From Candidatus Hydrogenedentota bacterium (lineage in GTDB: Bacteria > Hydrogenedentota > Hydrogenedentia > Hydrogenedentales > JAEUWI01): a DNA stretch of 64,000 bases. The stretch is taken from assembly GCA_016791475.1 (NCBI GenBank), contig JAEUWI010000024.1, forward strand, positions 1 to 64,000. Direction: 5' to 3'. Shown here one piece after another: positions 1 to 64,000 of this stretch (within the stretch, counting starts at the first letter, position 1; every line of letters starts with the position of its first letter). The notes under the pieces were generated by a model. The model had not been told where the DNA came from and ran no database searches. It was given only the letters and a program-made list of their open reading frames with translations. The translations under genes were made by a program, and so were the position numbers.

Positions 1-50
1 CCGTTTACATTCGCTTCAAGCCATGGCAGAATATCAACTGGACTGAGCAT
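1..50 (-). CDS. Start of an unidentified protein, cut by the window edge
   Basis: An open frame begins with ATG at 50 and runs off the left edge after about 16 codons, reading MLSPVDILPWLEANVN. A good ribosome-binding site (GAGGAG, near 58-63) lies about eight bases upstream, which is the main reason to believe it. It is too short to assign a family. It points away from the rest of the window, so the glycosyltransferase operon to its right ends against its promoter region. Confidence 0.4.
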   Translation of the reverse strand, partial: MLSPVDILPWLEANVN

Positions 51-344
51 TGCTGGAATCTCCTCTTGAGGTTTTGGTGCTAGATCGAAACTGCTCAGTC
101 CATTTTTGATCAAATTTGGCGCTACGTCAACAGCTAACTATCTGCCACGCAAACAATTGCAAAGAATCGAAAACTGGGGATCACTCAGGTTCATCCCGGT
201 TTACGGCTACCTACGTTCAGGGGCAGCACAGCTTTCCAGGACGGAAACTACCAACCACGAATGGACACGAATTTACGAGCCGTGGCTAAGCCGGTAAGGC
301 CGAAAAAGACGCTCGAACCGGATGAGCCGACGTGGGAACTCCGG
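51..344. other. Gene-free spacer
   Basis: No supported gene is seen. The short frames present have no ribosome-binding site and no recognisable product. The only distinct content is a copy of a dispersed repeat at 253-272, annotated separately. The stretch holds the upstream region of the partial leftward gene and the 3' flank of the glycosyltransferase gene. Confidence 0.5.
253..272 (+). repeat. Dispersed ACACGAAT-type repeat, copy 1
   Basis: The 20 bases AACCACGAATGGACACGAAT occur here and again, identically, at 22601-22620. The unit has a roughly ten-base period (CCACGAATGG, ACACGAAT). Similar strings are common in intergenic DNA of environmental bacterial genomes, from general knowledge. 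The function is unknown. Confidence 0.7.
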
Positions 345-2291
345 TTACCAGGCTCCCCGTTCCCGCAGCACGCATTCTACCCGCCCGAGCAACTGTCCCG
401 CCCGGGCCCGATTGGTGTGGTACTGGAGAAAGTGGCGACGGCCCACCTCCGCGATGGCCTGAACTTCTTCCGGCCGGTTCAGATAGTAGTCCACCTTTTC
501 CACGAGTTCTTGCAGGTCTCCGAAGAAAGCGGCGTGAACGCCGTCTTCGAAATTATGGGGGATGTGAATGGGGAGCCGGTCGCTCAGGAGCATGCAGCCC
601 TGCGCGGGCAACTCCCAGTAACGGACGGTGTCAAAACCCATGCCAAAGCAGTTGAGGCCGATACGGCTGTCGCGGATCCGGGCCTGGTAGGCTTCCTGCT
701 CAAATTGGGTGCTCAGATTCCATCCATAGCGCTCCTCCAGTGTTTCCAGGTATAAACGCCGCTGGCCGAATCTGCGATGACCCGCCCAGAAGAAATCGTG
801 GGAACGGCGGCCCACAGGCGCCCGCAGCCCGAGCGACTCCGAATAGGCGAAGGGCATGGGCCAGGTATTGGGCCCATAGGCTACGCATCGGTGCATCTCC
901 CGCTTGAAGTAACCGGCAAACTCGGGCAGGCCGAGGCGCTGCTGGACCCGGTAGCGAAAGTTCCCCATTTCGTCCAGACCGTCCATGAGAAAGACCGGAC
1001 AATCGCCCCGGGCGTCGAGGATGTCCCGCACCTCCTCCGGGGGCAGGCTGCCCTCCACATCGCCAAAGAGGATAAAGTCAAAGGCCCTTTGGCGCAGGGC
1101 GTCGCAGATGCTTTGCAGGGTTTCTCCGGTGCCAAGGCGGTTGAAGCGGCAGGGATAGTGGCGGTGTTCGGGTGTCTCTCCGCCGTGAAGCGTGGCCTTC
1201 CAGGGGTAGTCGATCACATTTTCGTCCCCCAGGCACGCACACAGCCCGTCATAGAGCACATCGAGACCGTAGTGCGGTCGGGGATGAAGCAGGTAGAGCA
1301 CGCGGAAGGGGCGGGTTCCGTCCCAGGCCGGAACCGTTGCGAAAGGGTTGGCGGTTGAACCGGACATGGCGCCAGGACATTCACGGCGGCGGCTCACCAC
1401 CTCCGATGGGGCCACATGCGCGGCGGTTCGGAGCATCCGCCCGGCCATTTCCGGGTCGCCGGCACGGTCCCAGCATTCCGCCATGGCGATGCCGGGCGCT
1501 GGATTTCGGGGATCCGCGTCGGAGAGCTGGTAGAACTCGCTCAGGGCGCGGGTGAGCAGGTTGGATTGGTCATGCCCCTGAACGACGCGGATCCATTCCG
1601 CCAGCACTTCGAGCCTGGCAAGCCCCACTGTGGTTCTGGACGCGGGATTGACCAGATAGGGCTGCGGGATCTGCTCCAACACGTGGTACGCCGCTTCGGG
1701 CCGGGCGGCCTCCAGCAGTTCTCTCGCATGCTGGACTGGATTGTAGGCGGCGGTAACGGCCGCAATCAGAAGACCTCGATGGGTTCCGTCCGGGGTCTGA
1801 GGGTCTTCGAGGGGCCAACGCTGATACACAAAAAAGCCGCGCCGCCCGAGCTCCGCCACAAGATCGCGTTCGAGCTCCTCGATGGACTGGGTGCCGGGTT
1901 CCGCGAAGGCGGGCTCTCCGAAGAGTGCGTATACCAGCCCCTGCACCCGAAGCTTCGGGGCCAGTTGCTCCAGCCAGTCCAGTGCTTCGGCCGACGACGA
2001 TTCGATACTGGAAAGGAGCAGCGCATCGAGACCGCCTTCCGGCAGGGTCGATATCTCTTCGGGCGTGCGGACGACGGCATCCAGCAACTGTTCGGCTACC
2101 CGGGCGAGGCGCAATCGCCTGACGGCCCCGATCACCTGCGCCCCGGGGCGCTTCTTCAGGAGGTATCCCGTGGCGGCGCAACTCTCCCCCGCGACCGCAA
2201 CACGAACCATATGGTCGGGTATATTGGCCAGCAAGCCGAGGTAGGCGGGGTGCAGGTGATTCGGAACATATTTCAAGAGGTCGTCAAGCAT
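345..2291 (-). CDS. CgeB-like glycosyltransferase with N-terminal helical region
   Basis: This 648-residue protein has a C-terminal part (about 330-648) resembling CgeB-type family 1 glycosyltransferases: a Rossmann-like opening (FRVLYLLHPRPHYGLDVLYDG), a segment ending in FWAGHRR, and a terminal block with GMGFDTVRYWELPAQGCML followed by DGVHAAFFGDLQEL. This is the usual donor-nucleotide region of the family. The N-terminal half looks like a degraded Rossmann domain followed by helical, TPR-like repeats (about 180-300). It begins 20 bases after the acyl-CoA ligase gene and is the last gene of a four-gene minus-strand run, so it probably shares that transcript. The acceptor is unknown; surface or lipid glycosylation is inference. 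Confidence 0.7.
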   Translation of the reverse strand: MLDDLLKYVPNHLHPAYLGLLANIPDHMVRVAVAGESCAATGYLLKKRPGAQVIGAVRRLRLARVAEQLLDAVVRTPEEISTLPEGGLDALLLSSIESSSAEALDWLEQLAPKLRVQGLVYALFGEPAFAEPGTQSIEELERDLVAELGRRGFFVYQRWPLEDPQTPDGTHRGLLIAAVTAAYNPVQHARELLEAARPEAAYHVLEQIPQPYLVNPASRTTVGLARLEVLAEWIRVVQGHDQSNLLTRALSEFYQLSDADPRNPAPGIAMAECWDRAGDPEMAGRMLRTAAHVAPSEVVSRRRECPGAMSGSTANPFATVPAWDGTRPFRVLYLLHPRPHYGLDVLYDGLCACLGDENVIDYPWKATLHGGETPEHRHYPCRFNRLGTGETLQSICDALRQRAFDFILFGDVEGSLPPEEVRDILDARGDCPVFLMDGLDEMGNFRYRVQQRLGLPEFAGYFKREMHRCVAYGPNTWPMPFAYSESLGLRAPVGRRSHDFFWAGHRRFGQRRLYLETLEERYGWNLSTQFEQEAYQARIRDSRIGLNCFGMGFDTVRYWELPAQGCMLLSDRLPIHIPHNFEDGVHAAFFGDLQELVEKVDYYLNRPEEVQAIAEVGRRHFLQYHTNRARAGQLLGRVECVLRERGAW

Positions 2292-2311
2292 GGGCGATTC
2301 GCTGGGGCGGG

Positions 2312-3901
2312 TTAACCGCCACCGCCGTCTAGTTTGCCGCGCAGGGCCATCTTGTTCACTTTGCCGTTGGGCAGCAGGGGCAAGGCGCTTTCAATCGTGA
2401 ATTTCTTGGGCACCTTGAAATTGGCCAGATGCAGTTTGCAGTGTTCGCGCAACGCGTTCGCATCCACGGTCTGGCCCGCCTTGAGCATGACGAAGCCGTG
2501 CCCCGCCTCCTGGTAGAGCGGATCGGGGACACCGAGTACGGCGGCGAAGAGCACGGCGGGGTGGGATTCGAGCACCTCCTCCACTTCTCGGGGAAACACG
2601 TTCTCACCGCCCGACTTGTACATTTCGCTGCTGCGCCCGGAAAGGAAAATGTAACCTTCTTCATCGACCCACCCGAGATCGCTGGTGTAGTACCAGCCCT
2701 CGCCATCCAGCACTTCGCGGGTGGCCTTGGGATTGTTCAAATAGCCCTTCATGACGCTGGGACCGCGCACGGCGAGTTCGCCGACGGTTCCCGCGGGTAC
2801 GGGATTCCTGGCGGCATCGACGATCTTGAGTTCGAAGGGCGGCACGACTTTCCCAACGGACTTCGCCATCCGCTCGTTGTCTTCGTCGCCCGTGGTATAC
2901 GTCACGAATCCGCACAGCTCGGTCGAGCCGTAGCCCGTGAGCAGTCGGGCGCCGGTTTTCGCGGCAATGCCCTTGAGCACATCGAGCACGAGCTGGGGCA
3001 CGCCGGCCCCTCCCCATACGAAATGGGTCACGTGGCTCCAATCCATATCCTTGAACTTGGGCGCCTGGAACTGCATGAGAAACATGACCGGCACCTGGCC
3101 GACCATGGTGATGCGTTCCCGCTCGATGATCTCCAGGGAGGACTGGGGATCGAAGTGGTCCATGAATACGAGGGTGCTCCCGCCCATGGCCGCCGCGAAC
3201 CCGATTTCCACATCGGCCGCTACGTGGTTGATGGGGAAATGGAGGAGCAGTCGGCCCTGACGGCCGATTCCGAAAAAGGCCATCTCGGCGCGTATGTTTT
3301 CAATGATGGCGCGGTGGGTCTGGAGGACGCCCTTGGGCTTGCCGGTGGATCCGGAGGTGTACATCAGAAGGACTTCGTCCGTCTCGCGAACTTCGGCCGC
3401 CCGTTCCGCGAGGGCCTCCGCGAACTCCGGACGCTCCCGGTTGGTCCACTCCTCGAAGGGCGTGAAATCGGGATGGGGCTCTCCGATGACGAGTATCTTG
3501 TGTATGCTGGGAAACTCCTCGGCAAAGGTCTGGCCCGCGGCGATGAGGTCGATGCCGAGGTACTCGTGGAGCGTAATCAGCAGGGAGGGCTGACAGTGGC
3601 CGACGATGTAGCGGAGTTCGTCCGTGGTGAATTTGGGCGACAGGCCGAGCCAGGTGGCACCCACCTTGGCGGCCGCCATGAAGGTGATCATAAACTCGGG
3701 ACGGCCCATGGAAACCATGGCGATGCGGTCCCCCCGTTGCACGCCGGCCTCAAGAAAGGCCCGCGCGGTGCGGTCTATCCGCGCATCGAACTCCGCCCAG
3801 GTCATGCGCACATCGTTGAAGACGAGTGCCTCGCCATCGGGGATCCGTTGCGCCCAGTAACTTACATGCTGCCAGAGCAGCGTACCAGCCATTTCGGCCA
3901 T
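2312..3901 (-). CDS. Acyl-CoA synthetase (AMP-dependent, ANL superfamily)
   Basis: This 529-residue enzyme should activate a carboxylic acid with ATP to an acyl-adenylate and then to acyl-CoA. All core ANL motifs are visible: the phosphate loop YTSGSTGKPKG near residue 181, the GYGSTELCG motif, the hinge region with YTSDLGWVDEEGYIFLSGR, the A8 block KSGGENVFPREVE, and the C-terminal catalytic lysine in PNGKVNK. Length and domain order are normal for the family. It lies 27 bases downstream of the MaoC-like dehydratase gene and 20 bases upstream of the glycosyltransferase gene, so the set is probably one transcript. The chain length of the substrate cannot be read from the sequence. Confidence 0.9.
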   Translation of the reverse strand: MAEMAGTLLWQHVSYWAQRIPDGEALVFNDVRMTWAEFDARIDRTARAFLEAGVQRGDRIAMVSMGRPEFMITFMAAAKVGATWLGLSPKFTTDELRYIVGHCQPSLLITLHEYLGIDLIAAGQTFAEEFPSIHKILVIGEPHPDFTPFEEWTNRERPEFAEALAERAAEVRETDEVLLMYTSGSTGKPKGVLQTHRAIIENIRAEMAFFGIGRQGRLLLHFPINHVAADVEIGFAAAMGGSTLVFMDHFDPQSSLEIIERERITMVGQVPVMFLMQFQAPKFKDMDWSHVTHFVWGGAGVPQLVLDVLKGIAAKTGARLLTGYGSTELCGFVTYTTGDEDNERMAKSVGKVVPPFELKIVDAARNPVPAGTVGELAVRGPSVMKGYLNNPKATREVLDGEGWYYTSDLGWVDEEGYIFLSGRSSEMYKSGGENVFPREVEEVLESHPAVLFAAVLGVPDPLYQEAGHGFVMLKAGQTVDANALREHCKLHLANFKVPKKFTIESALPLLPNGKVNKMALRGKLDGGGG

Positions 3902-3928
3902 GCCAGCCTCTTTTCCGATGAGATTGAT

Positions 3929-4828
3929 TTATGATGTCAGGTTAAGCACGGCCCGTCCATCGCGAACAGCCAATTCGCCTGCTGCCGTCTTCACTTCAAA
4001 ATAGACTGTTTTGCGCCCGGAATCCAGCCCGATCCCCAGGACGGACAGGGTCACCGTCGAGCCGGGCACGACCATGCCCCGAAAGGCGCCGTGCAGTTCG
4101 GCGAGCACTCGGGGGTCGGCTCCCCCCTCGCGGTTGAGAATTTCGCGCAGCGCCAGGCCAAGCGTGGCGGTGCCTTGATAGATCGTCGCGGGAAGCCCGA
4201 CCTGCCGGGCGAACGCGGGAGAGGTGTGAATGGGAAAGGAAATGTTGCTGCAGGCGTCGTAGATGTGGGCCGCCAGCGGCTCGACCTCAATGAGCATCTC
4301 CCAGGCCCCGCGCAGATTGGCGGGCGCCGGCGCGGGCCGGGGCAGGTCGGCGTGGACGCGCTCCGTTCCGGTGAGGGTAACGCCACGAAGCAATCCGGTC
4401 ACGTACTCGGTAAACAAGGCCTCGCCCCGGCGGTTTCGAGCGTCATAGCGGAGGGTGGCCAGGGTGCCCGCGCGGTGGTGTGCGAGTGCTTCGATGGCGC
4501 CTGTGATTTCCAGATGGGTTTCGGTATCCATCGGGCGGTGCCAGAGAATGGATTCGTTGTAGTGAACCTGCCGCGCCCGCACCTCCGGAGCGATTCCCCG
4601 CCCTTCCCATGCGCCTTCGAGGTCGGACGAAAGCGGCCATGTGAGTGCGACGGCAAGCATGGGGTGGGCGAGAATTCCCTCCGGTCGGGTGTCATCGAAA
4701 TACCAGGGGTTGCCGTCCCCCAGGCCGGCGGCGAAGTTCATGCACTGACGCGGTGACAGGGATGTATGAAGCGGCCTGCAGGCGACGCCTTCGACGTCGG
4801 TGGAGATTTCCAGGCGCCCGCCACTCAT
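3929..4828 (-). CDS. MaoC-like hot-dog dehydratase
   Basis: This 299-residue protein looks like a tandem hot-dog fold of the MaoC / enoyl-CoA hydratase 2 type. The second half has the typical run with FPIHTSPAFARQVGLP, then TIYQGTATLGLAL, and a terminal strand pair around FRGMVVPGSTVTLSVLG. The first half is a weaker repeat of the fold (about 10-150). Members hydrate or dehydrate 2-enoyl-CoA or acyl-ACP. The adjacent acyl-CoA ligase makes a CoA-thioester substrate plausible. A role in a specialised fatty acid or polyketide-like acyl chain is inference. Confidence 0.7.
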   Translation of the reverse strand: MSGGRLEISTDVEGVACRPLHTSLSPRQCMNFAAGLGDGNPWYFDDTRPEGILAHPMLAVALTWPLSSDLEGAWEGRGIAPEVRARQVHYNESILWHRPMDTETHLEITGAIEALAHHRAGTLATLRYDARNRRGEALFTEYVTGLLRGVTLTGTERVHADLPRPAPAPANLRGAWEMLIEVEPLAAHIYDACSNISFPIHTSPAFARQVGLPATIYQGTATLGLALREILNREGGADPRVLAELHGAFRGMVVPGSTVTLSVLGIGLDSGRKTVYFEVKTAAGELAVRDGRAVLNLTS

Positions 4829-4970
4829 GGACGACCGGTCCGAAGGCCCGACACTTCGGCGAAAGCGCGGCGCTCAATCCCGCTGGGGGAGCCCATGTTC
4901 CCTGCTTCGACCATGCTTTCCGAAATCCTCTCCCGTGGCCGCGCCGCGCTGTCGGTCCCGGCCCTCCGGG

Positions 4971-6269
4971 CTACCGGCCGACGCTGAAATAAGTGAACCC
5001 ATGCTCGACCATGTCTTCCGGATTGAAGAGATTGCGACCGTCGAAGATAACGCGCTCGGCCATGAGCTCCGCCATGCGCCCAAAGGCGGGTCGGCGGTAG
5101 TTGCTCCATTCCGTGGCAATGACGAGTCCGTCGGCCCCCTGCAGGGCATCGTAGGACTTCGCCGCCACGACAATCCGCCCCTGGTAGCGCGCTTCCAGGG
5201 CGGGCCCCGCCACGGGATCGTGGGCCTGCACTTTCGCGCCCCGGGCCAGAAGACTATCGATGATGCGCAGGGCGATGGAGCCCCGTATGTCGTCCGTGCG
5301 GGGCTTGAAGGTGGCCCCCCAGAGGGCGATGGTCTTCCCGGCGATGTTGTCGCCGTAGTAGTTGAGAATCTGATGCTCGAAGCGCTCCTGGCAGCGCAAG
5401 TTAACGGATTTTACCGCCCGTATGAGGTCGGTGTTGACGCCCTGTTCCTCCGCGAAGCGAATGCAGGCGTCCACGTCGCCGGGCAGGTGGACGCCGCCGT
5501 AGCCGAGGCCGGGAAAGAGAAAGGTGCTCCCTATACGGCTGTCGGTGGCGACGCCTTCCCGGACTTCGCTTACGTTGGCCCCGACCGCCGAGCAGATTTC
5601 GGCGAGCTGATTCATCATGGAAATGCGGGAGGCGAGCATGACGGTGGTGGCGTACTTGGCCATTTCGGCGCTGGCCTTGCTCATGAAGAGTATGGGGCGA
5701 CCGGTGCGCAGAAAGGGGCTGTATATCTCGCGAATAAGCTCTTGAACACGGACATCCTCGCAACCGACCACAACGCGGTCGGGCTGCATGAAGTCGTCTA
5801 TGGCCTTGCCCGCCTTGAGAAAGTCGGGATTGACGATGATGTCGTAGGGCTGCTTTGTGTGCTGGTGAAACACCGCGTCCAGCGCGGCCGCGGTGCCGGG
5901 CGGGCAGGCTCCCTTGTTGATGAAAAGCCGGTAGCCGGGCATGAAGGAGGCCACCCGCGCCGCAAGCTCCAGGACGCCGGTGGTGTCCACTTCGCCAGAT
6001 TCGGCGACGGGCGGGTTCACGCAAAACAATATGCAGAGACAGTCCTGGACGGCGGTCTTGAGGTTGGTGGTGAAGGCGAGGCGCTCTTCTTCGATGTTGC
6101 GTGAAAGGAGCTCTTCGAGGCCGGGCTCATGAAAGGGAACTTCGCCCGCCTGAAGGGACGCTGCGCGGGCCTCGTCCTGCTCCACACAAACGACCTGATG
6201 TCCGGATTCCGCCAGGCAGGTCCCCACGACCAGGCCCTGATAGCCCGTACCCACGATAGCAATTCTCAT
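4971..6269 (-). CDS. UDP-glucose 6-dehydrogenase-like protein with replaced active site
   Basis: This 432-residue protein aligns end to end with UDP-glucose/GDP-mannose dehydrogenases. It has an N-terminal NAD-binding GTGYQGLVVG, the retained AEMAKYA (Lys205), the C-terminal TDDIRGS, and FDGRNLFNP. However, several catalytic positions differ from the family. The cysteine motif GGSCFPKD reads GGVHLPGD, so Cys becomes His261. KSTVPVGT reads KGACPPGT (Thr to Ala121). NPEFLREG reads NPDFLKAG (Glu to Asp149 and Ala153). The Asn four residues after the catalytic Lys is Thr209. Asp265 is kept. Without the cysteine the normal four-electron oxidation to a uronate is not expected. A two-electron dehydrogenase, an epimerase-like enzyme or a non-catalytic protein are alternatives. 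The frame is intact, so this is not a decaying pseudogene. Confidence 0.8.
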   Translation of the reverse strand: MRIAIVGTGYQGLVVGTCLAESGHQVVCVEQDEARAASLQAGEVPFHEPGLEELLSRNIEEERLAFTTNLKTAVQDCLCILFCVNPPVAESGEVDTTGVLELAARVASFMPGYRLFINKGACPPGTAAALDAVFHQHTKQPYDIIVNPDFLKAGKAIDDFMQPDRVVVGCEDVRVQELIREIYSPFLRTGRPILFMSKASAEMAKYATTVMLASRISMMNQLAEICSAVGANVSEVREGVATDSRIGSTFLFPGLGYGGVHLPGDVDACIRFAEEQGVNTDLIRAVKSVNLRCQERFEHQILNYYGDNIAGKTIALWGATFKPRTDDIRGSIALRIIDSLLARGAKVQAHDPVAGPALEARYQGRIVVAAKSYDALQGADGLVIATEWSNYRRPAFGRMAELMAERVIFDGRNLFNPEDMVEHGFTYFSVGR

Positions 6270-6465
6270 TTACACACTCCGCGCGCCCGTCACGAACCCA
6301 TGTCGGCGGCAAAACTCTGATCTTGTTGAACGCGATTCGCCGCGGGCGGGGGAAGGAAAGACGCGTTTCCGTGCCCGAAAGCCCGGAAACTAAAGACCAC
6401 CGCGCCGGATCGTACCAGCATCCACGGCGGACCTTCAACCCTCGGACGCGCCGCGAACCGCGCAA

Positions 6466-6879
6466 TCACATCGGATCTTTCCATGCGGCTTCTTCGGCCG
6501 CCACCTCCAGAGAGCGCATGAAGCGCCGCACACCGCCGGTCACGTCGTCGTGGTAGATGGCGAACATCTTGTCCAGATTCGTGATCTGGAAGATTTCGAG
6601 GATTACTTTGGATACGCCGCAGAGGCGCAACTGGCCCTGGGCCTCCTGAATCGCCTTGTTGATACGCAACAATTCCGTCAGCACCGCGCTGGAGAGATAG
6701 TCCACGTTCTCAAAGCTCAGCAGCAGGTTGATTCCGGTGTTGCCTTCAATCTTTGCGACCACTTCGTTGCCGAATTCGGCGACGTTGATGGCGCTGAGCA
6801 CGCTGGTCGTGCGGATGGTCCCCACGACGATCTTGCCCTGCACCTCGAATTCCACAATACGATCATGGGCTTCACTCAT
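6466..6879 (-). CDS. STAS-domain anti-anti-sigma factor
   Basis: This is a single STAS domain of 137 residues, the type that binds an anti-sigma kinase and is switched by serine phosphorylation. The segment VDYLSSAVLTELLRI carries the expected phosphoserine position at the start of helix 2. I chose the second in-frame ATG at 6879, because the ribosome-binding site GAGGAGGA abuts the earlier ATG at 6888 and is correctly spaced only for the second. The next gene upstream encodes an RsbW-like kinase, the natural partner. No RsbU-type phosphatase or cognate sigma factor is in the window. Confidence 0.85.
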   Translation of the reverse strand: MSEAHDRIVEFEVQGKIVVGTIRTTSVLSAINVAEFGNEVVAKIEGNTGINLLLSFENVDYLSSAVLTELLRINKAIQEAQGQLRLCGVSKVILEIFQITNLDKMFAIYHDDVTGGVRRFMRSLEVAAEEAAWKDPM

Positions 6880-6973
6880 ACCCTGCATTCCTCCTCAATG
6901 GGCGGTCCGTGCCCGCCAGGCCGAGGTTGTCAACACCACTGCTTCTAATGCGCACACGCCGCGCGCCCGTCCG

Positions 6974-7378
6974 TCAGCACGCCTTGCGCCGGAAGGACAT
7001 CTCCAGACAATGGGCGGCGGTATCGAAGGTCACGTGTTCCATATAGTGCCGGATAAGGCAGATGCCGCGGCCACCCAACTGGTCGCTCTCGGGCAGGGCC
7101 ACATCGTCCACGCGGAACCCGCCACCTTCGTCTCTGACTTGAATCACACATTGATCGTCGCGGGCGGACATGACGATCCGCACGCGACGGCTCGCGTCGC
7201 CGTGGTTGCCGTGGCGCACCGCATTGACCAGCGCCTCTTCGAGGCAAAGGCGGATGCAGGGCACCTGCTCGCCAAGAATCCAGTCCCCGTCGAGCAAGGC
7301 GTCCACCGCACGATCGAGGGTGGCTGTCATGGCCTCGAAGGTGCTCGGAAACTCCTCGCTGAAAAAGGACGTACTCAC
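6974..7378 (-). CDS. RsbW/SpoIIAB-like anti-sigma serine kinase
   Basis: This 134-residue protein is a minimal GHKL ATPase of the anti-sigma type. It shows the N-box EEALVNAVRHGN, the G1 box DEGGGF and the G2 box GGRGICLI. Such proteins sequester a sigma factor or output protein and phosphorylate a STAS partner. The start is a GTG at 7378. The STAS gene follows about 95 bases downstream on the same strand, so the two form a partner-switching pair. The regulated target is not encoded nearby. Confidence 0.85.
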   Translation of the reverse strand: MSTSFFSEEFPSTFEAMTATLDRAVDALLDGDWILGEQVPCIRLCLEEALVNAVRHGNHGDASRRVRIVMSARDDQCVIQVRDEGGGFRVDDVALPESDQLGGRGICLIRHYMEHVTFDTAAHCLEMSFRRKAC

Positions 7379-7530
7379 AACGATGAACGCACTCCATTAA
7401 CCAAATCGGAACGGCTCGCCGCGCTCGGGGCCAATACCCCGGATGGCAGCGAAAAACGCCCCCACTCCTCGGACCTGAAGATTAGCACACAAGCCGGCGG
7501 AACGCCAACCGCCGCGCGGGACAACAACGC

Positions 7531-7556
7531 AGCCCGGCGGGTGGGTCCGCCGGGCT
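7531..7556 (-). terminator. Hairpin downstream of the lipoprotein gene
   Basis: A perfect ten-base stem (AGCCCGGCGG at 7531-7540 with CCGCCGGGCT at 7547-7556) encloses a six-base loop. It lies about 30 bases past the stop of the leftward lipoprotein gene. The sequence after it on the minus strand is only moderately U-rich (GCGTTGTTGT), so it is a plausible but not classic terminator. Confidence 0.55.
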
Positions 7557-7587
7557 GAAATAACGTGTTGTTCTTGAACGGCGGCGA

Positions 7588-9585
7588 CTACCGCGCCGCG
7601 GGGGCTTCACCTTCCGAGGGGGCCTCGGTCGGCGCGCCCTCCACCGTGGCGCCGTCGGCGCCGACGGCGGCTTCCGCGGCCGCTTGGGACGCCGCGATGG
7701 CCGCTTCGAGATCTTTGAGATAGATGGTCCAGCGAGCTGTAAGCCAGGTGTCTTCGAGGGCTCCAATGGCGCGGACTTCACGGATAACGTTGGTGATGCG
7801 CGCCAGACCGGGGTCCATCGCGGTCGGGCCCCCGGGCACCATGGTGGCCGCCGCCATGCCCTGCTCGATAATTCCCGAGTTGAGCACGATCGTCTGGTAG
7901 ACGGGTTTCTCGATATCCATCGGGGGTTCCATCGCGGCAAAGAGCGGGGAAGCCTTCTGGGCCTTGTGGAGATCGATGACGGCCTTCGCCCCCTCCTCGC
8001 TGGTGGTCGCCAGCAGGATATTGTCCACGAAGCTCAGGTTGATATCCATGCCGATCGGTGTGGGCAGTTTGCCAATCGAATAGCCTTCGTGCTCGACGCC
8101 GGCCTCCATGGGAACAAACATCTGCAGGAGGCCCTGGGTGGCTTCGGGCTGGGCCAGGCCCACCATGGCATAGATGACGGGAAGACCGGCCTGGGCACCG
8201 GTGATGCCAATGGAGAGTTCATCGCCGATCTGGCTGATGACCTGCGTGGCCATACCGGCGCTGGCGGCCGCGTTGGCGTCGCTGGAGGCGCCGAGAACCG
8301 GAACGACTTCTTCCAGGAGCTGTTTCTTGTACTCTTCCGTAAAGCGCAGGCTGATCAGGGCGAGGGTGTTCTCGGGAAGATAGCGCGCAAGACGGAGCGG
8401 AGCGGGCTGTCCCGTTTTCTCCATCATCCCGGGATGGGTGGTGCTGTCCATCCGGGAGAGGAGCTCGATTTCGCCGTCCGTGATGGATGCGGTGAGCACC
8501 ATGGGGTCGTCGCCGCCTTCGGTGAACATGGATTTGTACTTGATCATCTGCGCGGCCACGAGGGGCTCGGCGCCGCTGTCAAGGCCCAGGAGGGGTATCG
8601 CCGTCTCGAACATGGGCAGGAAGCGACCACCGTAAACCAGCGCCACGGCCTCATCCGCAACCTTGGGCGGGCACGCTACGGTGCCGTAGCGGAACGTGGC
8701 GGGGTCTTTCACACGCTTCGCGGCGCCTCGGAGCAAATCGAGACTGCCGAAGACGATTTGCTTGTCGGTGGTGAAGTAGCCCCAGATTTCCCGCGTGGTG
8801 ATGCTGACGCCGTCCACGTCTTCGGTGCCCGCCGCGAGGGAAGCGAGTTCGCCGTCGGCCGCCGCGATGCGCTCGATCTCGGTGCGGGCCTTCTCCGGAT
8901 CCGTCACGCCAAGCACCACGACCCAATCGGGTTCGTCGGCGTTTTCAAAGAAGTCGGGCTGAAATTCCGGTTCGTCCGCGGATTCTTCCGGGGTGGGTTC
9001 GGAGCCCTCCGGGGAAGCGCCGGGCTCGGCGGGCGCGGCGGCGTCTTTTGCCGCCTGCTCGGCCTCCATGGCATCGTATTTCGCCTTGGCCTCGGCAGCC
9101 GATTTAACGGTCTTGCTTACGTCCACAAAAGCCGCCACGGGCGCGGCGGGATCGACACCCAGCGCGGCCGCCAGGGCCTCGTAGGTATCGGCCTGAACGC
9201 CGACCTCGTCCGCGGCGTCGTACATGAGGTGCTTGAGCTCCGTGTCGATGTCCCGTTCGGGCTCCGACAGGGCCTTGACCAGGGGCACAATGCGATCGCG
9301 AAGTCCCGGCAGGGCGGGCAGCGCCACGGCAATCTGGGCTTCCGCCGGCATGAAGGCGAGGCCGGGAAGGGTCGACGGTACGGTCTCGGCCATGGGCGGG
9401 CCGGCGGGCTTGGCGGGCTCGGCCACCTCGGCGGGCCGATCGGACGGAACGGCCACGACTTCTTCCGCCGGCGGCGCCTCTTCCTCCTCTCCGCCGCAAC
9501 CGGTGATTATCGCGGCTGCGCTGAAAAGCAACAGGGGGGCCAGCAGGAGCTGTAGCAGGTATTTCTTACGTAGCAGGTCTGACAT
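7588..9585 (-). CDS. Large predicted lipoprotein (DUF3352-like)
   Basis: This 665-residue protein starts with a signal peptide and a lipobox (IITGC, Cys30), so it should be lipidated and sit at the membrane facing the periplasm. A Glu/Ala/Pro-rich linker follows (about 32-75). The rest repeats patterns typical of DUF3352-type proteins: long stretches of 'evaluate protein as fraction' strands such as LPGLAFMPAEAQIAVALPAL and repeated LPENTLALISLRF-like segments. A second acidic, Ala/Pro-rich insert lies near 180-215, and the tail is again Ala/Glu-rich. No enzymatic motif is visible and the function is unknown. It is separated from its upstream neighbour by 220 bases and probably has its own promoter. 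Confidence 0.7.
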   Translation of the reverse strand: MSDLLRKKYLLQLLLAPLLLFSAAAIITGCGGEEEEAPPAEEVVAVPSDRPAEVAEPAKPAGPPMAETVPSTLPGLAFMPAEAQIAVALPALPGLRDRIVPLVKALSEPERDIDTELKHLMYDAADEVGVQADTYEALAAALGVDPAAPVAAFVDVSKTVKSAAEAKAKYDAMEAEQAAKDAAAPAEPGASPEGSEPTPEESADEPEFQPDFFENADEPDWVVVLGVTDPEKARTEIERIAAADGELASLAAGTEDVDGVSITTREIWGYFTTDKQIVFGSLDLLRGAAKRVKDPATFRYGTVACPPKVADEAVALVYGGRFLPMFETAIPLLGLDSGAEPLVAAQMIKYKSMFTEGGDDPMVLTASITDGEIELLSRMDSTTHPGMMEKTGQPAPLRLARYLPENTLALISLRFTEEYKKQLLEEVVPVLGASSDANAAASAGMATQVISQIGDELSIGITGAQAGLPVIYAMVGLAQPEATQGLLQMFVPMEAGVEHEGYSIGKLPTPIGMDINLSFVDNILLATTSEEGAKAVIDLHKAQKASPLFAAMEPPMDIEKPVYQTIVLNSGIIEQGMAAATMVPGGPTAMDPGLARITNVIREVRAIGALEDTWLTARWTIYLKDLEAAIAASQAAAEAAVGADGATVEGAPTEAPSEGEAPAAR

Positions 9586-9806
9586 GTAGTGGGTTCCCTC
9601 CCCATCGGGGATTGGCTTTTGTTAGGGCCTCGCGTCGTGTGCGGGCCCGGGTCCTTCGTTCTGCGCTTGGCGGAGATCGCATGCTCGACCCCACGTTGCC
9701 ATGGAGGCGGGGCGGGGAAACCCGCTCCAATCATCCAATACTATCCTACCGTTCAGTATGAACGGCGTCACGCATTCAATCAAGTTATGCAATACTGAAG
9801 ACCGCG

Positions 9807-10814
9807 CTACTTCGCGCCGAGGTAGGCGTCCAGGTTTTCCCGATAGTAGTCCCGCGTGCGGCCAAGGCCCTCCTCCAGTGTTGTTCGGGGCACCCAGGGA
9901 ATCGCCGACTTAATACGCGTATTCGAGATCGACACGTCGCCCACGTCCATGGCCGCCCAGTCCTTTGGCCAGGGTACCTGATCGACATCGCCCTTGCCGA
10001 CGACCGCCACGACTTTTCGCGCGAAATCGACGATGGAATATTCGCCGTCGCCCGCCGCGAAATAGACTTCCCCGAGGGTCGACTCCGTCAGGGCCGTGGT
10101 CAGGAGCGCCTCCACGCAGTCGTCCACATACAGCACGTTGCGCTTCTGGACGCCGTCGCCGTAAATCGTGAGATGGCGGCCTTGCAACGCGAGTCCGATG
10201 AAGAAGTTGAGCACGCCCGCGTCGCTGCTCTTGATATTGGCACGGGGCCCATAAATATTGGCGAGACGCACGACCGTAGTCCGGAGCCCGTGCACACCGT
10301 GGTAGATGAGGTGATATTTCTCGGCCACGCTCTTGTTGGCCGAGTAGATGTCCAGGGGAAATTCCGGGTGCATCTCGTCTATCGGGGCGTGGAGCATGGC
10401 GCCGCACTGGGTGCTGGTGCCGATATAGACCACCCGCGCGGTGGGATTGTCCTGGCGCACCGACTCCAACACGTTCATCGTGCCCTTGCAGTTGATGGCG
10501 ATGTCGAGGAAGGGATCTTTGAGCGAATAACTGTGGGAAGTGTGCCCCGCGCAGTTGAAAATAAAATCCTGACCCCGCACTTCACGGTTGACGAGGTTGT
10601 AGTCGCGGATATCGTTGTGGACCACGCGGATCGTCCGCAGGTGCGCACCCAGATTGAGCGGATTGCCGCCGCCGTGCTCCAGCAGGGAGTCGTACACGGT
10701 GACTTCGGCCCCGAGAGAGAGACACGTCAGCGCAAGGTTGCTCCCGATGAAGCCGAGTCCGCCCAGCACCAGCACACGCTTGCCCGAGAGGCCCGCCCGC
10801 ATCGTTTCATCCAT
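9807..10814 (-). CDS. NAD-dependent sugar-nucleotide epimerase/dehydratase
   Basis: This 335-residue extended short-chain dehydrogenase has the dinucleotide motif GGLGFIG near residue 20, a STQCG active-site serine/threonine region and the catalytic [25 protein letters not shown] and [20 protein letters not shown] are the typical substrate-binding blocks of UDP-sugar 4-epimerases and dTDP-glucose dehydratases. The open frame extends much further upstream, but that part overlaps deoC in another frame, so I start at the ATG at 10814 (MDETMRAG). It sits 53 bases downstream of deoC on the same strand. The precise substrate is unclear. Confidence 0.88.
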
Positions 10815-10867
10815 GAAAATCGCCTCGTTCAGGCGGCGCGTCTCCGCGCACGCGCCGGATGTATCCC

Positions 10868-11512
10868 TCAGGACGGAATTTCTTCCAGAATCTCGATGCC
10901 CGCACTGGTGCCGATGCGCGATGCGCCGGCCTTCAGCATGGCAATTGCTTCGCCATAGGTCCGAATCCCGCCCGCCGCCTTCACGCCCAGTGCATCGCCC
11001 ACGACGGACTTCATCAGCGCCACGTCTTCCGGCGTTGCCCCGCCGTGTCCGAAGCCCGTGGAGGTCTTTACGAAGGCCGCACCGGCGCGCTTGCTCATCT
11101 CGCAGACGGCGATCTTTTCGTCGCGCGTGAGGTAGCTGGTCTCCAGAATGACCTTGACGGGTACGCCCTTGATGGCCTTGACCACCGCGGCAATCTCCCG
11201 CTCGACAAAAGTAGGGTAGCCTGACTTCAGCGCACCGATATTGATGACCATGTCGATTTCGTTGGCGCCGTTGCGCACCGCGTCCTTCGCCTCCTCCACC
11301 TTCATCTGGGCGGTCGACGCCCCGAGGGGAAAAGCGATGCACGTGGAAACGCCAACCCGGCTGCCCGCCAGCTTCTTCGCGCAGAAGGAGGTCCAGGCCG
11401 GATTCACCGCCACCGTGGCAAAATTGCAGGCCAGGGCCTCGTCGCACAATTCGCGGATATCGACTTCCGTTGCAAAGGCCCGAAGCTGGGTATGATCGAT
11501 CAGCCGGGCCAT
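10868..11512 (-). CDS. deoC: Deoxyribose-phosphate aldolase
   Basis: This 214-residue class I aldolase reversibly cleaves 2-deoxyribose 5-phosphate to glyceraldehyde 3-phosphate and acetaldehyde. Visible hallmarks are the start ARLIDHTQL, the Schiff-base lysine in FVKTSTGFG, and the phosphate-binding block VKAAGGIRT followed by [11 protein letters not shown] start at the ATG at 11512, which gives the normal bacterial length; the upstream in-frame extension is low in coding character. It leads the deoC-epimerase pair. Confidence 0.95.
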
Positions 11513-11858
11513 ATTCGCTCGTTTCAAACCACTACTTCCTTTATTCCTCCGGCCGGGCCGGGCTGCACCGCGCAGTTTGGGTGCTATGGTATCACGGATG
11601 GCTCGCCAACGGAAAACAGTTGACAGTGGACCTGAAGCTGACGGGAGCCTGTGGGTCGTGTGGGTCTTATGGGTCGTATGTGGATACCTGAATTCAACTA
11701 TCAACTATCAACTGTCAACTATCAACTGTCAACTATCAACTGTCAACTGTCAACTGTCAACTATCAACTTTCCCATGCTAGACTCTGTTCTAAAACGTTA
11801 ACTCCAGCAGGCAGGAGCGTTGCGCGCTTTCGCGCGAACCTCGGAAGGACACCGTCTC
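11513..11858. other. Divergent intergenic region with repeats
   Basis: This separates leftward deoC from the rightward transporter fusion. It must hold both promoters, but I see no clear consensus pair. The right half contains loose copies of a GGGTCGTATG-like unit (11653-11681), then the seven-base tandem array annotated separately. No gene is supported here. Confidence 0.5.
11694..11770 (+). repeat. Heptameric tandem array, 11 units of TCAACTR
   Basis: Eleven consecutive seven-base units read TCAACTA or TCAACTG, with a final TCAACTT, covering 77 bases without interruption. The seventh base alternates A and G. Its reverse complement reads as repeated TTGA-containing units. It lies between two divergent promoters, so copy-number change could affect spacing. 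The role is unknown. Confidence 0.9.
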
Positions 11859-14210
11859 ATGAATGAAAACGAGTACTTAACCGATCTTGCGGGCAAGCCG
11901 CTCCTCTCGCGGGTAAAGGGTTACCTCAAGCTGAGCGGACCGGGGTACATGCAGAGCGCCATGACCCTGGGCGGGGGCACGATCGCCTCGTGCGTGCTCA
12001 TGGGCTCGCTTATGGGTTATCAACTGCTCTGGGTGCAACCCCTGGCCATTTTTCTGGGACTGTGCGTCCTGGCCGCGGTGGCCAAGCAGACGTGCCAGAC
12101 CGGTGAAAAGCCCTATGGCGTCTTCTGGGACCGGCTCCACCCGGCCATGGCCCTGGCCTGGGGCGTTGCGGCGCTGGTGGCGACGGTGCTGTGGCACATT
12201 CCCCAGTATTCTCTCACCGCCAATGGGGTGGTCGAACTGGCCAACGGTGTGGGCGTGGATCTTTCCAGCAACGTCGGCCGCGGCTTCATCGGCATCACCG
12301 TACTGGCGGCGGCCTGCTTCGTGGTGCGGCTCTATGACCAGGGAGCCAAGGGACTCAAGGTCTATGAGCTATTCGTAAAGGTGCTCGTGTGGGGTATCGT
12401 CATCGCCTTTGCGTTGGTGGCCTTCAGCACGCCCATCAACTGGAAAGAACTCTTCCTCGGGGTGACCGGCATCAGTTTCTTCAGTTCTTTGATGGCGGGC
12501 ACAGTTCCGCCCGAAGCCGTCAAGCCCGTTGTGGGGGGTATCGCGGCCGCCGTGGGCATCAACATGGTCTTCCTCTACCCCTATTCCCTTCTGAAAAAGA
12601 ACTGGGGCAAGGCCCACAAGGAGCTGGCCTACTTCGATCTCGTCAGCGGTATGATGATTCCGTTCCTTTTCGCCACCTCCTTCATGATTATCGCCGTGGC
12701 CAATACCATCGGCCCGGAACCCGGCGCCACCGGCACGCTCCTCCGGGACATTCGCGCCATTCTCCCCGTGCTTGAGGGCACCCTCGGCAAGCTGCTCTCC
12801 CTCCTGCTGATCGGCCTCGGCATGTTCGCCATCGGCTTCTCCACCATCATCACTCACATGCTCGCGAGCGGATTCATCGGGTGCGAACTCTTCGGCTATG
12901 AGTACAAGGGCAAACCCAAGATGTGGTTCACCCTGCTGCCCGCCGTCGGCGTCCTCGGCGTGCTCTATCCCTTCCCGTGGTACGCCGCCGTCACCGCGTC
13001 CACCCTGGCCGCCCCGCTCATGCCCGTGGCCATCGTGGGCTTCATCATTCTGCTCAATTCCCCGTCCTACATGGGCGAAGCCATGCCTCGGGGCGGCAAG
13101 CGCCTCTTCTGGAATGTCACCCTGACTACCGCCGTGGTGGTCATGTGCGGCGCGGCCTTCCTGGGCCTCAAGGACAACTGGGCCGACCTGAAGAAGAACC
13201 TCGCCCCGAAAGAGGAGGCCGCGGCCCTTCTATTCCCGCCCGCCCATGCCGCGGAAGAGAAGACAGAGATGCTGAAGCAGGTGGTCACCCGCAATCTCAT
13301 GGCCACGCAATTCGAGATCACCCTCTATGCTCCGGCGGATAAATTCAGCGCCACGAGTCTGGCGGATATCGGCATGGCGGCCCTGGATCGCATCGACGAA
13401 CTGGAGCGCCGCATCAGCGACTGGAAAGTGGACAGCTTCACGGCCAAAGTAAACAGGCTGGCCGCCACGGAGCCGGTGGAGGTCCATCCGGATCTGCTGG
13501 AGCTCCTGAGGATTTCGGAGGATGCGTATAAAGAGACGGGCGGCGTGTTCGACGTGACCGTCGGCCCGCTCTTGAAGCTCTGGGGCGTTTACCGGAAAGA
13601 GCAACATTTCCCGAGCCAGGAGGAAATCCAGGCCACCCTCCAGAATGTGGGTTTCGACAAGGTCAAGGTGGACTACGATAAACGGATGGTACAGTTCACC
13701 CAGCCGGGTGTGCGCCTCGACTTCGGCGGCATAGGCAAAGGCTATGCCCTCGACGTGGTGGCGCCCATGATCAAGGCGGCCGGCATCGAAAGCGCCCTGC
13801 TCAGTGGCGGTGACAGCTCCTACGTGGCCATCGGCGCTCCCCCCGGCACGGAGGGCTGGACCATTGTAATCGACAAGCCCTATCCGGATGGGGAGAACTT
13901 CATTGACAAAGTGACCATCCGGGATGAAGCCTTCACCACCTCTTCCGGCGAAGGGCGGGTGTTCGAAAAAGACGGCAAGCGCTTCAGCCACATCTTCGAC
14001 CCGCGCACCGGCGATCCTGTGGCGGAGACCCTCGGCACGATGATCATCACGCCGAGCGGCGCCTGGGGCGAGGTGCTCAGCAAGACCCTCATGATCTTCA
14101 ATGAAGACGAAGTGCGGGCCTGGTGCGAGAAGCACCCTGAAGTAAAGGCGATCAAAGTGGACCTTGTGGACGGGAAGCCGAAAGCGGCGAAGTTTAACTT
14201 TCCGGATTGA
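11859..14210 (+). CDS. Nramp-like transporter fused to ApbE flavinyltransferase
   Basis: This 783-residue protein has two parts in one uninterrupted frame. Residues 1 to about 440 are hydrophobic with roughly 11 membrane segments and resemble the Nramp family (opening SGPGYMQSAMTLGGGTIASC). The metal-binding DPGN of TM1 is replaced by LGGG, and no MPH motif is seen in TM6. After a PPAHAAEE junction, residues of about 470-783 are an ApbE FAD:protein FMN transferase, with FGGIGKGYALD near 623, a GGDSSYVAIG block near 650 and HIFDPRTGDP. The C-terminal metal-site block reads WGEVLSKTLM rather than the common ADALATAL. With 11 segments and a cytoplasmic N-terminus, ApbE would face the periplasm, where it normally works. 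Start: ATG at 11859 with GGAAGG upstream. Confidence 0.87.
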   Translation: MNENEYLTDLAGKPLLSRVKGYLKLSGPGYMQSAMTLGGGTIASCVLMGSLMGYQLLWVQPLAIFLGLCVLAAVAKQTCQTGEKPYGVFWDRLHPAMALAWGVAALVATVLWHIPQYSLTANGVVELANGVGVDLSSNVGRGFIGITVLAAACFVVRLYDQGAKGLKVYELFVKVLVWGIVIAFALVAFSTPINWKELFLGVTGISFFSSLMAGTVPPEAVKPVVGGIAAAVGINMVFLYPYSLLKKNWGKAHKELAYFDLVSGMMIPFLFATSFMIIAVANTIGPEPGATGTLLRDIRAILPVLEGTLGKLLSLLLIGLGMFAIGFSTIITHMLASGFIGCELFGYEYKGKPKMWFTLLPAVGVLGVLYPFPWYAAVTASTLAAPLMPVAIVGFIILLNSPSYMGEAMPRGGKRLFWNVTLTTAVVVMCGAAFLGLKDNWADLKKNLAPKEEAAALLFPPAHAAEEKTEMLKQVVTRNLMATQFEITLYAPADKFSATSLADIGMAALDRIDELERRISDWKVDSFTAKVNRLAATEPVEVHPDLLELLRISEDAYKETGGVFDVTVGPLLKLWGVYRKEQHFPSQEEIQATLQNVGFDKVKVDYDKRMVQFTQPGVRLDFGGIGKGYALDVVAPMIKAAGIESALLSGGDSSYVAIGAPPGTEGWTIVIDKPYPDGENFIDKVTIRDEAFTTSSGEGRVFEKDGKRFSHIFDPRTGDPVAETLGTMIITPSGAWGEVLSKTLMIFNEDEVRAWCEKHPEVKAIKVDLVDGKPKAAKFNFPD

Positions 14211-14615
14211 GTGGGAGCGTGGGCGATCAGACGGATCGGACCGATCTGACGTATCTGATCGATCGGTCTGATCGGTCAGATCGGTCAGATCGGTCAGATC
14301 GGTCAGATTCACTTTTACCTGCCAAAACTTCGCCCCAGCCGTTGTAAAGAGCAACCAGACTTTCGGCGCAACCACCGCACTCAGGGGAAGCACCCGTGGT
14401 GGCCTTTTTTTCACTTATGTGCGTCAGCCCCTGAAACTCTTTCCCTGTCGCAGGTATATATGCTCGTGTGCGTTGATGGAGCACAAGACCGGGGGTGATG
14501 GGCACGCGATACGGCCGCATTCAGGCGCCGAATTGGTCCAAGCGCGATCCCCCTCCGGACTCCCCGACGCCTGATCCCCAACCAAACAGAACCTGAAACA
14601 GGGAGAGTTTTACCC
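14211..14615. other. Intergenic region before pal
   Basis: No gene is supported in these 405 bases. The first 100 bases hold a ten-base tandem array, annotated separately. The remainder should contain the promoter of the Pal gene; the ribosome-binding site is GGGAGAG just before the ATG at 14616. Confidence 0.5.
14224..14309 (+). repeat. Ten-base tandem array (GATCGGTCAG-like)
   Basis: About eight units of a ten-base word close to GATCGGTCAG run through this segment. The last four or five are nearly identical and the first ones are diverged. The word is partly self-complementary (GATC core). It lies directly after the transporter-ApbE gene stop. A role as a transcription or replication signal is possible but unsupported. 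Confidence 0.8.
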
Positions 14616-15131
14616 ATGCAACAATCTATTAGCGTGTCTTTGTCCGCCCTGGCCCTGATCGCGCTGACGTTCGCGGCCTCCGGCTGTCACGGCGGCAAAG
14701 ACAAAGGCAAGCCCGAGAAACTCGGCGACAACACGACACACCGGGACATGGAAGCGTTACCCAACGTGGACGTGTGCCAGTTCGGCACCGCCGAAGGACT
14801 GAAGCCCGTCTACTTCGATTTCGACAGCGCGGCGCTCACCGTGCCCACCACGATGACCCTCGACCACAATGCGGAGCTCATCCAGGAAGTGCCGAATGTG
14901 ATTGTTCAGATTGCGGGCCACTGCGACGAGCGCGGCACGCAGGAGTACAACCTCGCGCTCGGCGAAAAACGCGCACAGAGCGTGCGCAATCACCTGCGCC
15001 AGCTCGGCGTGCCGGGGGATCGCCTCGTGACGATCAGTTACGGCGAGGAAGCTCCGGCGGTCCCCGGTCAGAGCGAGGCCGCCTGGGCCCAGAACCGACG
15101 CTGCGAATTCATGCGCGCGCCGCTGAACTGA
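14616..15131 (+). CDS. pal: Peptidoglycan-associated lipoprotein (Pal/OmpA family)
   Basis: This 171-residue protein has a signal peptide with lipobox AASGC (Cys24) and a C-terminal OmpA-like domain that binds diaminopimelate in peptidoglycan. YFDFDSAALT, IAGHCDERGTQEYNLALGEKR and ISYGEEAP are the standard Pal blocks, including the Asp and Arg of the peptidoglycan pocket. It anchors the outer membrane to the wall and supports a Gram-negative envelope. It is alone here, without tolB or tolQRA, which is unusual for Pal. A strong terminator follows. Confidence 0.92.
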   Translation: MQQSISVSLSALALIALTFAASGCHGGKDKGKPEKLGDNTTHRDMEALPNVDVCQFGTAEGLKPVYFDFDSAALTVPTTMTLDHNAELIQEVPNVIVQIAGHCDERGTQEYNLALGEKRAQSVRNHLRQLGVPGDRLVTISYGEEAPAVPGQSEAAWAQNRRCEFMRAPLN

Positions 15132-15155
15132 AATCGCCTTTTCCTCCGTCGATAG

Positions 15156-15192
15156 GGGCGCCCGGCCAGCGAGGTCGGGCGCCCGTTTTTTT
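15156..15192 (+). terminator. Intrinsic terminator of pal
   Basis: A nine-base perfect stem (GGGCGCCCG at 15156-15164 with CGGGCGCCC at 15176-15184) is followed within two bases by a run of seven T. It is a classic rho-independent terminator about 25 bases past the Pal stop codon. Confidence 0.92.
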
Positions 15193-15341
15193 GCAACCGT
15201 TCATGGATCAAACAGGTCCAAACCGGTGCAAATTCGGTCGATCTGACAACATCGCCGCTGAATCGTTATAGAAGTGAGCATGCACAGACGCGGAGCGCCG
15301 CGCCCTGAAAAAGCGTTGTGTTTACATCGCGTTAGATTAAC

Positions 15342-15371
15342 TGGACAGGGCCTTGCGCCGCCTCGTATAAT
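15342..15371 (+). promoter_or_regulatory. Sigma-70-like promoter for the Gfo/Idh gene
   Basis: A -35 element TGGACA (15342-15347) and a perfect -10 element TATAAT (15366-15371) are 18 bases apart. Transcription would start near 15378, leaving a leader of about 260 bases before the oxidoreductase start codon. Confidence 0.7.
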
Positions 15372-15638
15372 AAGGTGTTGAAGTTTAAGGAACGACGTAA
15401 AGCTTGGGGAAAAACTATGACCCCGGGCTTCGCAAGAAACCGAAATATCGAAACAGGCCCCCCTCTCCTTCCCCAGGGGCCGGGTGCGGTTTCGCAAAAG
15501 ACCACGTTAATGATCATCGGATAAGCGGCTGCGGCACATCGCCCCGGTCCGTCCGCCGGGAGCCTCCGCGAGAGCGGAAGCACCGCGGGCAAGCCCAAAC
15601 CTTTGCGGATTCATATCCAGCATTAAAAAGGAGAAGTC

Positions 15639-17201
15639 ATGAACGAAGTTACACGGCGTAATTTCATGAAAGCGGCGGGCGCGACGGCGGGATTTGCAGT
15701 CGCGGCGGGTTACAATCCGCTTTCCTATGCCAAGAACGCCGGCGCGGTTCGCGTGGGCTGCATCGGCACCGGCGGCCAGGGCAACTTCCACCTGAAGGAC
15801 GGCATCTGGGGCACTGAAGACATCGAAGTAGTGGCCGTGGCCGATTGCTACCTTCCCCACCAGAAGGGCGGCGTGCTCAATGCCTGGATCGCCAACGCCC
15901 AGGTGACGGTACCCGATGGTTCCAAGCCGACGCCGGAGCAGATCGAAAAGCTGAAAGCCGTCACCAAGCCGACCGCCTACTACGACTACAAAGAGATGAT
16001 CGACAAGGAACAGCTTGACGCGGTCATCATCGCCACCGGCCTGACGCAACACTACGAACCCACGATGTACGCCCTCGACAAGGGCCTCTATGTCTTCTGC
16101 GAAAAGACCATGTGCTACGAAATCGAGCACGCCCGCGACATCGTAAAGAAGGCCAACGAGAAGGGCCTCTTCGTTCAGGTGGGCCACCAGCGCCGCTACA
16201 ACCCGAACTACAATCTGGCCATGAAGCGCTTCCGCGAAGAGGATTGGCTCGGCCGTATCAACCACATGGAAATGCAGTGGCACCGCAACAACGCCGGTCG
16301 CCGCGTGGTGAACAACGACTACGTGTTCAACGACCAGGAAAAGCTGTTCATCAAGACCGACATCGAACACCACCTGAACTGGCGCATCTACGATGAGCTT
16401 TCCGGCGGCCTGTGCACCGAGCTCCTCACCCACTCCGTCGACGTGGCCAACTGGTTCGCCGGCACCCTGCCCAAGAAAGTCTACGCCTCCGGCGGCATCG
16501 ACTACTGGCGCGACGGCCGCACCTGCGCCGACAACATCTCCGTCATCTATGACTACGAAGTGGGCCGCAGCAACGGCAACTTCATCAGCATCGACGGTCG
16601 CAACGATTATCAGAATATCCGCGAGATCAACAAGCCCTACACCATCCGCTGCTTCTACTCCAGCATCCTGGCCAACGCCAAGAAGGGCGCTTCCGAAACC
16701 TTCATGGGCGACAAGGGCGCGGTCGAACTGACCGAAGCCTCCGGCTGCTACTTCACCCAGGAGCCCTGGGCCAAGAAGCTCACCGACGAAGAGAAGGCCA
16801 AGGCGCTCGAAGAAGCGGCCGCCATCGCGGAAGCCGTGAAGAACATGTCCAAGGAAGAAGCCGAAGCCTACAAGGTGACCCACTCCAAGAGCCGCCTCGA
16901 AGGCAACGACGCGCTCGTCGGCACCAAGTTCGCCGCCGAAGGCTCCGAGACCACGGCCGACGTGCACCAGTTCCGCGCCTTCGCCCAGTGCATCAAGAGC
17001 AAGACCCGTCCGCGCACGAACGAAATGGTCGGCCTCGGCGCCACCATCGTCTCCCTGGCCGCCCTCAAGGCGATCAAGGAAGGCGTGACCGTGGACATCG
17101 ATCCCGCATGGTCCACCTTCGACTTCGAAGCCCCCTCCGCCATCGACTACGACACCGAAGTCAAGGCGATCGAAGTCGTCGAAGAACCCGCCAAAGCCTG
17201 A
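15639..17201 (+). CDS. Tat-exported Gfo/Idh/MocA family oxidoreductase
   Basis: This 520-residue protein begins with a twin-arginine signal (TRRNFMKAAGATAGF), so it is exported folded, with its NAD(P) cofactor. GCIGTGGQG near residue 40 is the Rossmann loop, and FCEKTMCYE is the conserved EKP-type region of the family, with T in place of the usual P. Family members oxidise or reduce sugars, sugar acids or inositols; exported versions are typical of the Planctomycetes/Verrucomicrobia/Hydrogenedentes group. A long charged insert (about 360-420, Lys/Glu/Ala-rich) precedes the C-terminal strand region. A ribosome-binding site (AAGGAG) sits eight bases before the ATG. The substrate is unknown. Confidence 0.88.
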   Translation: MNEVTRRNFMKAAGATAGFAVAAGYNPLSYAKNAGAVRVGCIGTGGQGNFHLKDGIWGTEDIEVVAVADCYLPHQKGGVLNAWIANAQVTVPDGSKPTPEQIEKLKAVTKPTAYYDYKEMIDKEQLDAVIIATGLTQHYEPTMYALDKGLYVFCEKTMCYEIEHARDIVKKANEKGLFVQVGHQRRYNPNYNLAMKRFREEDWLGRINHMEMQWHRNNAGRRVVNNDYVFNDQEKLFIKTDIEHHLNWRIYDELSGGLCTELLTHSVDVANWFAGTLPKKVYASGGIDYWRDGRTCADNISVIYDYEVGRSNGNFISIDGRNDYQNIREINKPYTIRCFYSSILANAKKGASETFMGDKGAVELTEASGCYFTQEPWAKKLTDEEKAKALEEAAAIAEAVKNMSKEEAEAYKVTHSKSRLEGNDALVGTKFAAEGSETTADVHQFRAFAQCIKSKTRPRTNEMVGLGATIVSLAALKAIKEGVTVDIDPAWSTFDFEAPSAIDYDTEVKAIEVVEEPAKA

Positions 17202-17371
17202 ACACACTAAATCGAGCCCACCGGGCCGCCCACGCGCGCGGCCCGGCGGGCCATCAAGAAATTCTTGAGCCCGGCCCCCTGCGGGGGCAACCTCCTGCAC
17301 GGCAGGGCCCATCCCCAACAAACCAGAGTCCCAAGGGCTCAACAACTGCGCCCGGGAACGGAGAAACGACC

Positions 17372-18151
17372 ATGAAATCCATCAGTAGCATGCTCACCCT
17401 CGCCCTCATCGCGGCGGTCGCCGTACTCCCCGGCTGCGACAACGAGCCCAGCGCGGACATCCCCTCCGCCACGCAGGGCGGTGCCCCTGCGGCGACCCCG
17501 GCCCCCGCGCCTGAAGCCGCGCCAGCGCCCGAAGCCGCTCCAGCGCCCGAAGCCGCTCCAGCGCCCGAAGCCGCTCCGGCTCCCGAAGCCGCGCCAGCTC
17601 CCGAAGCCGCCCCCGCCCCCGAAGCCGCCCCCGCCCCCCAGGCCGCTGCCGGCGCCCCCGTCACCTTCACCATCGCCCCCAGCGATGACAACTACATCGG
17701 CTTCATCGGCTACAAAGTGACCGGCCACAAAGAGGGCGGCTGGGACGACTACGCCGGCACCGTCGAACTGACCGACGGCACCATCGAGTCCGCCAAGATC
17801 AACCTCACCATCAAGATGGAAAGCCTCTTCAGCGTCGCCAGCCTCCTCACCGAGACCCTCAAGAACGAAGTCTGGTTCAACATCGCCAAGTTCCCCGAAG
17901 CCACTTTCACTTCCAAGTCCATCGCCAAAACCGACAAAGGCTATGATGTCACCGGCGACCTCAACCTGCGCGGCGTCGCCTACCCCCTCACCTTCCCCGC
18001 CGAGATTACGCTGGAAGGCGACCAGATTAAGGCCAAGGCCGAGTTCAAAGTGCTCCGCAGCGCCTGGGGCATGACCGACACCGGCCTGCTTGACGACGTC
18101 ATCAGCGACGACGTGGTCATCAACTTCGACGTCACCGGGAAAAAGTCCTGA
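17372..18151 (+). CDS. YceI-family lipoprotein with Pro-Ala-Glu repeat linker
   Basis: This 259-residue protein has a signal peptide with lipobox LPGC (Cys22), then a low-complexity linker of PAPEAA repeats, then a YceI-like lipocalin domain (about 95-259). YceI proteins form a beta-barrel that binds polyisoprenoid or other amphiphiles in the periplasm. The domain shows the usual FIGYKVTGHKEGGW opening, a central KFPEATFTSKSI and a closing DVVINFDVTGKK. The start is the ATG at 17372. It may be cotranscribed with the upstream oxidoreductase (170-base gap). The linker would let the domain reach away from the membrane. Confidence 0.88.
   Translation: MKSISSMLTLALIAAVAVLPGCDNEPSADIPSATQGGAPAATPAPAPEAAPAPEAAPAPEAAPAPEAAPAPEAAPAPEAAPAPEAAPAPQAAAGAPVTFTIAPSDDNYIGFIGYKVTGHKEGGWDDYAGTVELTDGTIESAKINLTIKMESLFSVASLLTETLKNEVWFNIAKFPEATFTSKSIAKTDKGYDVTGDLNLRGVAYPLTFPAEITLEGDQIKAKAEFKVLRSAWGMTDTGLLDDVISDDVVINFDVTGKKS
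17506..17645 (+). repeat. 18-base tandem repeat coding PAPEAA
   Basis: About eight in-frame copies of an 18-base unit (core CCCGAAGCCGCTCCAGCG) encode PAPEAA repeats inside the lipoprotein gene. Several units are identical at the DNA level, which suggests recent expansion by slippage. Changing copy number by whole units would only alter linker length. Confidence 0.9.
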
Positions 18152-18156
18152 ACCGG

Positions 18157-18186
18157 TTGAATCGGGCCACGGCCCTTTGATACACT
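18157..18186 (+). promoter_or_regulatory. Promoter of the tRNA-Val gene
   Basis: TTGAAT (18157-18162) and TACACT (18181-18186) are spaced by 18 bases and lie about 48 bases before the tRNA. This fits a vegetative promoter giving a short precursor leader. Confidence 0.6.
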
Positions 18187-18233
18187 ACGCATCGCTTTGA
18201 GCGGGCTCAACAGCCCCTGAAAGCCCCTGAAAT

Positions 18234-18310
18234 GGGCGGTTAGCTCAGTTGGTTAGAGCGCCACGTTGACATCGTGGAGGTCGATGGTTCGATCCCATTA
18301 CCGCCCACCA
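18234..18310 (+). tRNA. tRNA-Val (GAC)
   Basis: The 77-base gene folds into a full cloverleaf. The acceptor stem GGGCGGT pairs with ACCGCCC, the anticodon stem CCACG pairs with CGTGG, and the T loop has TTCGATC. The anticodon loop TTGACAT puts GAC at 18268-18270, which reads valine codons GUC and GUU. The 3' CCA is encoded. A terminator follows directly. Confidence 0.97.
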
Positions 18311-18321
18311 TTTAAGTACCC

Positions 18322-18357
18322 GCACCGGGAAGCACATCGCTTCCCGGTGCTTTTTTT
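18322..18357 (+). terminator. Intrinsic terminator after tRNA-Val
   Basis: A 12-base perfect stem (GCACCGGGAAGC at 18322-18333 with GCTTCCCGGTGC at 18339-18350) encloses a five-base loop and is followed by seven T. It is a textbook rho-independent terminator. Confidence 0.95.
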
Positions 18358-18601
18358 ATTGTGCTCACTGAATTCGGGAGAAAGAGTTAAACCGCAATCT
18401 TACGCAGGCTTTATTCAGGCCGCGAAAAGTCGATAGTCGTTGCCGTGTCAAGGATTTGATCATGCGTTACATTTTGGCCGTCTGAAGTGATTTCAGCGTT
18501 GCAACGTGATCCTGACCCTGCAAAGTGATCGGGTACCGTTGGGAGCTCAGGCGTCTCGCATGCATCATACACCGTTGGTGCATGGGTTGATTCCAAAGAC
18601 G

Positions 18602-19111
18602 GTTCATCAGGGTTGAGCGTACATTCTCCTTCGTGGCGAACTCCGCAACGATCTGAAAGTACTTGCTTGACGAATGCTTTGGCCCCGGAGGGGCTGCGGA
18701 ACTTAGCCCAAGGTGGAGCGAGGTACGAGCGGAACCTTGGGATCTCGATTGGAATCCCACTCCAGCCCCGAAGGGGGCGGCGGAGACCACGCAAAAGGAT
18801 TAATACTACATACGATGGGGACACGTTCAAAGAGCCGCACCCAGTAGCGAGAATACGTTACTTTGCAAAACTCTCCGTCACCCCCCTCCGGGGGGTTCAG
18901 GTGATGGATATTCCAGAACCCAGGGTTCCGCTCAGGCTCCATTCGCCGCGGCGAACTAAGTTCCGCTGCCCCTCCGGGCCAAAGATTGAAAATGAACACC
19001 AATCACGCGCGGTGACCTGATCTTGATGAAACTCCCTGACTCACATAGAAGCAAAGAATGCTCAGAGTATTTCCTGTCCGAACGAGAATGTACGCTCAAA
19101 CCGGATGAACT
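18602..19111. repeat. Large imperfect inverted repeat made of two dispersed-element copies
   Basis: The left arm (18602-18780) and right arm (18881-19111) are inverted copies of one element, separated by 100 bases. The outer parts share a 21-base block with one mismatch (18613-18633 against the complement of 19079-19099). The inner parts (18681-18780 and 18881-18980) share the start CCCGGAGGGGC, then GCGGAACTTAG, GAGCGGAACC, TGGG and GGAAT. Each inner copy is itself bounded by GC-rich inverted ends. No transposase is encoded. It may be a non-autonomous element pair. Confidence 0.75.
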
Positions 19112-19189
19112 CCAAAGACATAGTACTTCACGATGATCGTGATTAATATAGATAACCACACTGCGCATTAGACCCACCTTCGGTGCGTT

Positions 19190-19207
19190 GCAGGCGGGGA
19201 CGCCTGC
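19190..19207. repeat. Palindrome GCAGGCG...CGCCTGC
   Basis: A short near-perfect palindrome (GCAGGCGGGGACGCCTGC). Its core AGGCG/CGCCT is shared with the palindrome at 19868-19886, so both belong to one dispersed family. Confidence 0.65.
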
Positions 19208-19286
19208 GCTCCCAGCCGTGCGCACTCTTGTTGCCGTATCAAGCCATGACGAGTAGTCGTAGTGACGCTTCTTTCCCGCTCTCTTC

Positions 19287-19318
19287 TTCGTGCCCTTCGT
19301 ATCTTCGTGGTGAAAAAC
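19287..19318. repeat. CTTCGTG-type dispersed repeat
   Basis: The segment carries near-periodic CTTCGTG, CTTCGTA and CTTCGTGG words. From general knowledge, strings of this kind recur in intergenic DNA of many environmental genomes. No function is visible. Confidence 0.45.
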
Positions 19319-19381
19319 CTGGTTGCGGCTGTTGGCTGCGCCGTGGCGCCCTATAGTTTCTCTTGCGTTATTTCCGTACAC

Positions 19382-19406
19382 AGTGTATGATTTGTTTGTG
19401 TACACT
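19382..19406. promoter_or_regulatory. YtrA-type GntR operator
   Basis: A perfect six-base inverted repeat, AGTGTA (19382-19387) and TACACT (19401-19406), is separated by exactly 13 bases. This matches the AGTGTA-N13-TACACT operator that I recall for Bacillus subtilis YtrA. It lies at the front of a gene for a YtrA-type regulator, so autoregulation is likely. It overlaps the first possible ATG of that gene. Confidence 0.75.
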
Positions 19407-19803
19407 TGGAGCACATGCCATTTACCTCAAGATCGACCATAACGCGGGCATCCCCATTTCGGCCCAGATGCTGGAGCAGATCAAGTACCAGGTGATCAGC
19501 GGCACGCTGGAACCCGGCACGAAGATCCCCTCCGTGCGCGCCCTGGCGGCGGAGCTCAAGCTCAACCCCACCACGGTCGCGCGGGTGTACCAGCAACTGG
19601 AGATGGAGGGCGTGTTCCAGACCCAACGGGGCCGGGGCACCTTCATCGCCGCACGCCGCACGGCCTATACCAGCGAGGAGCAGCGGCGGCGTCTGGCCCC
19701 CCTCATCCGAAGCCTCGTGGTGGAGGCAGGCCGACTCGGGATGGGCTATGAGGAGCTGGTGGCCATGGTCGAGGCGGAAGTGGCGGCCATAGCGCCAGAT
19801 TAG
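19387..19803 (+). CDS. YtrA-type GntR transcriptional regulator
   Basis: This short regulator (about 128-138 residues) has a winged helix typical of the YtrA branch of GntR: PISAQMLEQIKYQVISGTL, then PSVRALAAELKLNPTTVARV, then RGRGTFIA. The family normally represses an adjacent ABC-transporter operon until an envelope or antibiotic signal arrives. The start is uncertain: the ATG at 19387 lies inside the operator, whereas an ATT at 19420 with GGAG upstream would give a conventional start of IYLKIDHNAG. The ATG at 19415 is out of frame. Downstream, an ABC ATPase gene begins in the expected place but is cut after 27 codons, so the regulator may now control only itself. Confidence 0.85.
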   Translation: MICLCTLGAHAIYLKIDHNAGIPISAQMLEQIKYQVISGTLEPGTKIPSVRALAAELKLNPTTVARVYQQLEMEGVFQTQRGRGTFIAARRTAYTSEEQRRRLAPLIRSLVVEAGRLGMGYEELVAMVEAEVAAIAPD

Positions 19804-19856
19804 GGTCCGAAGAAATTGCAATCAATCACTGACAATAGAATCTCAAGAGTCAGAAC

Positions 19857-19938
19857 GGAGCATGTGGCACAGGCGTCCCGCCTGTGATTCACAACCGGGA
19901 CGGGCCGGAGGTACGCCAACGGCGGATGCCACATTCCT
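19857..19938. repeat. Palindromic dispersed element between regulator and ABC stub
   Basis: An inner perfect palindrome CACAGGCG/CGCCTGTG (19868-19886) sits within outer inverted ends ATGTGGCA (19862-19869) and TGCCACAT (19927-19934). The inner core matches that of the palindrome at 19190-19207. It resembles a small mobile or REP-like element inserted between two genes of an operon. Confidence 0.6.
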
Positions 19939-19992
19939 TGCCCGACTGGCTTGGAAGTGACTGCGGCGAACTACAAAAGAAAGGGCACTCAC

Positions 19993-20076
19993 ATGAACGT
20001 CATCGAAGCACGAAACCTTGTCCGCTACTACGGCGGCGCGCGGGGCGTGGAAGCTCCCCCATCAAATGGGCCATAA
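19993..20076 (+). pseudogene. Truncated ABC transporter ATPase (YtrB-like), N-terminal stub
   Basis: The frame opens MNVIEARNLVRYYGGARGVE, which is the normal first strand and A-loop tyrosine of an ABC ATPase, with AAAGGG before the ATG. Homology stops abruptly near 20052, and the frame ends after 27 codons at a TAA. No Walker A, signature or Walker B follows anywhere up to the next gene. The break sits at the left edge of the restriction-modification locus, so insertion or deletion linked to that locus probably destroyed the gene. The missing remainder is not found on the right side of the island. Confidence 0.7.
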
Positions 20077-20136
20077 TAGCGCCCGGAACCCACAAACAAG
20101 TCACGGCGGTAGCATTGCACGCGGAAGGGGAGATTC

Positions 20137-22404
20137 ATGCCCAGGCTGACGGAACAGGAGCAACAGGAAGTCATCCGCTTTATTGAGGCGGACAAGCCCC
20201 TGCCGGAGAAGTACCGCTTCCTGCTCTTCGACGACAAGCGCGAGGTGGAGCTGGTGTGGAACGGCAAGACCAACGAGGTCTGCAACATCGTTCTCCCCTT
20301 CCAGGTCATCGAGCACGTGGACGAGCCCCGGGCGGAGAAACCGGAAGACACGGCCCCCCAGATGGACCTCTTCGACGCGCGGGGCCGCCAGATTACCGGC
20401 TGGACCAACAAGCTCATCTGGGGCGACAACAAGCTCATCCTCGCCAGCCTGAAAAACGGCCCCCTGCGCCAGCACATCGAAGACCATGGCGGCCTCAAGC
20501 TCATCTACATCGACCCGCCCTTCGACGTGGGGGCCGATTTCTCCATGGACATCGAGATCGGCGGCGACACCTTCACCAAGAAGCCCAGCATCCTCGAAGA
20601 AATCGCCTACCGCGACACGTGGGGCAAAGGCGCTGATTCGTTTATCGCGATGATTTACGAGCGGCTGGTGCTGATGAAGGATTTGATGGCGGACGATGGA
20701 AGTATCTACGTGCATTGTGAAACACGTGTAAATTCCCTAATTCGGCTTGCGATGGATGAAGTTTTTGGGCGAGGGAATTTCCGGAGTGAAGTTACTTGGT
20801 TGAGGACATCTTCGCATAATGATGCCACGGGCAGATACGGTAGGGTTAAGGACACGGTATACTTCTACTCTAGAAGCGAGCGAGCAGCTCTTAATACACT
20901 ATATACTCCTTACACTGATGAGTATATTACGGCGGAATGGAGGCTTCTCCCGTCGGGCAGATATTACAAGGCCGAGAACATGCTTGATCCTCAGGGCAAG
21001 ATGGCTGAGTATGATTTTCACGGCACAAAAGCCAGGTGGCGTTCTACACCGGAAAACATGGAAAAACTTTGGAATGCCCCACAAACAGAGGTGCCAGAAA
21101 GCCATGGCAGAGTAAAACTTGGAAAAGACGGCAATCCAATAAAGCGCTGTCGAATAATGTTTCTCGATGAAATGCCCGGTGTTCCCCTTAGTGATCTTTG
21201 GACCGATATAAAGTATTTGGCTGGTGGTTCGAAAGAATCTCATCGCTACCCCACTCAAAAACCCGAAGCTCTCCTCGAACGCATCATCAAAGCCTCATCC
21301 AACGAAGGCGATCTCGTCGCCGATTTCTTCTGCGGTTCCGGGACGACTGCGGCGGTGGCGGAGAAGCTGGGGCGTCGGTGGATAGCGAGTGATCTGGGAA
21401 AATTCGGCATCCACACAACGCGGAAGCGGATGATCGGCGTGCAGCGGGCCTTGAAGGCGGAGGGCAAGGGCTACCGCGCCTTCGAGATCTTGAACCTCGG
21501 CCGCTACGAGCGCCAGCACTACATCGGCGTGAACCCGAACCTGCGCGAGGCGGAGCAGCGGCGGCAACTGGAGGAGAAGGAGGCGGCTTTCCTGGAACTG
21601 ATCCTGAAGGCCTACCGCGCACAGAAGGCGGAGGGCGGCGGCCCCTTCCACGGGAAGAAGGCCGGGCGCATGGTGGTGGTGGGGCCGGTGAATTTGCCGG
21701 TGGCGCGCAATTTCGTGGAGGAGGTCATCGTCGAGTGTCGGAAGCGCCACGTCACCAAGGTCGATATCCTCGGCTTTGAATTCGAGATGGGGCTCTTCCC
21801 CAACGTGCTGGACGAGGCGCGGAACAAGGGCATCGATATCGCGCCGAAGTACATCCCCGCGGAGGTCTTCGACAAGCGGGCGGTGGAGAAGAACCAGGTG
21901 GTGTTTCACGATGTGTCCTTCATCGAGGTGAAGCCCATCGTGAAGAAGAAGGCGGTGGCGGTGCAGCTCACCGATTTCTCCGTGTTCTACTCCCAGGGCT
22001 CCACGGACGAAGCGGCGACGGCCCTGAAGCCCAAGGGCAGCAAGGTGGTGGTGGAAAAGGGCCAGATCGTGAAGGTCAACAAGGACAAGGACGGCATCAT
22101 CACGCGGGAGCAACTGACCCAGAGCTGGACCGACTGGATCGACTACTGGGCGGTGGACTTCAACTACGAGAGCAAGCGCGAGATCGTCCGCGTGGCCAAC
22201 GAAGACACGGGCGAGTGGGAAGAGCGCTGGACGGGCGACTACATCTTCGAGAACGAGTGGCAGAGCTTCCGCACGAAGAAAGACCGCAGCCTGGAACTGA
22301 CCAGCGTGGCCCACGAATGCCAGCCCGGCCGAAGGAAGATCGCGGTGAAGGTGGTGGATATCTTCGGGAATGACACGATGACGATAGTGGAGGTGCGGGT
22401 ATGA
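20137..22404 (+). CDS. Type III restriction-modification DNA methyltransferase (Mod)
   Basis: This 755-residue beta-class N6-adenine methyltransferase has the catalytic DPPF at 126-129 and the SAM-binding DFFCGSGTT at 396-404, in the order typical of type III Mod. The region between them is the target recognition domain. A long C-terminal part (about 440-755) likely contacts Res and DNA. Mod modifies one strand of an asymmetric site and guides Res. Base use shifts: about 20640-21300, the recognition region, is clearly more AT-rich than the flanks, as if swapped in by recombination. The next gene overlaps by four bases (ATGA), so the locus is translated as an operon. Confidence 0.93.
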
Positions 22405-22622
22405 GCAAGATGAAATTCGACTTCAACGGCCCGCGATTGGCCTCGGAGATAGCGGAGCAACTGGCCGAACTTGCTGAGATTCTGCGGGAGTTTGAATCGG
22501 CCCCAGATTTCGGCAACGCGGGCCAGATGCACCTCGAGTCTTTGAAAGCGCACGAGTTGGATCTACGGCGCGAGTTGTCGGCCGCGAAGGATAGAGAGAG
22601 AACCACGAATGGACACGAATGA
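22401..22622 (+). CDS. Small protein of unknown function in the restriction locus
   Basis: This 73-residue, acidic, helix-rich protein starts in an ATGA overlap with mod, which argues that it is translated. The core ([20 protein letters not shown] and following) looks like a short coiled coil. Its last residues (RTTNGHE) and its stop codon come from the dispersed ACACGAAT repeat inserted at 22601, so the original C-terminus may have been different. No family is recognised; a helper of Mod or Res is possible. Confidence 0.5.
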
Positions 22623-22630
22623 ACACGAAT
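22601..22630 (+). repeat. Dispersed ACACGAAT-type repeat, copy 2
   Basis: The first 20 bases are identical to 253-272, and a further GAACACGAAT unit follows. The repeat lies inside the restriction operon and supplies both the stop of the upstream small gene and the ATG of the next short frame. Confidence 0.75.
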
Positions 22631-22855
22631 CTTGATAGTTTGCGGTTGTTCGTCCTGCCGAATAGTCCCAACGGGATAGCATATCGTAGCTCAGGCGCGA
22701 GCGAAGCGAACGCAAGCGAGCAAACCTCGTTAACTTTCATCGCTTATGGACGGAATGTCCGAGGCATTTACGAGGGCATGGTCGGCAATGCGAGATCGCT
22801 TGCGACGAAAGTTGCCGAAAGTGTTACGATATCAGGTAAGGAGGCTCGCGCATGA
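22619..22855 (+). CDS. Doubtful 78-residue frame before the XRE/ImmA gene
   Basis: The frame begins inside the dispersed repeat and ends in an ATGA overlap with the next gene. It has no clear ribosome-binding site of its own, and its start [11 protein letters not shown] is repeat-derived. The second half (YGRNVRGIYEGMVGNARSL) is more protein-like. It could be a remnant of a longer gene disrupted by the repeat. No family is recognised. Confidence 0.3.
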   Translation: MNTNLDSLRLFVLPNSPNGIAYRSSGASEANASEQTSLTFIAYGRNVRGIYEGMVGNARSLATKVAESVTISGKEARA

Positions 22856-24042
22856 CCGAACCTATCCCCCTTAATCCCGATGTGTTGCGATGGGCACGCG
22901 AGTGTCAGCATATGTCCCTGGAAGATGTGGCGGCGCGGATGAAGAAGGATGTCGCGCTAGTCGAGTCATGGGAACGCGGAGAGGCGTATCCGACCTATGT
23001 TCAGTTGGAGAAGCTGGCGTATGATATTTATAAGCGTCCACTTGCGCTTTTCTTTTTTCCAGAGCCCCCGGCGGAGGAGACGATTGAGCAAACCTTCCGC
23101 ACGTTGCCAGAATTCGAATTGGACCGCATTCCCGCGCGAGTTCGATTCCTTCTCCGCAAGGCGCGCGTGCTCCAACTTAATCTTGGCGAGCTGTATGACG
23201 AGAACAATCCGGCGAACCGAAAGATAATTCGGGATCTTCGCTTTTCCCCGTCGATCAATGCAGTCGAGATGGCCTCCCGAGTACGCGACTATCTTGGCGT
23301 TTCGCTTGACCGGCAATTGGCATGGCGTAGTACCGACGATGCCATGAAATACTGGCGGGACATCTTGGAAGAGGTCGGAGTATTCGTCTTCAAGGACACT
23401 TTTAATTCCACCGGCAAGAAGAAGGGTCCAGCGGAAGATTGTCCTATATCCGGCTTCTGTCTTTATGACCCCGAATTTCCTATCATTTATGTAAACAACA
23501 ACAAGCCAAAGACAAGGCAGATCTTTACCCTCTTCCACGAACTCGCCCACCTGCTGATGCATACGGGCGGAGTGGATACACGGCATGACGACTATATCCA
23601 ACATCTCTCCGGAGACAATAAGCGAATTGAGGTGCTTTGCAATCGGTTTGCGGCTGAATTCCTGGTTCCGGCAGATGACTTTCGTGCACGTTCACGTGGG
23701 TTGGTTGTCGATGACAATACCCTCGAAACCTTGGCGGGACTTTACTGCGTAAGCCGTGAGACTATCTTGCGGCGGTTTCTCGATCAGGGTCGTATTGACG
23801 CGGCCTACTACGATTCAAAGGTCCAGCAATGGGCGAAGGAACTCAAGAAGCGCGGAACCAGCGGTGGATTGCACTTTCCTACCAGAGGAACTTATCTCGG
23901 TGTGCGGTATGTCGAGGCGGTTTTTAGAAATTACCATCAGGGGCGCATTTCGGTTGACCAAGCTGCCGACTATCTTGGGGACAGTACGAAGAACGTTCCT
24001 GGAATGGAGAATTGGCTCTTCAAGCGTGGGGCAACAACGTGA
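22852..24042 (+). CDS. XRE-family regulator with ImmA/IrrE metallopeptidase domain
   Basis: This 396-residue protein joins an N-terminal helix-turn-helix (about 8-60, SLEDVAARMKKDVALVESWE) to a zinc protease domain. The active site is HELAH in FTLFHELAHLLMH (about 229-236), with downstream ANRFAAEFLVP-like helix CNRFAAEFLVPADDF. Family members cleave repressors or act as antitoxins for a neighbouring toxin. The ribosome-binding site is AAGGAG. The next gene overlaps its stop codon (GTGA), showing tight translational coupling with the PIN-like protein, a typical toxin-antitoxin arrangement. GC content is lower than in the surrounding genome. Confidence 0.9.
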   Translation: MTEPIPLNPDVLRWARECQHMSLEDVAARMKKDVALVESWERGEAYPTYVQLEKLAYDIYKRPLALFFFPEPPAEETIEQTFRTLPEFELDRIPARVRFLLRKARVLQLNLGELYDENNPANRKIIRDLRFSPSINAVEMASRVRDYLGVSLDRQLAWRSTDDAMKYWRDILEEVGVFVFKDTFNSTGKKKGPAEDCPISGFCLYDPEFPIIYVNNNKPKTRQIFTLFHELAHLLMHTGGVDTRHDDYIQHLSGDNKRIEVLCNRFAAEFLVPADDFRARSRGLVVDDNTLETLAGLYCVSRETILRRFLDQGRIDAAYYDSKVQQWAKELKKRGTSGGLHFPTRGTYLGVRYVEAVFRNYHQGRISVDQAADYLGDSTKNVPGMENWLFKRGATT

Positions 24043-24512
24043 CCGTCTATGTCTTCGACAGCAGCCCACTGATTCATCTTTTCCGCCACTACTATCGGAG
24101 ACGCTTCCCTTCACTCTGGCAGCAGTTTGACGACTACGTGGCGAACGGCCAGATAACGTCCACGCGAGAAGCCCTCAAGGAACTGATAGGGCGCGACGAT
24201 GAACTGTCGAATTGGTGCAAACTCAACGGAGAATTATTTGCAATGCCAACGTCCGCAGAACTCCAAGTCGTTGCGGAGATATTCAAGGTCCAGCACTTTC
24301 AAGCGATGATCCGAAGCAAGGAGCGCCTTCAAGGGAAGGCCGTGGCCGACCCGTTTGTAATTGCGCGTGCAAAATGCGTCGAGAATGGCTGTGTGGTGAC
24401 GTTGGAAAGGCATACGCCCAATGCAGCTAAGATCCCCAACGTCTGTGAACACTTTGAGGTTGAATGTACCGATCTCGAAGGGTTCATGGAACGCGAAAAC
24501 TGGCGCTTTTGA
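24039..24512 (+). CDS. DUF4411 PIN-like protein, probable toxin
   Basis: This 157-residue protein matches DUF4411, a PIN-like nuclease fold. It has an early acidic site in VYVFDSSPLIHLF, a second acid in ADPFVIARAK and the strand VVTLER. I start at the GTG at 24039, which overlaps the upstream stop (GTGA). The frame could be extended nine codons, but that would lie within the upstream gene. PIN-like proteins are usually RNases held in check by a partner, here the coupled XRE/ImmA protein. RNase activity is inference from the family. Confidence 0.8.
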   Translation: MTVYVFDSSPLIHLFRHYYRRRFPSLWQQFDDYVANGQITSTREALKELIGRDDELSNWCKLNGELFAMPTSAELQVVAEIFKVQHFQAMIRSKERLQGKAVADPFVIARAKCVENGCVVTLERHTPNAAKIPNVCEHFEVECTDLEGFMERENWRF

Positions 24513-24524
24513 GGGCACGTATAA

Positions 24525-27215
24525 ATGGCACTCCATCCCCTATTCCCCGAATCCCCCCACGTTATCCTGGACCCTTCTGTCCGCTGGTTTCCCGCCGATG
24601 AGGCACTGCGCGAATCCAGCATGGAAAAGCTCATGCCGCCGCTGGTGCCGCAATTGCGCCGGAAGGTGAAGGAGTGGCGTGATGGCGGCTACGCGGGCGC
24701 GGCGGAGACGAGCCGGAGCCTGCTGACGTGGTGGTTTGAGACGCCCCACTTGCTGGAGCGGGCCTATGGCGCCATGGAGGAATTCGAGTACTACTTTGCT
24801 CAGCGGGAAGCCTTGGAGACCGTCATCTATCTCCACGACGTGGTGGGCGCGCAGGACAAGCACGACCTCATGCGCTTCGACGGCAGCGGACTGGTTTCCG
24901 GCGGCATGTTCGACGAGACGTGGCGGCGCTTTGTGATCAAAATGGCCACGGGCAGCGGCAAGACGAAGGTGATGAGCCTGGCGCTGGCCTGGAGCTTCTT
25001 TCATAAACTATATGAGCCCGACTCGGACCTGGCGCGCAATTTTCTCGTCATCGCGCCGAATATCATCGTGCTGGACCGCATTTACAAGGATTTTCAGGGC
25101 CTGCGCATCTTCTGGGAGGATCCGGTCATCCCGGACAACGGCGTGGACGGTCGCGACTGGCGGAACGACTTCCAGTTGACCCTCCACGTGCAGGACGAGG
25201 TACGGGTCACCCAGCACACGGGCAATATCTTCCTGACGAACATCCACCGGGTCTATACGGGCGAGGACATCCCCCCTTCGCCCGATGACTACGACACGAT
25301 GGACTATTTCCTCGGCAAGCGCCCCACGGGCGCGACGACGGACTCCAAAGTGGACCTGGGGATGATCGTGCGCGACATCGACGAGCTGATGGTGCTGAAC
25401 GACGAGGCCCACCACATCCACGATCCGAAGATGGCGTGGTTCAAGTCGATTCAGGACATCCACAATCGGCTGTTACAGAAGGACGGCGCGCTCTCGCTCC
25501 AACTCGACGTGACGGCGACGCCCCGGCACAACAATGGCGCGATTTTCGTGCAGACTATTTCGGACTATCCGCTGGTGGAGGCGATCAAGCAGAACGTGGT
25601 GAAGCACCCGGTCGTTCCCGATGCGGCGAGCCGCGCGAAGCTGTCCGAGCGCCAGAGCGTGAAGTTTACCGAGCGCTACGCGGACTATCTGGATTTGGGC
25701 GTGGTGGAGTGGCGCAAGGCCAGCCTGGAGCACGCCAAAGTAAGCAAAAAGGCCGTGCTCTTCGTCATGACGGACGACACACGCAATTGTGATGACGTTG
25801 CGGAGTACTTGCGCAAGACTTGCCCGGAACTGGGCGAAGAGGGTGCGGTGCTGGTGATCCACACGAAGAACAACGGCGAGATCTCCGAGTCGTCCTCCGG
25901 CAAGGCGAAGGAAGAGCTGGAACTGCTGCGGAAACAGTCCAACGAGATTGATCGGGGCGACAGCCCCTGCAAGGCGATTGTCTCCGTCATGATGCTGAAA
26001 GAAGGCTGGGACGTGCGCAATGTAACCACCATCGTTGGGTTGCGGGCCTATTCCGCCAAGAGCAACATCCTGCCGGAGCAAACCCTGGGTCGGGGCCTGC
26101 GCAAGATGTACGCGGGCAATGTCACGGAGTACGTGAGCGTCATCGGCACCGACGCCTTCATCGACTTCGTGGAGTCCATCCAGGCGGAAGGCGTGGAGCT
26201 GGAGCGCAAGGCCATGGGCGAGGGCACGGCCGCCAAGACGCCGCTCATGGTGGAGGTGGAGCGGGAGAACGAAAAGAAAAATCTGGACGTCCTCGATATC
26301 GCCATCCCCGTGCTCTCCCCCCGTATGTATCGCGAATACAAGAACCTCAGTCACCTCGATATCGGACGGCTGGGGCATCAGACCGTTGCGTATCACGAGT
26401 TCACCGAAGAAGAGCAGCGCGAAATCGTCTTCAAGGACATCACCACGGGCGAGATCACCCACACAACCGTGTTGGACGCGGCGGGCATCGCCGATTACCG
26501 CAGCGTCATCGGCTACTTCGCCCGGGCCATCATGAAGGATTTGAAACTATTCAGCGGCTATGACGTGCTCTACGGCAAGATGAAAGGCTTCGTCCAGGAT
26601 GAACTCTTTGGGAAGTCGGTCGATCTGGAGCATCCGAATACGCTGCGCAACCTCTCCGAACTCGCCGCGACCAAGACCATCTTCGATTCATTCAAGAAAG
26701 GCATCAACGAACTCACGGTCCAGGAGCGCGGCGATGCCGAAATCCGCGACTACATCAAGCTCCGTGAGACACGACCCTTCGTCGCGAAGGAACAGGGCTT
26801 CCTGATGCCGAAGAAGAGCCCCTTTAACCGCATCATTGGCGACAGCCATTTCGAACTCGAATTCGCCGCCTTTCTGGACGCCTGCGACGACGTGGTATCC
26901 TTCGCGAAGAACTATCTGGCTATCAACTTCAAACTTGACTATGTAAAAGCCGACGGCGACCTGTCCAACTACCACCCCGACTTTATCGTGAAGCTCAAGG
27001 ACGGTCGGGTAATCATCGTCGAAACCAAGGGCTTGGTCGACGAAGACGTGCCGAACAAGATGGCCCGGCTCCGCCAGTGGTGCGAAGACATTAATCGCGC
27101 CCAACAGGACGTTGTGTATGGGTTCGTATTCGTAGATCAGGCGAGCTTCGAGAAGTACGGACCTGCGAGCTTTAAGGAACTGCTCGATGGCTTCCTGGAC
27201 TTTCACAACGCATAG
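24525..27215 (+). CDS. Type III restriction enzyme Res subunit (helicase-nuclease)
   Basis: This 896-residue protein is a superfamily 2 helicase with a C-terminal nuclease. Walker A is MATGSGKTKV (about 141-150), the DEAH box is NDEAHH (about 292), motif III is DVTATPR, and motif VI is near EQTLGRGLRKM. The PD-(D/E)XK nuclease is HPDFIV (about 818) with ETKG (about 833). Length fits type III Res. It starts 12 bases after the DUF4411 gene and closes the locus. Working with Mod, it would translocate or slide on unmodified DNA and cut at paired sites. Confidence 0.93.
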   Translation: MALHPLFPESPHVILDPSVRWFPADEALRESSMEKLMPPLVPQLRRKVKEWRDGGYAGAAETSRSLLTWWFETPHLLERAYGAMEEFEYYFAQREALETVIYLHDVVGAQDKHDLMRFDGSGLVSGGMFDETWRRFVIKMATGSGKTKVMSLALAWSFFHKLYEPDSDLARNFLVIAPNIIVLDRIYKDFQGLRIFWEDPVIPDNGVDGRDWRNDFQLTLHVQDEVRVTQHTGNIFLTNIHRVYTGEDIPPSPDDYDTMDYFLGKRPTGATTDSKVDLGMIVRDIDELMVLNDEAHHIHDPKMAWFKSIQDIHNRLLQKDGALSLQLDVTATPRHNNGAIFVQTISDYPLVEAIKQNVVKHPVVPDAASRAKLSERQSVKFTERYADYLDLGVVEWRKASLEHAKVSKKAVLFVMTDDTRNCDDVAEYLRKTCPELGEEGAVLVIHTKNNGEISESSSGKAKEELELLRKQSNEIDRGDSPCKAIVSVMMLKEGWDVRNVTTIVGLRAYSAKSNILPEQTLGRGLRKMYAGNVTEYVSVIGTDAFIDFVESIQAEGVELERKAMGEGTAAKTPLMVEVERENEKKNLDVLDIAIPVLSPRMYREYKNLSHLDIGRLGHQTVAYHEFTEEEQREIVFKDITTGEITHTTVLDAAGIADYRSVIGYFARAIMKDLKLFSGYDVLYGKMKGFVQDELFGKSVDLEHPNTLRNLSELAATKTIFDSFKKGINELTVQERGDAEIRDYIKLRETRPFVAKEQGFLMPKKSPFNRIIGDSHFELEFAAFLDACDDVVSFAKNYLAINFKLDYVKADGDLSNYHPDFIVKLKDGRVIIVETKGLVDEDVPNKMARLRQWCEDINRAQQDVVYGFVFVDQASFEKYGPASFKELLDGFLDFHNA

Positions 27216-27291
27216 GATGCTTCTCCCCTGGGCCAAGGCATAGACATCGGGGCCTATGAGCATGCAGCGAAAAGCCCCTGAGACCTCTGGG

Positions 27292-28758
27292 CTACAAGAT
27301 GGGCAGGGTCGGCAGCCAGGCGATGGTGGTGGCGTGGATGCGCTCGTAGACCGTGGGGATGACGCCAAGGGCGATGATGGCGATGGCGAGGAGGGCCAGG
27401 GTGGTGCCGATGATGGGCGAGCGGCGCGGCACGGGTACTTCGCCGTCGGCGGGCTCGATGTACATCTGGCGGACGACGCGCAGGTAGTAGTAGAGCGAGA
27501 TGGTGGAGTTGACGGCGGCCAGGGCGACGAGCCAGTGGTAACCCGCTTTGGAGGCGATGCTGAAGAGGAAGAATTTCCCCACGAATCCGGAGAGGGGCGG
27601 AATCCCCGCGAGGCTGAAGAGGGCGACCATCATGCCAAGGGCCATGAGGGGATTGGTGAGGGAGAGTCCGCGATAGTCGTCGATGTTTTCTTTGCCGGTT
27701 TCGTTCTCAAACCAGACGATGCACGCGAAGACGGCGAGATTGCTCACGGCGTAGACGATGAGGTAGTAGAGCATGGCGGGCACGCCCTCGCTTCCCTGTC
27801 CGAGGAAGCCAAGCAGGAAGTAGCCTGCCTGGGAAATGGCGCTGAAGGCCATGAAGCGCTTGATGTCCTGCTGCACGATGGCGACGAGATTGCCGAGGGT
27901 CATGGTGAGCGCGGCCAGGAGGGCAATCATCGCGCCCCATTGGGACACCCAGGCGCCGAAAAGGCCGAAGAGTATCTGGAAGGCAAAGGCGAGGCCCGCC
28001 GCTTTCGACGCGACGGACAGCCAGGCCGTGACGATCGTGGGCGCGCCCTGGTAGACGTCGGCGGCCCAGAGGTGGAAGGGCACCACGGTCAGCTTGAAGC
28101 CCGTGCCCGCGAGCACGAGGCCCACGGCCAGCAGGAAGGCGGGCGTGTACTTCCCCGAGACGGCGGCGGCGATTACATCGAGGCGGGTGCTGCCCGCGAG
28201 ACCGTAGAGGATGCCGAAGCCATAGACAATGAAAGCCGAGGCGAGGGAACCGAGGATGACATATTTCAGGCCCGCTTCTCCGGACTTCGGGTCGTCGCGA
28301 CGCCACGCGGCCAGCACGAAGAGGGGCAGAGTGGCGATTTCGAGGCTGACGAAGAGGGTCGCCAGTTCGCGGGAGGACACGATGAGCATCATCCCGATAA
28401 TGCTGGAAAGGAGAATCGCGTAGTACTCGCCCCGGAAGCCCATCCCCCGGTGCCGAACACGCGCACGGCCATCCAACGTGTCCATGGACAGGACCACGGC
28501 GATGAGGCCCGAAAGCATGAATAGAATCTTGAACCACCAGGCCACGGGATCCATCACGAAGCGCCCGCCCAGCAGTTCGCCCGACGCGGGCACAAAAAGC
28601 GCCGTCACCACCAGGCCCAGGGCGAGGCCGATGGCGGCCATCGGCGCGAGGGCGCGGCGGCTGTTCTCGGTCATGAACAGGTCACTGACCAGGATGGCGA
28701 AGGCGGTCGCAATCACAATCAGTTCTGGAGTGGCGATAATCATGGCGTAGCCGATCAC
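27292..28758 (-). CDS. nuoN: Complex I subunit N, antiporter-like
   Basis: This 488-residue protein has about 14 membrane segments and is the last of three antiporter-like proton channels of complex I. The conserved glutamate is in LFVSLEIATLPLFVLAA, and a mid-protein lysine-bearing helix follows the usual pattern. It is the last gene of the nuo operon, two bases from nuoM. Its stop faces the end of the restriction locus across about 76 bases. Confidence 0.93.
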   Translation of the reverse strand: MIGYAMIIATPELIVIATAFAILVSDLFMTENSRRALAPMAAIGLALGLVVTALFVPASGELLGGRFVMDPVAWWFKILFMLSGLIAVVLSMDTLDGRARVRHRGMGFRGEYYAILLSSIIGMMLIVSSRELATLFVSLEIATLPLFVLAAWRRDDPKSGEAGLKYVILGSLASAFIVYGFGILYGLAGSTRLDVIAAAVSGKYTPAFLLAVGLVLAGTGFKLTVVPFHLWAADVYQGAPTIVTAWLSVASKAAGLAFAFQILFGLFGAWVSQWGAMIALLAALTMTLGNLVAIVQQDIKRFMAFSAISQAGYFLLGFLGQGSEGVPAMLYYLIVYAVSNLAVFACIVWFENETGKENIDDYRGLSLTNPLMALGMMVALFSLAGIPPLSGFVGKFFLFSIASKAGYHWLVALAAVNSTISLYYYLRVVRQMYIEPADGEVPVPRRSPIIGTTLALLAIAIIALGVIPTVYERIHATTIAWLPTLPIL

Positions 28759-28760
28759 CT

Positions 28761-30311
28761 TTACGATCCGCCCATCAGGCCCGCCGAGGCGACATCCTGA
28801 AGGCGATTGATGAAGGGGTAGAGAGAAGGTTCAATAAGGTCTATCATCAGCCACGGGAAAAGGCCCGCCACGAGGAGCGTGGCCACCAGAATTCCCGTCG
28901 CAAACTTTTCAGTTATTGTGGCGTCGGTAAGCTCTTCAAAGTGGGGATCTTTGATCGGGCCCTGGAAGGCCATGGCCAGGCCGCGCAGCACGTACACCGC
29001 CGTCACCACGATGGACAGGGTGGTGATGACCGTGAGCACCCGGGTGGCGATGGTGCTGGACCAGGGGTTGCCGAAGAAACCACCAAGGAACACGTGGGTC
29101 TCCGCCACGAATCCCGCCAGACCCGGCAAACCGAGGCTCGCCAGACCCGCGATGTAGAAGCAGGTCGCCAGCCAGGGCATTACTTTGGCCAGGCCGCCCA
29201 TGTCCGGGATCACGCGGGTGTGGGTGCGCCCGTAAACCATGCCGATGAGGCCGAAGAAGAGACCCGTCATGATGCCGTGGCTGAACATCTGGAGCACGGC
29301 GCCCTTGAAGCCCATCAGGTTCAAGGTGGCCACGCCGAAGAGCACGAAACCGCAGTGACTCACGGAGGAGTAGGCCGTGAAATACTTCAGGTCCTTCTGC
29401 ATCACCGCGCCGAAAGAGCCGTAGAGAATGTTGATCGTGGTGAGGCCCATGAAGAAGAGGCCCCAGTCCTTCGCGCCTTCCGGCAGGAGGTAGACGGCGA
29501 TGCGCAGGGCGCCGTAGCCGCCCAGTTTCATCAGCACGCCCGCGTGGAGCATCGATACGGCCGTGGGCGCGGAACTGTGGCCGTCGGGCGACCACGTGTG
29601 GAAGGGAAACAGCGCGCCGAGCACGCCGAAGCCCACGAAAATCATGGGGAAGAACCACCACTGGAAGCGATCGGAATAATCCACCGTGGCGAGCCGCTGC
29701 AGGTCGAAGGTGTGGAGGCCCGACTCGTGGAAGAGGGCCAGCATCCCCACGAGCACAAAGGCGCTCCCCGCCAGCAGCATGATGGTGAGCTTCATGGCCG
29801 CGTACTCTTTGGGCCCCGTGCCCCAGATGCCAATCAGGAGGTACATGGGCAGCACGGCGAGCTCGTAGAACATGAAGAACAGGAAAAGATCGTAGGTGAG
29901 GAATACGCCGAAGACGCCCGCCACCAGCAGGAGGAGCAGGGCGAAGAATTCCTTCGTGCGCGTTTCCACATTCCAACTGGCCAGCACGCCGCAAAAGATG
30001 ATGAGCGCGGTGAGAATGACCATGCTTACGGAAATCCCGTCGATGCCCAGGTAATACTGAATGCCGAGCGGTTCAAACCAGGTGAAGCGCTCCACCAGAT
30101 AGAGCGTCGTCTGCGTGGCGGTGCGGAAGCCTTCCACGTCCGCCCGGGATTCCACCCAGTAGCGCCACGTCACGACCGCGGTCAGCACCAGGCCCAGCCC
30201 CGTGCCGGCGAGGGAGATCCACCGGATCGCGCGCCAGTGCCGATCCGGCACGAACAGTACCGCGACCATGGTCAGGAACGGCACGGCTATGAGCCAACTG
30301 AGAAGACCCAT
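28761..30311 (-). CDS. nuoM: Complex I subunit M, antiporter-like
   Basis: This 516-residue antiporter-like subunit has the TM5 glutamate in FFMFYELAVLPMYLLIG and the quinone-antiporter signature region around FPFHTWSPDGHSSAPTAVS. It forms one of the three proton paths of the membrane arm. It lies 37 bases downstream of nuoL and two bases upstream of nuoN in the same transcript. Confidence 0.95.
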   Translation of the reverse strand: MGLLSWLIAVPFLTMVAVLFVPDRHWRAIRWISLAGTGLGLVLTAVVTWRYWVESRADVEGFRTATQTTLYLVERFTWFEPLGIQYYLGIDGISVSMVILTALIIFCGVLASWNVETRTKEFFALLLLLVAGVFGVFLTYDLFLFFMFYELAVLPMYLLIGIWGTGPKEYAAMKLTIMLLAGSAFVLVGMLALFHESGLHTFDLQRLATVDYSDRFQWWFFPMIFVGFGVLGALFPFHTWSPDGHSSAPTAVSMLHAGVLMKLGGYGALRIAVYLLPEGAKDWGLFFMGLTTINILYGSFGAVMQKDLKYFTAYSSVSHCGFVLFGVATLNLMGFKGAVLQMFSHGIMTGLFFGLIGMVYGRTHTRVIPDMGGLAKVMPWLATCFYIAGLASLGLPGLAGFVAETHVFLGGFFGNPWSSTIATRVLTVITTLSIVVTAVYVLRGLAMAFQGPIKDPHFEELTDATITEKFATGILVATLLVAGLFPWLMIDLIEPSLYPFINRLQDVASAGLMGGS

Positions 30312-30348
30312 GTTAGTTCCTTACTCTCCTACGACAATTGGACACGCG

Positions 30349-32340
30349 CTAGGCCAGCGCGCACCACAGCATCAACATCAAAAAGGCCACGCCGCCGGTA
30401 AACCACAGGCCATAGGTCTGGACTTGACCCGTCTGCGTGCGACTCAGCAGCCAGCCACCCTGGCGCGTGAGCCAGCCGCTGGCATCCACCCCGCCATCCA
30501 CCACGCGCTTGTCGAACCAGGCGATGGGGCGGGCGATATTGCGAAAAATTATCCGGTGCGTGACAAAGAGATAGAGTTCATCAAAGTAGAACTTCTGCTT
30601 CACCGTGCGGTAGACGACGCCCAGGCCATTGGCCGCTGCGCGGGCGCGAGCGCCATCGCCCAGGTAAAGGAAGGCCGCGACCGAGATACCCAGAAGCGCC
30701 GCCACCGTCGCGGGCACCGCAATCGCCAGGTTGATCCCGTGGTGGGCCTCATGGGCGCCCAGGCTCACATATTCACCCATGGGAATGAAACCCGTGACGC
30801 TGGAAAGCACCGCCAGGAAGGCCATGGGCATCCACATGAGCGCGGGCGCCTCATGGGCGTGTCCAGCGCCATCGCCACGCCCTTTGCCCCAGAAGGTGAC
30901 AAAGTAGATACGAAACATGTAGAACGCGGTGAGCCCGGCCACGAGCATGGCCACGCCGAAAATTACATAGTGCCCCCCGGCCAGCGCCGAGGCGAGGATC
31001 TCATCTTTCGAGAAGAAGCCGGCAAAGGGCCAGATGCCGCTGATAGCGAGGGTGGCAATAAGGAAAGTGATGTGGGTAATCGGCATCTTCTTCGCCAGAC
31101 CGCCCATCTCCCAGATCGAGTTCGTGTGGACCGCGTGAATCACCGAACCCGCGCCGAGGAAAAGCAGGGCCTTGAAGAAGGCATGGGTGAAAAGGTGAAA
31201 CATGCTCGCGGTATAGCCCAGCGTGTGTTCCGACGAACTCACCCCGAGGGCGAGCATCATGTAGCCCAGTTGGCTCAAAGTCGAGAAGGCCAGTACCCGT
31301 TTGATGTCGTCCTGGGTCATGCCGATGACCGCCGCGAAAAGGCTGGTGAAGGCACCGACACAAGCCACCACCAGAAGGGCCGTGCCGCTGAAGGCGAAAG
31401 CCGGAAAAAGCCGCGCCACGAGATACACGCCCGCCACCACCATGGTTGCCGCGTGAATCAGCGCGGAGACGGGCGTGGGGCCCTCCATCGCGTCGGGCAG
31501 CCAGATGTGAAGGGGAAACATGGCGCTCTTGCCCGCCGCACCCATGTAGACCAGAATCATGGCCAGACTGAGGAGGTTCATGCCGATGAAGGTGAGCCCG
31601 AGCCCGGAAAACTTCTCCAGGAAGAGGGGATGATTCAGGTAAGCAAAATCCACCGGCTGCACGTTCGCGAGCCCATTCGCGACTGCGTCCGCGTCCACGC
31701 TCCACTCGGGGTATATCTGGAAGCCGAAGTAGCTCAGCAGGATCACCCCGATGAGGAAGCCCAGATCCGCGAAGCGCGTGACGATGAACGCCTTTTTCGA
31801 CGCCGAAACGGCCGAGGGCTTGTTGTAGTAGTAGCCGATCAACAGAAAGCTGCTGACGCCCACGAGCTCCCAGCAAACGTACATCTGAATGATGTTGGGC
31901 GAGACCACCAGGCCCAGCATGCTGAAGGTAAAGAGATTCAGGTAGGTAAAGTAGCGGCCAAAACCATACTCCCCGTGCATGTAGGCGTTGCTGTAGGTAT
32001 GCACGAGGAAGCTCACCGTGGTGACGACGCACATGAGCATGACGGAGATGGGATCCACCAGTACGCCCACATTCACCGTGAGTCCCGGCATGTAGCTGAG
32101 CCACGCAAAGGACCAGGGCACAAGAATGGGGTGTTCGTGTCCTGCCGGATAGGCGGTGAAATACTGGTAGCCCAGCGTATAGGCGCACAGGGCCGAAGCC
32201 AGAATGGAGAGCGTCGCCACCACGCCCGCCGCCCGCTTCGAAATCGGGCTGATGAAGAGTCCATTCAGCGCGAAGGAAACCAGCGGAAAGGCGGGGATCA
32301 GCCACGCGTGCTGTATCATCCAGCCTGAAGTGCCGTCCAT
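30349..32340 (-). CDS. nuoL: Complex I subunit L, antiporter-like
   Basis: This 663-residue distal antiporter subunit shows YVCWELVGVSSFLLIGYYY and the block FPLHIWLPDAMEGPTPVSAL, both diagnostic of NuoL. The C-terminal extension (about 560-663) fits the long lateral helix and last membrane segment that brace the membrane arm. It begins four bases from the end of nuoK. Confidence 0.95.
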   Translation of the reverse strand: MDGTSGWMIQHAWLIPAFPLVSFALNGLFISPISKRAAGVVATLSILASALCAYTLGYQYFTAYPAGHEHPILVPWSFAWLSYMPGLTVNVGVLVDPISVMLMCVVTTVSFLVHTYSNAYMHGEYGFGRYFTYLNLFTFSMLGLVVSPNIIQMYVCWELVGVSSFLLIGYYYNKPSAVSASKKAFIVTRFADLGFLIGVILLSYFGFQIYPEWSVDADAVANGLANVQPVDFAYLNHPLFLEKFSGLGLTFIGMNLLSLAMILVYMGAAGKSAMFPLHIWLPDAMEGPTPVSALIHAATMVVAGVYLVARLFPAFAFSGTALLVVACVGAFTSLFAAVIGMTQDDIKRVLAFSTLSQLGYMMLALGVSSSEHTLGYTASMFHLFTHAFFKALLFLGAGSVIHAVHTNSIWEMGGLAKKMPITHITFLIATLAISGIWPFAGFFSKDEILASALAGGHYVIFGVAMLVAGLTAFYMFRIYFVTFWGKGRGDGAGHAHEAPALMWMPMAFLAVLSSVTGFIPMGEYVSLGAHEAHHGINLAIAVPATVAALLGISVAAFLYLGDGARARAAANGLGVVYRTVKQKFYFDELYLFVTHRIIFRNIARPIAWFDKRVVDGGVDASGWLTRQGGWLLSRTQTGQVQTYGLWFTGGVAFLMLMLWCALA

Positions 32341-32344
32341 CGCC

Positions 32345-32677
32345 CTACCCTTTCATCATATTCATTTGATTGACATCCACGGTGGCGCGCATCCGATAGA
32401 GCGCCACCACAATCGCCATCCCCACCACCACCTCGGCCGCCGCCATCACGATGACGAAAATCGCCATGATGTGCCCGTCCACCTGTTCGGGCGCGACATG
32501 GCGATTGAACGCCACAAAGTTCATCGCGGCCGAATTCAGCATGATTTCCACCGACATGAGAATGGCAATCGCGTTTCTCCGGGTCAGCAGCCCGTAGAGG
32601 CCAATGGCGTACAGGATCGCCGAGAGCGTCAACCATTCCCGAAGTCCGGGAGCATATCCCGCGAGCAACTCCGTCAT
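32345..32677 (-). CDS. nuoK: Complex I subunit K
   Basis: This 110-residue protein has three membrane helices. The conserved glutamate in MSVEIMLNSAAMNFVAF belongs to the buried charge chain of complex I. The start overlaps the nuoJ stop by four bases (ATGA). Confidence 0.93.
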   Translation of the reverse strand: MTELLAGYAPGLREWLTLSAILYAIGLYGLLTRRNAIAILMSVEIMLNSAAMNFVAFNRHVAPEQVDGHIMAIFVIVMAAAEVVVGMAIVVALYRMRATVDVNQMNMMKG

Positions 32678-33294
32678 CGTCCGTACTCCCCATTGCTGTC
32701 GTCATCCTGCTGGCGCACCTGCTCCGATATGGTTTCCCCGATTTGGTCCCCGCCCGTGGTGAAGGGCTGGTTCCTCGGTGGGGTCTTTCGCGCGATGACC
32801 GTGCCGCCAATAACGGCGACCAGCAGCAGCAGCGAGATCACCTCGAAGGGCAACAGGTAGCCCGCACCACTTCGGTCCAGCAGGCCGAGGCCGATCATGC
32901 GAATCTCCTCGGCGGGCCGTACGCCGTGGGTGGAGGTCGCAAAGTCGGTGGCCCGCAGGGCCGCGCCCGACATCAGCATAAACGCGATGGAGAAAACCGC
33001 GCCCATAAGCTTCGTGCGCGGTCCCGGCTGGTCTTCCCGCAATTCCGACGACCGCGTGAGCATGATGGCAAAAACAATAAGCACCACGATGCCGCCCACA
33101 TAGACAAGAATCTGGACACCCGCCAGGAACTCGGCCGCAAGCATGACGTAGTAGCCCGCACTGAGCGCCAGCATTCCCATCAGGGCGAGGGCCGCGCGAA
33201 GCAGTTGACGCGCGCTGACCACGGCCACGGCCAGGGCGATCACGGCGATGGAAAGCCCGTAAAAGACGACGGTGTAGGTGGCTTCCGCGATCAT
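32674..33294 (-). CDS. nuoJ: Complex I subunit J
   Basis: This 206-residue membrane subunit has the characteristic AEFLAGVQILVYVGGIVVL helix, where the pi-bulge of the coupling path is found. I start at the ATG at 33294, which overlaps the nuoI stop in ATGA form; the longer frame lies inside nuoI. It has a soluble tail rich in Gln/Asp. Confidence 0.92.
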   Translation of the reverse strand: MIAEATYTVVFYGLSIAVIALAVAVVSARQLLRAALALMGMLALSAGYYVMLAAEFLAGVQILVYVGGIVVLIVFAIMLTRSSELREDQPGPRTKLMGAVFSIAFMLMSGAALRATDFATSTHGVRPAEEIRMIGLGLLDRSGAGYLLPFEVISLLLLVAVIGGTVIARKTPPRNQPFTTGGDQIGETISEQVRQQDDDSNGEYGR

Positions 33295-34112
33295 GGGGCC
33301 ACCGCCGTGCTTCCCGCGTGGGACACGGGGCATTCCTGGACCTTGGGGGCGCCGATGGCCGGGAGATTCGGTAGACCCGTGCCACCCAGCGGGATGGGCC
33401 CGCCGTAGCGTGATCGCCAGTCAATCATCCGCGCACGTACCGCCGGGTCCTGCTCATCCTGAATCAGGTTGATGCGCGGAGCCGCGAGTCGATTGAGGCT
33501 GTAGACGAGCAGACGGCGGTCAAACACGGCGTTCTCGAATCCGCCGGTCATCTCGATTGCGTCCCAGGGGCAGGCCAGCACGCAGGCGTTGCAAAACATG
33601 CACGAGTCCAGCCGCCAGACGAATCGGTCGATCTCGCGATCATCCAGGATTTCCCCGTGGCGCGTAAGAATTCGGATGGAAGCGTTGGGACAGGCCTCTT
33701 CGCATTTCGAGCAACCGGTGCAGTTGTGGTACCAGCGGGTGTCGTCTTCATCCCGGATCCAGTTCTCCGCCACCTCGGGGTGGGTCTGGGTCTCCTGGGC
33801 AATCTGTTCGAGCAACGCGCTGTGGGTCTGGTGGGCCACTTCATTTGGAAACTTGAACCGCAAATTCCCCCGAAAGCGTTCGGTAATCTTCAATGAATCG
33901 CGATTCTCGGGATATTCGCGCGTGACCACTTCCACCGGCGACCAGAAGTAGGTGAGGGTCAGCCACATGCCCTGCAGCAGGCCCTGCATTCCCAGCAGGG
34001 CCACCTGGAAGCGGGTCGGCGGGCGGAGTCGCTGGACGACCGACACGCTTACCGTCTTGCCGGCGATTGGCCGTTCCTCGTTCACGATCTGTGTGGCTTG
34101 GATCATTCCCAT
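33291..34112 (-). CDS. nuoI: Complex I iron-sulfur subunit I
   Basis: This 273-residue ferredoxin-like subunit carries both 4Fe-4S motifs: CTGCSKCEEACP and CMFCNACVLACP, the N6a and N6b clusters that pass electrons to N2. It is longer than the usual 160-180 residues, with extra sequence at both ends, including a C-terminal tail with a cysteine (APKVQECPVSHAG). It lies 16 bases downstream of nuoH. Confidence 0.93.
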   Translation of the reverse strand: MGMIQATQIVNEERPIAGKTVSVSVVQRLRPPTRFQVALLGMQGLLQGMWLTLTYFWSPVEVVTREYPENRDSLKITERFRGNLRFKFPNEVAHQTHSALLEQIAQETQTHPEVAENWIRDEDDTRWYHNCTGCSKCEEACPNASIRILTRHGEILDDREIDRFVWRLDSCMFCNACVLACPWDAIEMTGGFENAVFDRRLLVYSLNRLAAPRINLIQDEQDPAVRARMIDWRSRYGGPIPLGGTGLPNLPAIGAPKVQECPVSHAGSTAVAP

Positions 34113-34128
34113 ATGAAGCGCGGGCCTT

Positions 34129-35265
34129 TCATTGCGGGAGTTCCAGCGGAAAGGGATAAGCGTTAATCAGCACAATGATGGAAGCCAGCAGCAGATTCGC
34201 AAATCCGATGGGCAGAAGGATTTTCCATTCCAGGTGCATGAGCTGATCCACGCGGAGGCGCGGGAAAGTCCAGCGAAACCACATGATGATGAAGATAACG
34301 GCGGAAGTCTTCGCGCCAAACCAGATGATCGGCGGAATCAGGTCCATCTGGCTGTTGAGTGCGGCCCAGTCGCCAATGTGAAAGGGCATCCATCCGCCCA
34401 GGAAGAGCGTCGCGGTCAGCGCCGAGACCGTGAACATGTTGATAAACTCGGCCAGGAAGAAGAATGCGAAGCGCAGCCCGGAGTACTCGGTGTGAAAGCC
34501 CGCCGTGAGCTCAGACTCGCCCTCGGGAATATCGAAGGGCGTGCGGTTGAGTTCGGCTGTCGAAGCGATCAGATACAGCATGAAGGCGCAGAAGCCCGCC
34601 GCGTGTCCGCGCCAGATCCACCAGCCATCCTGCTGGCTCTGCACGATGCCCGAGAGGGACATGGTGCCGGAGAACAGCACCACCACGAGGAGGGCCAGGG
34701 TGGCCGACAATTCATACGAGATAATCTGTGCGCCGGCGCGCATGGCGCCGATCATGGACCACTTGTTGTTGGAGGCCCAGCCGGCAATGAGAATGCCCAT
34801 GACGCCGAAGCCGCCGATGGCGGTAACAAAAAGGATTCCGATGTTGAGATCGGCCACCTGCATCGAAGGCGAGTAGGGCAGGAGCGCCAGCAGGACCACC
34901 GGGACGAGCAGGGCCAGGAAAGGTGCGAGCATGTGCAGAAACTTATCCGCCATCTCGGGCACGAAGTCTTCCTTGAACACCAGCTTCAGCGTGTCCGCCA
35001 GGGTTTGCAGCAGGCCAAACGGCCCTACGCGCGTCGGCCCGAGGCGGCACTGGAAGCGCGCGGCGACCTTTCGCTCAACGTAGATCAGCACCATGCCCAG
35101 CAGCGAAAGCACGGCCACCACACCGATCATGGAGCCGATGAGGTACGCCGCGGTTACCCACAGGTTCTCCGTGGCCGCCGCCGCCGCGCGTTGGGCGATG
35201 GTGTTCGGCTCCCAGGTCCGGGCCACCGTCGCGGCCATCACAAGTTGCGGTTCCATGGCGCTCAT
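34129..35265 (-). CDS. nuoH: Complex I subunit H, quinone-site membrane subunit
   Basis: This 378-residue subunit holds the quinone chamber entrance. The signature KVAARFQCRLGPTRVGP followed by LADTLKLVFKEDFVPE is clear, as is a second conserved block FDIPEGESELTAGFHTEYSG. The start codon overlaps the nuoD stop by four bases. Confidence 0.95.
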   Translation of the reverse strand: MSAMEPQLVMAATVARTWEPNTIAQRAAAAATENLWVTAAYLIGSMIGVVAVLSLLGMVLIYVERKVAARFQCRLGPTRVGPFGLLQTLADTLKLVFKEDFVPEMADKFLHMLAPFLALLVPVVLLALLPYSPSMQVADLNIGILFVTAIGGFGVMGILIAGWASNNKWSMIGAMRAGAQIISYELSATLALLVVVLFSGTMSLSGIVQSQQDGWWIWRGHAAGFCAFMLYLIASTAELNRTPFDIPEGESELTAGFHTEYSGLRFAFFFLAEFINMFTVSALTATLFLGGWMPFHIGDWAALNSQMDLIPPIIWFGAKTSAVIFIIMWFRWTFPRLRVDQLMHLEWKILLPIGFANLLLASIIVLINAYPFPLELPQ

Positions 35266-36425
35266 CGGTCAATATCCGGTATCACGAGGTCGAGGCTCGA
35301 TTGAATTGCAATGAAATCCGCGATGCGCCAGCCCGCCGCGATCCGGGTCACCACCCACATATTATTGAAGCTGGGCGAGCGGAAGTGCAGGCGCCTCGGG
35401 TGGGGGCGCTTGCCGTCGGAATCGATGAATACCCCGAAGGCGCCTCGGGCCGTCTCCGTCTGGCCGTAGTGCAGCCCCTCGGGCAGAATCAGTTCCTCGT
35501 TGTAGCGAAGCGTGGCGTAGTCGCCCTCCGGGACGTTGTCGATCAGTTGTTCAATGATCCGGAGCGACTCCCGCATTTCGTGGAGCCGCACATAGTAGCG
35601 GTCCCAACTATCCCCCACCGCGCCGACCACCACGTTGAAATTCACCTGATCGTATACGCCGTAGGCCTCCGTCGCGCGGAGGTCCAGGGGAACGCCGCTC
35701 GCCCGGAGGATGGGACCCGTGCAACCCAGCGCCAGCGCCTCGGCGCCGTCCATGACACCGATATTGCGCAGCCGCTCCTGAAAGATGGTGTTGCCGCTGA
35801 GCAGGGTCTCGTACTGGGCGATGCATCCGTGCAGGTAGGGAATGAGCTTCTTGACCTTCGCCGCAAAATCGGGCTGGATGTCGTACATGAGCCCCCCGGG
35901 CTGGATGTAGTTCATCGTCAGCCGCGCGCCGATGGTCTCTTCGAAGATCTCGCCGATGATTTCACGCTCGCGAAAACCATAGAGGAAGGCCGTGTAGGCC
36001 CCGAGGTCCATGCCGGTGACGCCCCACCAGAGTGCGTGGCTCTGAAGGCGCTGCAACTCGGACATGATCGTCCTGATCGTCTCGATCCGCGCATTCGTCT
36101 CGATACCGAGGGCCTTCTCCACCGTCTTCGCCACGGCCCAGTTGTTCATGATCGCGGAGAGATAGTCCAGTCGGTCCGTGTAGGGAATAATCTGGCGGTA
36201 GGTCAGGTGTTCGCACATCTTTTCCACGCCGCGGTGGACGTAGCCGGGCACGGGAATAACAAACTTCACATTCTCGCCGTCCAACCGGAGCACAACGCGC
36301 AGGGACCCGTGGGCAATGGGGTGCTGGGGCCCCATGTTGACCAGGTATTCCTGGGTCGTCAACTCGCTGTCCGCCTGGGGCGACGCGTGAAGGTGTTCCT
36401 CAAGGGTGCGAATCTGGACGCTCAT
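35262..36425 (-). CDS. nuoD: Complex I 49-kDa subunit D
   Basis: This 387-residue subunit forms the quinone site with NuoB. NMGPQHPIAHG near residue 30 has the histidine loop, and TGMDLGAYTAFLYGFREREI and FNNMWVVTRIAAGWRIADFI are typical. It is not fused to NuoC. Its start overlaps the nuoC stop (ATGA). Confidence 0.95.
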   Translation of the reverse strand: MSVQIRTLEEHLHASPQADSELTTQEYLVNMGPQHPIAHGSLRVVLRLDGENVKFVIPVPGYVHRGVEKMCEHLTYRQIIPYTDRLDYLSAIMNNWAVAKTVEKALGIETNARIETIRTIMSELQRLQSHALWWGVTGMDLGAYTAFLYGFREREIIGEIFEETIGARLTMNYIQPGGLMYDIQPDFAAKVKKLIPYLHGCIAQYETLLSGNTIFQERLRNIGVMDGAEALALGCTGPILRASGVPLDLRATEAYGVYDQVNFNVVVGAVGDSWDRYYVRLHEMRESLRIIEQLIDNVPEGDYATLRYNEELILPEGLHYGQTETARGAFGVFIDSDGKRPHPRRLHFRSPSFNNMWVVTRIAAGWRIADFIAIQSSLDLVIPDIDR

Positions 36426-36886
36426 TTCGGAAGCTCCAGCATGTGCTCGTCCTGGTAGTCCTTGCGAAGCGGAAAGCCGACCCAGTCGTCTTCAAGAAAC
36501 ATGCGGCGCAGGTCGGGATGTTCGTCATAGAGCACGCCCATCAGATCATAGACCTCCCGCTCCTGCCACTCCGCGATGGGCCAGAGCCCGCAGACGGAAG
36601 GGACCACGGGATTGTCCCGATCAACTCGGGTCGTCACGAAGAGCGAGTGACCGTGTTCACTGGCGTACAGGAGGTATACCAGCTCGAAGCATTTTTCGTC
36701 CGGAAGATCGATGGCCGTGTGGGTCACCAGAAAATCAAAGCGCAGGGCGGGATCGTCGCGAAGCACCGCCATCAGCGCCAGCAGTTCGTCGGCGGCGATG
36801 GACAGGGCGGCGCGGTCCGCATGGGCCCGATGCCGGACCGTGGGACAGATCGACTCGATCAGCGCGAGGAGCTTTTCTGGATCCAT
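36422..36886 (-). CDS. nuoC: Complex I 30-kDa subunit C
   Basis: This 154-residue soluble subunit ends in the family signature [12 protein letters not shown] followed by [16 protein letters not shown] start at the ATG at 36886 (MDPEKLL); the frame extends upstream, but that part lies within nuoB. It overlaps nuoB by 28 bases and nuoD by four. Confidence 0.93.
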
Positions 36887-37551
36887 TCCCTCACCTTCCG
36901 CGCCCAGGGCTTCTCGTCCGCCGCCTTCGCCACGTCCACAACATTGTCTTCTATCAACGCCGAGCAGATCTCGCGGCGTATATCGTGCATGGAAACGTCT
37001 TCGGGGAGGGCCGCCATCACCGGTTTCCGTCGAATTCCGGGTTCGCGAATCGTCTCGCCTTCGCGAATCATCTTCTGGAGCGTCATCAACCCCCAGAAGA
37101 AGGCCTCCGGGCGCGGCGGGCAACCGGGCACGTAAACATCGACCGGGACAATTTCATCCGCGCCGCGCACGATGGTATAGGAGTTGTACATGAAGGGACC
37201 GCCGGAGATGGCGCAGGAGCCGGTGGCGATAACGTAGCGCGGCTCGGCCATCTGCTCATAGAGCAGGCGCATGCGCGGGGCCATTTTCTTCACGATCGCG
37301 CCGGCGATCACCATCAGGTCCGCCTGGCGGACCGAGGCCCGGGCCACTTCCGCGCCGAAGCGGGCCAGATCATGGTGCGCCGCGCCGGTCGCCATCAGCA
37401 TCTCGATGGCGCAGCACTTCGTGCCAAACATGAGCGGCCAGAGGCTGTTGGAGCGGGCCAGATTGATGGCCTGATCCAGTTGGGTGACCGCCACGGATCC
37501 GCCGGGAAAGCGCTCCACGATGCCGGGCAGCTTTTCGAGTGCTACACCCAT
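36859..37551 (-). CDS. nuoB: Complex I subunit B, N2 cluster carrier
   Basis: This 230-residue protein binds the terminal N2 cluster. The four cysteine ligands are seen in [19 protein letters not shown] and [11 protein letters not shown] start at the ATG at 37551, just inside the nuoA end, giving MGVALEKLP. The C-terminal extension (about 170-230) is longer than average. Confidence 0.94.
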
Positions 37552-37892
37552 TCCAGAACGCCTTTCCGCCACGCATAGACCAGCCCCAGAATCAGGACGA
37601 GTACGAAAATGCCCATCTCAATCAACCCGGCCAGACCAACGGCGCGAAACACGACCGCCCAGGGGTACATGAGCGAGGCTTCCACGTCGAATACCAGAAA
37701 CAGGAGGCCAAAGAGGTAGTAGCCCACGTTGAACTGGATCCAGGCATCGCCGATGGGCTGTTCACCGCATTCGTAGGGCATATCCTTTAGTCCACCGGGA
37801 CGGCGCGGCGCCACGAGGTAGGACAGGATCAGTCCGCCGGCCACCATGGCGGCGGCCAGAACGATCATCGCGAGAACAAATAGATATTCCAC
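37542..37892 (-). CDS. nuoA: Complex I subunit A
   Basis: This 116-residue subunit has three membrane helices and the loop signature [12 protein letters not shown] start at the GTG at 37892 because a good ribosome-binding site (AGGAG) lies five bases before it; upstream in-frame residues have no membrane or family character. It is the first gene of the operon, and no nuoE, nuoF or nuoG is found anywhere in the window. Confidence 0.92.
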
Positions 37893-38411
37893 GGTCACTC
37901 CTGTAGCCACGTTCCAAGGCCCGTTAAGCTTGCCTGATGTCTGCCCGGAAACGCCTGCGGGCGACACGGACTCGTGCGCCCTGGGCAGGCATATCAATCA
38001 CTACGAAACTGCTCAATTCTCTCTTGATAGAGCAATCGGTGTGCCAAAGGCGCAATCACGGGCGCGCGGCGAAGAAATATGACGGGCTGCGGAGGGGCAA
38101 TTCACCCATCCCAGCTTGAACAGGCTTGTAGCGCGGGTGTGGCGGGACACGTCCGAAGGGGTTTCGGCGCCCTTCGACTGTGCAAGTGCGCAGCCCGAGC
38201 AGGACACTTCTCGATGGGCGCAGTACAGTATCGCTCAGTGCTGCGCAACCCTGCGCTGCGCAATGAACACCCCGGCCTGCGGGCTGACCGGAAGTCACCA
38301 GCCGGGCGAGCATCGTCTGGGAAAGCCCTCCCTGAATGGCGAAACCTGCCGCTGTCGCCAGGGCAGGTTTCGTTTGTACAGGGCCTGCGGCCGAGTGGGC
38401 ACTCGGAAGGC
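37893..38411. other. Intergenic region upstream of nuoA
   Basis: Over 500 bases without a supported gene. It should hold the nuo promoter and a leader. Two hairpins are visible near its right end: GAAACCTGCC/GGCAGGTTTC (38341-38371) and CCGAGT/ACTCGG (38391-38406). These lie just past the stop of the leftward DUF5009-like gene and may end that transcript, though no U-run follows. Short frames in the region have no recognisable product. Confidence 0.5.
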
Positions 38412-39512
38412 TTATAACTTGATGATTATATTTCTGTCGTAGAAGTAGCGCGCGGTTCCGTAAATCACCCCGTAGAAAATGGCCCACCCCAGGAAAATGT
38501 ACCACCAGGGTGCGCTGCTGTTGATAAATCGGGAGCCACTCTCGCAGATGCACCACTGGAGGACATAGATGGCCAACGGGTTGATCCCGAGCACGGTCAG
38601 GTTGGGGATCTCCCAGCCCCAGACATCGCAGATGTAGTAAAAGAGGAGCAGGTTCAGAAAGCACAGGCCCGTGGACCAGACGGAATACGAGGCGGAGACC
38701 CAGTTCTTGGCGAAGGGCCAGGCTTCTTTGATGCCGACCCATTCCGATTGGAGCACGAGCCCGACGAGGGCAAGTCCGAAGCCCCACGCGAGGAGGTTGA
38801 AGGTTATTTTCCGCCGATCGCGCGTTGCCAGAATGTCGTACGCGAGCGTACCGCCAATCATCATGAGCGCCCAGCTCCAGTGACCCAGCGGACCGCCGTT
38901 GATGGGCACATCCAGCAGCGTGGGGCCGAAGGGGATGAGTTTCCAGATCAGGGGCATGGTATCGCCCGTGTATTTCATCGTGCGATGGACGATCTCGCCG
39001 TAGCTCGTATAAATGCAAACAAGCTGATAGAGCGAAACCATGCCGACGCCAAAGGCGAAGCGCTGCCAGGGCTTTCTGTCCACCACCCAGAGCACCAGCA
39101 TGCCCGCCAGGCCGATATTGAGGAGGGCGTCCCACAGGTAACCCGTGTAGATGGTGAATCCGAGCATGATGATCATGCCGTAGCGCTTGACCAGCCCCAT
39201 CCGCGCGGCGTGCACATCCCCCTTCGCCATCCGCCTCGTCATGGATAGACGCATGCCCATGCCGACGACAAACATGAAAACGGGCGCAATCAGGTCGGCA
39301 AATGTAAAGCCCGCCCCGTGGGGGTGGTGGAGCTGGTGCCACACGTGGGCGAGAACCCACACCAGGCCGGTGCTGGTCTGGGGCTCGAGAAGGTTCGCTT
39401 CAAAGTTGCCGAAGTAATCGACCAGCAGCATGCCGAAAATGGCATATCCTCGGTACTGGTCCATGGAAAGAATGCGGGGAGCGGGTTTGGCGGCGGCGCC
39501 TGGGGCTGGCAT
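38412..39512 (-). CDS. DUF5009/HGSNAT-like multi-pass membrane acyltransferase
   Basis: This 366-residue membrane protein has about 10 helices and the opening SMDQYRGYAIFGMLLVDYFG, typical of the DUF5009/DUF1624 group related to heparan-alpha-glucosaminide N-acetyltransferase. These proteins are thought to acetylate sugars across the membrane. A histidine-rich stretch (HVWHQLHHPHGAG) follows early, where the family keeps its catalytic histidine. I start at the ATG at 39512 with GAGGTG upstream; the far longer open frame upstream is antisense to the GH31 gene. A GH31 glycosidase is divergent next door, so a glycan-processing link is plausible. Confidence 0.8.
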   Translation of the reverse strand: MPAPGAAAKPAPRILSMDQYRGYAIFGMLLVDYFGNFEANLLEPQTSTGLVWVLAHVWHQLHHPHGAGFTFADLIAPVFMFVVGMGMRLSMTRRMAKGDVHAARMGLVKRYGMIIMLGFTIYTGYLWDALLNIGLAGMLVLWVVDRKPWQRFAFGVGMVSLYQLVCIYTSYGEIVHRTMKYTGDTMPLIWKLIPFGPTLLDVPINGGPLGHWSWALMMIGGTLAYDILATRDRRKITFNLLAWGFGLALVGLVLQSEWVGIKEAWPFAKNWVSASYSVWSTGLCFLNLLLFYYICDVWGWEIPNLTVLGINPLAIYVLQWCICESGSRFINSSAPWWYIFLGWAIFYGVIYGTARYFYDRNIIIKL

Positions 39513-39827
39513 GATACACCTCGTTAAAATAGAGAAACTGCGGACAGGACGTGCGCGCTGAATGCGCTCACGAATATTGAGCGGGCTGATACCGGATCGG
39601 ACGGATACAGGAAACAGGTTTCCGACGTTGTCCTCGATGAGTCCCCCATCGCGGAAAATGTAGCAGGGCGAAGCCGCCCGAATCGAGAGAATCCTGAAGC
39701 CCATTCGCGTGGTCTCATATATTCCCTCTCGGAACGAGACGCGTCTTCGTCCGGCCCCCTCCCACCACAAATTTCGGTATACTATCCGCCGGACGCGTGG
39801 ATGCGCCCTGAACAGAAAAGGTTCTCG
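39513..39827. other. Divergent intergenic region
   Basis: It separates the leftward DUF5009-like gene from the rightward GH31 gene and should hold both promoters. No gene or clear consensus promoter is seen. Confidence 0.45.
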
Positions 39828-41567
39828 ATGAAAAAAACCGGTTGCTGGCTGCGCGTATTTCAGATCTCCTGCGCGCTCCTCTTGATTACCCTTGTCGTTG
39901 GCTGGGGCCTCTTTTTCTATCCGGGGTGGGGCATGCCCATGAACAGCCAGCGCCACGGCAACCCGCCGCTGACGCCGGCCTGGGCGCTGGAACCCTGGGT
40001 CTGGGAGGACGACACCAACACCGCCGCGTCCACCCTGGAAATGGTCAACGGTCACCTGGCCCACGACTTCCCCGTGCGCACCGTGCTCATCGACAGCCCC
40101 TGGTCCACGCGATACAACGACTTCATCGTGGATGAAGCCCGCTTCCCCAATCCGGAAGCCTTCTTCCGCAGCCTCGACGAGCGGGGGATCCGGGTCGTGC
40201 TCTGGATGACCAGCATGGTCAATAGCGAGAGTAAAGACACCGCCCTGACCACCTCGCCCGACTGGTTTCAGGAGGCCGCCAACCGGGGCTTTCTGACCAA
40301 TGGGGACTTCCAGAAGAAATGGTGGAAGGGTAAAGGTGGGTTCATCGACTATACCAATCCCGAGGCCATGGCGTGGTGGCAGGGGCTCCAGAGTTCCGTG
40401 CTGGATTGGGGTGTCGATGGTTGGAAGCTGGATGGCTCCGCCACACTCAATTTCCGTACGAAGGGCGTCATTCCGTGGTTCTATGCGGACACCCACGCCG
40501 GGCGCATATCCACGCGCCAATACATGGACCACTACTATCGGGACGAATACGCGAACGGCCTGCGGAAAAATCCCGAGTTTGTGACCATGTCCCGCTCCCT
40601 CGATTCCGTCGCCCCCTGGGTACATCCCGAGGGCTTCGCCCCCATCGACGCCTCCCCCGTCAACTGGGTGGGCGACAACACCCACACCTGGGACGAGGGT
40701 ACGCGGGGCCTCCAACGGGCCATCCGGCTGATCCTCAAGAGCGCGGAGATGGGTTACAGCGTGATCGGATCAGACATCGCCGGCTACCACGGCGAAGAGC
40801 CCATCGACCCGGAGCTCTACATCCGCTGGACCCAGTTCTCCACCTTCTGCGGGCTTTTCCTTAACGGCGGCCACGGCGAACGGCGCATGTGGATGCGCAG
40901 CCCGGAAGAACTGAAAATTATTCGAGACTTCTCCTGGCTGCACCACGAGCTCGTGCCCTACATGTACCACTACATCGTCACCGCAAGCCAGGGCGGGAAG
41001 CGTCTCATGACTCCCCTGGCGGACGGCGAATTCCACTACCTTTTCGGAGACGACTTGCTGATCGCGCCCATCCACCGGCCCGGAGGCGAGCGGGAGGTTC
41101 ACCTGCCCGCGGGCACCTGGCGCTACTGGTTCGACGACGCCATCGCGATCGAAGGGCCGGTCGAATTCAATCGGAATTATCCGATGGACGAATACCCGGT
41201 GTACATCCGGGATGGCGCAATCATCCCCATGAATATCTCCCGGGACTATACCGGCGTCGGCTCCAAGGATTCGGCCGGGCTGCTCACCCTAAACATCTAC
41301 CCCGCTGCGGATGGCGCGTTCACCTGCTACGCCCCTGACGATCAGGCGGCGCTGGAGGTCAGCGTTGCGCAACAGGACGGGCTGAGCATCCGTCTGGAGG
41401 GCGCGGGCCGCCCCTGTATCCTCCGGGTCTTTCGCGAATCACCGCCCACTGAAGTACGCTTCAATGACACGCCCGTGGATGCGGCCGCGTGGGAATTCTC
41501 GGAAACTGACCACCGCGTCATCCTGCGGGATACCATGGGCGCCACGGGCACATGGCACCTGCGCTGA
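39828..41567 (+). CDS. Glycoside hydrolase family 31 (alpha-glucosidase/xylosidase type)
   Basis: This 579-residue enzyme has an N-terminal membrane segment (about 8-32: LLITLVVGWGLFFYPGWG) and a GH31 barrel. The catalytic nucleophile is Asp in GVDGWKLDGS (about 205), and the acid/base region is IGSDIAGYHGEEP (about 310). DDLLIAPIHRPGGEREVHLPAG and the beta-sandwich tail are typical. GH31 members release alpha-linked glucose or xylose. Start: ATG at 39828. The membrane anchor suggests action at the cell surface or in the periplasm. Confidence 0.88.
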   Translation: MKKTGCWLRVFQISCALLLITLVVGWGLFFYPGWGMPMNSQRHGNPPLTPAWALEPWVWEDDTNTAASTLEMVNGHLAHDFPVRTVLIDSPWSTRYNDFIVDEARFPNPEAFFRSLDERGIRVVLWMTSMVNSESKDTALTTSPDWFQEAANRGFLTNGDFQKKWWKGKGGFIDYTNPEAMAWWQGLQSSVLDWGVDGWKLDGSATLNFRTKGVIPWFYADTHAGRISTRQYMDHYYRDEYANGLRKNPEFVTMSRSLDSVAPWVHPEGFAPIDASPVNWVGDNTHTWDEGTRGLQRAIRLILKSAEMGYSVIGSDIAGYHGEEPIDPELYIRWTQFSTFCGLFLNGGHGERRMWMRSPEELKIIRDFSWLHHELVPYMYHYIVTASQGGKRLMTPLADGEFHYLFGDDLLIAPIHRPGGEREVHLPAGTWRYWFDDAIAIEGPVEFNRNYPMDEYPVYIRDGAIIPMNISRDYTGVGSKDSAGLLTLNIYPAADGAFTCYAPDDQAALEVSVAQQDGLSIRLEGAGRPCILRVFRESPPTEVRFNDTPVDAAAWEFSETDHRVILRDTMGATGTWHLR

Positions 41568-41661
41568 GCGGACTTCAGGTTGTAATCCGAAGTGCATCCA
41601 TGTTAGCGTGTGCTCCACTTTCACCCGAAAACACAACTTCGTTCTGCATAGGAGACTTACC

Positions 41662-41763
41662 ATGACCTGGTTCGAGCAAATCGTCAACGGATTCCTTTTC
41701 ACCCTCGGCGCCGTTCTGCTGTTTCTCTTCGGCGCCAGCGCAGGATTCCTGGACGGATTTTAA
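41662..41763 (+). CDS. Small single-span membrane peptide (33 residues)
   Basis: The frame encodes MTWFEQIVNGF followed by a hydrophobic helix of about 18 residues and a short polar end (GFLDGF). A ribosome-binding site (AGGAG) lies eight bases upstream, and a terminator follows 34 bases after the stop, so it looks like a real short gene. It may share the GH31 transcript (94-base gap). The function is unknown. Confidence 0.6.
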   Translation: MTWFEQIVNGFLFTLGAVLLFLFGASAGFLDGF

Positions 41764-41788
41764 TCCCCCGCCAATACGCTATACAGGT

Positions 41789-42205
41789 TCAGTGCACCCG
41801 GTCCTGATTCGTTGGGACCGGGTTTTTGCTTTCTCCCGCGAGCGCATAGGTCACCACGGACAACAATTCCGCAATCTGGAATGGCTTCGTCAGGGTGGCG
41901 CAGGCCCCGAAGCGACGCGCCAGATCAATGAAACCCTCTGGGGCCGTGAGGTCGCGGCTTCCCCCCGACATGGCGATCACCGGCAACTCGGGAAACTCCA
42001 TGCACAACTCGCGGATGGTGCTCATGCCCTCTTTATGGGGCATAAAGATATCGGTTATCACCAGATCCGCCGGACTGCGGCGCTGGAGGTGTATTCCCGA
42101 CTCGCCCTCCGGTGCCTCCAGGACTTCGTGCCCCTGATCCTCCAGGACTTCTCGAATTGTCTGCCGCATTGCATAGTGGTCATCGATGACTATAATACGG
42201 GCCAT
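41789..42205 (-). CDS. Single-domain response regulator (CheY-like)
   Basis: This 138-residue receiver domain has the acidic pair in IVIDDHYAM, the phosphoacceptor Asp in DLVITDIFMP and the conserved Lys in LTKPFQIAELL. There is no output domain. No cognate kinase is adjacent; the hybrid kinase at 59.9 kb is far away. Its 3' end overlaps the terminator of the convergent small-peptide gene. Confidence 0.93.
   Translation of the reverse strand: MARIIVIDDHYAMRQTIREVLEDQGHEVLEAPEGESGIHLQRRSPADLVITDIFMPHKEGMSTIRELCMEFPELPVIAMSGGSRDLTAPEGFIDLARRFGACATLTKPFQIAELLSVVTYALAGESKNPVPTNQDRVH
41797..41827 (+). terminator. Terminator after the small membrane peptide gene
   Basis: The stem CCCGGTCC (41797-41804) pairs with GGACCGGG (41815-41822) and is followed by five T. 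It lies within the 3' end of the convergent receiver gene. Confidence 0.85.
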
Positions 42206-42386
42206 CCAGTTTCTCTCCCAGACGTTGCTAACCTTGCGGCTAAGCTTACACCATTGTCGCCAAAATTAATAGATATTATTGTATTCACCCCCGCAATCCG
42301 CCACATCGTGACGAAATTGTGTATCAAAATCGGAATTCTTCATGAAATGGGATATTTTTTGTCATACTTTCTACATATATTTTGAT

Positions 42387-42392
42387 TATACT
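42387..42392 (+). promoter_or_regulatory. -10 element of RNA element 1
   Basis: TATACT lies eight bases before the first paired base of element 1 (42400), the expected distance to a start site. No convincing -35 box is present at 16-18 bases, so the promoter may be weak or use an extended or alternative element. Confidence 0.45.
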
Positions 42393-42399
42393 TTCGATT

Positions 42400-42526
42400 G
42401 TAGGCTCGTACAGTTGAATGACTCTTCGGAGTCAACAGCTCCCTCACTTTGGCAAGCCCCCTGCCAAAAATGAGCCTACCTGCCGCAGCCCGCCGAGGTG
42501 CCCCCCTCGGCGGGCGCTTCCTTTTT
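42400..42526 (+). ncRNA. Structured RNA element, copy 1 (three-way junction plus terminator)
   Basis: The closing stem P1 pairs GTAGGCTC (42400-42407) with GAGCCTAC (42472-42479). Inside, P2 is GACTC-TTCG-GAGTC (42420-42433), extended by GTT/AAC across a GAAT bulge. P3 is TTTGGCA/TGCCAAA (42448-42454 with 42462-42468) with the C-rich loop AGCCCCC. The linker between P2 and P3 is CAGCTCCCTCAC. A separate 11-base hairpin (42488-42515), C-rich in its loop, is followed by five T. The C-rich unpaired segments could pair with Shine-Dalgarno sequences. A similar copy lies at 42771. I match it to no known riboswitch or small-RNA family. Confidence 0.75.
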
Positions 42527-42734
42527 GGGCGCACCCCAAGGGCAAGCCCCACGACGGGTTGGCGCACGCGTGTGGCATACCAGTATAACACGCCTGCCGG
42601 GCCGGCTGGGGAGCAATTTTGATGTGCTTTTTCTTTCCCATGAGCCCGCACTCGCCCCAAAATGGGACAAGCGCATGCAATAAACCCAATAAAATCAATC
42701 AGATACAGAATTTCAAAATTTTTGTAATTTTCGC

Positions 42735-42764
42735 TTTACATTACCCTCCCGAATAGTGCATACT
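42735..42764 (+). promoter_or_regulatory. Promoter of RNA element 2
   Basis: TTTACA (42735-42740) and CATACT (42759-42764), 18 bases apart, place a start site at about 42771, the first paired base of element 2. This makes the second element an independent transcription unit or the leader of gpsA. Confidence 0.65.
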
Positions 42765-42770
42765 ATGGAC

Positions 42771-42896
42771 GTAGGCTCGTACAGTTGAATGACTCTTCGG
42801 AGTCAGCAGCTCCCTCAATTTGGCAAGCCCCCTGCCAAAAAGAGCCTACCTGCCGCAGCCCGTCGAGGTGCCCCCCTCGGCGGGCGCTTTATTTTT
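42771..42896 (+). ncRNA. Structured RNA element, copy 2 (upstream of gpsA)
   Basis: This is a near-identical second copy. P1 is 42771-42778 with 42842-42849, P2 is 42791-42804, and P3 is 42819-42825 with 42833-42839, again with loop AGCCCCC. The terminator hairpin is 42858-42868 with 42875-42885, followed by T-rich sequence. The few differences from copy 1 fall in linkers or keep pairing as G-U wobbles: C to T in the terminator stem opposite G, and A to G in the P2 extension opposite T. It ends about 110 bases before gpsA, so it may be a separate small RNA or a transcription-attenuating leader. Confidence 0.75.
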
Positions 42897-43004
42897 GGAC
42901 GGTCCGGAGCTGGCCCGTTTGAACCATCCGGCGGGCCTTTGCTAGGGTACGCGGGCCCATCGCGGCGTCTTGCAGCAGCACCATCCAGGGATCTAGTGAC
43001 GACC

Positions 43005-43976
43005 ATGCAAATTCAAGTCATCGGTGGCGGAAGTTGGGGCCTCGCCCTGACCCGCGTCCTCGCATTGAACAATCAGAATGTCCAACTCTGGTGTCGGCCC
43101 GAAGATGATCCCGACACCCTGCGCGCCACCCGGGAAAGCAAGAAATTCCTTCCGGGGGTCTTGCTGCCGCCCGAAGTCGTCATTGCCCCCGAGGTGAACG
43201 CGGCCGCCGACATGGTGGTCTATGCGGTCCCCTCCCACGCCATGCGCAGCGTGGTTCCCCAGTTTCTCTTTACCCATAATCCCGTACGGGTCAGTGTGGC
43301 CAAGGGCATTGAGAACGACACGCTCCTGCGGATGAGCGAGATTATTGCCGCACTCGCGCCTGGAAGCCCCGTGGTGGCCCTTTCCGGCCCCAGCCATGCG
43401 GAGGAGGTGGGGCGCGGCCTTCCGGCGTCGCTCGTGGCCGCAAGCGCGGACGAAGACGCCTGCAAGATGGTTCAGGAGGCTTTTTTCTGCTCGAACTTCC
43501 GGGTCTATACGAGCCCGGATATCATCGGCGTGGAACTGGGCGGCTCCTTGAAGAACGTGGTCGCCATCGCGGCGGGCGTCTGCGACGGACTGGGGCTGGG
43601 CGACAACGCCAAGTCAGCCCTGATCACCCGGGGCCTCGCGGAGATCGCGCGGCTGGGAAGCGCCTGCGGCGCCAATCCCCTTACGTTTGCCGGGCTCAGC
43701 GGCATGGGCGATCTCATTACGACCTGTACCAGCCGTCATTCGCGGAATCGGGCCGTAGGCGAAGCGATCGCCCAGGGCAAGAAGCTCCAGGATATTCTCG
43801 ACAGCAGCCCGATGGTGGCGGAAGGCGTTCGCACAACACGCTCGGCCCATGCGCTGGCCCTCAAGATGGGCGTCGAAATGCCGTTGACCGACGTGGCCCA
43901 TCAGGTCTTGTTTGAGGATCTGCCCGCCCGCGAGGCGATTGAAACGCTCATGGCGCGGGAGGCGAAGGCGGAATAA
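43005..43976 (+). CDS. gpsA: Glycerol-3-phosphate dehydrogenase [NAD(P)+]
   Basis: This 323-residue enzyme reduces dihydroxyacetone phosphate to sn-glycerol 3-phosphate for phospholipid backbones. VIGGGSWGLALTRVLA is the NAD(P) loop, LSGPSHAEEV and ELGGSLKNVVAIAAGVCDGL (with the catalytic Lys) are diagnostic, and the C-terminal GMGDLITTCTSRHSRN is standard. I start at the ATG at 43005. No ribosome-binding site is evident. It lies just after RNA element 2, which may control it. Confidence 0.96.
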   Translation: MQIQVIGGGSWGLALTRVLALNNQNVQLWCRPEDDPDTLRATRESKKFLPGVLLPPEVVIAPEVNAAADMVVYAVPSHAMRSVVPQFLFTHNPVRVSVAKGIENDTLLRMSEIIAALAPGSPVVALSGPSHAEEVGRGLPASLVAASADEDACKMVQEAFFCSNFRVYTSPDIIGVELGGSLKNVVAIAAGVCDGLGLGDNAKSALITRGLAEIARLGSACGANPLTFAGLSGMGDLITTCTSRHSRNRAVGEAIAQGKKLQDILDSSPMVAEGVRTTRSAHALALKMGVEMPLTDVAHQVLFEDLPAREAIETLMAREAKAE

Positions 43977-43977
43977 C

Positions 43978-44032
43978 GAATAGTGAATTTTAGGACGGAA
44001 AATATTAATTCACCATGCTCAATTCACTATTC
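43978..44032. terminator. Inverted repeat between convergent genes
   Basis: GAATAGTGAATT (43978-43989) and AATTCACTATTC (44021-44032) form a perfect 12-base stem around a 31-base loop, between the ends of gpsA and the leftward regulator gene. It may end transcription from both sides, although the U-run is weak. Confidence 0.5.
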
Positions 44033-44039
44033 TTAAATC

Positions 44040-44639
44040 TCAAAGCGCTCGGGGGCGATTGATCTTGGTGTGAGGCAGGGCGAAGAGTTGCTCCACGCGC
44101 AGCGCCAGCTCATCAATGTGGAAGGGTTTCTTCAGGAAATCATCGAAGCCGAAGGTCACCAGTTCCTGGATCTCCTCTTCCTCAATGAACCCGGAAATGC
44201 CCAGGATCCGCGTGTTGCGCGTCTCCATGCGGGATTTCACGCGCTCGCAGACCATCCGGCCATCCATGTCGGACAAGTGAATATCCAGAATCACCAGTTG
44301 AGGATTGTGTTCCACAACGATGGCGCCGGCGTCGAATCCGGTGGATGCGGTCAGCACGAGGTACTCTTCCCCTCGGGCGAGAACCGAAGGAATAATGTCG
44401 AGGTAATAGGGGTCGTCATCGACAACGAGGACGCGCCGCTCACCTTCTTCGAGGCGTTCCAGCGGGATGCCATGGCTGAGCATGAACTTCCGGAGGTTAT
44501 CGTAGGGGATGCGGCGATCACCGCCGGGCCCGAGACGATACCCTTCGATCTGACCAAGATCGAACCAGCGAGAGACCGTGTCCGCGGATACTCCGCAGAT
44601 GGCGGCGACTTCGCCCGTCGTGAATACTCTGTTTTTCAT
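44040..44639 (-). CDS. Response regulator with N-terminal excisionase-type DNA-binding domain
   Basis: This 199-residue protein has a helix-turn-helix of the excisionase/MerR-like type at its N-terminus (FTTGEVAAICGVSADTVSRW, about 6-50) and a receiver domain after it (about 70-190). The receiver has VLVVDDDPYYLDI, the phosphoacceptor in LVILDIHLSD and the Lys in LKKPFHIDEL. DNA-binding first and receiver second reverses the common order. The start is the ATG at 44639 (MKNRVF); upstream frame residues are not family-like. No kinase is adjacent. Confidence 0.88.
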   Translation of the reverse strand: MKNRVFTTGEVAAICGVSADTVSRWFDLGQIEGYRLGPGGDRRIPYDNLRKFMLSHGIPLERLEEGERRVLVVDDDPYYLDIIPSVLARGEEYLVLTASTGFDAGAIVVEHNPQLVILDIHLSDMDGRMVCERVKSRMETRNTRILGISGFIEEEEIQELVTFGFDDFLKKPFHIDELALRVEQLFALPHTKINRPRAL

Positions 44640-45028
44640 GAGCCCACCCTCGCTCTCCCCTCCAATGAAACGGCCATCCCGAGCTCGCAGCCACGCTGCG
44701 GGGGCGATCCGCAATACTGGGTCACCGCGCGCTTCGATGCCGGTGATCCGATGAAAGCTCCCCGCGTCAGCAGCCAGAAAGCAACGTCTCCGCCTGTCAG
44801 GCGGTGTGAATTCATTGCCGTTTCCTCCGCGAGGACCGCTCTATGGTATCGTTTCGAGGTACAAAAACGCAAACTTAGCGCCTGCGCGCTATTGCGGTGT
44901 CCGATTCTGATGCCGCGTGGAAAATCCCCCTTGATCTTTCGGGGGACACTACATATAATTAGACACCTAACAGTTTTGCGTCTATCTTAACCGTCTGCCT
45001 GCCAGGGCTCTACAGGGTATTGATCGCC
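44640..45028. other. Divergent intergenic region
   Basis: It lies between the leftward regulator and the rightward desaturase. The segment 44935-44990 is AT-rich and probably holds the desaturase promoter. No gene is supported. Confidence 0.45.
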
Positions 45029-46054
45029 ATGGTGCCTTCCCGTCTTGAAGTTATGAAGCACGTCGAGCGTTTTGTCGCCGAGAAGCTCCCCGTATTCCTT
45101 CGCGGCGCCGAAATCAATTGGCAGCCCAGTGATTACACGCCCGATCTGACTTCCGATGCGGGCTTTGAGGCGGTGCGGGAATTGCGGGAGGAGGCCAGCC
45201 GCCTTCCCGAAGACGCCATGGTCATTCTTGTGGGCGATATGATTACCGAAGAGGCGCTGCCGAGCTACGCGTCCTGGATTAGCACGCTGGAAGGCGTCGG
45301 AGTTTCGGGCGAGCCCAGCACGGCCTGGGGCGCGTGGAACCGCGCCTGGTGCGGGGAGGAGAACCGGCACGGTGACCTGTTGAACCGCTGGCTCTATCTT
45401 TCCGGTCGGGTCAACATGCGGGAAATCGAGGTGACGATCCAGCACCTGATCTCGGATGGGGGCGACACACAGAATGAGAATGATCCCTACCGTACCTTCA
45501 TCTACACCTCCTTCCAGGAAATTGCGACACGGATTTCCCACCTCAATGTGGGAAAAATTGCACGGTCCGTCGGCGCCGAAAAGCTATACGAGCTCTCCGC
45601 CAAGATCGCCGGAGACGAACAACGACATGCGCGGGCCTACAAGTATTTCATTTCCAGAATCATGGAGGTGGACCCCAATGAAGCACTCCTGGCCTTTCAG
45701 GACATGATGAAGAAGAAAATCACCATGCCGGCGATGTACATGCGCGAGCGCGGCGGCCAGATCGGCGACACGTTCAAGAAGTTCGAGCGTGTCGCGGGGC
45801 GGAGCGGGGTCTACACCGGGCGGGACTATGTGGAGATCATTGAGAACCTGCTGGCGGACTGGGATATCCAGCACCTGGGCGGTTTGTCGCCGGCGGCGGA
45901 GAAGGCCCAGGACTATCTGTGCGGGCTACCGGAACGTTACCGGACCCTGCTCCAGCGGATGCATGACCGCACGCCACGGAAGTCCGAACAGGAAGGCGAG
46001 CCGATGACCTTCACGTGGATGTTGCCGCGCCAGCCTTTGGAATCCGTGCTTTAG
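45029..46054 (+). CDS. Acyl-[acyl-carrier-protein] desaturase (ferritin-like di-iron)
   Basis: This 341-residue soluble desaturase of the plant stearoyl-ACP type inserts a double bond into acyl-ACP using O2 and reduced ferredoxin. The two di-iron motifs are EENRHGD (about residue 110) and DEQRHAR (about 200). I start at the ATG at 45029; a TTG at 45020 is the other choice, and AGGG is well placed for either. It stands alone between divergent and convergent neighbours, and acpP lies about 7 kb away. Confidence 0.92.
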   Translation: MVPSRLEVMKHVERFVAEKLPVFLRGAEINWQPSDYTPDLTSDAGFEAVRELREEASRLPEDAMVILVGDMITEEALPSYASWISTLEGVGVSGEPSTAWGAWNRAWCGEENRHGDLLNRWLYLSGRVNMREIEVTIQHLISDGGDTQNENDPYRTFIYTSFQEIATRISHLNVGKIARSVGAEKLYELSAKIAGDEQRHARAYKYFISRIMEVDPNEALLAFQDMMKKKITMPAMYMRERGGQIGDTFKKFERVAGRSGVYTGRDYVEIIENLLADWDIQHLGGLSPAAEKAQDYLCGLPERYRTLLQRMHDRTPRKSEQEGEPMTFTWMLPRQPLESVL

Positions 46055-46065
46055 GCGTTCGGTCC

Positions 46066-48162
46066 TCATGCGCGGCCCCCCTCGGGATAGAGGCGCAGAT
46101 TGCGCATGCGCACGACTTCCGGCGACCCCGCCGGGCCGCCCGTGACGAGCACCATGGCGCCGTTTGAACCGCTGACTTTCTTGATGCTTGCGAGGGTCTG
46201 GATCCGGACGCCCTGACCGAATTGGCCCGCACGTATCTCGTGCTCGCCCCCTTCGGCAACGGCCAGCGCGATGCTCTCTTCGAGGCCCTTGAGGCTCAGG
46301 GCGCATTCCTGATCGAGGGTGGCCAGATTCTCCCGCCAGGTCTTTCGATTGGCCGAATGCTGCTCCGCATGCTCGCGAAGCGCGCCCATCTCCCGGGCAC
46401 TGAGCACCCGGGGCAGCTTTCCATTTTCCTCCGCGTTCTGGATCATCCGGGCCACCAGGGCGCCGAGGCGGTCGGTGTCCTGGACCTGCCACACGTTCGG
46501 CCCCATGAGTTGCGCCATCGTCTGCTCGTGGACGGCGAGGGCCTCCGCGGCCTGAGCGGCCTGGGCCCGCCACTCGTCCATGCGGAAATCAAAATCGTAG
46601 ATCAGTTTGTCGGGCCCCTGTCCAAGCCGCAGGGTATCCTTGAGTTTCTTGGCAAAACTCGCAATGTGACGGCACGGGGCCTCCAGTGCTTCCTTGTCGC
46701 GCACAAAGCCCCGGCACATCATCTTGATTTCGCGGGCCAGGGTAGCGAGGCAAGCGGTGGACTCCTCAATCCCCACGGTCAGGAGCGCGCCCTCCATGCC
46801 CTGTCCGGTATTTTCTCCGAGCACCATGATCTCTTTGAGCCCTTCGCCGGTCTCCAGCAGCACGCCGAGTAGCGCCAGCTCCCCCTGGGTCTCGCGTATT
46901 GGGGCTATGGCGGCGAGGTCCGGGGCGCCGGATTGCACCGCAAAAATTCGGAGACGTTGCAGCGCGAGGAGTTCCCGTTCCAGATAGGCCAGTAATGCCG
47001 TCGCGATGCGCCGCCGGTAGCGAATTCGGGCAAAATTCCGCAACGCGGAGGAGACGCCCTCCTCAATGGGACGGCCGAAATCGTGACAGGTCTGGGCGAC
47101 TCGAAACTGGATCCCGGCCGCGTCGTCGTGGGGATCCTGTTCAATCGCGGTCGCCCTTACCGAGCCGCGCACGTGAATACGGGCATTGCGAATTCCCGCT
47201 TCCGAGGTAAAGTTACGCGTGTAGTAGGTCCCCGAGCGGACGCCCTGCTCCGCGACGAAGTCCCGCCCGCAAAAGATGAGCCTCGGGGCTTCGGCGCCGC
47301 CTGTGGTGATGTCGCCTCGGGGGGCGATCAGCACGGAACCGGCGAGTACGCGGCCCGCCTGAATATTCCCACTTCTAGAGAAGATCCAGCCGCCCTGGAC
47401 ACTGCCGTCGATCACGATGTCCCCTTCCGCCACCACGAATCCGGAAAGTCCCCCCTGAATTTCGAGACCGCCCCCACGGATATCCAGAAGAAACTCTTCC
47501 GACAGTTCTCCGTTCAGGCGGAGACTTCCTTCGTGGAGCAGTACCCGGAGGCTGGCCACCAGGGGAATCCCCTCGATTACATGAATGGCTTCCCGCATAC
47601 CCGCGTGGCTCAGGAACTCCCGCGCGTCCAGCGCAAGGGGGGGCGCGGTTTTCGCGGGATGCTCCACCGGGGCGGTCGGTGCGGGCGCCACAACTGCGGC
47701 GGTTGGTGCTTCGCCACCCGCGGGCTGCTTTGATTTCCAATCCTCGTAGGCGACGAGACAGTCCCCAATCAACTTGCTCAGCCGCACATGGTTCGGCGAC
47801 GAGTCTGTGGCGACGAGGGCTTCAAGGCGGGATCGGGTGTCCCGGAGGAGGGCCAGGTCTTTCTGGATTATGGCCGCGTAGTCATGGGCCAGAAACAGAT
47901 CGATCGCGGCGCGGAGGGCGAGGTTTGATCGCTGAAAGGGCGGGTCCTGATCGCTTCTCCGGGCACGGGCGGCCCGCTCCTGAAGCACGATCCGCACGTG
48001 GCGGCAGAGCAATTGATCCGCCTCGGACAAAGGACCCTCGGAACTCTTTTCACTCAGGAATGACGCGAGTTCTTGCGATTCGCCGTCGGTCAATGAGGTT
48101 ACTTCAACACCTTCCCCGCCTCGAATCTTGTCGAGTGCTGATGACAATATGCTGCTGTCCAA
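46066..48162 (-). CDS. FapA-like (DUF342) polymer-type protein
   Basis: This 698-residue protein has an FapA-like right-handed beta-helix in the middle (about 210-370: GEGDIVIDGSVQGGWIF-like strands followed by IQAGRVLAGSVLIAPRGDI), flanked by helical regions. The N-terminal part has a helical bundle with a proline/alanine linker. The C-terminal part (about 380-650) is mostly long helices, likely coiled coil. I start at the TTG at 48162, with GGAG eight bases upstream; the earlier frame overlaps nothing conserved. FapA-type proteins often link to flagellar or envelope regulation, but nothing here shows the role. Confidence 0.75.
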   Translation of the reverse strand: MDSSILSSALDKIRGGEGVEVTSLTDGESQELASFLSEKSSEGPLSEADQLLCRHVRIVLQERAARARRSDQDPPFQRSNLALRAAIDLFLAHDYAAIIQKDLALLRDTRSRLEALVATDSSPNHVRLSKLIGDCLVAYEDWKSKQPAGGEAPTAAVVAPAPTAPVEHPAKTAPPLALDAREFLSHAGMREAIHVIEGIPLVASLRVLLHEGSLRLNGELSEEFLLDIRGGGLEIQGGLSGFVVAEGDIVIDGSVQGGWIFSRSGNIQAGRVLAGSVLIAPRGDITTGGAEAPRLIFCGRDFVAEQGVRSGTYYTRNFTSEAGIRNARIHVRGSVRATAIEQDPHDDAAGIQFRVAQTCHDFGRPIEEGVSSALRNFARIRYRRRIATALLAYLERELLALQRLRIFAVQSGAPDLAAIAPIRETQGELALLGVLLETGEGLKEIMVLGENTGQGMEGALLTVGIEESTACLATLAREIKMMCRGFVRDKEALEAPCRHIASFAKKLKDTLRLGQGPDKLIYDFDFRMDEWRAQAAQAAEALAVHEQTMAQLMGPNVWQVQDTDRLGALVARMIQNAEENGKLPRVLSAREMGALREHAEQHSANRKTWRENLATLDQECALSLKGLEESIALAVAEGGEHEIRAGQFGQGVRIQTLASIKKVSGSNGAMVLVTGGPAGSPEVVRMRNLRLYPEGGRA

Positions 48163-48357
48163 ACGCGATCTCCAAACGCTCCCACCAGGTCCGGCATCTA
48201 CCGGCAAACCGGTGGTTCCCGCCTGCGCATTAGTGCCGGCGCGACTCCAAGCTTGCCCGCCCGTCTTCCCCGTGAGGGTGATTGTAGCCCATAGTCCCGC
48301 ATTTGGCAATGACTTACGCACAGCGGGACGATTGCGCAGGCCCGTGGACCGTGGGGC

Positions 48358-50433
48358 TCACCCCGCGAAGAGCGGAGCCAGCACCAGGGCGATGACACAC
48401 ATGAATTTGATCAGGATATTGAGCGAAGGACCAACCGTGTCTTTGAGCGGATCGCCCACGGTGTCCGCCACGACGGCGGCGCGGTGGGCGTCCGAGTTCT
48501 TCCCGCCGTGTTGGCCCGCTTCGATGTATTTCTTCGCGTTGTCCATGGCGCCACCGCTGTTGGCCGTTTGGATGCCGAGCATGACGCCCGTGGCGAGGGC
48601 GCCGACCAGCAGGCCGGCCAGGGCTTCGGGGCCGAGGAACAGGCCGATGAACACAGGGACCGAGATACTGAGGGTACCGGGCAGCAGCATGCCCCGAATA
48701 GCGCCGCGGGTCGCAATGTCCACACACCGCTCACTATCGGGGCGGACGCTCTCCAGTCCCTCGCGCAATCCCGGAATTTCGGCAAACTGTCGGCGCACCT
48801 CGATAATCATCGTGTTGGCGCAGGTGCCCACGGCGTGGAAGAGCATGGAACTGAACCAGAAGGGAAGCATGGCCCCAATCAGCAGCCCGGCGAGGACCGC
48901 GGGATCGCTCAGGGTCAGGACCAACCCCGGGCCGCCCGACACGCGGAGTAACGCGGCATCCATGGACATGATGTAGGCGCTGAGGAGTCCGATGGCCGCG
49001 AAGGCCGCACTTCCGATGGCGAATCCCTTTCCGATGGCGGCGGTTGAGTTGCCTACGGCGTCGAGATTATCGGTGATTGCCCGCACGGACGGATCCAGGC
49101 CCGCCATTTCGGCGATACCGCCCGCGTTGTCGGCGATGGGGCCATAGGCGTCTACGGCGACGACCATGCCCGTGGTCGCGAGCATGCCGAGGGCCGCCAC
49201 CGCGACGCCGTAGATCCCGCAGCACGCATAGGCCGCCATGATGGAACAGGCAAGTATCACCACGGGAATAGCCGTGCTCTGCATGCCGATGGCCAGGCCC
49301 TCGACCACCGCGGTGGCCGGTCCGGTTTCGCAGCGCAGTGCCATGCGACGCACGGGCCGGAAGCTCGCGGAGGTGTAGAAGTCGCTTACGAAGCCCACCA
49401 CCCCGCCGGAGACTATACCCAGCACGCAGGCGCCCAGCGGCCCCCACCAGGCAAAGGAAGTACCGCCATAGGTGAAGGGGACCCCCGCCGTAACCGTGTA
49501 GCCCGCTACCCCGGCCACCGTCAGGAGCGCGCTGATGCCGGTGCCGGTCAGCAGAGCCTGCTCCGGGTGGGCGCTCGCGCCGATACGGAGATACAACACC
49601 CCGACTACCGAAGCGAGAATTCCCAGCGACGCCACCACGAAAGGAAAGGCCAGCAGATAGATGGGCCCGCCCCCCGCCACGATGATCGCGCCGATGGCCA
49701 GACAGGCGATAATGGATTCGACGTAGGATTCGAGCAAGTCGGCGCCCAGGCCCGCCACATCGCCCACATTGTCGCCCACGTTGTCGGCGATGACGGCCGG
49801 ATTCCGGGGATCGTCTTCGGGAATTCCCCGCTCCAGCTTGCCAACGAGGTCGGCGGCCATATCGGCGCCCTTGGTAAAGATTCCACCACCCGAGCGACCG
49901 AAAAGCGCCACCAGGGAGGCGCCCATGGCGTAGCCGTTTACGATGGCGGTATCCCCTTCAAAGAGACGGTAGACCAGCACTAGACCGAGCAGGGCAATAC
50001 CCACCACACCCAGGCCCATGACGGCCCCCCCACTGGCCGCGACGGCGAGTGCTCCGGCAACGCCTCGGGCGCGGGCCGCCTCGGTGGTCCTGGCGTTGGC
50101 GCGCGTGGCGATGAACATGCCCAGAAAGCCGGCGCACCCACTGGCCACGGCCCCGGCGGCAAAAGCGACGGAGGTCTTCCAATTCAGGCCCATGTCGGGG
50201 TTATACAGACCGACGACGGCGAGGAAGCCCATGACGAGCAGCGACAAGGCAAGAACCCAGGCGTATTCCCGCCGGAGAAAGGCCAGGGCGCCAACCTGCA
50301 CCTGCCGGGATATGCGCGCCATCAGCTCAGTACCCGGACTCTGGGCTAGAACATAACGTGCGAGGTAGAAGACAACAAGGAGGGAAGCCACCGCGGCGGC
50401 GGCGGCGAGTTTCAAGAAGGGCAGGTCCCGCAT
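48358..50433 (-). CDS. hppA: Membrane-bound pyrophosphatase (ion-pumping)
   Basis: This 691-residue enzyme couples pyrophosphate hydrolysis to H+ or Na+ pumping. It has about 16 membrane segments. The pyrophosphate site is GGGIFTKGADMAADLVGK with DNVGDNVGD, and the second acidic site is near VADTVGDPLKDTVGPSLN. The key motif GNSTAAIGKG has Ala at the position that is Lys in K+-independent enzymes, so it is probably K+-dependent. The ion cannot be read with certainty. It begins with MRDLPFLK, and the next gene upstream is rnc, 122 bases away. Confidence 0.94.
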   Translation of the reverse strand: MRDLPFLKLAAAAAVASLLVVFYLARYVLAQSPGTELMARISRQVQVGALAFLRREYAWVLALSLLVMGFLAVVGLYNPDMGLNWKTSVAFAAGAVASGCAGFLGMFIATRANARTTEAARARGVAGALAVAASGGAVMGLGVVGIALLGLVLVYRLFEGDTAIVNGYAMGASLVALFGRSGGGIFTKGADMAADLVGKLERGIPEDDPRNPAVIADNVGDNVGDVAGLGADLLESYVESIIACLAIGAIIVAGGGPIYLLAFPFVVASLGILASVVGVLYLRIGASAHPEQALLTGTGISALLTVAGVAGYTVTAGVPFTYGGTSFAWWGPLGACVLGIVSGGVVGFVSDFYTSASFRPVRRMALRCETGPATAVVEGLAIGMQSTAIPVVILACSIMAAYACCGIYGVAVAALGMLATTGMVVAVDAYGPIADNAGGIAEMAGLDPSVRAITDNLDAVGNSTAAIGKGFAIGSAAFAAIGLLSAYIMSMDAALLRVSGGPGLVLTLSDPAVLAGLLIGAMLPFWFSSMLFHAVGTCANTMIIEVRRQFAEIPGLREGLESVRPDSERCVDIATRGAIRGMLLPGTLSISVPVFIGLFLGPEALAGLLVGALATGVMLGIQTANSGGAMDNAKKYIEAGQHGGKNSDAHRAAVVADTVGDPLKDTVGPSLNILIKFMCVIALVLAPLFAG

Positions 50434-50555
50434 GGTACGGCCTCCTCTCGCCTGGCTTGGGTCCGAACAAGCCCGAGGCACATTAAGTGTCCCACAAACG
50501 GGGAAAAAGCGCCACTATGGGGCGCATTTTTGGGGGAGAACTCGGGAAAGCGCCT

Positions 50556-51275
50556 TCAGGCGGGGAGTTCGTGCCCTTCCTGGAGCAGGGCTTCCCGCGC
50601 GGCCTGCTGCTCGGCCTCTTTGATGGTATTGCCGACGCCCCGGCCCCGAGGCTCGCCCCGGAGCTCCACTTCCACCTCAAATTCCTTCTGGTGATCGGGG
50701 CCTTCCGAACGCACGAGATTGAAGCGCGGCAGGGGCATGCGCTGCGCCTGACAGTAGTTTTGAAGGCGGGACTTGTAATCGCCGTAGAGGTTGCTGCGGC
50801 GGGCGAGTTCGACCTCGCTGGCGAAAACGCGGACCACGAAATCACGGGCGGCGTCGTAGCCGTGATCGAGGTAGATGGCGCCGATCAGGGCCTCCATGCA
50901 ATCGGCAAGCAGGGCGATCCGTTCCCGGCCTCCGGAGAGTTCTTCGCCTTTGCCGAGGCGGACATGGGGGGCGATTTCGAGCGCGCCACCCACGCGGGCC
51001 ACGGTTTTCCGGTTCACGAGCCCGGCGCGCATACGGCTGTAATCACCGGGGCGGAGATCGGGCAAGCGCTCAAAAAGACTATGGGCGATCGCCAGGCCAA
51101 GCACGGCGTCGCCCAGGAATTCCAAGGATTCATAGTCATAGCCCGCCTGCTCGCCTTCCGACTGGCTGGAGGAGTGGGTCAGGGCACGGTCATAGAGGGT
51201 CGCGTCGCGGATCTCAAAGCCCAGCCGTTTGGCCAGACCCATCAATTCCTCGACACGCTCCGCTCTATCACTCAT
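50556..51275 (-). CDS. rnc: Ribonuclease III
   Basis: This 239-residue dsRNA endonuclease processes rRNA and other structured RNAs. The catalytic motif LEFLGDAVLGLAI is present, with DCMEALIGAIYLD holding the second acid pair. The C-terminal dsRNA-binding domain (about 165-236) ends in GVGNTIKEAEQQAAREAL. It overlaps fabF by eight bases. The order acpP-fabF-rnc is common in bacteria. Confidence 0.96.
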   Translation of the reverse strand: MSDRAERVEELMGLAKRLGFEIRDATLYDRALTHSSSQSEGEQAGYDYESLEFLGDAVLGLAIAHSLFERLPDLRPGDYSRMRAGLVNRKTVARVGGALEIAPHVRLGKGEELSGGRERIALLADCMEALIGAIYLDHGYDAARDFVVRVFASEVELARRSNLYGDYKSRLQNYCQAQRMPLPRFNLVRSEGPDHQKEFEVEVELRGEPRGRGVGNTIKEAEQQAAREALLQEGHELPA

Positions 51276-52497
51276 ACTTCGTCAAGATGATGGAGGCGTT
51301 GTGCCCGCCGAATCCCAGGGAGTTGGACATGACCGCGGACACCTTCTTCTCCATGGCGGTATTCGCCACGAGATTAAGCTGGCACTCGGGATCGGGCGTA
51401 TCGTAGTTGATGTTGGGGGGCAGGATGCCATCGCGCATGGCGAGGATGCAGATCACCGCCTCCACGCCGCCCGCGGCACCGAGCAGGTGACCGATCATGG
51501 ACTTGGTGGAGCTCGTGGGGGGCGTTTCTTCGCCGAAAACCACGTGGAGGGCCTTGCACTCGCCGGCATCGTTCAACTTGGTGCTGGTGCCGTGGGCGTT
51601 AAAATAGCCGATGTCTTCGGGATTCAATTTGGCTTCCCGGAGCGCCTCCCGCATGGCCGCGGCCACGCCGGAACCGTCGGGACGGGGCGCGGTAATGTGG
51701 TAGGCGTCGCAGGTGTCGCCCATGCCGGCGACGACGCCGAGGATTTCGGCGCCGCGGGCTTTGGCGTGCTCTTCGGATTCCAGCACCATAATGCCGGCGC
51801 CTTCGCCCATGACAAAGCCATTGCGATCCAGATCAAAGGGGCGGCTGGCCCGTTCGGGTTCGTCGTTGCGCGTGGAAAGGGCCTTCATGGCGCAGAAACC
51901 GGCGATCCCGAAGGGGATGACAGTCGCTTCCGCACCGCCGGCCACCATGACGTCGGCCTTGCCGGACTGAATCAGGCTGGCGGCGTCGCCGAGGGAGTGG
52001 GTGCCGCTGGCGCAGGCGGTCACGACGCACTTGTTCGGGCCGAGCAGTCCGAGGTGGATGGCGACGGCGCCGGCGGCCATGTTGGCGAGGCCCTTGGGGA
52101 CCATGAGGGGAGACACGCGCCGCGCGCCGCCTTCGGCCATGCGGACGGAGTCAATATTGATCTCGTTGAGGCCGCCGATACCGGAGCCAACGCTGGTGCC
52201 GCAGCGGTAGGGATCTTCCTTGTTGATATCGAGGCCCGCCTGTTTCCAGGCCTGCTCGGCGGCGAAGATGGCAAACTGGGCGTAGCGGCTCATGCGCCGC
52301 ATTTCCTTGTTGTCCAACCCGTCGATTTCCACGTCTTCCGCGATGCCGGCAATCTTGGCCGTCAGGTCGGACGTGTCAAACTGGTCGATTGCCCGGATAC
52401 CGGATTTTCCGGCGCAGATGTTCTTCCAGAATGTATCAATATCATTCCCTACCGGCGAAACAACACCGAGTCCGGTTACAACGACCTTCGTGCTCAT
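51268..52497 (-). CDS. fabF: 3-oxoacyl-[ACP] synthase II
   Basis: This 409-residue condensing enzyme extends acyl-ACP with malonyl-ACP. The catalytic cysteine is in VTACASGTHSLG. The two histidines are in NAHGTSTKLND and KSMIGHLLGAAGG. It lies downstream of acpP, separated by a hairpin, and is coupled to rnc. Confidence 0.96.
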   Translation of the reverse strand: MSTKVVVTGLGVVSPVGNDIDTFWKNICAGKSGIRAIDQFDTSDLTAKIAGIAEDVEIDGLDNKEMRRMSRYAQFAIFAAEQAWKQAGLDINKEDPYRCGTSVGSGIGGLNEINIDSVRMAEGGARRVSPLMVPKGLANMAAGAVAIHLGLLGPNKCVVTACASGTHSLGDAASLIQSGKADVMVAGGAEATVIPFGIAGFCAMKALSTRNDEPERASRPFDLDRNGFVMGEGAGIMVLESEEHAKARGAEILGVVAGMGDTCDAYHITAPRPDGSGVAAAMREALREAKLNPEDIGYFNAHGTSTKLNDAGECKALHVVFGEETPPTSSTKSMIGHLLGAAGGVEAVICILAMRDGILPPNINYDTPDPECQLNLVANTAMEKKVSAVMSNSLGFGGHNASIILTKYE

Positions 52498-52517
52498 GGA
52501 TACCCTTAATGTTTAAG

Positions 52518-52557
52518 ACCCAGTCCGGGGGCATGTAAGAAACCCCGCGGACTGGGT
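52518..52557 (-). other. Hairpin between acpP and fabF
   Basis: ACCCAGTCC (52518-52526) pairs with GGACTGGGT (52549-52557), extended inward by GGGG/CCCC. It lies after the acpP stop and before fabF on the same strand. No U-run follows, so it is more likely a processing or partial attenuation site that lowers fabF expression relative to acpP. Confidence 0.55.
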
Positions 52558-52614
52558 GCTCGCGTTTAACAATCTATATTCAAAGCACCCGATGGGGTGG
52601 GGTTCACCCCGGGC

Positions 52615-52854
52615 TTAAAGCTTAGACTGTATATACTTAATCGCGTCCCCGACGGTTTCAATCTGGTTTGCATCATCATCGATATCGATGTTGAATTCTT
52701 CTTCCAGGGCCATCAAGAGCTCGGTAAGGTCGAGGGAATCGGCCCCAAGATCTTCCATAAACCCAGCACTTTCAACCACTTCGTCGGCACTTTTGTCAAG
52801 ACGCTCGGCAATAATATCTTTAATTGTTGCTGCTACATCTGCTTCGCTTGCCAT
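52615..52854 (-). CDS. acpP: Acyl carrier protein
   Basis: This 79-residue, acidic carrier protein has the 4'-phosphopantetheine serine in DLGADSLDLTELLMAL. Size and charge are typical. A strong ribosome-binding site (AAGGAGGTG) lies eight bases before the ATG. It heads the acpP-fabF-rnc run with its own promoter. Confidence 0.97.
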   Translation of the reverse strand: MASEADVAATIKDIIAERLDKSADEVVESAGFMEDLGADSLDLTELLMALEEEFNIDIDDDANQIETVGDAIKYIQSKL

Positions 52855-52908
52855 AGACTACACCTCCTTTCAAATACGGTTTCGCCACAGGATCCATTTT
52901 GAACTGTA

Positions 52909-52938
52909 AGTATATCCTTTACATATCCTTAAGTTCAA
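52909..52938 (-). promoter_or_regulatory. Promoter of acpP
   Basis: On the minus strand, TTGAAC (52938-52933) and TATACT (52914-52909) are 18 bases apart. They lie about 55 bases before the acpP start, in a locally AT-rich stretch. Confidence 0.7.
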
Positions 52939-53029
52939 CCTGAAGCGACGGAAAAATCCGTCGCGGCCCCCTGGGAAGGCGGGACGGCTTTCCCCTGGGA
53001 ATCGGCAACCGTATCTGGTCTCGGAGATG

Positions 53030-53143
53030 TCAGCCCCGCGCTTTGAGGGCCATAATGGCGATCGCGAAGGGGATCATCGCGATAAACCACCACTTATAAA
53101 CCACCACAAAATTGATTACATCATTCAGGGAAATCCCGAACAT
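53030..53143 (-). CDS. Small single-span membrane peptide (37 residues)
   Basis: The frame encodes MFGISLNDVINFVVVYKWW followed by a hydrophobic helix and the polar end KARG. A good ribosome-binding site (GGGAGGA) lies about eight bases upstream. It is placed between acpP and the zinc-ribbon protein on the same strand. The function is unknown. Confidence 0.6.
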   Translation of the reverse strand: MFGISLNDVINFVVVYKWWFIAMIPFAIAIMALKARG

Positions 53144-53177
53144 CCAATCACTCCTCCCAGGTTCCTTGGTTTAAATA

Positions 53178-53918
53178 TCACAGCCACCGGGCCGCCCCGA
53201 GCAGTCCGGCAAATCCGAGGGCACTCAAACCGACCAACAAGGCCACCCGGCACCAGGTCCGGGCCGGAATCGCCTCTTTTGAGAACGCGCCGGGCGCGGT
53301 CCATACTACAGTCCCGAAGGAAATCAGCAGCGCGACGCCGTTGAGAATACCATCCTCCATGGCCGATTCCGACTGACCCCGAGCGGCGAAGCACAGGACC
53401 CAACTGACGACACCCATTCCCAGGCCGCCCAGCCAGGGTGGGGTGCGGGTCGATGCGCTACCGGTCAGTACCCGTGCATTCAACGCATCCGCGTCGGCCA
53501 GGGGACCCCGATTCACCACAATTGGGGAGCGTCCAGACTCTTGAGCCGGGTGCTCGGGCTCCTCGGGTCGGAAATCGGGAATGGGCGCGGCCAGGGGCCC
53601 CATGTCCCGGGCCAGGGCTTCAAAACTCAGGTTTTCGGTCTTGGGCGCGTGCCGGTGGTGCTTGCGGGTCTTGCCGCCCAAGGCGGCCTCTTCGGCCCGG
53701 CGCTCACGGAGTTCTTTGGATTGGCGCGCACGTTTGTCATAGTGAAGGACCACGCAGGACACGCATATATTGCGGCCGCTACTGGTGCGCTGGAGGTGGC
53801 TCCGGCAGGCGATTTTTCCGCATTGGGAGCACGTTCGGCCGCAGACCTCGCACAACAGGGTCTCGCATTCGCCGCAGTACCCCACCGCACTGCGCACGCC
53901 ACATTCTGCACATTCCAT
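53178..53918 (-). CDS. Membrane protein with N-terminal cysteine-rich zinc-binding region
   Basis: This 246-residue protein opens with many CxxC pairs (CAECGVRSAVGYCGECETLLC and following, residues 3-55), resembling a B-box or zinc-ribbon. A charged, disordered linker follows (about 60-150), then three or so membrane segments to the C-terminus. I choose the ATG at 53918, because AAAGGA directly abuts the earlier ATG at 53924. No family is recognised beyond this layout. It could be a membrane-anchored scaffold. Confidence 0.65.
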   Translation of the reverse strand: MECAECGVRSAVGYCGECETLLCEVCGRTCSQCGKIACRSHLQRTSSGRNICVSCVVLHYDKRARQSKELRERRAEEAALGGKTRKHHRHAPKTENLSFEALARDMGPLAAPIPDFRPEEPEHPAQESGRSPIVVNRGPLADADALNARVLTGSASTRTPPWLGGLGMGVVSWVLCFAARGQSESAMEDGILNGVALLISFGTVVWTAPGAFSKEAIPARTWCRVALLVGLSALGFAGLLGAARWL

Positions 53919-54217
53919 CGTCATTCCTTTGTCGCGCAGACCAGGTCCGCATGCGACGCGCCGTTCTCGACTGGATTGGTGTCCTGATTATACAATTCAG
54001 CCCGGCACTCGGCAAGCGCCCGGTGAGGACCCACTCCGATATGGAAAGGCCCGATGTATCGGGTAGTCGGCTTACGCATCCCGGCATACGCGCGGCGCTG
54101 GAGGCGACGCACCGCGCACGCTTACTCAGACACGAACGTCTGAGTCCCTTGAGCCGCGCTTCCCTATCCGCTACGCTATTGCCGTTTCCACTGCAAACGC
54201 AACGAGAGAGCGAGCCT

Positions 54218-55393
54218 ATGACCACACCCACCCTGTTCGACACCCGAATTCGCCTGGTCCAGCATCTGCTGAAGCAGCGCGGCTGGGATGGCATTTTGAT
54301 CAACCGCGCGGACAACTTCGCCATGGCCACGGGGGGGAAGCGCAATTACGTGTCGACCCACTGCGATGTGGGAGCCTGCGGCATATTCGTACCCGCCGGA
54401 GCCCCCCCCCACTACGCGGGCAACGCGATCGAAATGACGCGGATCATGGATGAGGAGTTGAGCAGCCCGGCGTGTTATGCGTCGCCCTTTCGCTGGTTCG
54501 ACGAGAGCGCGGCGGACTGGTGCCGGGAACGCTTTGCGGGCAATCTGGTTTCGGATGATGGCACGCTCGGTCCCAATGTTCACGGGGAATTGGCCCCCCT
54601 GCGGAGCATGCTGCTGCCGGAGGAGTGCGAGCAGTATCGCGAACTTGGCCGCCTGGCGGCGGACGCGATGGAGGCGACGCTGGCGAGTATCGAGGTGGGC
54701 ACGTCGGAGAACGATATCAGCGCGCGCCTTATCTACGAGGGGCAGCGCCGGGGTTGTCAGGTGCCGGTGAGTCTGGTGGCGGCGGATGAGCGGATTACGC
54801 GTTATCGCCACCCCCTGCCCACGCTGCCGGGCACGGTGCATGAGCGAAACGTGAAGCGCTACGTCATGGTGGTGGCCGGCATGATCCGCGGGGGACTCTC
54901 TGTGTCGCTCACACGCTTCAAGCAGGTGGACACGCTGGACCCCGCGATAACGGATGCCTTCGCGCGAATTTGTGCGGTGGATGCGTGTATGCAGGAGGCG
55001 ACCATGCCCGGCCGCACGCTCGGCGATGTATTTGTCGCGTGCCAGGATGCCTACCGGCGTTTCGGCTTCGTGGAGAACGAGTGGCATAACCATCACCAGG
55101 GCGGCAGCACGGGATTCGCGGGGCGAACCTGTAAGGCCACGCCGGGCGAGATATTTCCCTGCCTCGACGCCAACTGGGCCGAAGATTTTCGAAAGGGTGC
55201 GGACCTGGACGTACCCGTGGCCACGGCCTTCGCCTGGAACCCTTCCGCACCCGGCGTGAAATCGGAGGATACCTTCCTGTTGCATGAGGATGGGCGAAAG
55301 GAGATACTTTCCAGCACTCCGGGATTGCCGCGGGTTGACTTGGAAGGAATTCTCGGACGTCCGACGGCGGTGGTGAAATCGGGGATCGGTTGA
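54218..55393 (+). CDS. M24-family (pita-bread) peptidase homologue lacking metal ligands
   Basis: This 391-residue protein has the two-domain layout of aminopeptidase P/creatinase: an N-terminal domain (about 1-130) and a pita-bread domain (about 140-385). The canonical metal block DxGxxxxGYxxDxTR reads VVAGMIRGGLSVSLTR (about 213-230), so both aspartates are gone. The first glutamate block reads GEIFPCLDANW rather than the usual TIEPG. The late glutamate in GVKSEDTFLL remains. Metal-dependent proteolysis is therefore unlikely; a non-metal creatinase-like or binding role is possible. The start is the ATG at 54218; the longer upstream frame is spurious. Confidence 0.8.
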   Translation: MTTPTLFDTRIRLVQHLLKQRGWDGILINRADNFAMATGGKRNYVSTHCDVGACGIFVPAGAPPHYAGNAIEMTRIMDEELSSPACYASPFRWFDESAADWCRERFAGNLVSDDGTLGPNVHGELAPLRSMLLPEECEQYRELGRLAADAMEATLASIEVGTSENDISARLIYEGQRRGCQVPVSLVAADERITRYRHPLPTLPGTVHERNVKRYVMVVAGMIRGGLSVSLTRFKQVDTLDPAITDAFARICAVDACMQEATMPGRTLGDVFVACQDAYRRFGFVENEWHNHHQGGSTGFAGRTCKATPGEIFPCLDANWAEDFRKGADLDVPVATAFAWNPSAPGVKSEDTFLLHEDGRKEILSSTPGLPRVDLEGILGRPTAVVKSGIG

Positions 55394-55443
55394 CCGTTGA
55401 CCGTTGAGAATGATCAAAGAAAACGCCTGGGAGTTGAGCCGCC

Positions 55444-56232
55444 ATGGAAACCGCACTTTCGCCGCGCGCGATCTATGATCGGGATGGATTTGTAATCTTC
55501 CGGGACGTTCTTGACGCGGACCTCATCGCCGAAGCGAACGCCCATGTGGACTGGCTGCTGGCGAAGCACCCCGATTTACGGCCCGAGCAGCTCCACCACT
55601 ATTTGTGCCAGCACGATCCTTTCTGGATCCGGCTGGTGAGCGATGAGCGCCTGCTGGATCTTGCGGAGCAGTTCATCGGCCCGGACATTGCCTTGTATGG
55701 CACCCACTACATCTGCAAGCCGCCCTTTGACGGTCAGGCGGTGCTGTGGCATCAGGATGGAAGCTATTGGCCCTTGGAGCCGATGGAGGTGGTTACACTC
55801 TGGCTGGCCCTGACGGACACCACCCCGGAGAATGGCTGCATGCGGGTCATCCCCGGAACACAGGGCATGGACCTTCAGGCGCTCATGCAGCGGACCGATG
55901 TGCCCAATGTACTGAACTCGGGGATGGACGAGGCGATCGTGGACGAGAACGCTGCGGTGGACTGCGTCATGGGTCCGGGCGACGTCTCGGTCCACCACCC
56001 CAACGTGATCCATGGTTCGAACGCCAACACTTCGGCGCGGTGGCGGCGCGGGCTCACGATTCGCTATATTCCGACCTCAACGCGGATTTGTCTGGATACG
56101 CCGGAAATTCACCCGAGCGCCTTCCACCTGCGGGGAAGAGACCCGGGCGGCGTGAACCGTTACAATCCCCGCCCGGTCTACGTGGAGGGGGAATGGATGC
56201 CATTCCGGGGCTGCGAGGATTGGCGGGGCTGA
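55444..56232 (+). CDS. Phytanoyl-CoA dioxygenase (PhyH) family protein
   Basis: This 262-residue Fe(II)/2-oxoglutarate dioxygenase has the metal triad in VLWHQDGSYW (HxD) and VIHGSNANTSA (distal His), followed by RRGLTIRYI with the 2-oxoglutarate Arg. The sequence TLWLALTDTTPENGCM is the family core. It starts 51 bases after the M24-like gene and is probably cotranscribed. The substrate is unknown; the family hydroxylates many small molecules. Confidence 0.9.
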   Translation: METALSPRAIYDRDGFVIFRDVLDADLIAEANAHVDWLLAKHPDLRPEQLHHYLCQHDPFWIRLVSDERLLDLAEQFIGPDIALYGTHYICKPPFDGQAVLWHQDGSYWPLEPMEVVTLWLALTDTTPENGCMRVIPGTQGMDLQALMQRTDVPNVLNSGMDEAIVDENAAVDCVMGPGDVSVHHPNVIHGSNANTSARWRRGLTIRYIPTSTRICLDTPEIHPSAFHLRGRDPGGVNRYNPRPVYVEGEWMPFRGCEDWRG

Positions 56233-56388
56233 GCGGTGGCGGCCCCACGGCCCCCGACTGCAAAAGATTGCCTGGGTAATGTCGCCCTGCTATCATAGGG
56301 CAGGTTACGCTGCCTGGATCGCGCCTGCAGCCGCAGCGGGCAAGGGTGGCACGGCATAGTAATGCACGGCGTAAGAGCAATTCATTTC

Positions 56389-57345
56389 ATGGATAAGCAA
56401 TTGACCGATCACGATACCCAAGACTCCATCGAAGCTGTCACGAATGTAGATTCCACCATGTACCTTCAGCCCGCCGTGGCGGCGGCAAGTCCGGCCCATC
56501 GTGTCCGGGCGAGCCTCATTGTGCTTGCGGGCTGGGAGATTGGGAAAGAAATCGAGGTTTCGGCCAGGTCCATGGTGCTGGGCCGTTCGGTGGACTGCGA
56601 CACCTGTATCAATTCCCCCTCCGTCTCGCGGCAGCATGCCCAGATCGAGCTGGTGGAAGAAAATGACGAGCGTTATTTCCGGGTGACGGACCTGGGCAGC
56701 AGCAACGGCACCCACGTCAACAATACGCGCACCGCGACCACCCGTCTCCACGACGGGGACAAGGTCAAGATGGGCGATGTGCTCTTCAAGTTTGTGCTGC
56801 AGGACGAAATCGACTCTCAGTTCCATCAGCATGTCCACCGCCTGATTCACTACGATCAACTGACGGGGCTCCTGACCATGGAAGCCTTCCGCACGCGGCT
56901 GGTGGAAGAGTTGCGCCTGGCCCGCCCCGGAATGAACTTTTGCCTGGCGATGACCGATCTCGATGGCCTGAAGAAGGTCAACGATACCCACGGACACCTG
57001 GCGGGGCGCATGGTGGTGGGCGGAATGGGCCGCATCATCCGGGAATCGGTACGTCCGGAAGACCACGCGGGCCTCTATGGGGGCGACGAAGCCATTATTC
57101 TTTTCCCCAATGCAACGCTCGCGGAGGCCAAAGAAATTGCAGAGTCGCTCCGGGCCGGGATAGAGAATTACCCTTTCGAGCACCACGGACAGGCGGTTCG
57201 TGTGACGATCAGCCAGGGGCTGGCGGAATTCCCAGGCCACGGCACGACACCCGAGTTGCTGATCGCGGCGGCGGACCGGGCGCTTTACGCCGCGAAGGCC
57301 GCGGGTCGCAACTGCGTGCGCACGGCACCCTATCCGGAGGCTTAA
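56389..57345 (+). CDS. FHA-GGDEF protein, probable diguanylate cyclase
   Basis: This protein of about 318 residues has an FHA domain (about 45-140: LGRSVDCDTCINSPSVSRQH, then GSSNGTHVN), which binds phosphothreonine, and a GGDEF domain (about 155-315). The metal site is DLDGLKKVND. The catalytic signature reads YGGDEA, with Ala for the usual Phe; the metal- and GTP-binding residues are intact, so cyclase activity is plausible. Two starts are possible, 56362 and 56389, neither with a good ribosome-binding site. c-di-GMP output controlled by a phosphoprotein is inference. Confidence 0.87.
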   Translation: MDKQLTDHDTQDSIEAVTNVDSTMYLQPAVAAASPAHRVRASLIVLAGWEIGKEIEVSARSMVLGRSVDCDTCINSPSVSRQHAQIELVEENDERYFRVTDLGSSNGTHVNNTRTATTRLHDGDKVKMGDVLFKFVLQDEIDSQFHQHVHRLIHYDQLTGLLTMEAFRTRLVEELRLARPGMNFCLAMTDLDGLKKVNDTHGHLAGRMVVGGMGRIIRESVRPEDHAGLYGGDEAIILFPNATLAEAKEIAESLRAGIENYPFEHHGQAVRVTISQGLAEFPGHGTTPELLIAAADRALYAAKAAGRNCVRTAPYPEA

Positions 57346-57349
57346 GCTC

Positions 57350-58147
57350 TTGGACGGCACGGCGACGCCGGCGCTGATCACGCTCACCTCGGACTTTGGC
57401 TACCGGGATCCGTGGACGGCCTGCATGAAGGGGGTCATACTCTCTATCGCGCCGGAAAGCCGGATCCTGGACCTCAGCCACGGCATCGCGCCCCAGAATC
57501 TTCTTGAGGGCGCCCTCTTCCTGGCGGCGGCCCTCCCCACTTTTCCCGCCGGGACGATCCATGTCGGCGTTGTGGATCCCGGCGTGGGCACGGCGCGCAA
57601 ACCCATTATCGCCCGTTGTGGCGGCCAGTACGTGATATGCCCGGACAACGGTCTGCTCACCCTCCTCGAACGCACTCACCCGGTCGAGACGGCGGTTGCC
57701 ATTGAGAATCCCACCCTTATGGCCTCAAACCCGAGTGCGACGTTTCACGGTCGCGACATCTTCGCCCCCGCCGCCGCCCACCTCGCGCTGGGCGTGCCCC
57801 TGGCGGATTTCGGCCCGGAAGTCGGCGAGCTCGTCAAGATCCCGATATCGGAGGCCACGCTGGACAAGAGCGGGCAGCTTCACGGCGAAGTGATCCACGT
57901 GGATCGCTTCGGCAACTGCATCACGAACATCGGACGGGATATGGTACCGGGTGACTCGGATTATCGCGTCCAAGTTGCCGCCGCCACCTTGCCCACGATT
58001 CTCCGGACCTATGGCGATGCCCCGCCCGGCACGCTGATGGCCCTTTTCGGCAGCAGCGGCCAACTGGAGATTGCAATCTCCATGGACAGCGCGGCGCGGA
58101 CGCTCCAGCTTGATCCGGGCACGCCCGTCACGTTATATCATCCCTGA
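57350..58147 (+). CDS. SAM hydroxide adenosyltransferase (DUF62 family)
   Basis: This 265-residue protein belongs to the family of SAM halogenases and SAM hydrolases. TLTSDFGYRDP, GVVDPGVGT and FGNCITNI are its signatures. Most members hydrolyse S-adenosylmethionine to adenosine and methionine. I start at a TTG at 57350, with GGAGG well spaced. It begins five bases after the FHA-GGDEF gene and leads a tight plus-strand run with the SDR and DUF72 genes. Confidence 0.9.
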   Translation: MDGTATPALITLTSDFGYRDPWTACMKGVILSIAPESRILDLSHGIAPQNLLEGALFLAAALPTFPAGTIHVGVVDPGVGTARKPIIARCGGQYVICPDNGLLTLLERTHPVETAVAIENPTLMASNPSATFHGRDIFAPAAAHLALGVPLADFGPEVGELVKIPISEATLDKSGQLHGEVIHVDRFGNCITNIGRDMVPGDSDYRVQVAAATLPTILRTYGDAPPGTLMALFGSSGQLEIAISMDSAARTLQLDPGTPVTLYHP

Positions 58148-58170
58148 AAACGCAAACGGAGGCTGGCAGC

Positions 58171-58875
58171 ATGAAGATTATTGTCACGGGAGCCAGCCGG
58201 GGTCTGGGCAAGGGCATTGCCCGCTATCTCGCCGCCGCAGGACACACCGTGGGGATGCTCGCGCGATCCGCTGAACTGCTCAAGCGACTGCAGGAGGAGT
58301 TTACGGCCTATGGCGTCCATCATCCGGCCGTCGCCTGCGACCTGCGCGATCCCCTGGCAACCGAGCGCGCCATGGCGGAACTCCTTCAACGCCTGGGCGG
58401 GGTGGACGCCCTCATCAACAACGCCGGCCTCGTGATTCGAAAGGATTGCTTTTCCCTGAGCCTGGATGAGTGGCACGACATGGTCAACACGAACATCAAC
58501 GGGCTCTTCTACGCGACGCGTGCTGTGCTGGAGCCGATGAAAGCCCAGGGCTCAGGCCATATCATCAACATCTCTTCAATTTCAGGGCGTCTACCGCTCG
58601 CGGGCGGGAGCGCCTACGCCGCGACGAAATTCGCATGCACCGGCTTCTCCCAGTCGCTTTTTCTCGAAGTGCGCGACTACGGGATCAAGGTAACGACCCT
58701 CTACCCCGGTTCGGTAAATTCAAAATCCCACCGGCACAATCCCGACGAAGACCACTCGTGGAAGGTGTCTCCCGCAGAAGTGGGCCAGGCCTGCCTTGAC
58801 GTCCTCGAAACCCGGCCCGGGATGTGCATCAGCGAACTCGAAATCCGCCCGCTCTCGCGGCCGCCCCAGGGTTGA
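58171..58875 (+). CDS. Short-chain dehydrogenase/reductase
   Basis: This 234-residue SDR has the cofactor loop TGASRGLGKGIA, the NNAG motif, the catalytic Ser in ISSISG and YAATK. It probably acts on a hydroxyl or keto group with NAD(P)H. The substrate is unknown. It starts 23 bases after the SAM hydrolase gene. Confidence 0.93.
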   Translation: MKIIVTGASRGLGKGIARYLAAAGHTVGMLARSAELLKRLQEEFTAYGVHHPAVACDLRDPLATERAMAELLQRLGGVDALINNAGLVIRKDCFSLSLDEWHDMVNTNINGLFYATRAVLEPMKAQGSGHIINISSISGRLPLAGGSAYAATKFACTGFSQSLFLEVRDYGIKVTTLYPGSVNSKSHRHNPDEDHSWKVSPAEVGQACLDVLETRPGMCISELEIRPLSRPPQG

Positions 58876-58880
58876 GTGCC

Positions 58881-59711
58881 ATGCGCTGGCAAGCAGAACA
58901 TCTTCGCCTCGGCACCTGCAGTTGGACCGCGAAGGGCTGGGAGGACGCCTTCTACGCGAAGGGTACCAAGGCCACGGATTATATCGCGGCCTACGGCCAG
59001 CGCTTTTCGAGCGTGGAAGTGGATGCGAGCTTCTACGGCGTGCCGCGCGAATCCACGTTGGAGCACTGGCGCGACGCCACGCCCGAAGGATTCGTCTTCG
59101 CGGCGAAGGCGCCGAAGGAAATCACCCATGATCGCTTCCTTTTGGGGTGCGAACGGCCTTTGCAAAGTTTCCTCAAGGCCATGTCAATCCTGGGCGAGAA
59201 GTGCGGACCCCTGCTCTTTCAATTCCCCTATTTCGCCCAGCGCACCGGCGTGGACCTGCACCACTTCCTGGACAAACTGGCGGCTTTCCTGCCGCTCCTG
59301 CCCGAATCGGAATTCAGGTTTGCCCTGGAAGTGCGCAACAAAGGGTGGATATCCGCCCCGTTGCTGGACTTGCTGCACCACCACAATATCGCGCTCGCGC
59401 TCATCGATCATCCCTGGATGAGCCGCCCGAAGCAGCTCTTCCACACCCAGGGCATCCACACCGCAGACTTCATGTACATCCGCTGGCTCGGCGACCGCAA
59501 GGGCATCGAAGAAAAGACCAAGGTGTGGAAAGAAGTCGTGGTCAACAAGGACGATCTCACCGCGGAATGGATTCCGCCGATTCAGGCCGCACTGGAGAAG
59601 GAGCTTCGGGTCTACGGGTATGTGAACAACCACTACTCAGGCTATGCGCCCCATGATGTGGGCGTCCTGGAGGACGCATTGCGCGACTGGCTTCCGGTGC
59701 GGGGGGCATAG
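58881..59711 (+). CDS. DUF72 family protein
   Basis: This 276-residue protein matches DUF72, a TIM-barrel-like family of unknown activity. LRLGTCSWTAKGWED, then FSSVEVDASFYGVPRE and FVFAAKAPKEITHD are typical. The ATG at 58881 is five bases past the SDR stop. A terminator follows, so it ends the run. Confidence 0.9.
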   Translation: MRWQAEHLRLGTCSWTAKGWEDAFYAKGTKATDYIAAYGQRFSSVEVDASFYGVPRESTLEHWRDATPEGFVFAAKAPKEITHDRFLLGCERPLQSFLKAMSILGEKCGPLLFQFPYFAQRTGVDLHHFLDKLAAFLPLLPESEFRFALEVRNKGWISAPLLDLLHHHNIALALIDHPWMSRPKQLFHTQGIHTADFMYIRWLGDRKGIEEKTKVWKEVVVNKDDLTAEWIPPIQAALEKELRVYGYVNNHYSGYAPHDVGVLEDALRDWLPVRGA

Positions 59712-59724
59712 CGCGCCGAAACCG

Positions 59725-59751
59725 GGCCGGAAATCGCGCGCCCTTCCGGCC
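59725..59751 (+). terminator. Terminator after the SAM hydrolase-SDR-DUF72 run
   Basis: GGCCGGAA (59725-59732) pairs with TTCCGGCC (59744-59751) around an 11-base loop, and GATTTTCT follows. It lies 13 bases past the DUF72 stop. Confidence 0.75.
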
Positions 59752-59915
59752 GATTTTCTATTCTGGTTGTTCGTGTGTAGAATAGGGACGACGCAGGCAG
59801 TAACACGTCCCCAATTCAAGAACAAGCCAATCACCCCGCTTGTGGCCCCATGCCGCGTGGACTTCGAATGCGGAGTCCGGGAATTACGGTGGAGCCACAG
59901 GGAGTTTCAGATACG

Positions 59916-62900
59916 ATGGTCTTGACAGAATCGGGCGCGGGGAGCGCCGTTAGTGCCCGCCGCGCATTCGTTTCCCGAAGGAGCGCCCGGACGTTCCACG
60001 CGGTCCCGCGCGGGGGGTGGCGTCCGGGACGCGCCGCTCTTGTGGCCTTTCTTTGGGTCGCGGTCGTAGTGCTGAGCCATCGGCCCTGCGCGGCCCTGCC
60101 GACCTATCCCGTTCAACATTTCAGCGCGAAAGCCGGACTGGCGGGGTCCGTGGTCCGGGGCATTGACCGGAGCCCGGAAGGCGTCATGTGGTTTGCCTGC
60201 TGGGGGCGCGGTGTTTCCTCCTACGATGGACTCCAGTGGAAGAGCTACGAGCTGGAAGACGGCTTGCCATCCCACGATATTCGCGACGTGCGTTTTGATG
60301 AGCGGGGACTTCTCTGGACCGGCGGGGTGGGCGGAATAGCGGTCTTGATTGGTGATCGCTGGGTGAAAATCCCTACGGGAGTGCCGGATCTTGACGCGCC
60401 AAGCGTCTACACCATTTGCCCCCTGCGCGACGGGCGGATTTGGTTCGGACTGGAGGGGGGCCAGGTCATCCAGTTTGCACCCGACGGCGAGGGCGGGCCG
60501 TCCGAAAGCCCGCGGGGCGCCTGGTCGCTGGTGGCGGACCGGGATCGCACGGGAATGGACACGGGTATCGCGGGCGTGCAGGAACTCGCCGACGGAACGA
60601 TGGTCATCGGGACCGACGACAATGGAATTCTGCGCTATCGCAAGGGCGCCTGGTTCCAGGGCCCGGGCGATCCGGAAGTAACCGGCGTTTCGTCCATCTG
60701 CGTGGGAAACGATGGCCGTGTTCATGCCGCAGGGCGCAGCGGGCTCTGGTGCCAGACCCCCGGGCAGGCGGGCTGGACCCATGAATCGACCGAGCGGGCG
60801 CGCTCCGTTTCGCCCCGCGCCGGGCGTGATATCGCGGTCGCATTCCTCAGCCGGGTCGAATTCCAGGACGGCCCAAACCGCAACGAGGTCCGCCTGCTTC
60901 GGGACACGGACGGGTTCGTCATGCAGGTAATCCGGCATTTCCCGGAGGTCGATGAAACGTGGGTGGGCACCAAGCTGGGTGTGTTTCGTATTGGGAGCCA
61001 GGGCTGGACCTTTTATCCCCATTCCGAAGCGGGCTTCTGGCCGACGGGCAATGCCCTGTATGCCGACAGCCGGACCCCGGCGACGATGGCGGACCGCAAG
61101 GGGGCACTGCATCAATTCGTGGATGGCGGCTGGCGCGCGGTAGGTCAGATTGAACCCGGACACTATCTCTCCATCAACCGGGGCCGAGGCAACACGCTGT
61201 GGATTGCGCGGGAAGGCCGGGCGCTTCGATGGGATCTCGACACGCTGCGGGTGCTTGACCAACTGGATCTCCCCCCGGACGCCAGAAATGTTCAGGAATC
61301 CGGCTCGGGCTATTTGATCGCATGGGGTGTCGATACGATCTACCAGCAGGTCTCGGGCACCTGGGTCAGGAGTCCGGCCAGCCCCAACGCGCCGCAGGAA
61401 GGCGTCAATTCCCTGTTGGTAATCGCCGGTGATGAATTGCTGGTCTCCACGCTGGTGGCGCTGGAGCATTGGAAGCTCTCTCCGGACGGAGAGGCCTCGC
61501 CCCTGCACCAGATCCATGATGGGAAGAACTTTCGGGGGCTCATCCAGGAACCCGATGGGACAGTCCTGGTCGGCGTCAACGAAGACGGCATTTACCGGTA
61601 CCAGAGTGGCGCGCTGGACTCGGTAATACCCTTTGAAAAGAACCCGAGCGCCCGGGTGTCGTGCCTGCTGCGGACCCAGTCCGGTCGCATCTGGTCGGGG
61701 TCCCTCGATCTGGGTCTGGCCAGTTACGACCGGGGTCGCTGGATCTGGTACGGGGAGTTGAGCGGTTTTCCCAGTGGCGGTATCTCCACGATCTCCGAAG
61801 ATCCGTCGGGCAATATCTGGGCGGCGCTGAACGACACCGGAATTCTGCGCTATTCGCCGGATATCGAAGCGCCGGAAACGACAATCCGGCAGATGCCGAC
61901 CCAGATTCCCTACAATGACCGTAGCGTGTTTCAATTTGAAGGCCGGGATCGGTGGGACATATCCGGTCGAGACGAACTGGTTTTTGCGTCGAGAATTCGG
62001 CCGGCGGGTGGCGACGCGGACGCGGTACCCTGGAGCCCCTTTTCCCGCGAACGCAGCGTAATCTCGCCCCAATTGCCCTATGGCGAATATGTCTTCGAGG
62101 TCCAGGCGGCCGATATCAATTTCAACACGGACCCCACGCCGGCGCAGCACCCCTTTACCGTGCTCCCTCCTCTCTGGGCCACGCCGGCGTTCCTGATCCC
62201 TATCAGTGGGCTGGCCCTGGCGATTCTGGTTGCGGCGTGGCTCCTCTTCACCAATTACCGGGTCCTGAGCATATCCGAATATCGCCTGCGCGAGGCCAAG
62301 GAGCAGGCGGAGGCCGCGAACCGCGCCAAGAGCCAGTTTCTGGCCCACGTGTCCCACGAAATCAGGACCCCGATGAACGCCATTCTCGGTCATGTCCAGG
62401 TGCTTCAGAAATCCGGAAGCCGCTCGGCGGAGGACGGAGAAAGCCTGAACACCATCATTCGCAGCGGGGATCACCTGCTGGAACTGATCAACAACGTGCT
62501 GGAGATGGCGAAAATCGAAGCCGGGACGCTGAACATCAACCTGGAAACCTTCAAGTTCCGCGAATGCGTCGATCATATTCTCCAGATGCTCGGCGTACAG
62601 TGCGCCCCCGACAAGGTGGCTCTTCGCGCGCGGATCGACGACTCCGTACCCGAATATATCATCGCGGATCACGGGAAGATACGCCAGATCCTGATCAATC
62701 TTATCGGCAATGCCATTAAGTTTACGCCCGCCGGTTCGATCACCCTCCTCTGCAGGGCGGAGGCGCAACCGGATCAGCCCGATGCGTTTCTGCTGCACCT
62801 GGAGTTGCGAGACACCGGACAGGGCATCGAGCCCGAGGCGCTCAATCGGGTCCTCGAACCCTTTGAGCAGGCTTCCGCCGGGCGCAGGGCCGGTGGCGCC

Positions 62901-63455
62901 GGCCTGGGTCTGCCCATAAGCCGGCGGCAGATTGAAGCGATGGATGGGGAAATGCGCATCGAATCCCAGCCGGGCCAGGGCACGTCAATCTATGCGAGCC
63001 TTCCCGTCCGCGCGGGTCACCCCGAGCAAGTGCCACGGACCACTTCGAGCGGCCACAGCCACGCCGCCGAGGCCATGGGCAACATCCGGGTCCTGGTGGT
63101 GGATGATATCGAAACGAACCTGAGCGTCATGGACAAGCTCCTGAGGCTCTTCAACTTTGACGTCGTCGGTGTATCCAGCGGTGCGGAAGCCATTGAGACG
63201 TTCCAGCACTGGAAGCCCAACCTGATCCTCATGGACCAGGCCATGCCCGACATGGACGGGATCGAGACGACGCGGCGCATCCGCGCTATGGAAGGCGGGG
63301 AACGAATACCCGTGATCTTCGTTACCGGCGGCGTCCTCGATGAAGAGCTTCGGGAGATTCTGGCCTCCGATGCGACCGACATCATTCGCAAGCCTTTCCG
63401 TCAGGCGGAACTGATGGAGAAAATCAGAGCCCATCTCGGACTTCCCGAGGCCTGA
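59916..63455 (+). CDS. Hybrid two-component sensor kinase with beta-propeller sensor
   Basis: This protein of about 1,179 residues has a signal-anchor helix (about 36-56), a periplasmic two-component propeller (about 65-690, repeated GRIWFGLEGG-like and GNIWAALNDTG-like blades), a Y_Y_Y-type domain, and a second membrane helix (about 760-785). The kinase follows: H-box FLAHVSHEIRTPMN, N-box LINLIGNAIKFT, G1 DTGQGIE and G2 GAGLGLPI. A C-terminal receiver has LVVDDIETN, the phosphoacceptor in LILMDQAMPDMDG and the Lys in IRKPF. I start at the ATG at 59916 with GGGAG upstream. It probably senses an outside ligand, often a glycan in this class. Confidence 0.92.
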   Translation: MVLTESGAGSAVSARRAFVSRRSARTFHAVPRGGWRPGRAALVAFLWVAVVVLSHRPCAALPTYPVQHFSAKAGLAGSVVRGIDRSPEGVMWFACWGRGVSSYDGLQWKSYELEDGLPSHDIRDVRFDERGLLWTGGVGGIAVLIGDRWVKIPTGVPDLDAPSVYTICPLRDGRIWFGLEGGQVIQFAPDGEGGPSESPRGAWSLVADRDRTGMDTGIAGVQELADGTMVIGTDDNGILRYRKGAWFQGPGDPEVTGVSSICVGNDGRVHAAGRSGLWCQTPGQAGWTHESTERARSVSPRAGRDIAVAFLSRVEFQDGPNRNEVRLLRDTDGFVMQVIRHFPEVDETWVGTKLGVFRIGSQGWTFYPHSEAGFWPTGNALYADSRTPATMADRKGALHQFVDGGWRAVGQIEPGHYLSINRGRGNTLWIAREGRALRWDLDTLRVLDQLDLPPDARNVQESGSGYLIAWGVDTIYQQVSGTWVRSPASPNAPQEGVNSLLVIAGDELLVSTLVALEHWKLSPDGEASPLHQIHDGKNFRGLIQEPDGTVLVGVNEDGIYRYQSGALDSVIPFEKNPSARVSCLLRTQSGRIWSGSLDLGLASYDRGRWIWYGELSGFPSGGISTISEDPSGNIWAALNDTGILRYSPDIEAPETTIRQMPTQIPYNDRSVFQFEGRDRWDISGRDELVFASRIRPAGGDADAVPWSPFSRERSVISPQLPYGEYVFEVQAADINFNTDPTPAQHPFTVLPPLWATPAFLIPISGLALAILVAAWLLFTNYRVLSISEYRLREAKEQAEAANRAKSQFLAHVSHEIRTPMNAILGHVQVLQKSGSRSAEDGESLNTIIRSGDHLLELINNVLEMAKIEAGTLNINLETFKFRECVDHILQMLGVQCAPDKVALRARIDDSVPEYIIADHGKIRQILINLIGNAIKFTPAGSITLLCRAEAQPDQPDAFLLHLELRDTGQGIEPEALNRVLEPFEQASAGRRAGGAGLGLPISRRQIEAMDGEMRIESQPGQGTSIYASLPVRAGHPEQVPRTTSSGHSHAAEAMGNIRVLVVDDIETNLSVMDKLLRLFNFDVVGVSSGAEAIETFQHWKPNLILMDQAMPDMDGIETTRRIRAMEGGERIPVIFVTGGVLDEELREILASDATDIIRKPFRQAELMEKIRAHLGLPEA

Positions 63456-63482
63456 CGGCCCATTGCAAAACTCGAACGCGTG

Positions 63483-63917
63483 CTACGGCAGGAATCGGGC
63501 GCGTTCCTCCGCGCCGGGCACGCGACAGGTATCTCGCTTGCCGAAGAGGCTGTAGCGGTTTCGCGCAATCGCGCGATAGACCGGATCGCGCACAAGACGT
63601 GGTATGAGGCGAAGCCAACCCAGGACCGACCACAGCCCGCCCAGTCTCCTGCAAATTTCCAGCGAAGCATCGGACTGATCGTGCATGCCCCGCTCGTCCA
63701 GATAGACCATGGACCATTGTTCCGGATCCTCGCCAATCGGCGGCAACAAGGCTCGGGCGGTCTCGCCCTGGATGGGTGCGAAGAGAAACACTTGCCTGCT
63801 ATCCACACGCAGCATGAGATCCACGAAGCGATTGCACAGGCCGCAGACGCCGTCGAAAAAGATAATGGGGCGATCACCTGTTGGAGCATCTCTAGTCTGA
63901 CTGGATCGAGTATTCAT
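63483..63917 (-). CDS. DCC-family thiol-disulfide oxidoreductase-like protein (DUF393)
   Basis: This 144-residue protein carries the DUF393 signature FFDGVCGLCNRFVD, whose CxxC may be redox-active, and the usual tail with YRAIARNRYSLFGK. Family members are predicted thioredoxin-fold proteins. It is convergent with the hybrid kinase, 27 bases away. Confidence 0.88.
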   Translation of the reverse strand: MNTRSSQTRDAPTGDRPIIFFDGVCGLCNRFVDLMLRVDSRQVFLFAPIQGETARALLPPIGEDPEQWSMVYLDERGMHDQSDASLEICRRLGGLWSVLGWLRLIPRLVRDPVYRAIARNRYSLFGKRDTCRVPGAEERARFLP

Positions 63918-64000
63918 AGGGACATCATTTCCGACTGGGGCGGAATCGCCAGCCGCAAGGATACAGCAGCGGCGTGCTCAACTGTGAGCACGCGGTATTC

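Follow-up and report, generated by a model that had tools for sequence, protein, structure and literature searches.

A tandem pair of structured candidate small RNAs with C-rich loops upstream of gpsA in a genus of Hydrogenedentota

Introduction

Small RNAs that offer several C-rich sequences for pairing have been described in other bacterial groups. In Listeria monocytogenes, LhrC1-5 are multicopy sibling sRNAs with three C-rich sites, one each in a hairpin loop, in a single strand and in the terminator loop, all of which can bind target mRNA (PMC4132741). The ar14 (NfeR1) RNAs of alphaproteobacteria use C-rich motifs to block ribosome binding sites, and the definition of the ar14 family requires an ultraconserved CCUCCUCCC in all three hairpins (PMC10746234).

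Here we describe two RNA elements of comparable design, located in a stretch of 64,000 nucleotides (the window) of a hydrogenedentote genome. The features of the locus are collected in Table 1.

Structure of the two copies

The two copies are 95% identical and measure 127 and 126 nt. The preliminary description had placed two elements of about 127 bases 371 bases apart, which agrees with the distance from start to start, the intervening gap being 244 nt. Each copy is predicted to fold into a three-way junction, closed by stem P1 and bearing the inner hairpins P2 and P3, with the terminator as a hairpin of its own; this fold, proposed earlier, is borne out by comparison with dinucleotide shuffles (z -6.0 for copy 1 and -5.7 for copy 2). 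The three-way junction alone gives z values of -5.5 and -4.7, and none of the shuffles folds equally well.

In both copies the predicted P2 loop is of the UUCG type, the P3 loop is GCCCCC and the terminator loop GCCCCCC. In the junction stretch of copy 1, CCCTCA is predicted to be single-stranded and the leading CT closes P2. These three C-rich segments are invariant among the eight copies that were found in the genus, and are mostly unpaired by prediction. The differences between the window copies lie in linkers or the U-tract, or change C-G to U-G in the terminator stem, as had been claimed.

Table 1 Features of the tandem locus (positions in the window)
Feature	Position	Strand	Basis or remark
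Candidate sRNA copy 1 (P1-P2-P3 three-way junction and terminator)	42400..42526	+	alignment, folding
Candidate sRNA copy 2	42771..42896	+	alignment, folding
P1 5' strand GTAGGCTC, copy 1	42400..42407	+	pairs with 42472-42479
P1 3' strand GAGCCTAC, copy 1	42472..42479	+	pairs with 42400-42407
Junction C-rich stretch CTCCCTCA, copy 1	42439..42446	+	invariant 8/8
Junction C-rich stretch CTCCCTCA, copy 2	42810..42817	+	invariant 8/8
P3 loop GCCCCC, copy 1	42456..42461	+	invariant 8/8
P3 loop GCCCCC, copy 2	42827..42832	+	invariant 8/8
Terminator hairpin, copy 1	42488..42515	+	loop GCCCCCC at 42500-42506
Terminator hairpin, copy 2	42858..42885	+	loop GCCCCCC at 42870-42876
-10-like box TATACT, copy 1	42387..42392	+	copy 1 upstream regions aligned, 4 genomes
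Sigma-70-like promoter TTTACA-18-CATACT, copy 2	42735..42764	+	promoter scan of window
gpsA, NAD-dependent glycerol-3-phosphate dehydrogenase	43005..43976	+	conserved downstream neighbour
Stand-alone response-regulator receiver protein	41789..42205	-	divergent neighbour, 4/4 genomes

Distribution and conservation

In a DNA search of 100 genomes, full copies were found only in four genomes of the genus, always as a tandem pair, and a covariance-model search of 68 genomes of the order again confined them to these four congeners. A model search extended to 386 genomes, some of them drawn from across the domain, gave no further convincing copy. Matches in four other genomes (G204, G044, G008 and G022) were not counted, as they are coding-like sequence or a generic terminator only, and the terminator-only BLAST look-alikes that were inspected are not copies. 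A weak model match in the window (7487-7572 on the minus strand, E 0.1) is a strong GC-rich hairpin and appears to be an unrelated terminator.

In each of the four congeners the pair is flanked by the divergent receiver-domain gene, whose start codon is some 180-200 nt from copy 1, and by gpsA. The gpsA gene of another genus in the family is preceded by a different gene and lacks the element. Across species the copies are 89-97% identical (n=8), as compared to 72-74% for gpsA DNA, and the flanking spacers and inter-copy gaps are about as alike as shuffled sequences. No variation occurs among the eight copies in P1, the CUCCCUCA junction, either GCCCCC loop or the linker CCUGCCGCAGCCCG. Within this set a single pair, in P2, has changed on both sides, from A-U to G-C; the remaining differences at paired positions are mostly wobble-compatible. 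Protein coding was set aside because of single-base indels between copies.

More divergent sequences add to this picture. A compact third paralog, present in one species only (L045:1501-1587, minus strand, which is G002:C156:4597-4683), was found by BLASTN through the primary sequence of its linker and terminator alone (E 5e-9). It is devoid of P2, whereas P1, P3 and the terminator are retained, with some seven compensatory changes that affect both sides of a pair; a promoter-like TTGCTT-17-TATAAC, read by eye, precedes its first G. An RNA-like, apparently intergenic sequence from another family of the order (L040:1501-1597, minus strand, which is G013:C31:10044-10140; strong fold, z -8.1) resembles the copies in P1 and in its terminator loop, GCCCCC, and has a long C-rich loop. 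Its homology is unproven at an E value of 0.005 with model R1, being one genome among 68, and its higher score with model R2 is circular, since R2 was built including it. With both sequences added, 12 pairs show two-sided changes (shuffles, 1.8; slid controls, 0-2), a count that represents an upper view because the alignment was made to fit the model and the second sequence is uncertain. The occurrence at a fixed locus in four of four congeners and the presence of compensatory changes sustain the earlier claim of a structured RNA with selection on its fold.

The U-tract of copy 1, CTTCCTTTT, is similar in the four species and unlike that of copy 2, which indicates that the copies probably arose by duplication before the species diverged. 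The copy bodies differ at 5-9 positions between siblings within a species and at 8-16 positions between like copies of different species; this closer likeness within species suggests, from small numbers, gene conversion between sibling copies.

Pairing capacity of the C-rich segments

It had been proposed that the C-rich loops could bind Shine-Dalgarno (SD) sequences, and this can be upheld for the junction segment but not for the GCCCCC loops. Using 501 genes from 864 kb of the same genome (simple codon model), we found GGGAG, the complement of junction CUCCC, in 38 start regions and 8 controls, whereas GGGGGC, the complement of the P3 and terminator loops, occurred in 2 start regions and 5 controls. 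The 16S end of a congener is GGATCACCTCCTTTCT. Pairing runs of at least 7 with the junction segment numbered 14 at the start regions, as compared to 7 upstream and 6.0 for shuffled segments; for the two GCCCCC loops there was no clear excess at the start regions of the 501 genes. Since GGGAG is enriched and GGGGGC is not, the junction could be an anti-SD toward some of the genes; the GCCCCC loops probably do something more specific. A search for individual targets yielded GGGAG start sites, none of which survived a conservation check. Of the candidates that were set aside, sufC has its site within the end of sufB, where the overlap confounds the result, and an OmpA-like gene is without clear orthologs.

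That the two invariant loops share GCCCCC and fail to match generic SD sequences may also be taken to mean that the RNA binds a protein, as a sponge or scaffold, instead of acting as an antisense RNA. Protein-titrating RNAs also occur in multiple copies, as these elements do. We nevertheless consider protein binding rather unlikely: the junction CUCCC does match SD-like sequences, the loops have no known protein partner, and GGA motifs of the CsrA type are absent from loops, the one of the junction domain lying within the P2 stem. A CsrA sponge was set aside.

Promoters, terminators and the relation to gpsA

The alignment of the regions upstream of copy 1 from four genomes revealed a conserved T-rich region, TTTTTGTCATACTTTCTACATA, ahead of the TATACT box, which itself sits 7 nt ahead of the invariant first G. 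This promoter-like region was overlooked in the preliminary description, which credited copy 2 with a promoter of its own; the latter does match by sequence pattern and ends 6 nt ahead of the first base. The same arrangement was read by eye for copy 2 of genome G001, and in all eight copies the invariant GTAGG is preceded, at 6-7 nt, by a -10-like box. Every copy is closed by a terminator hairpin, as scored in the window copies. The copies are thus organized like intrinsically terminated sRNA genes, each with a promoter, recognized by pattern and conservation only, and a rho-independent terminator. In contrast to copy 2, copy 1 has a CC within its U-tract (42516-42526; also L003, L004 and L027) in all four species, which might permit read-through toward copy 2.

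The position upstream of gpsA in four of four genomes, and the combination of a three-way junction with a terminator, which is a frequent riboswitch layout, could also suggest tandem cis-regulatory leaders of gpsA (riboswitch or attenuator) with the junction as aptamer. This is very unlikely for several reasons. With a promoter-like box for each copy, copy 1 would be the leader of copy 2. An alternative pairing that disrupts the terminator was not found, the best competing duplexes reaching -13.8 and -15.3 kcal/mol versus -26.9 kcal/mol (one sequence, simple duplex energies). Furthermore, the terminator shows no variation in its loop and hardly any in its stem, the compact paralog follows an HNH-nuclease-like gene instead of preceding gpsA, and a promoter-like TTGAAC-18-TAGGGT 3' of copy 2 seems to belong to gpsA itself (read by eye; unscored by the promoter scan). 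The gpsA gene is probably not part of the RNA element.

An open frame on the plus strand (42789-43976) spans copy 2 and continues into gpsA, and automatic annotation may for this reason place the gpsA start too early. The upstream extension of the frame differs among species and is broken by indels; the start was taken as 43005. Beyond gpsA, at 44040-44714 on the minus strand, lies a gene for an HTH_17/MerR-like protein with a receiver domain, a homolog of which adjoins gpsA in genome G003; this protein is a possible candidate regulator of the sRNAs.

A DNA-level repeat family or mobile element, which two near-identical neighbouring copies and one paralog elsewhere in one species might bring to mind, is so improbable that it can be dismissed: the pair occupies one fixed locus in the four genomes, with conserved promoters and compensatory changes, and the sole match in viral_contigs (L031) covers 17 bases and is due to chance.

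Comparison with known regulatory RNAs

The elements very probably represent a real and new sRNA family, two-copy and at the level of a genus. With moderate confidence, we regard the copies as independent monocistronic genes for trans-acting sibling sRNAs of about 125 nt that pair through their C-rich segments. The RNAs would use the junction CUCCCUC and/or the two GCCCCC loops to pair with G-rich stretches of mRNA, with repression of translation of the target mRNAs as the main outcome, and having two copies would permit more of the RNA to be made and each copy to be induced differently. No Hfq was detected in any of the four congeners, whereas control genomes expected to have it gave matches, so pairing would require another chaperone or none. 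There is a small chance that the twin GCCCCC loops instead recognize a partner other than a ribosome binding site, either a protein or one dedicated RNA, and would form a new kind of regulator in a lineage in which Hfq was not detected.

For the sibling antisense RNAs that we favour, the relation to described families can be judged from Rfam. At gathering score, the only match in the window is a tRNA and there is none for the copies, in line with the earlier statement that no known family was recognized; permissive searches gave sub-threshold matches or none. The best of these by bits is Rhizobiales-2 (RF01723; 26.2 and 20.4 bits, E 0.7 and 6.1, gathering score 40), which has a terminator-like stem with a UGUCCCC loop that aligns with the terminator of the copies, whereas its first domain matches weakly. 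The ar14 family (RF02344) scores 17.3 and 16.2 bits, far below its gathering score of 58.8, and its ultraconserved motif is absent from all eight copies, although both kinds of RNA carry several unpaired C-rich motifs in successive hairpins. Among Rfam matches to E 10 there is no LhrC family, for which Rfam 15 may hold no model, and sequence similarity to LhrC is absent. By design, the copies would fall among the C-rich-loop regulators, and common descent with any such RNA is unsupported.

The likeness in layout is closest to LhrC. LhrC is also multicopy, and in LhrC as in the predicted structure of the copies three redundant C-rich sites are spread over a loop, an unpaired strand and the loop of the terminator. 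A two-component system controls LhrC, and the copies adjoin a receiver-domain gene. There are differences too: the LhrC sites read CUCCC(...)UUUU, whereas two of the three in the copies are GCCCCC; LhrC is described as stem-loops, whereas the copies have a three-way junction; and LhrC binds Hfq, which is dispensable for lapB, whereas the genus studied here is without detectable Hfq. By analogy, the mechanism is likely LhrC/ar14-like antisense pairing via junction, hairpin loop and terminator loop. The locus adds a well-supported candidate sRNA family of conserved structure, without a counterpart in Rfam, from a genus apparently devoid of Hfq, with sibling bodies more alike within species than between, and it would be a separate instance of the three-site C-rich design described in Listeria and rhizobia.
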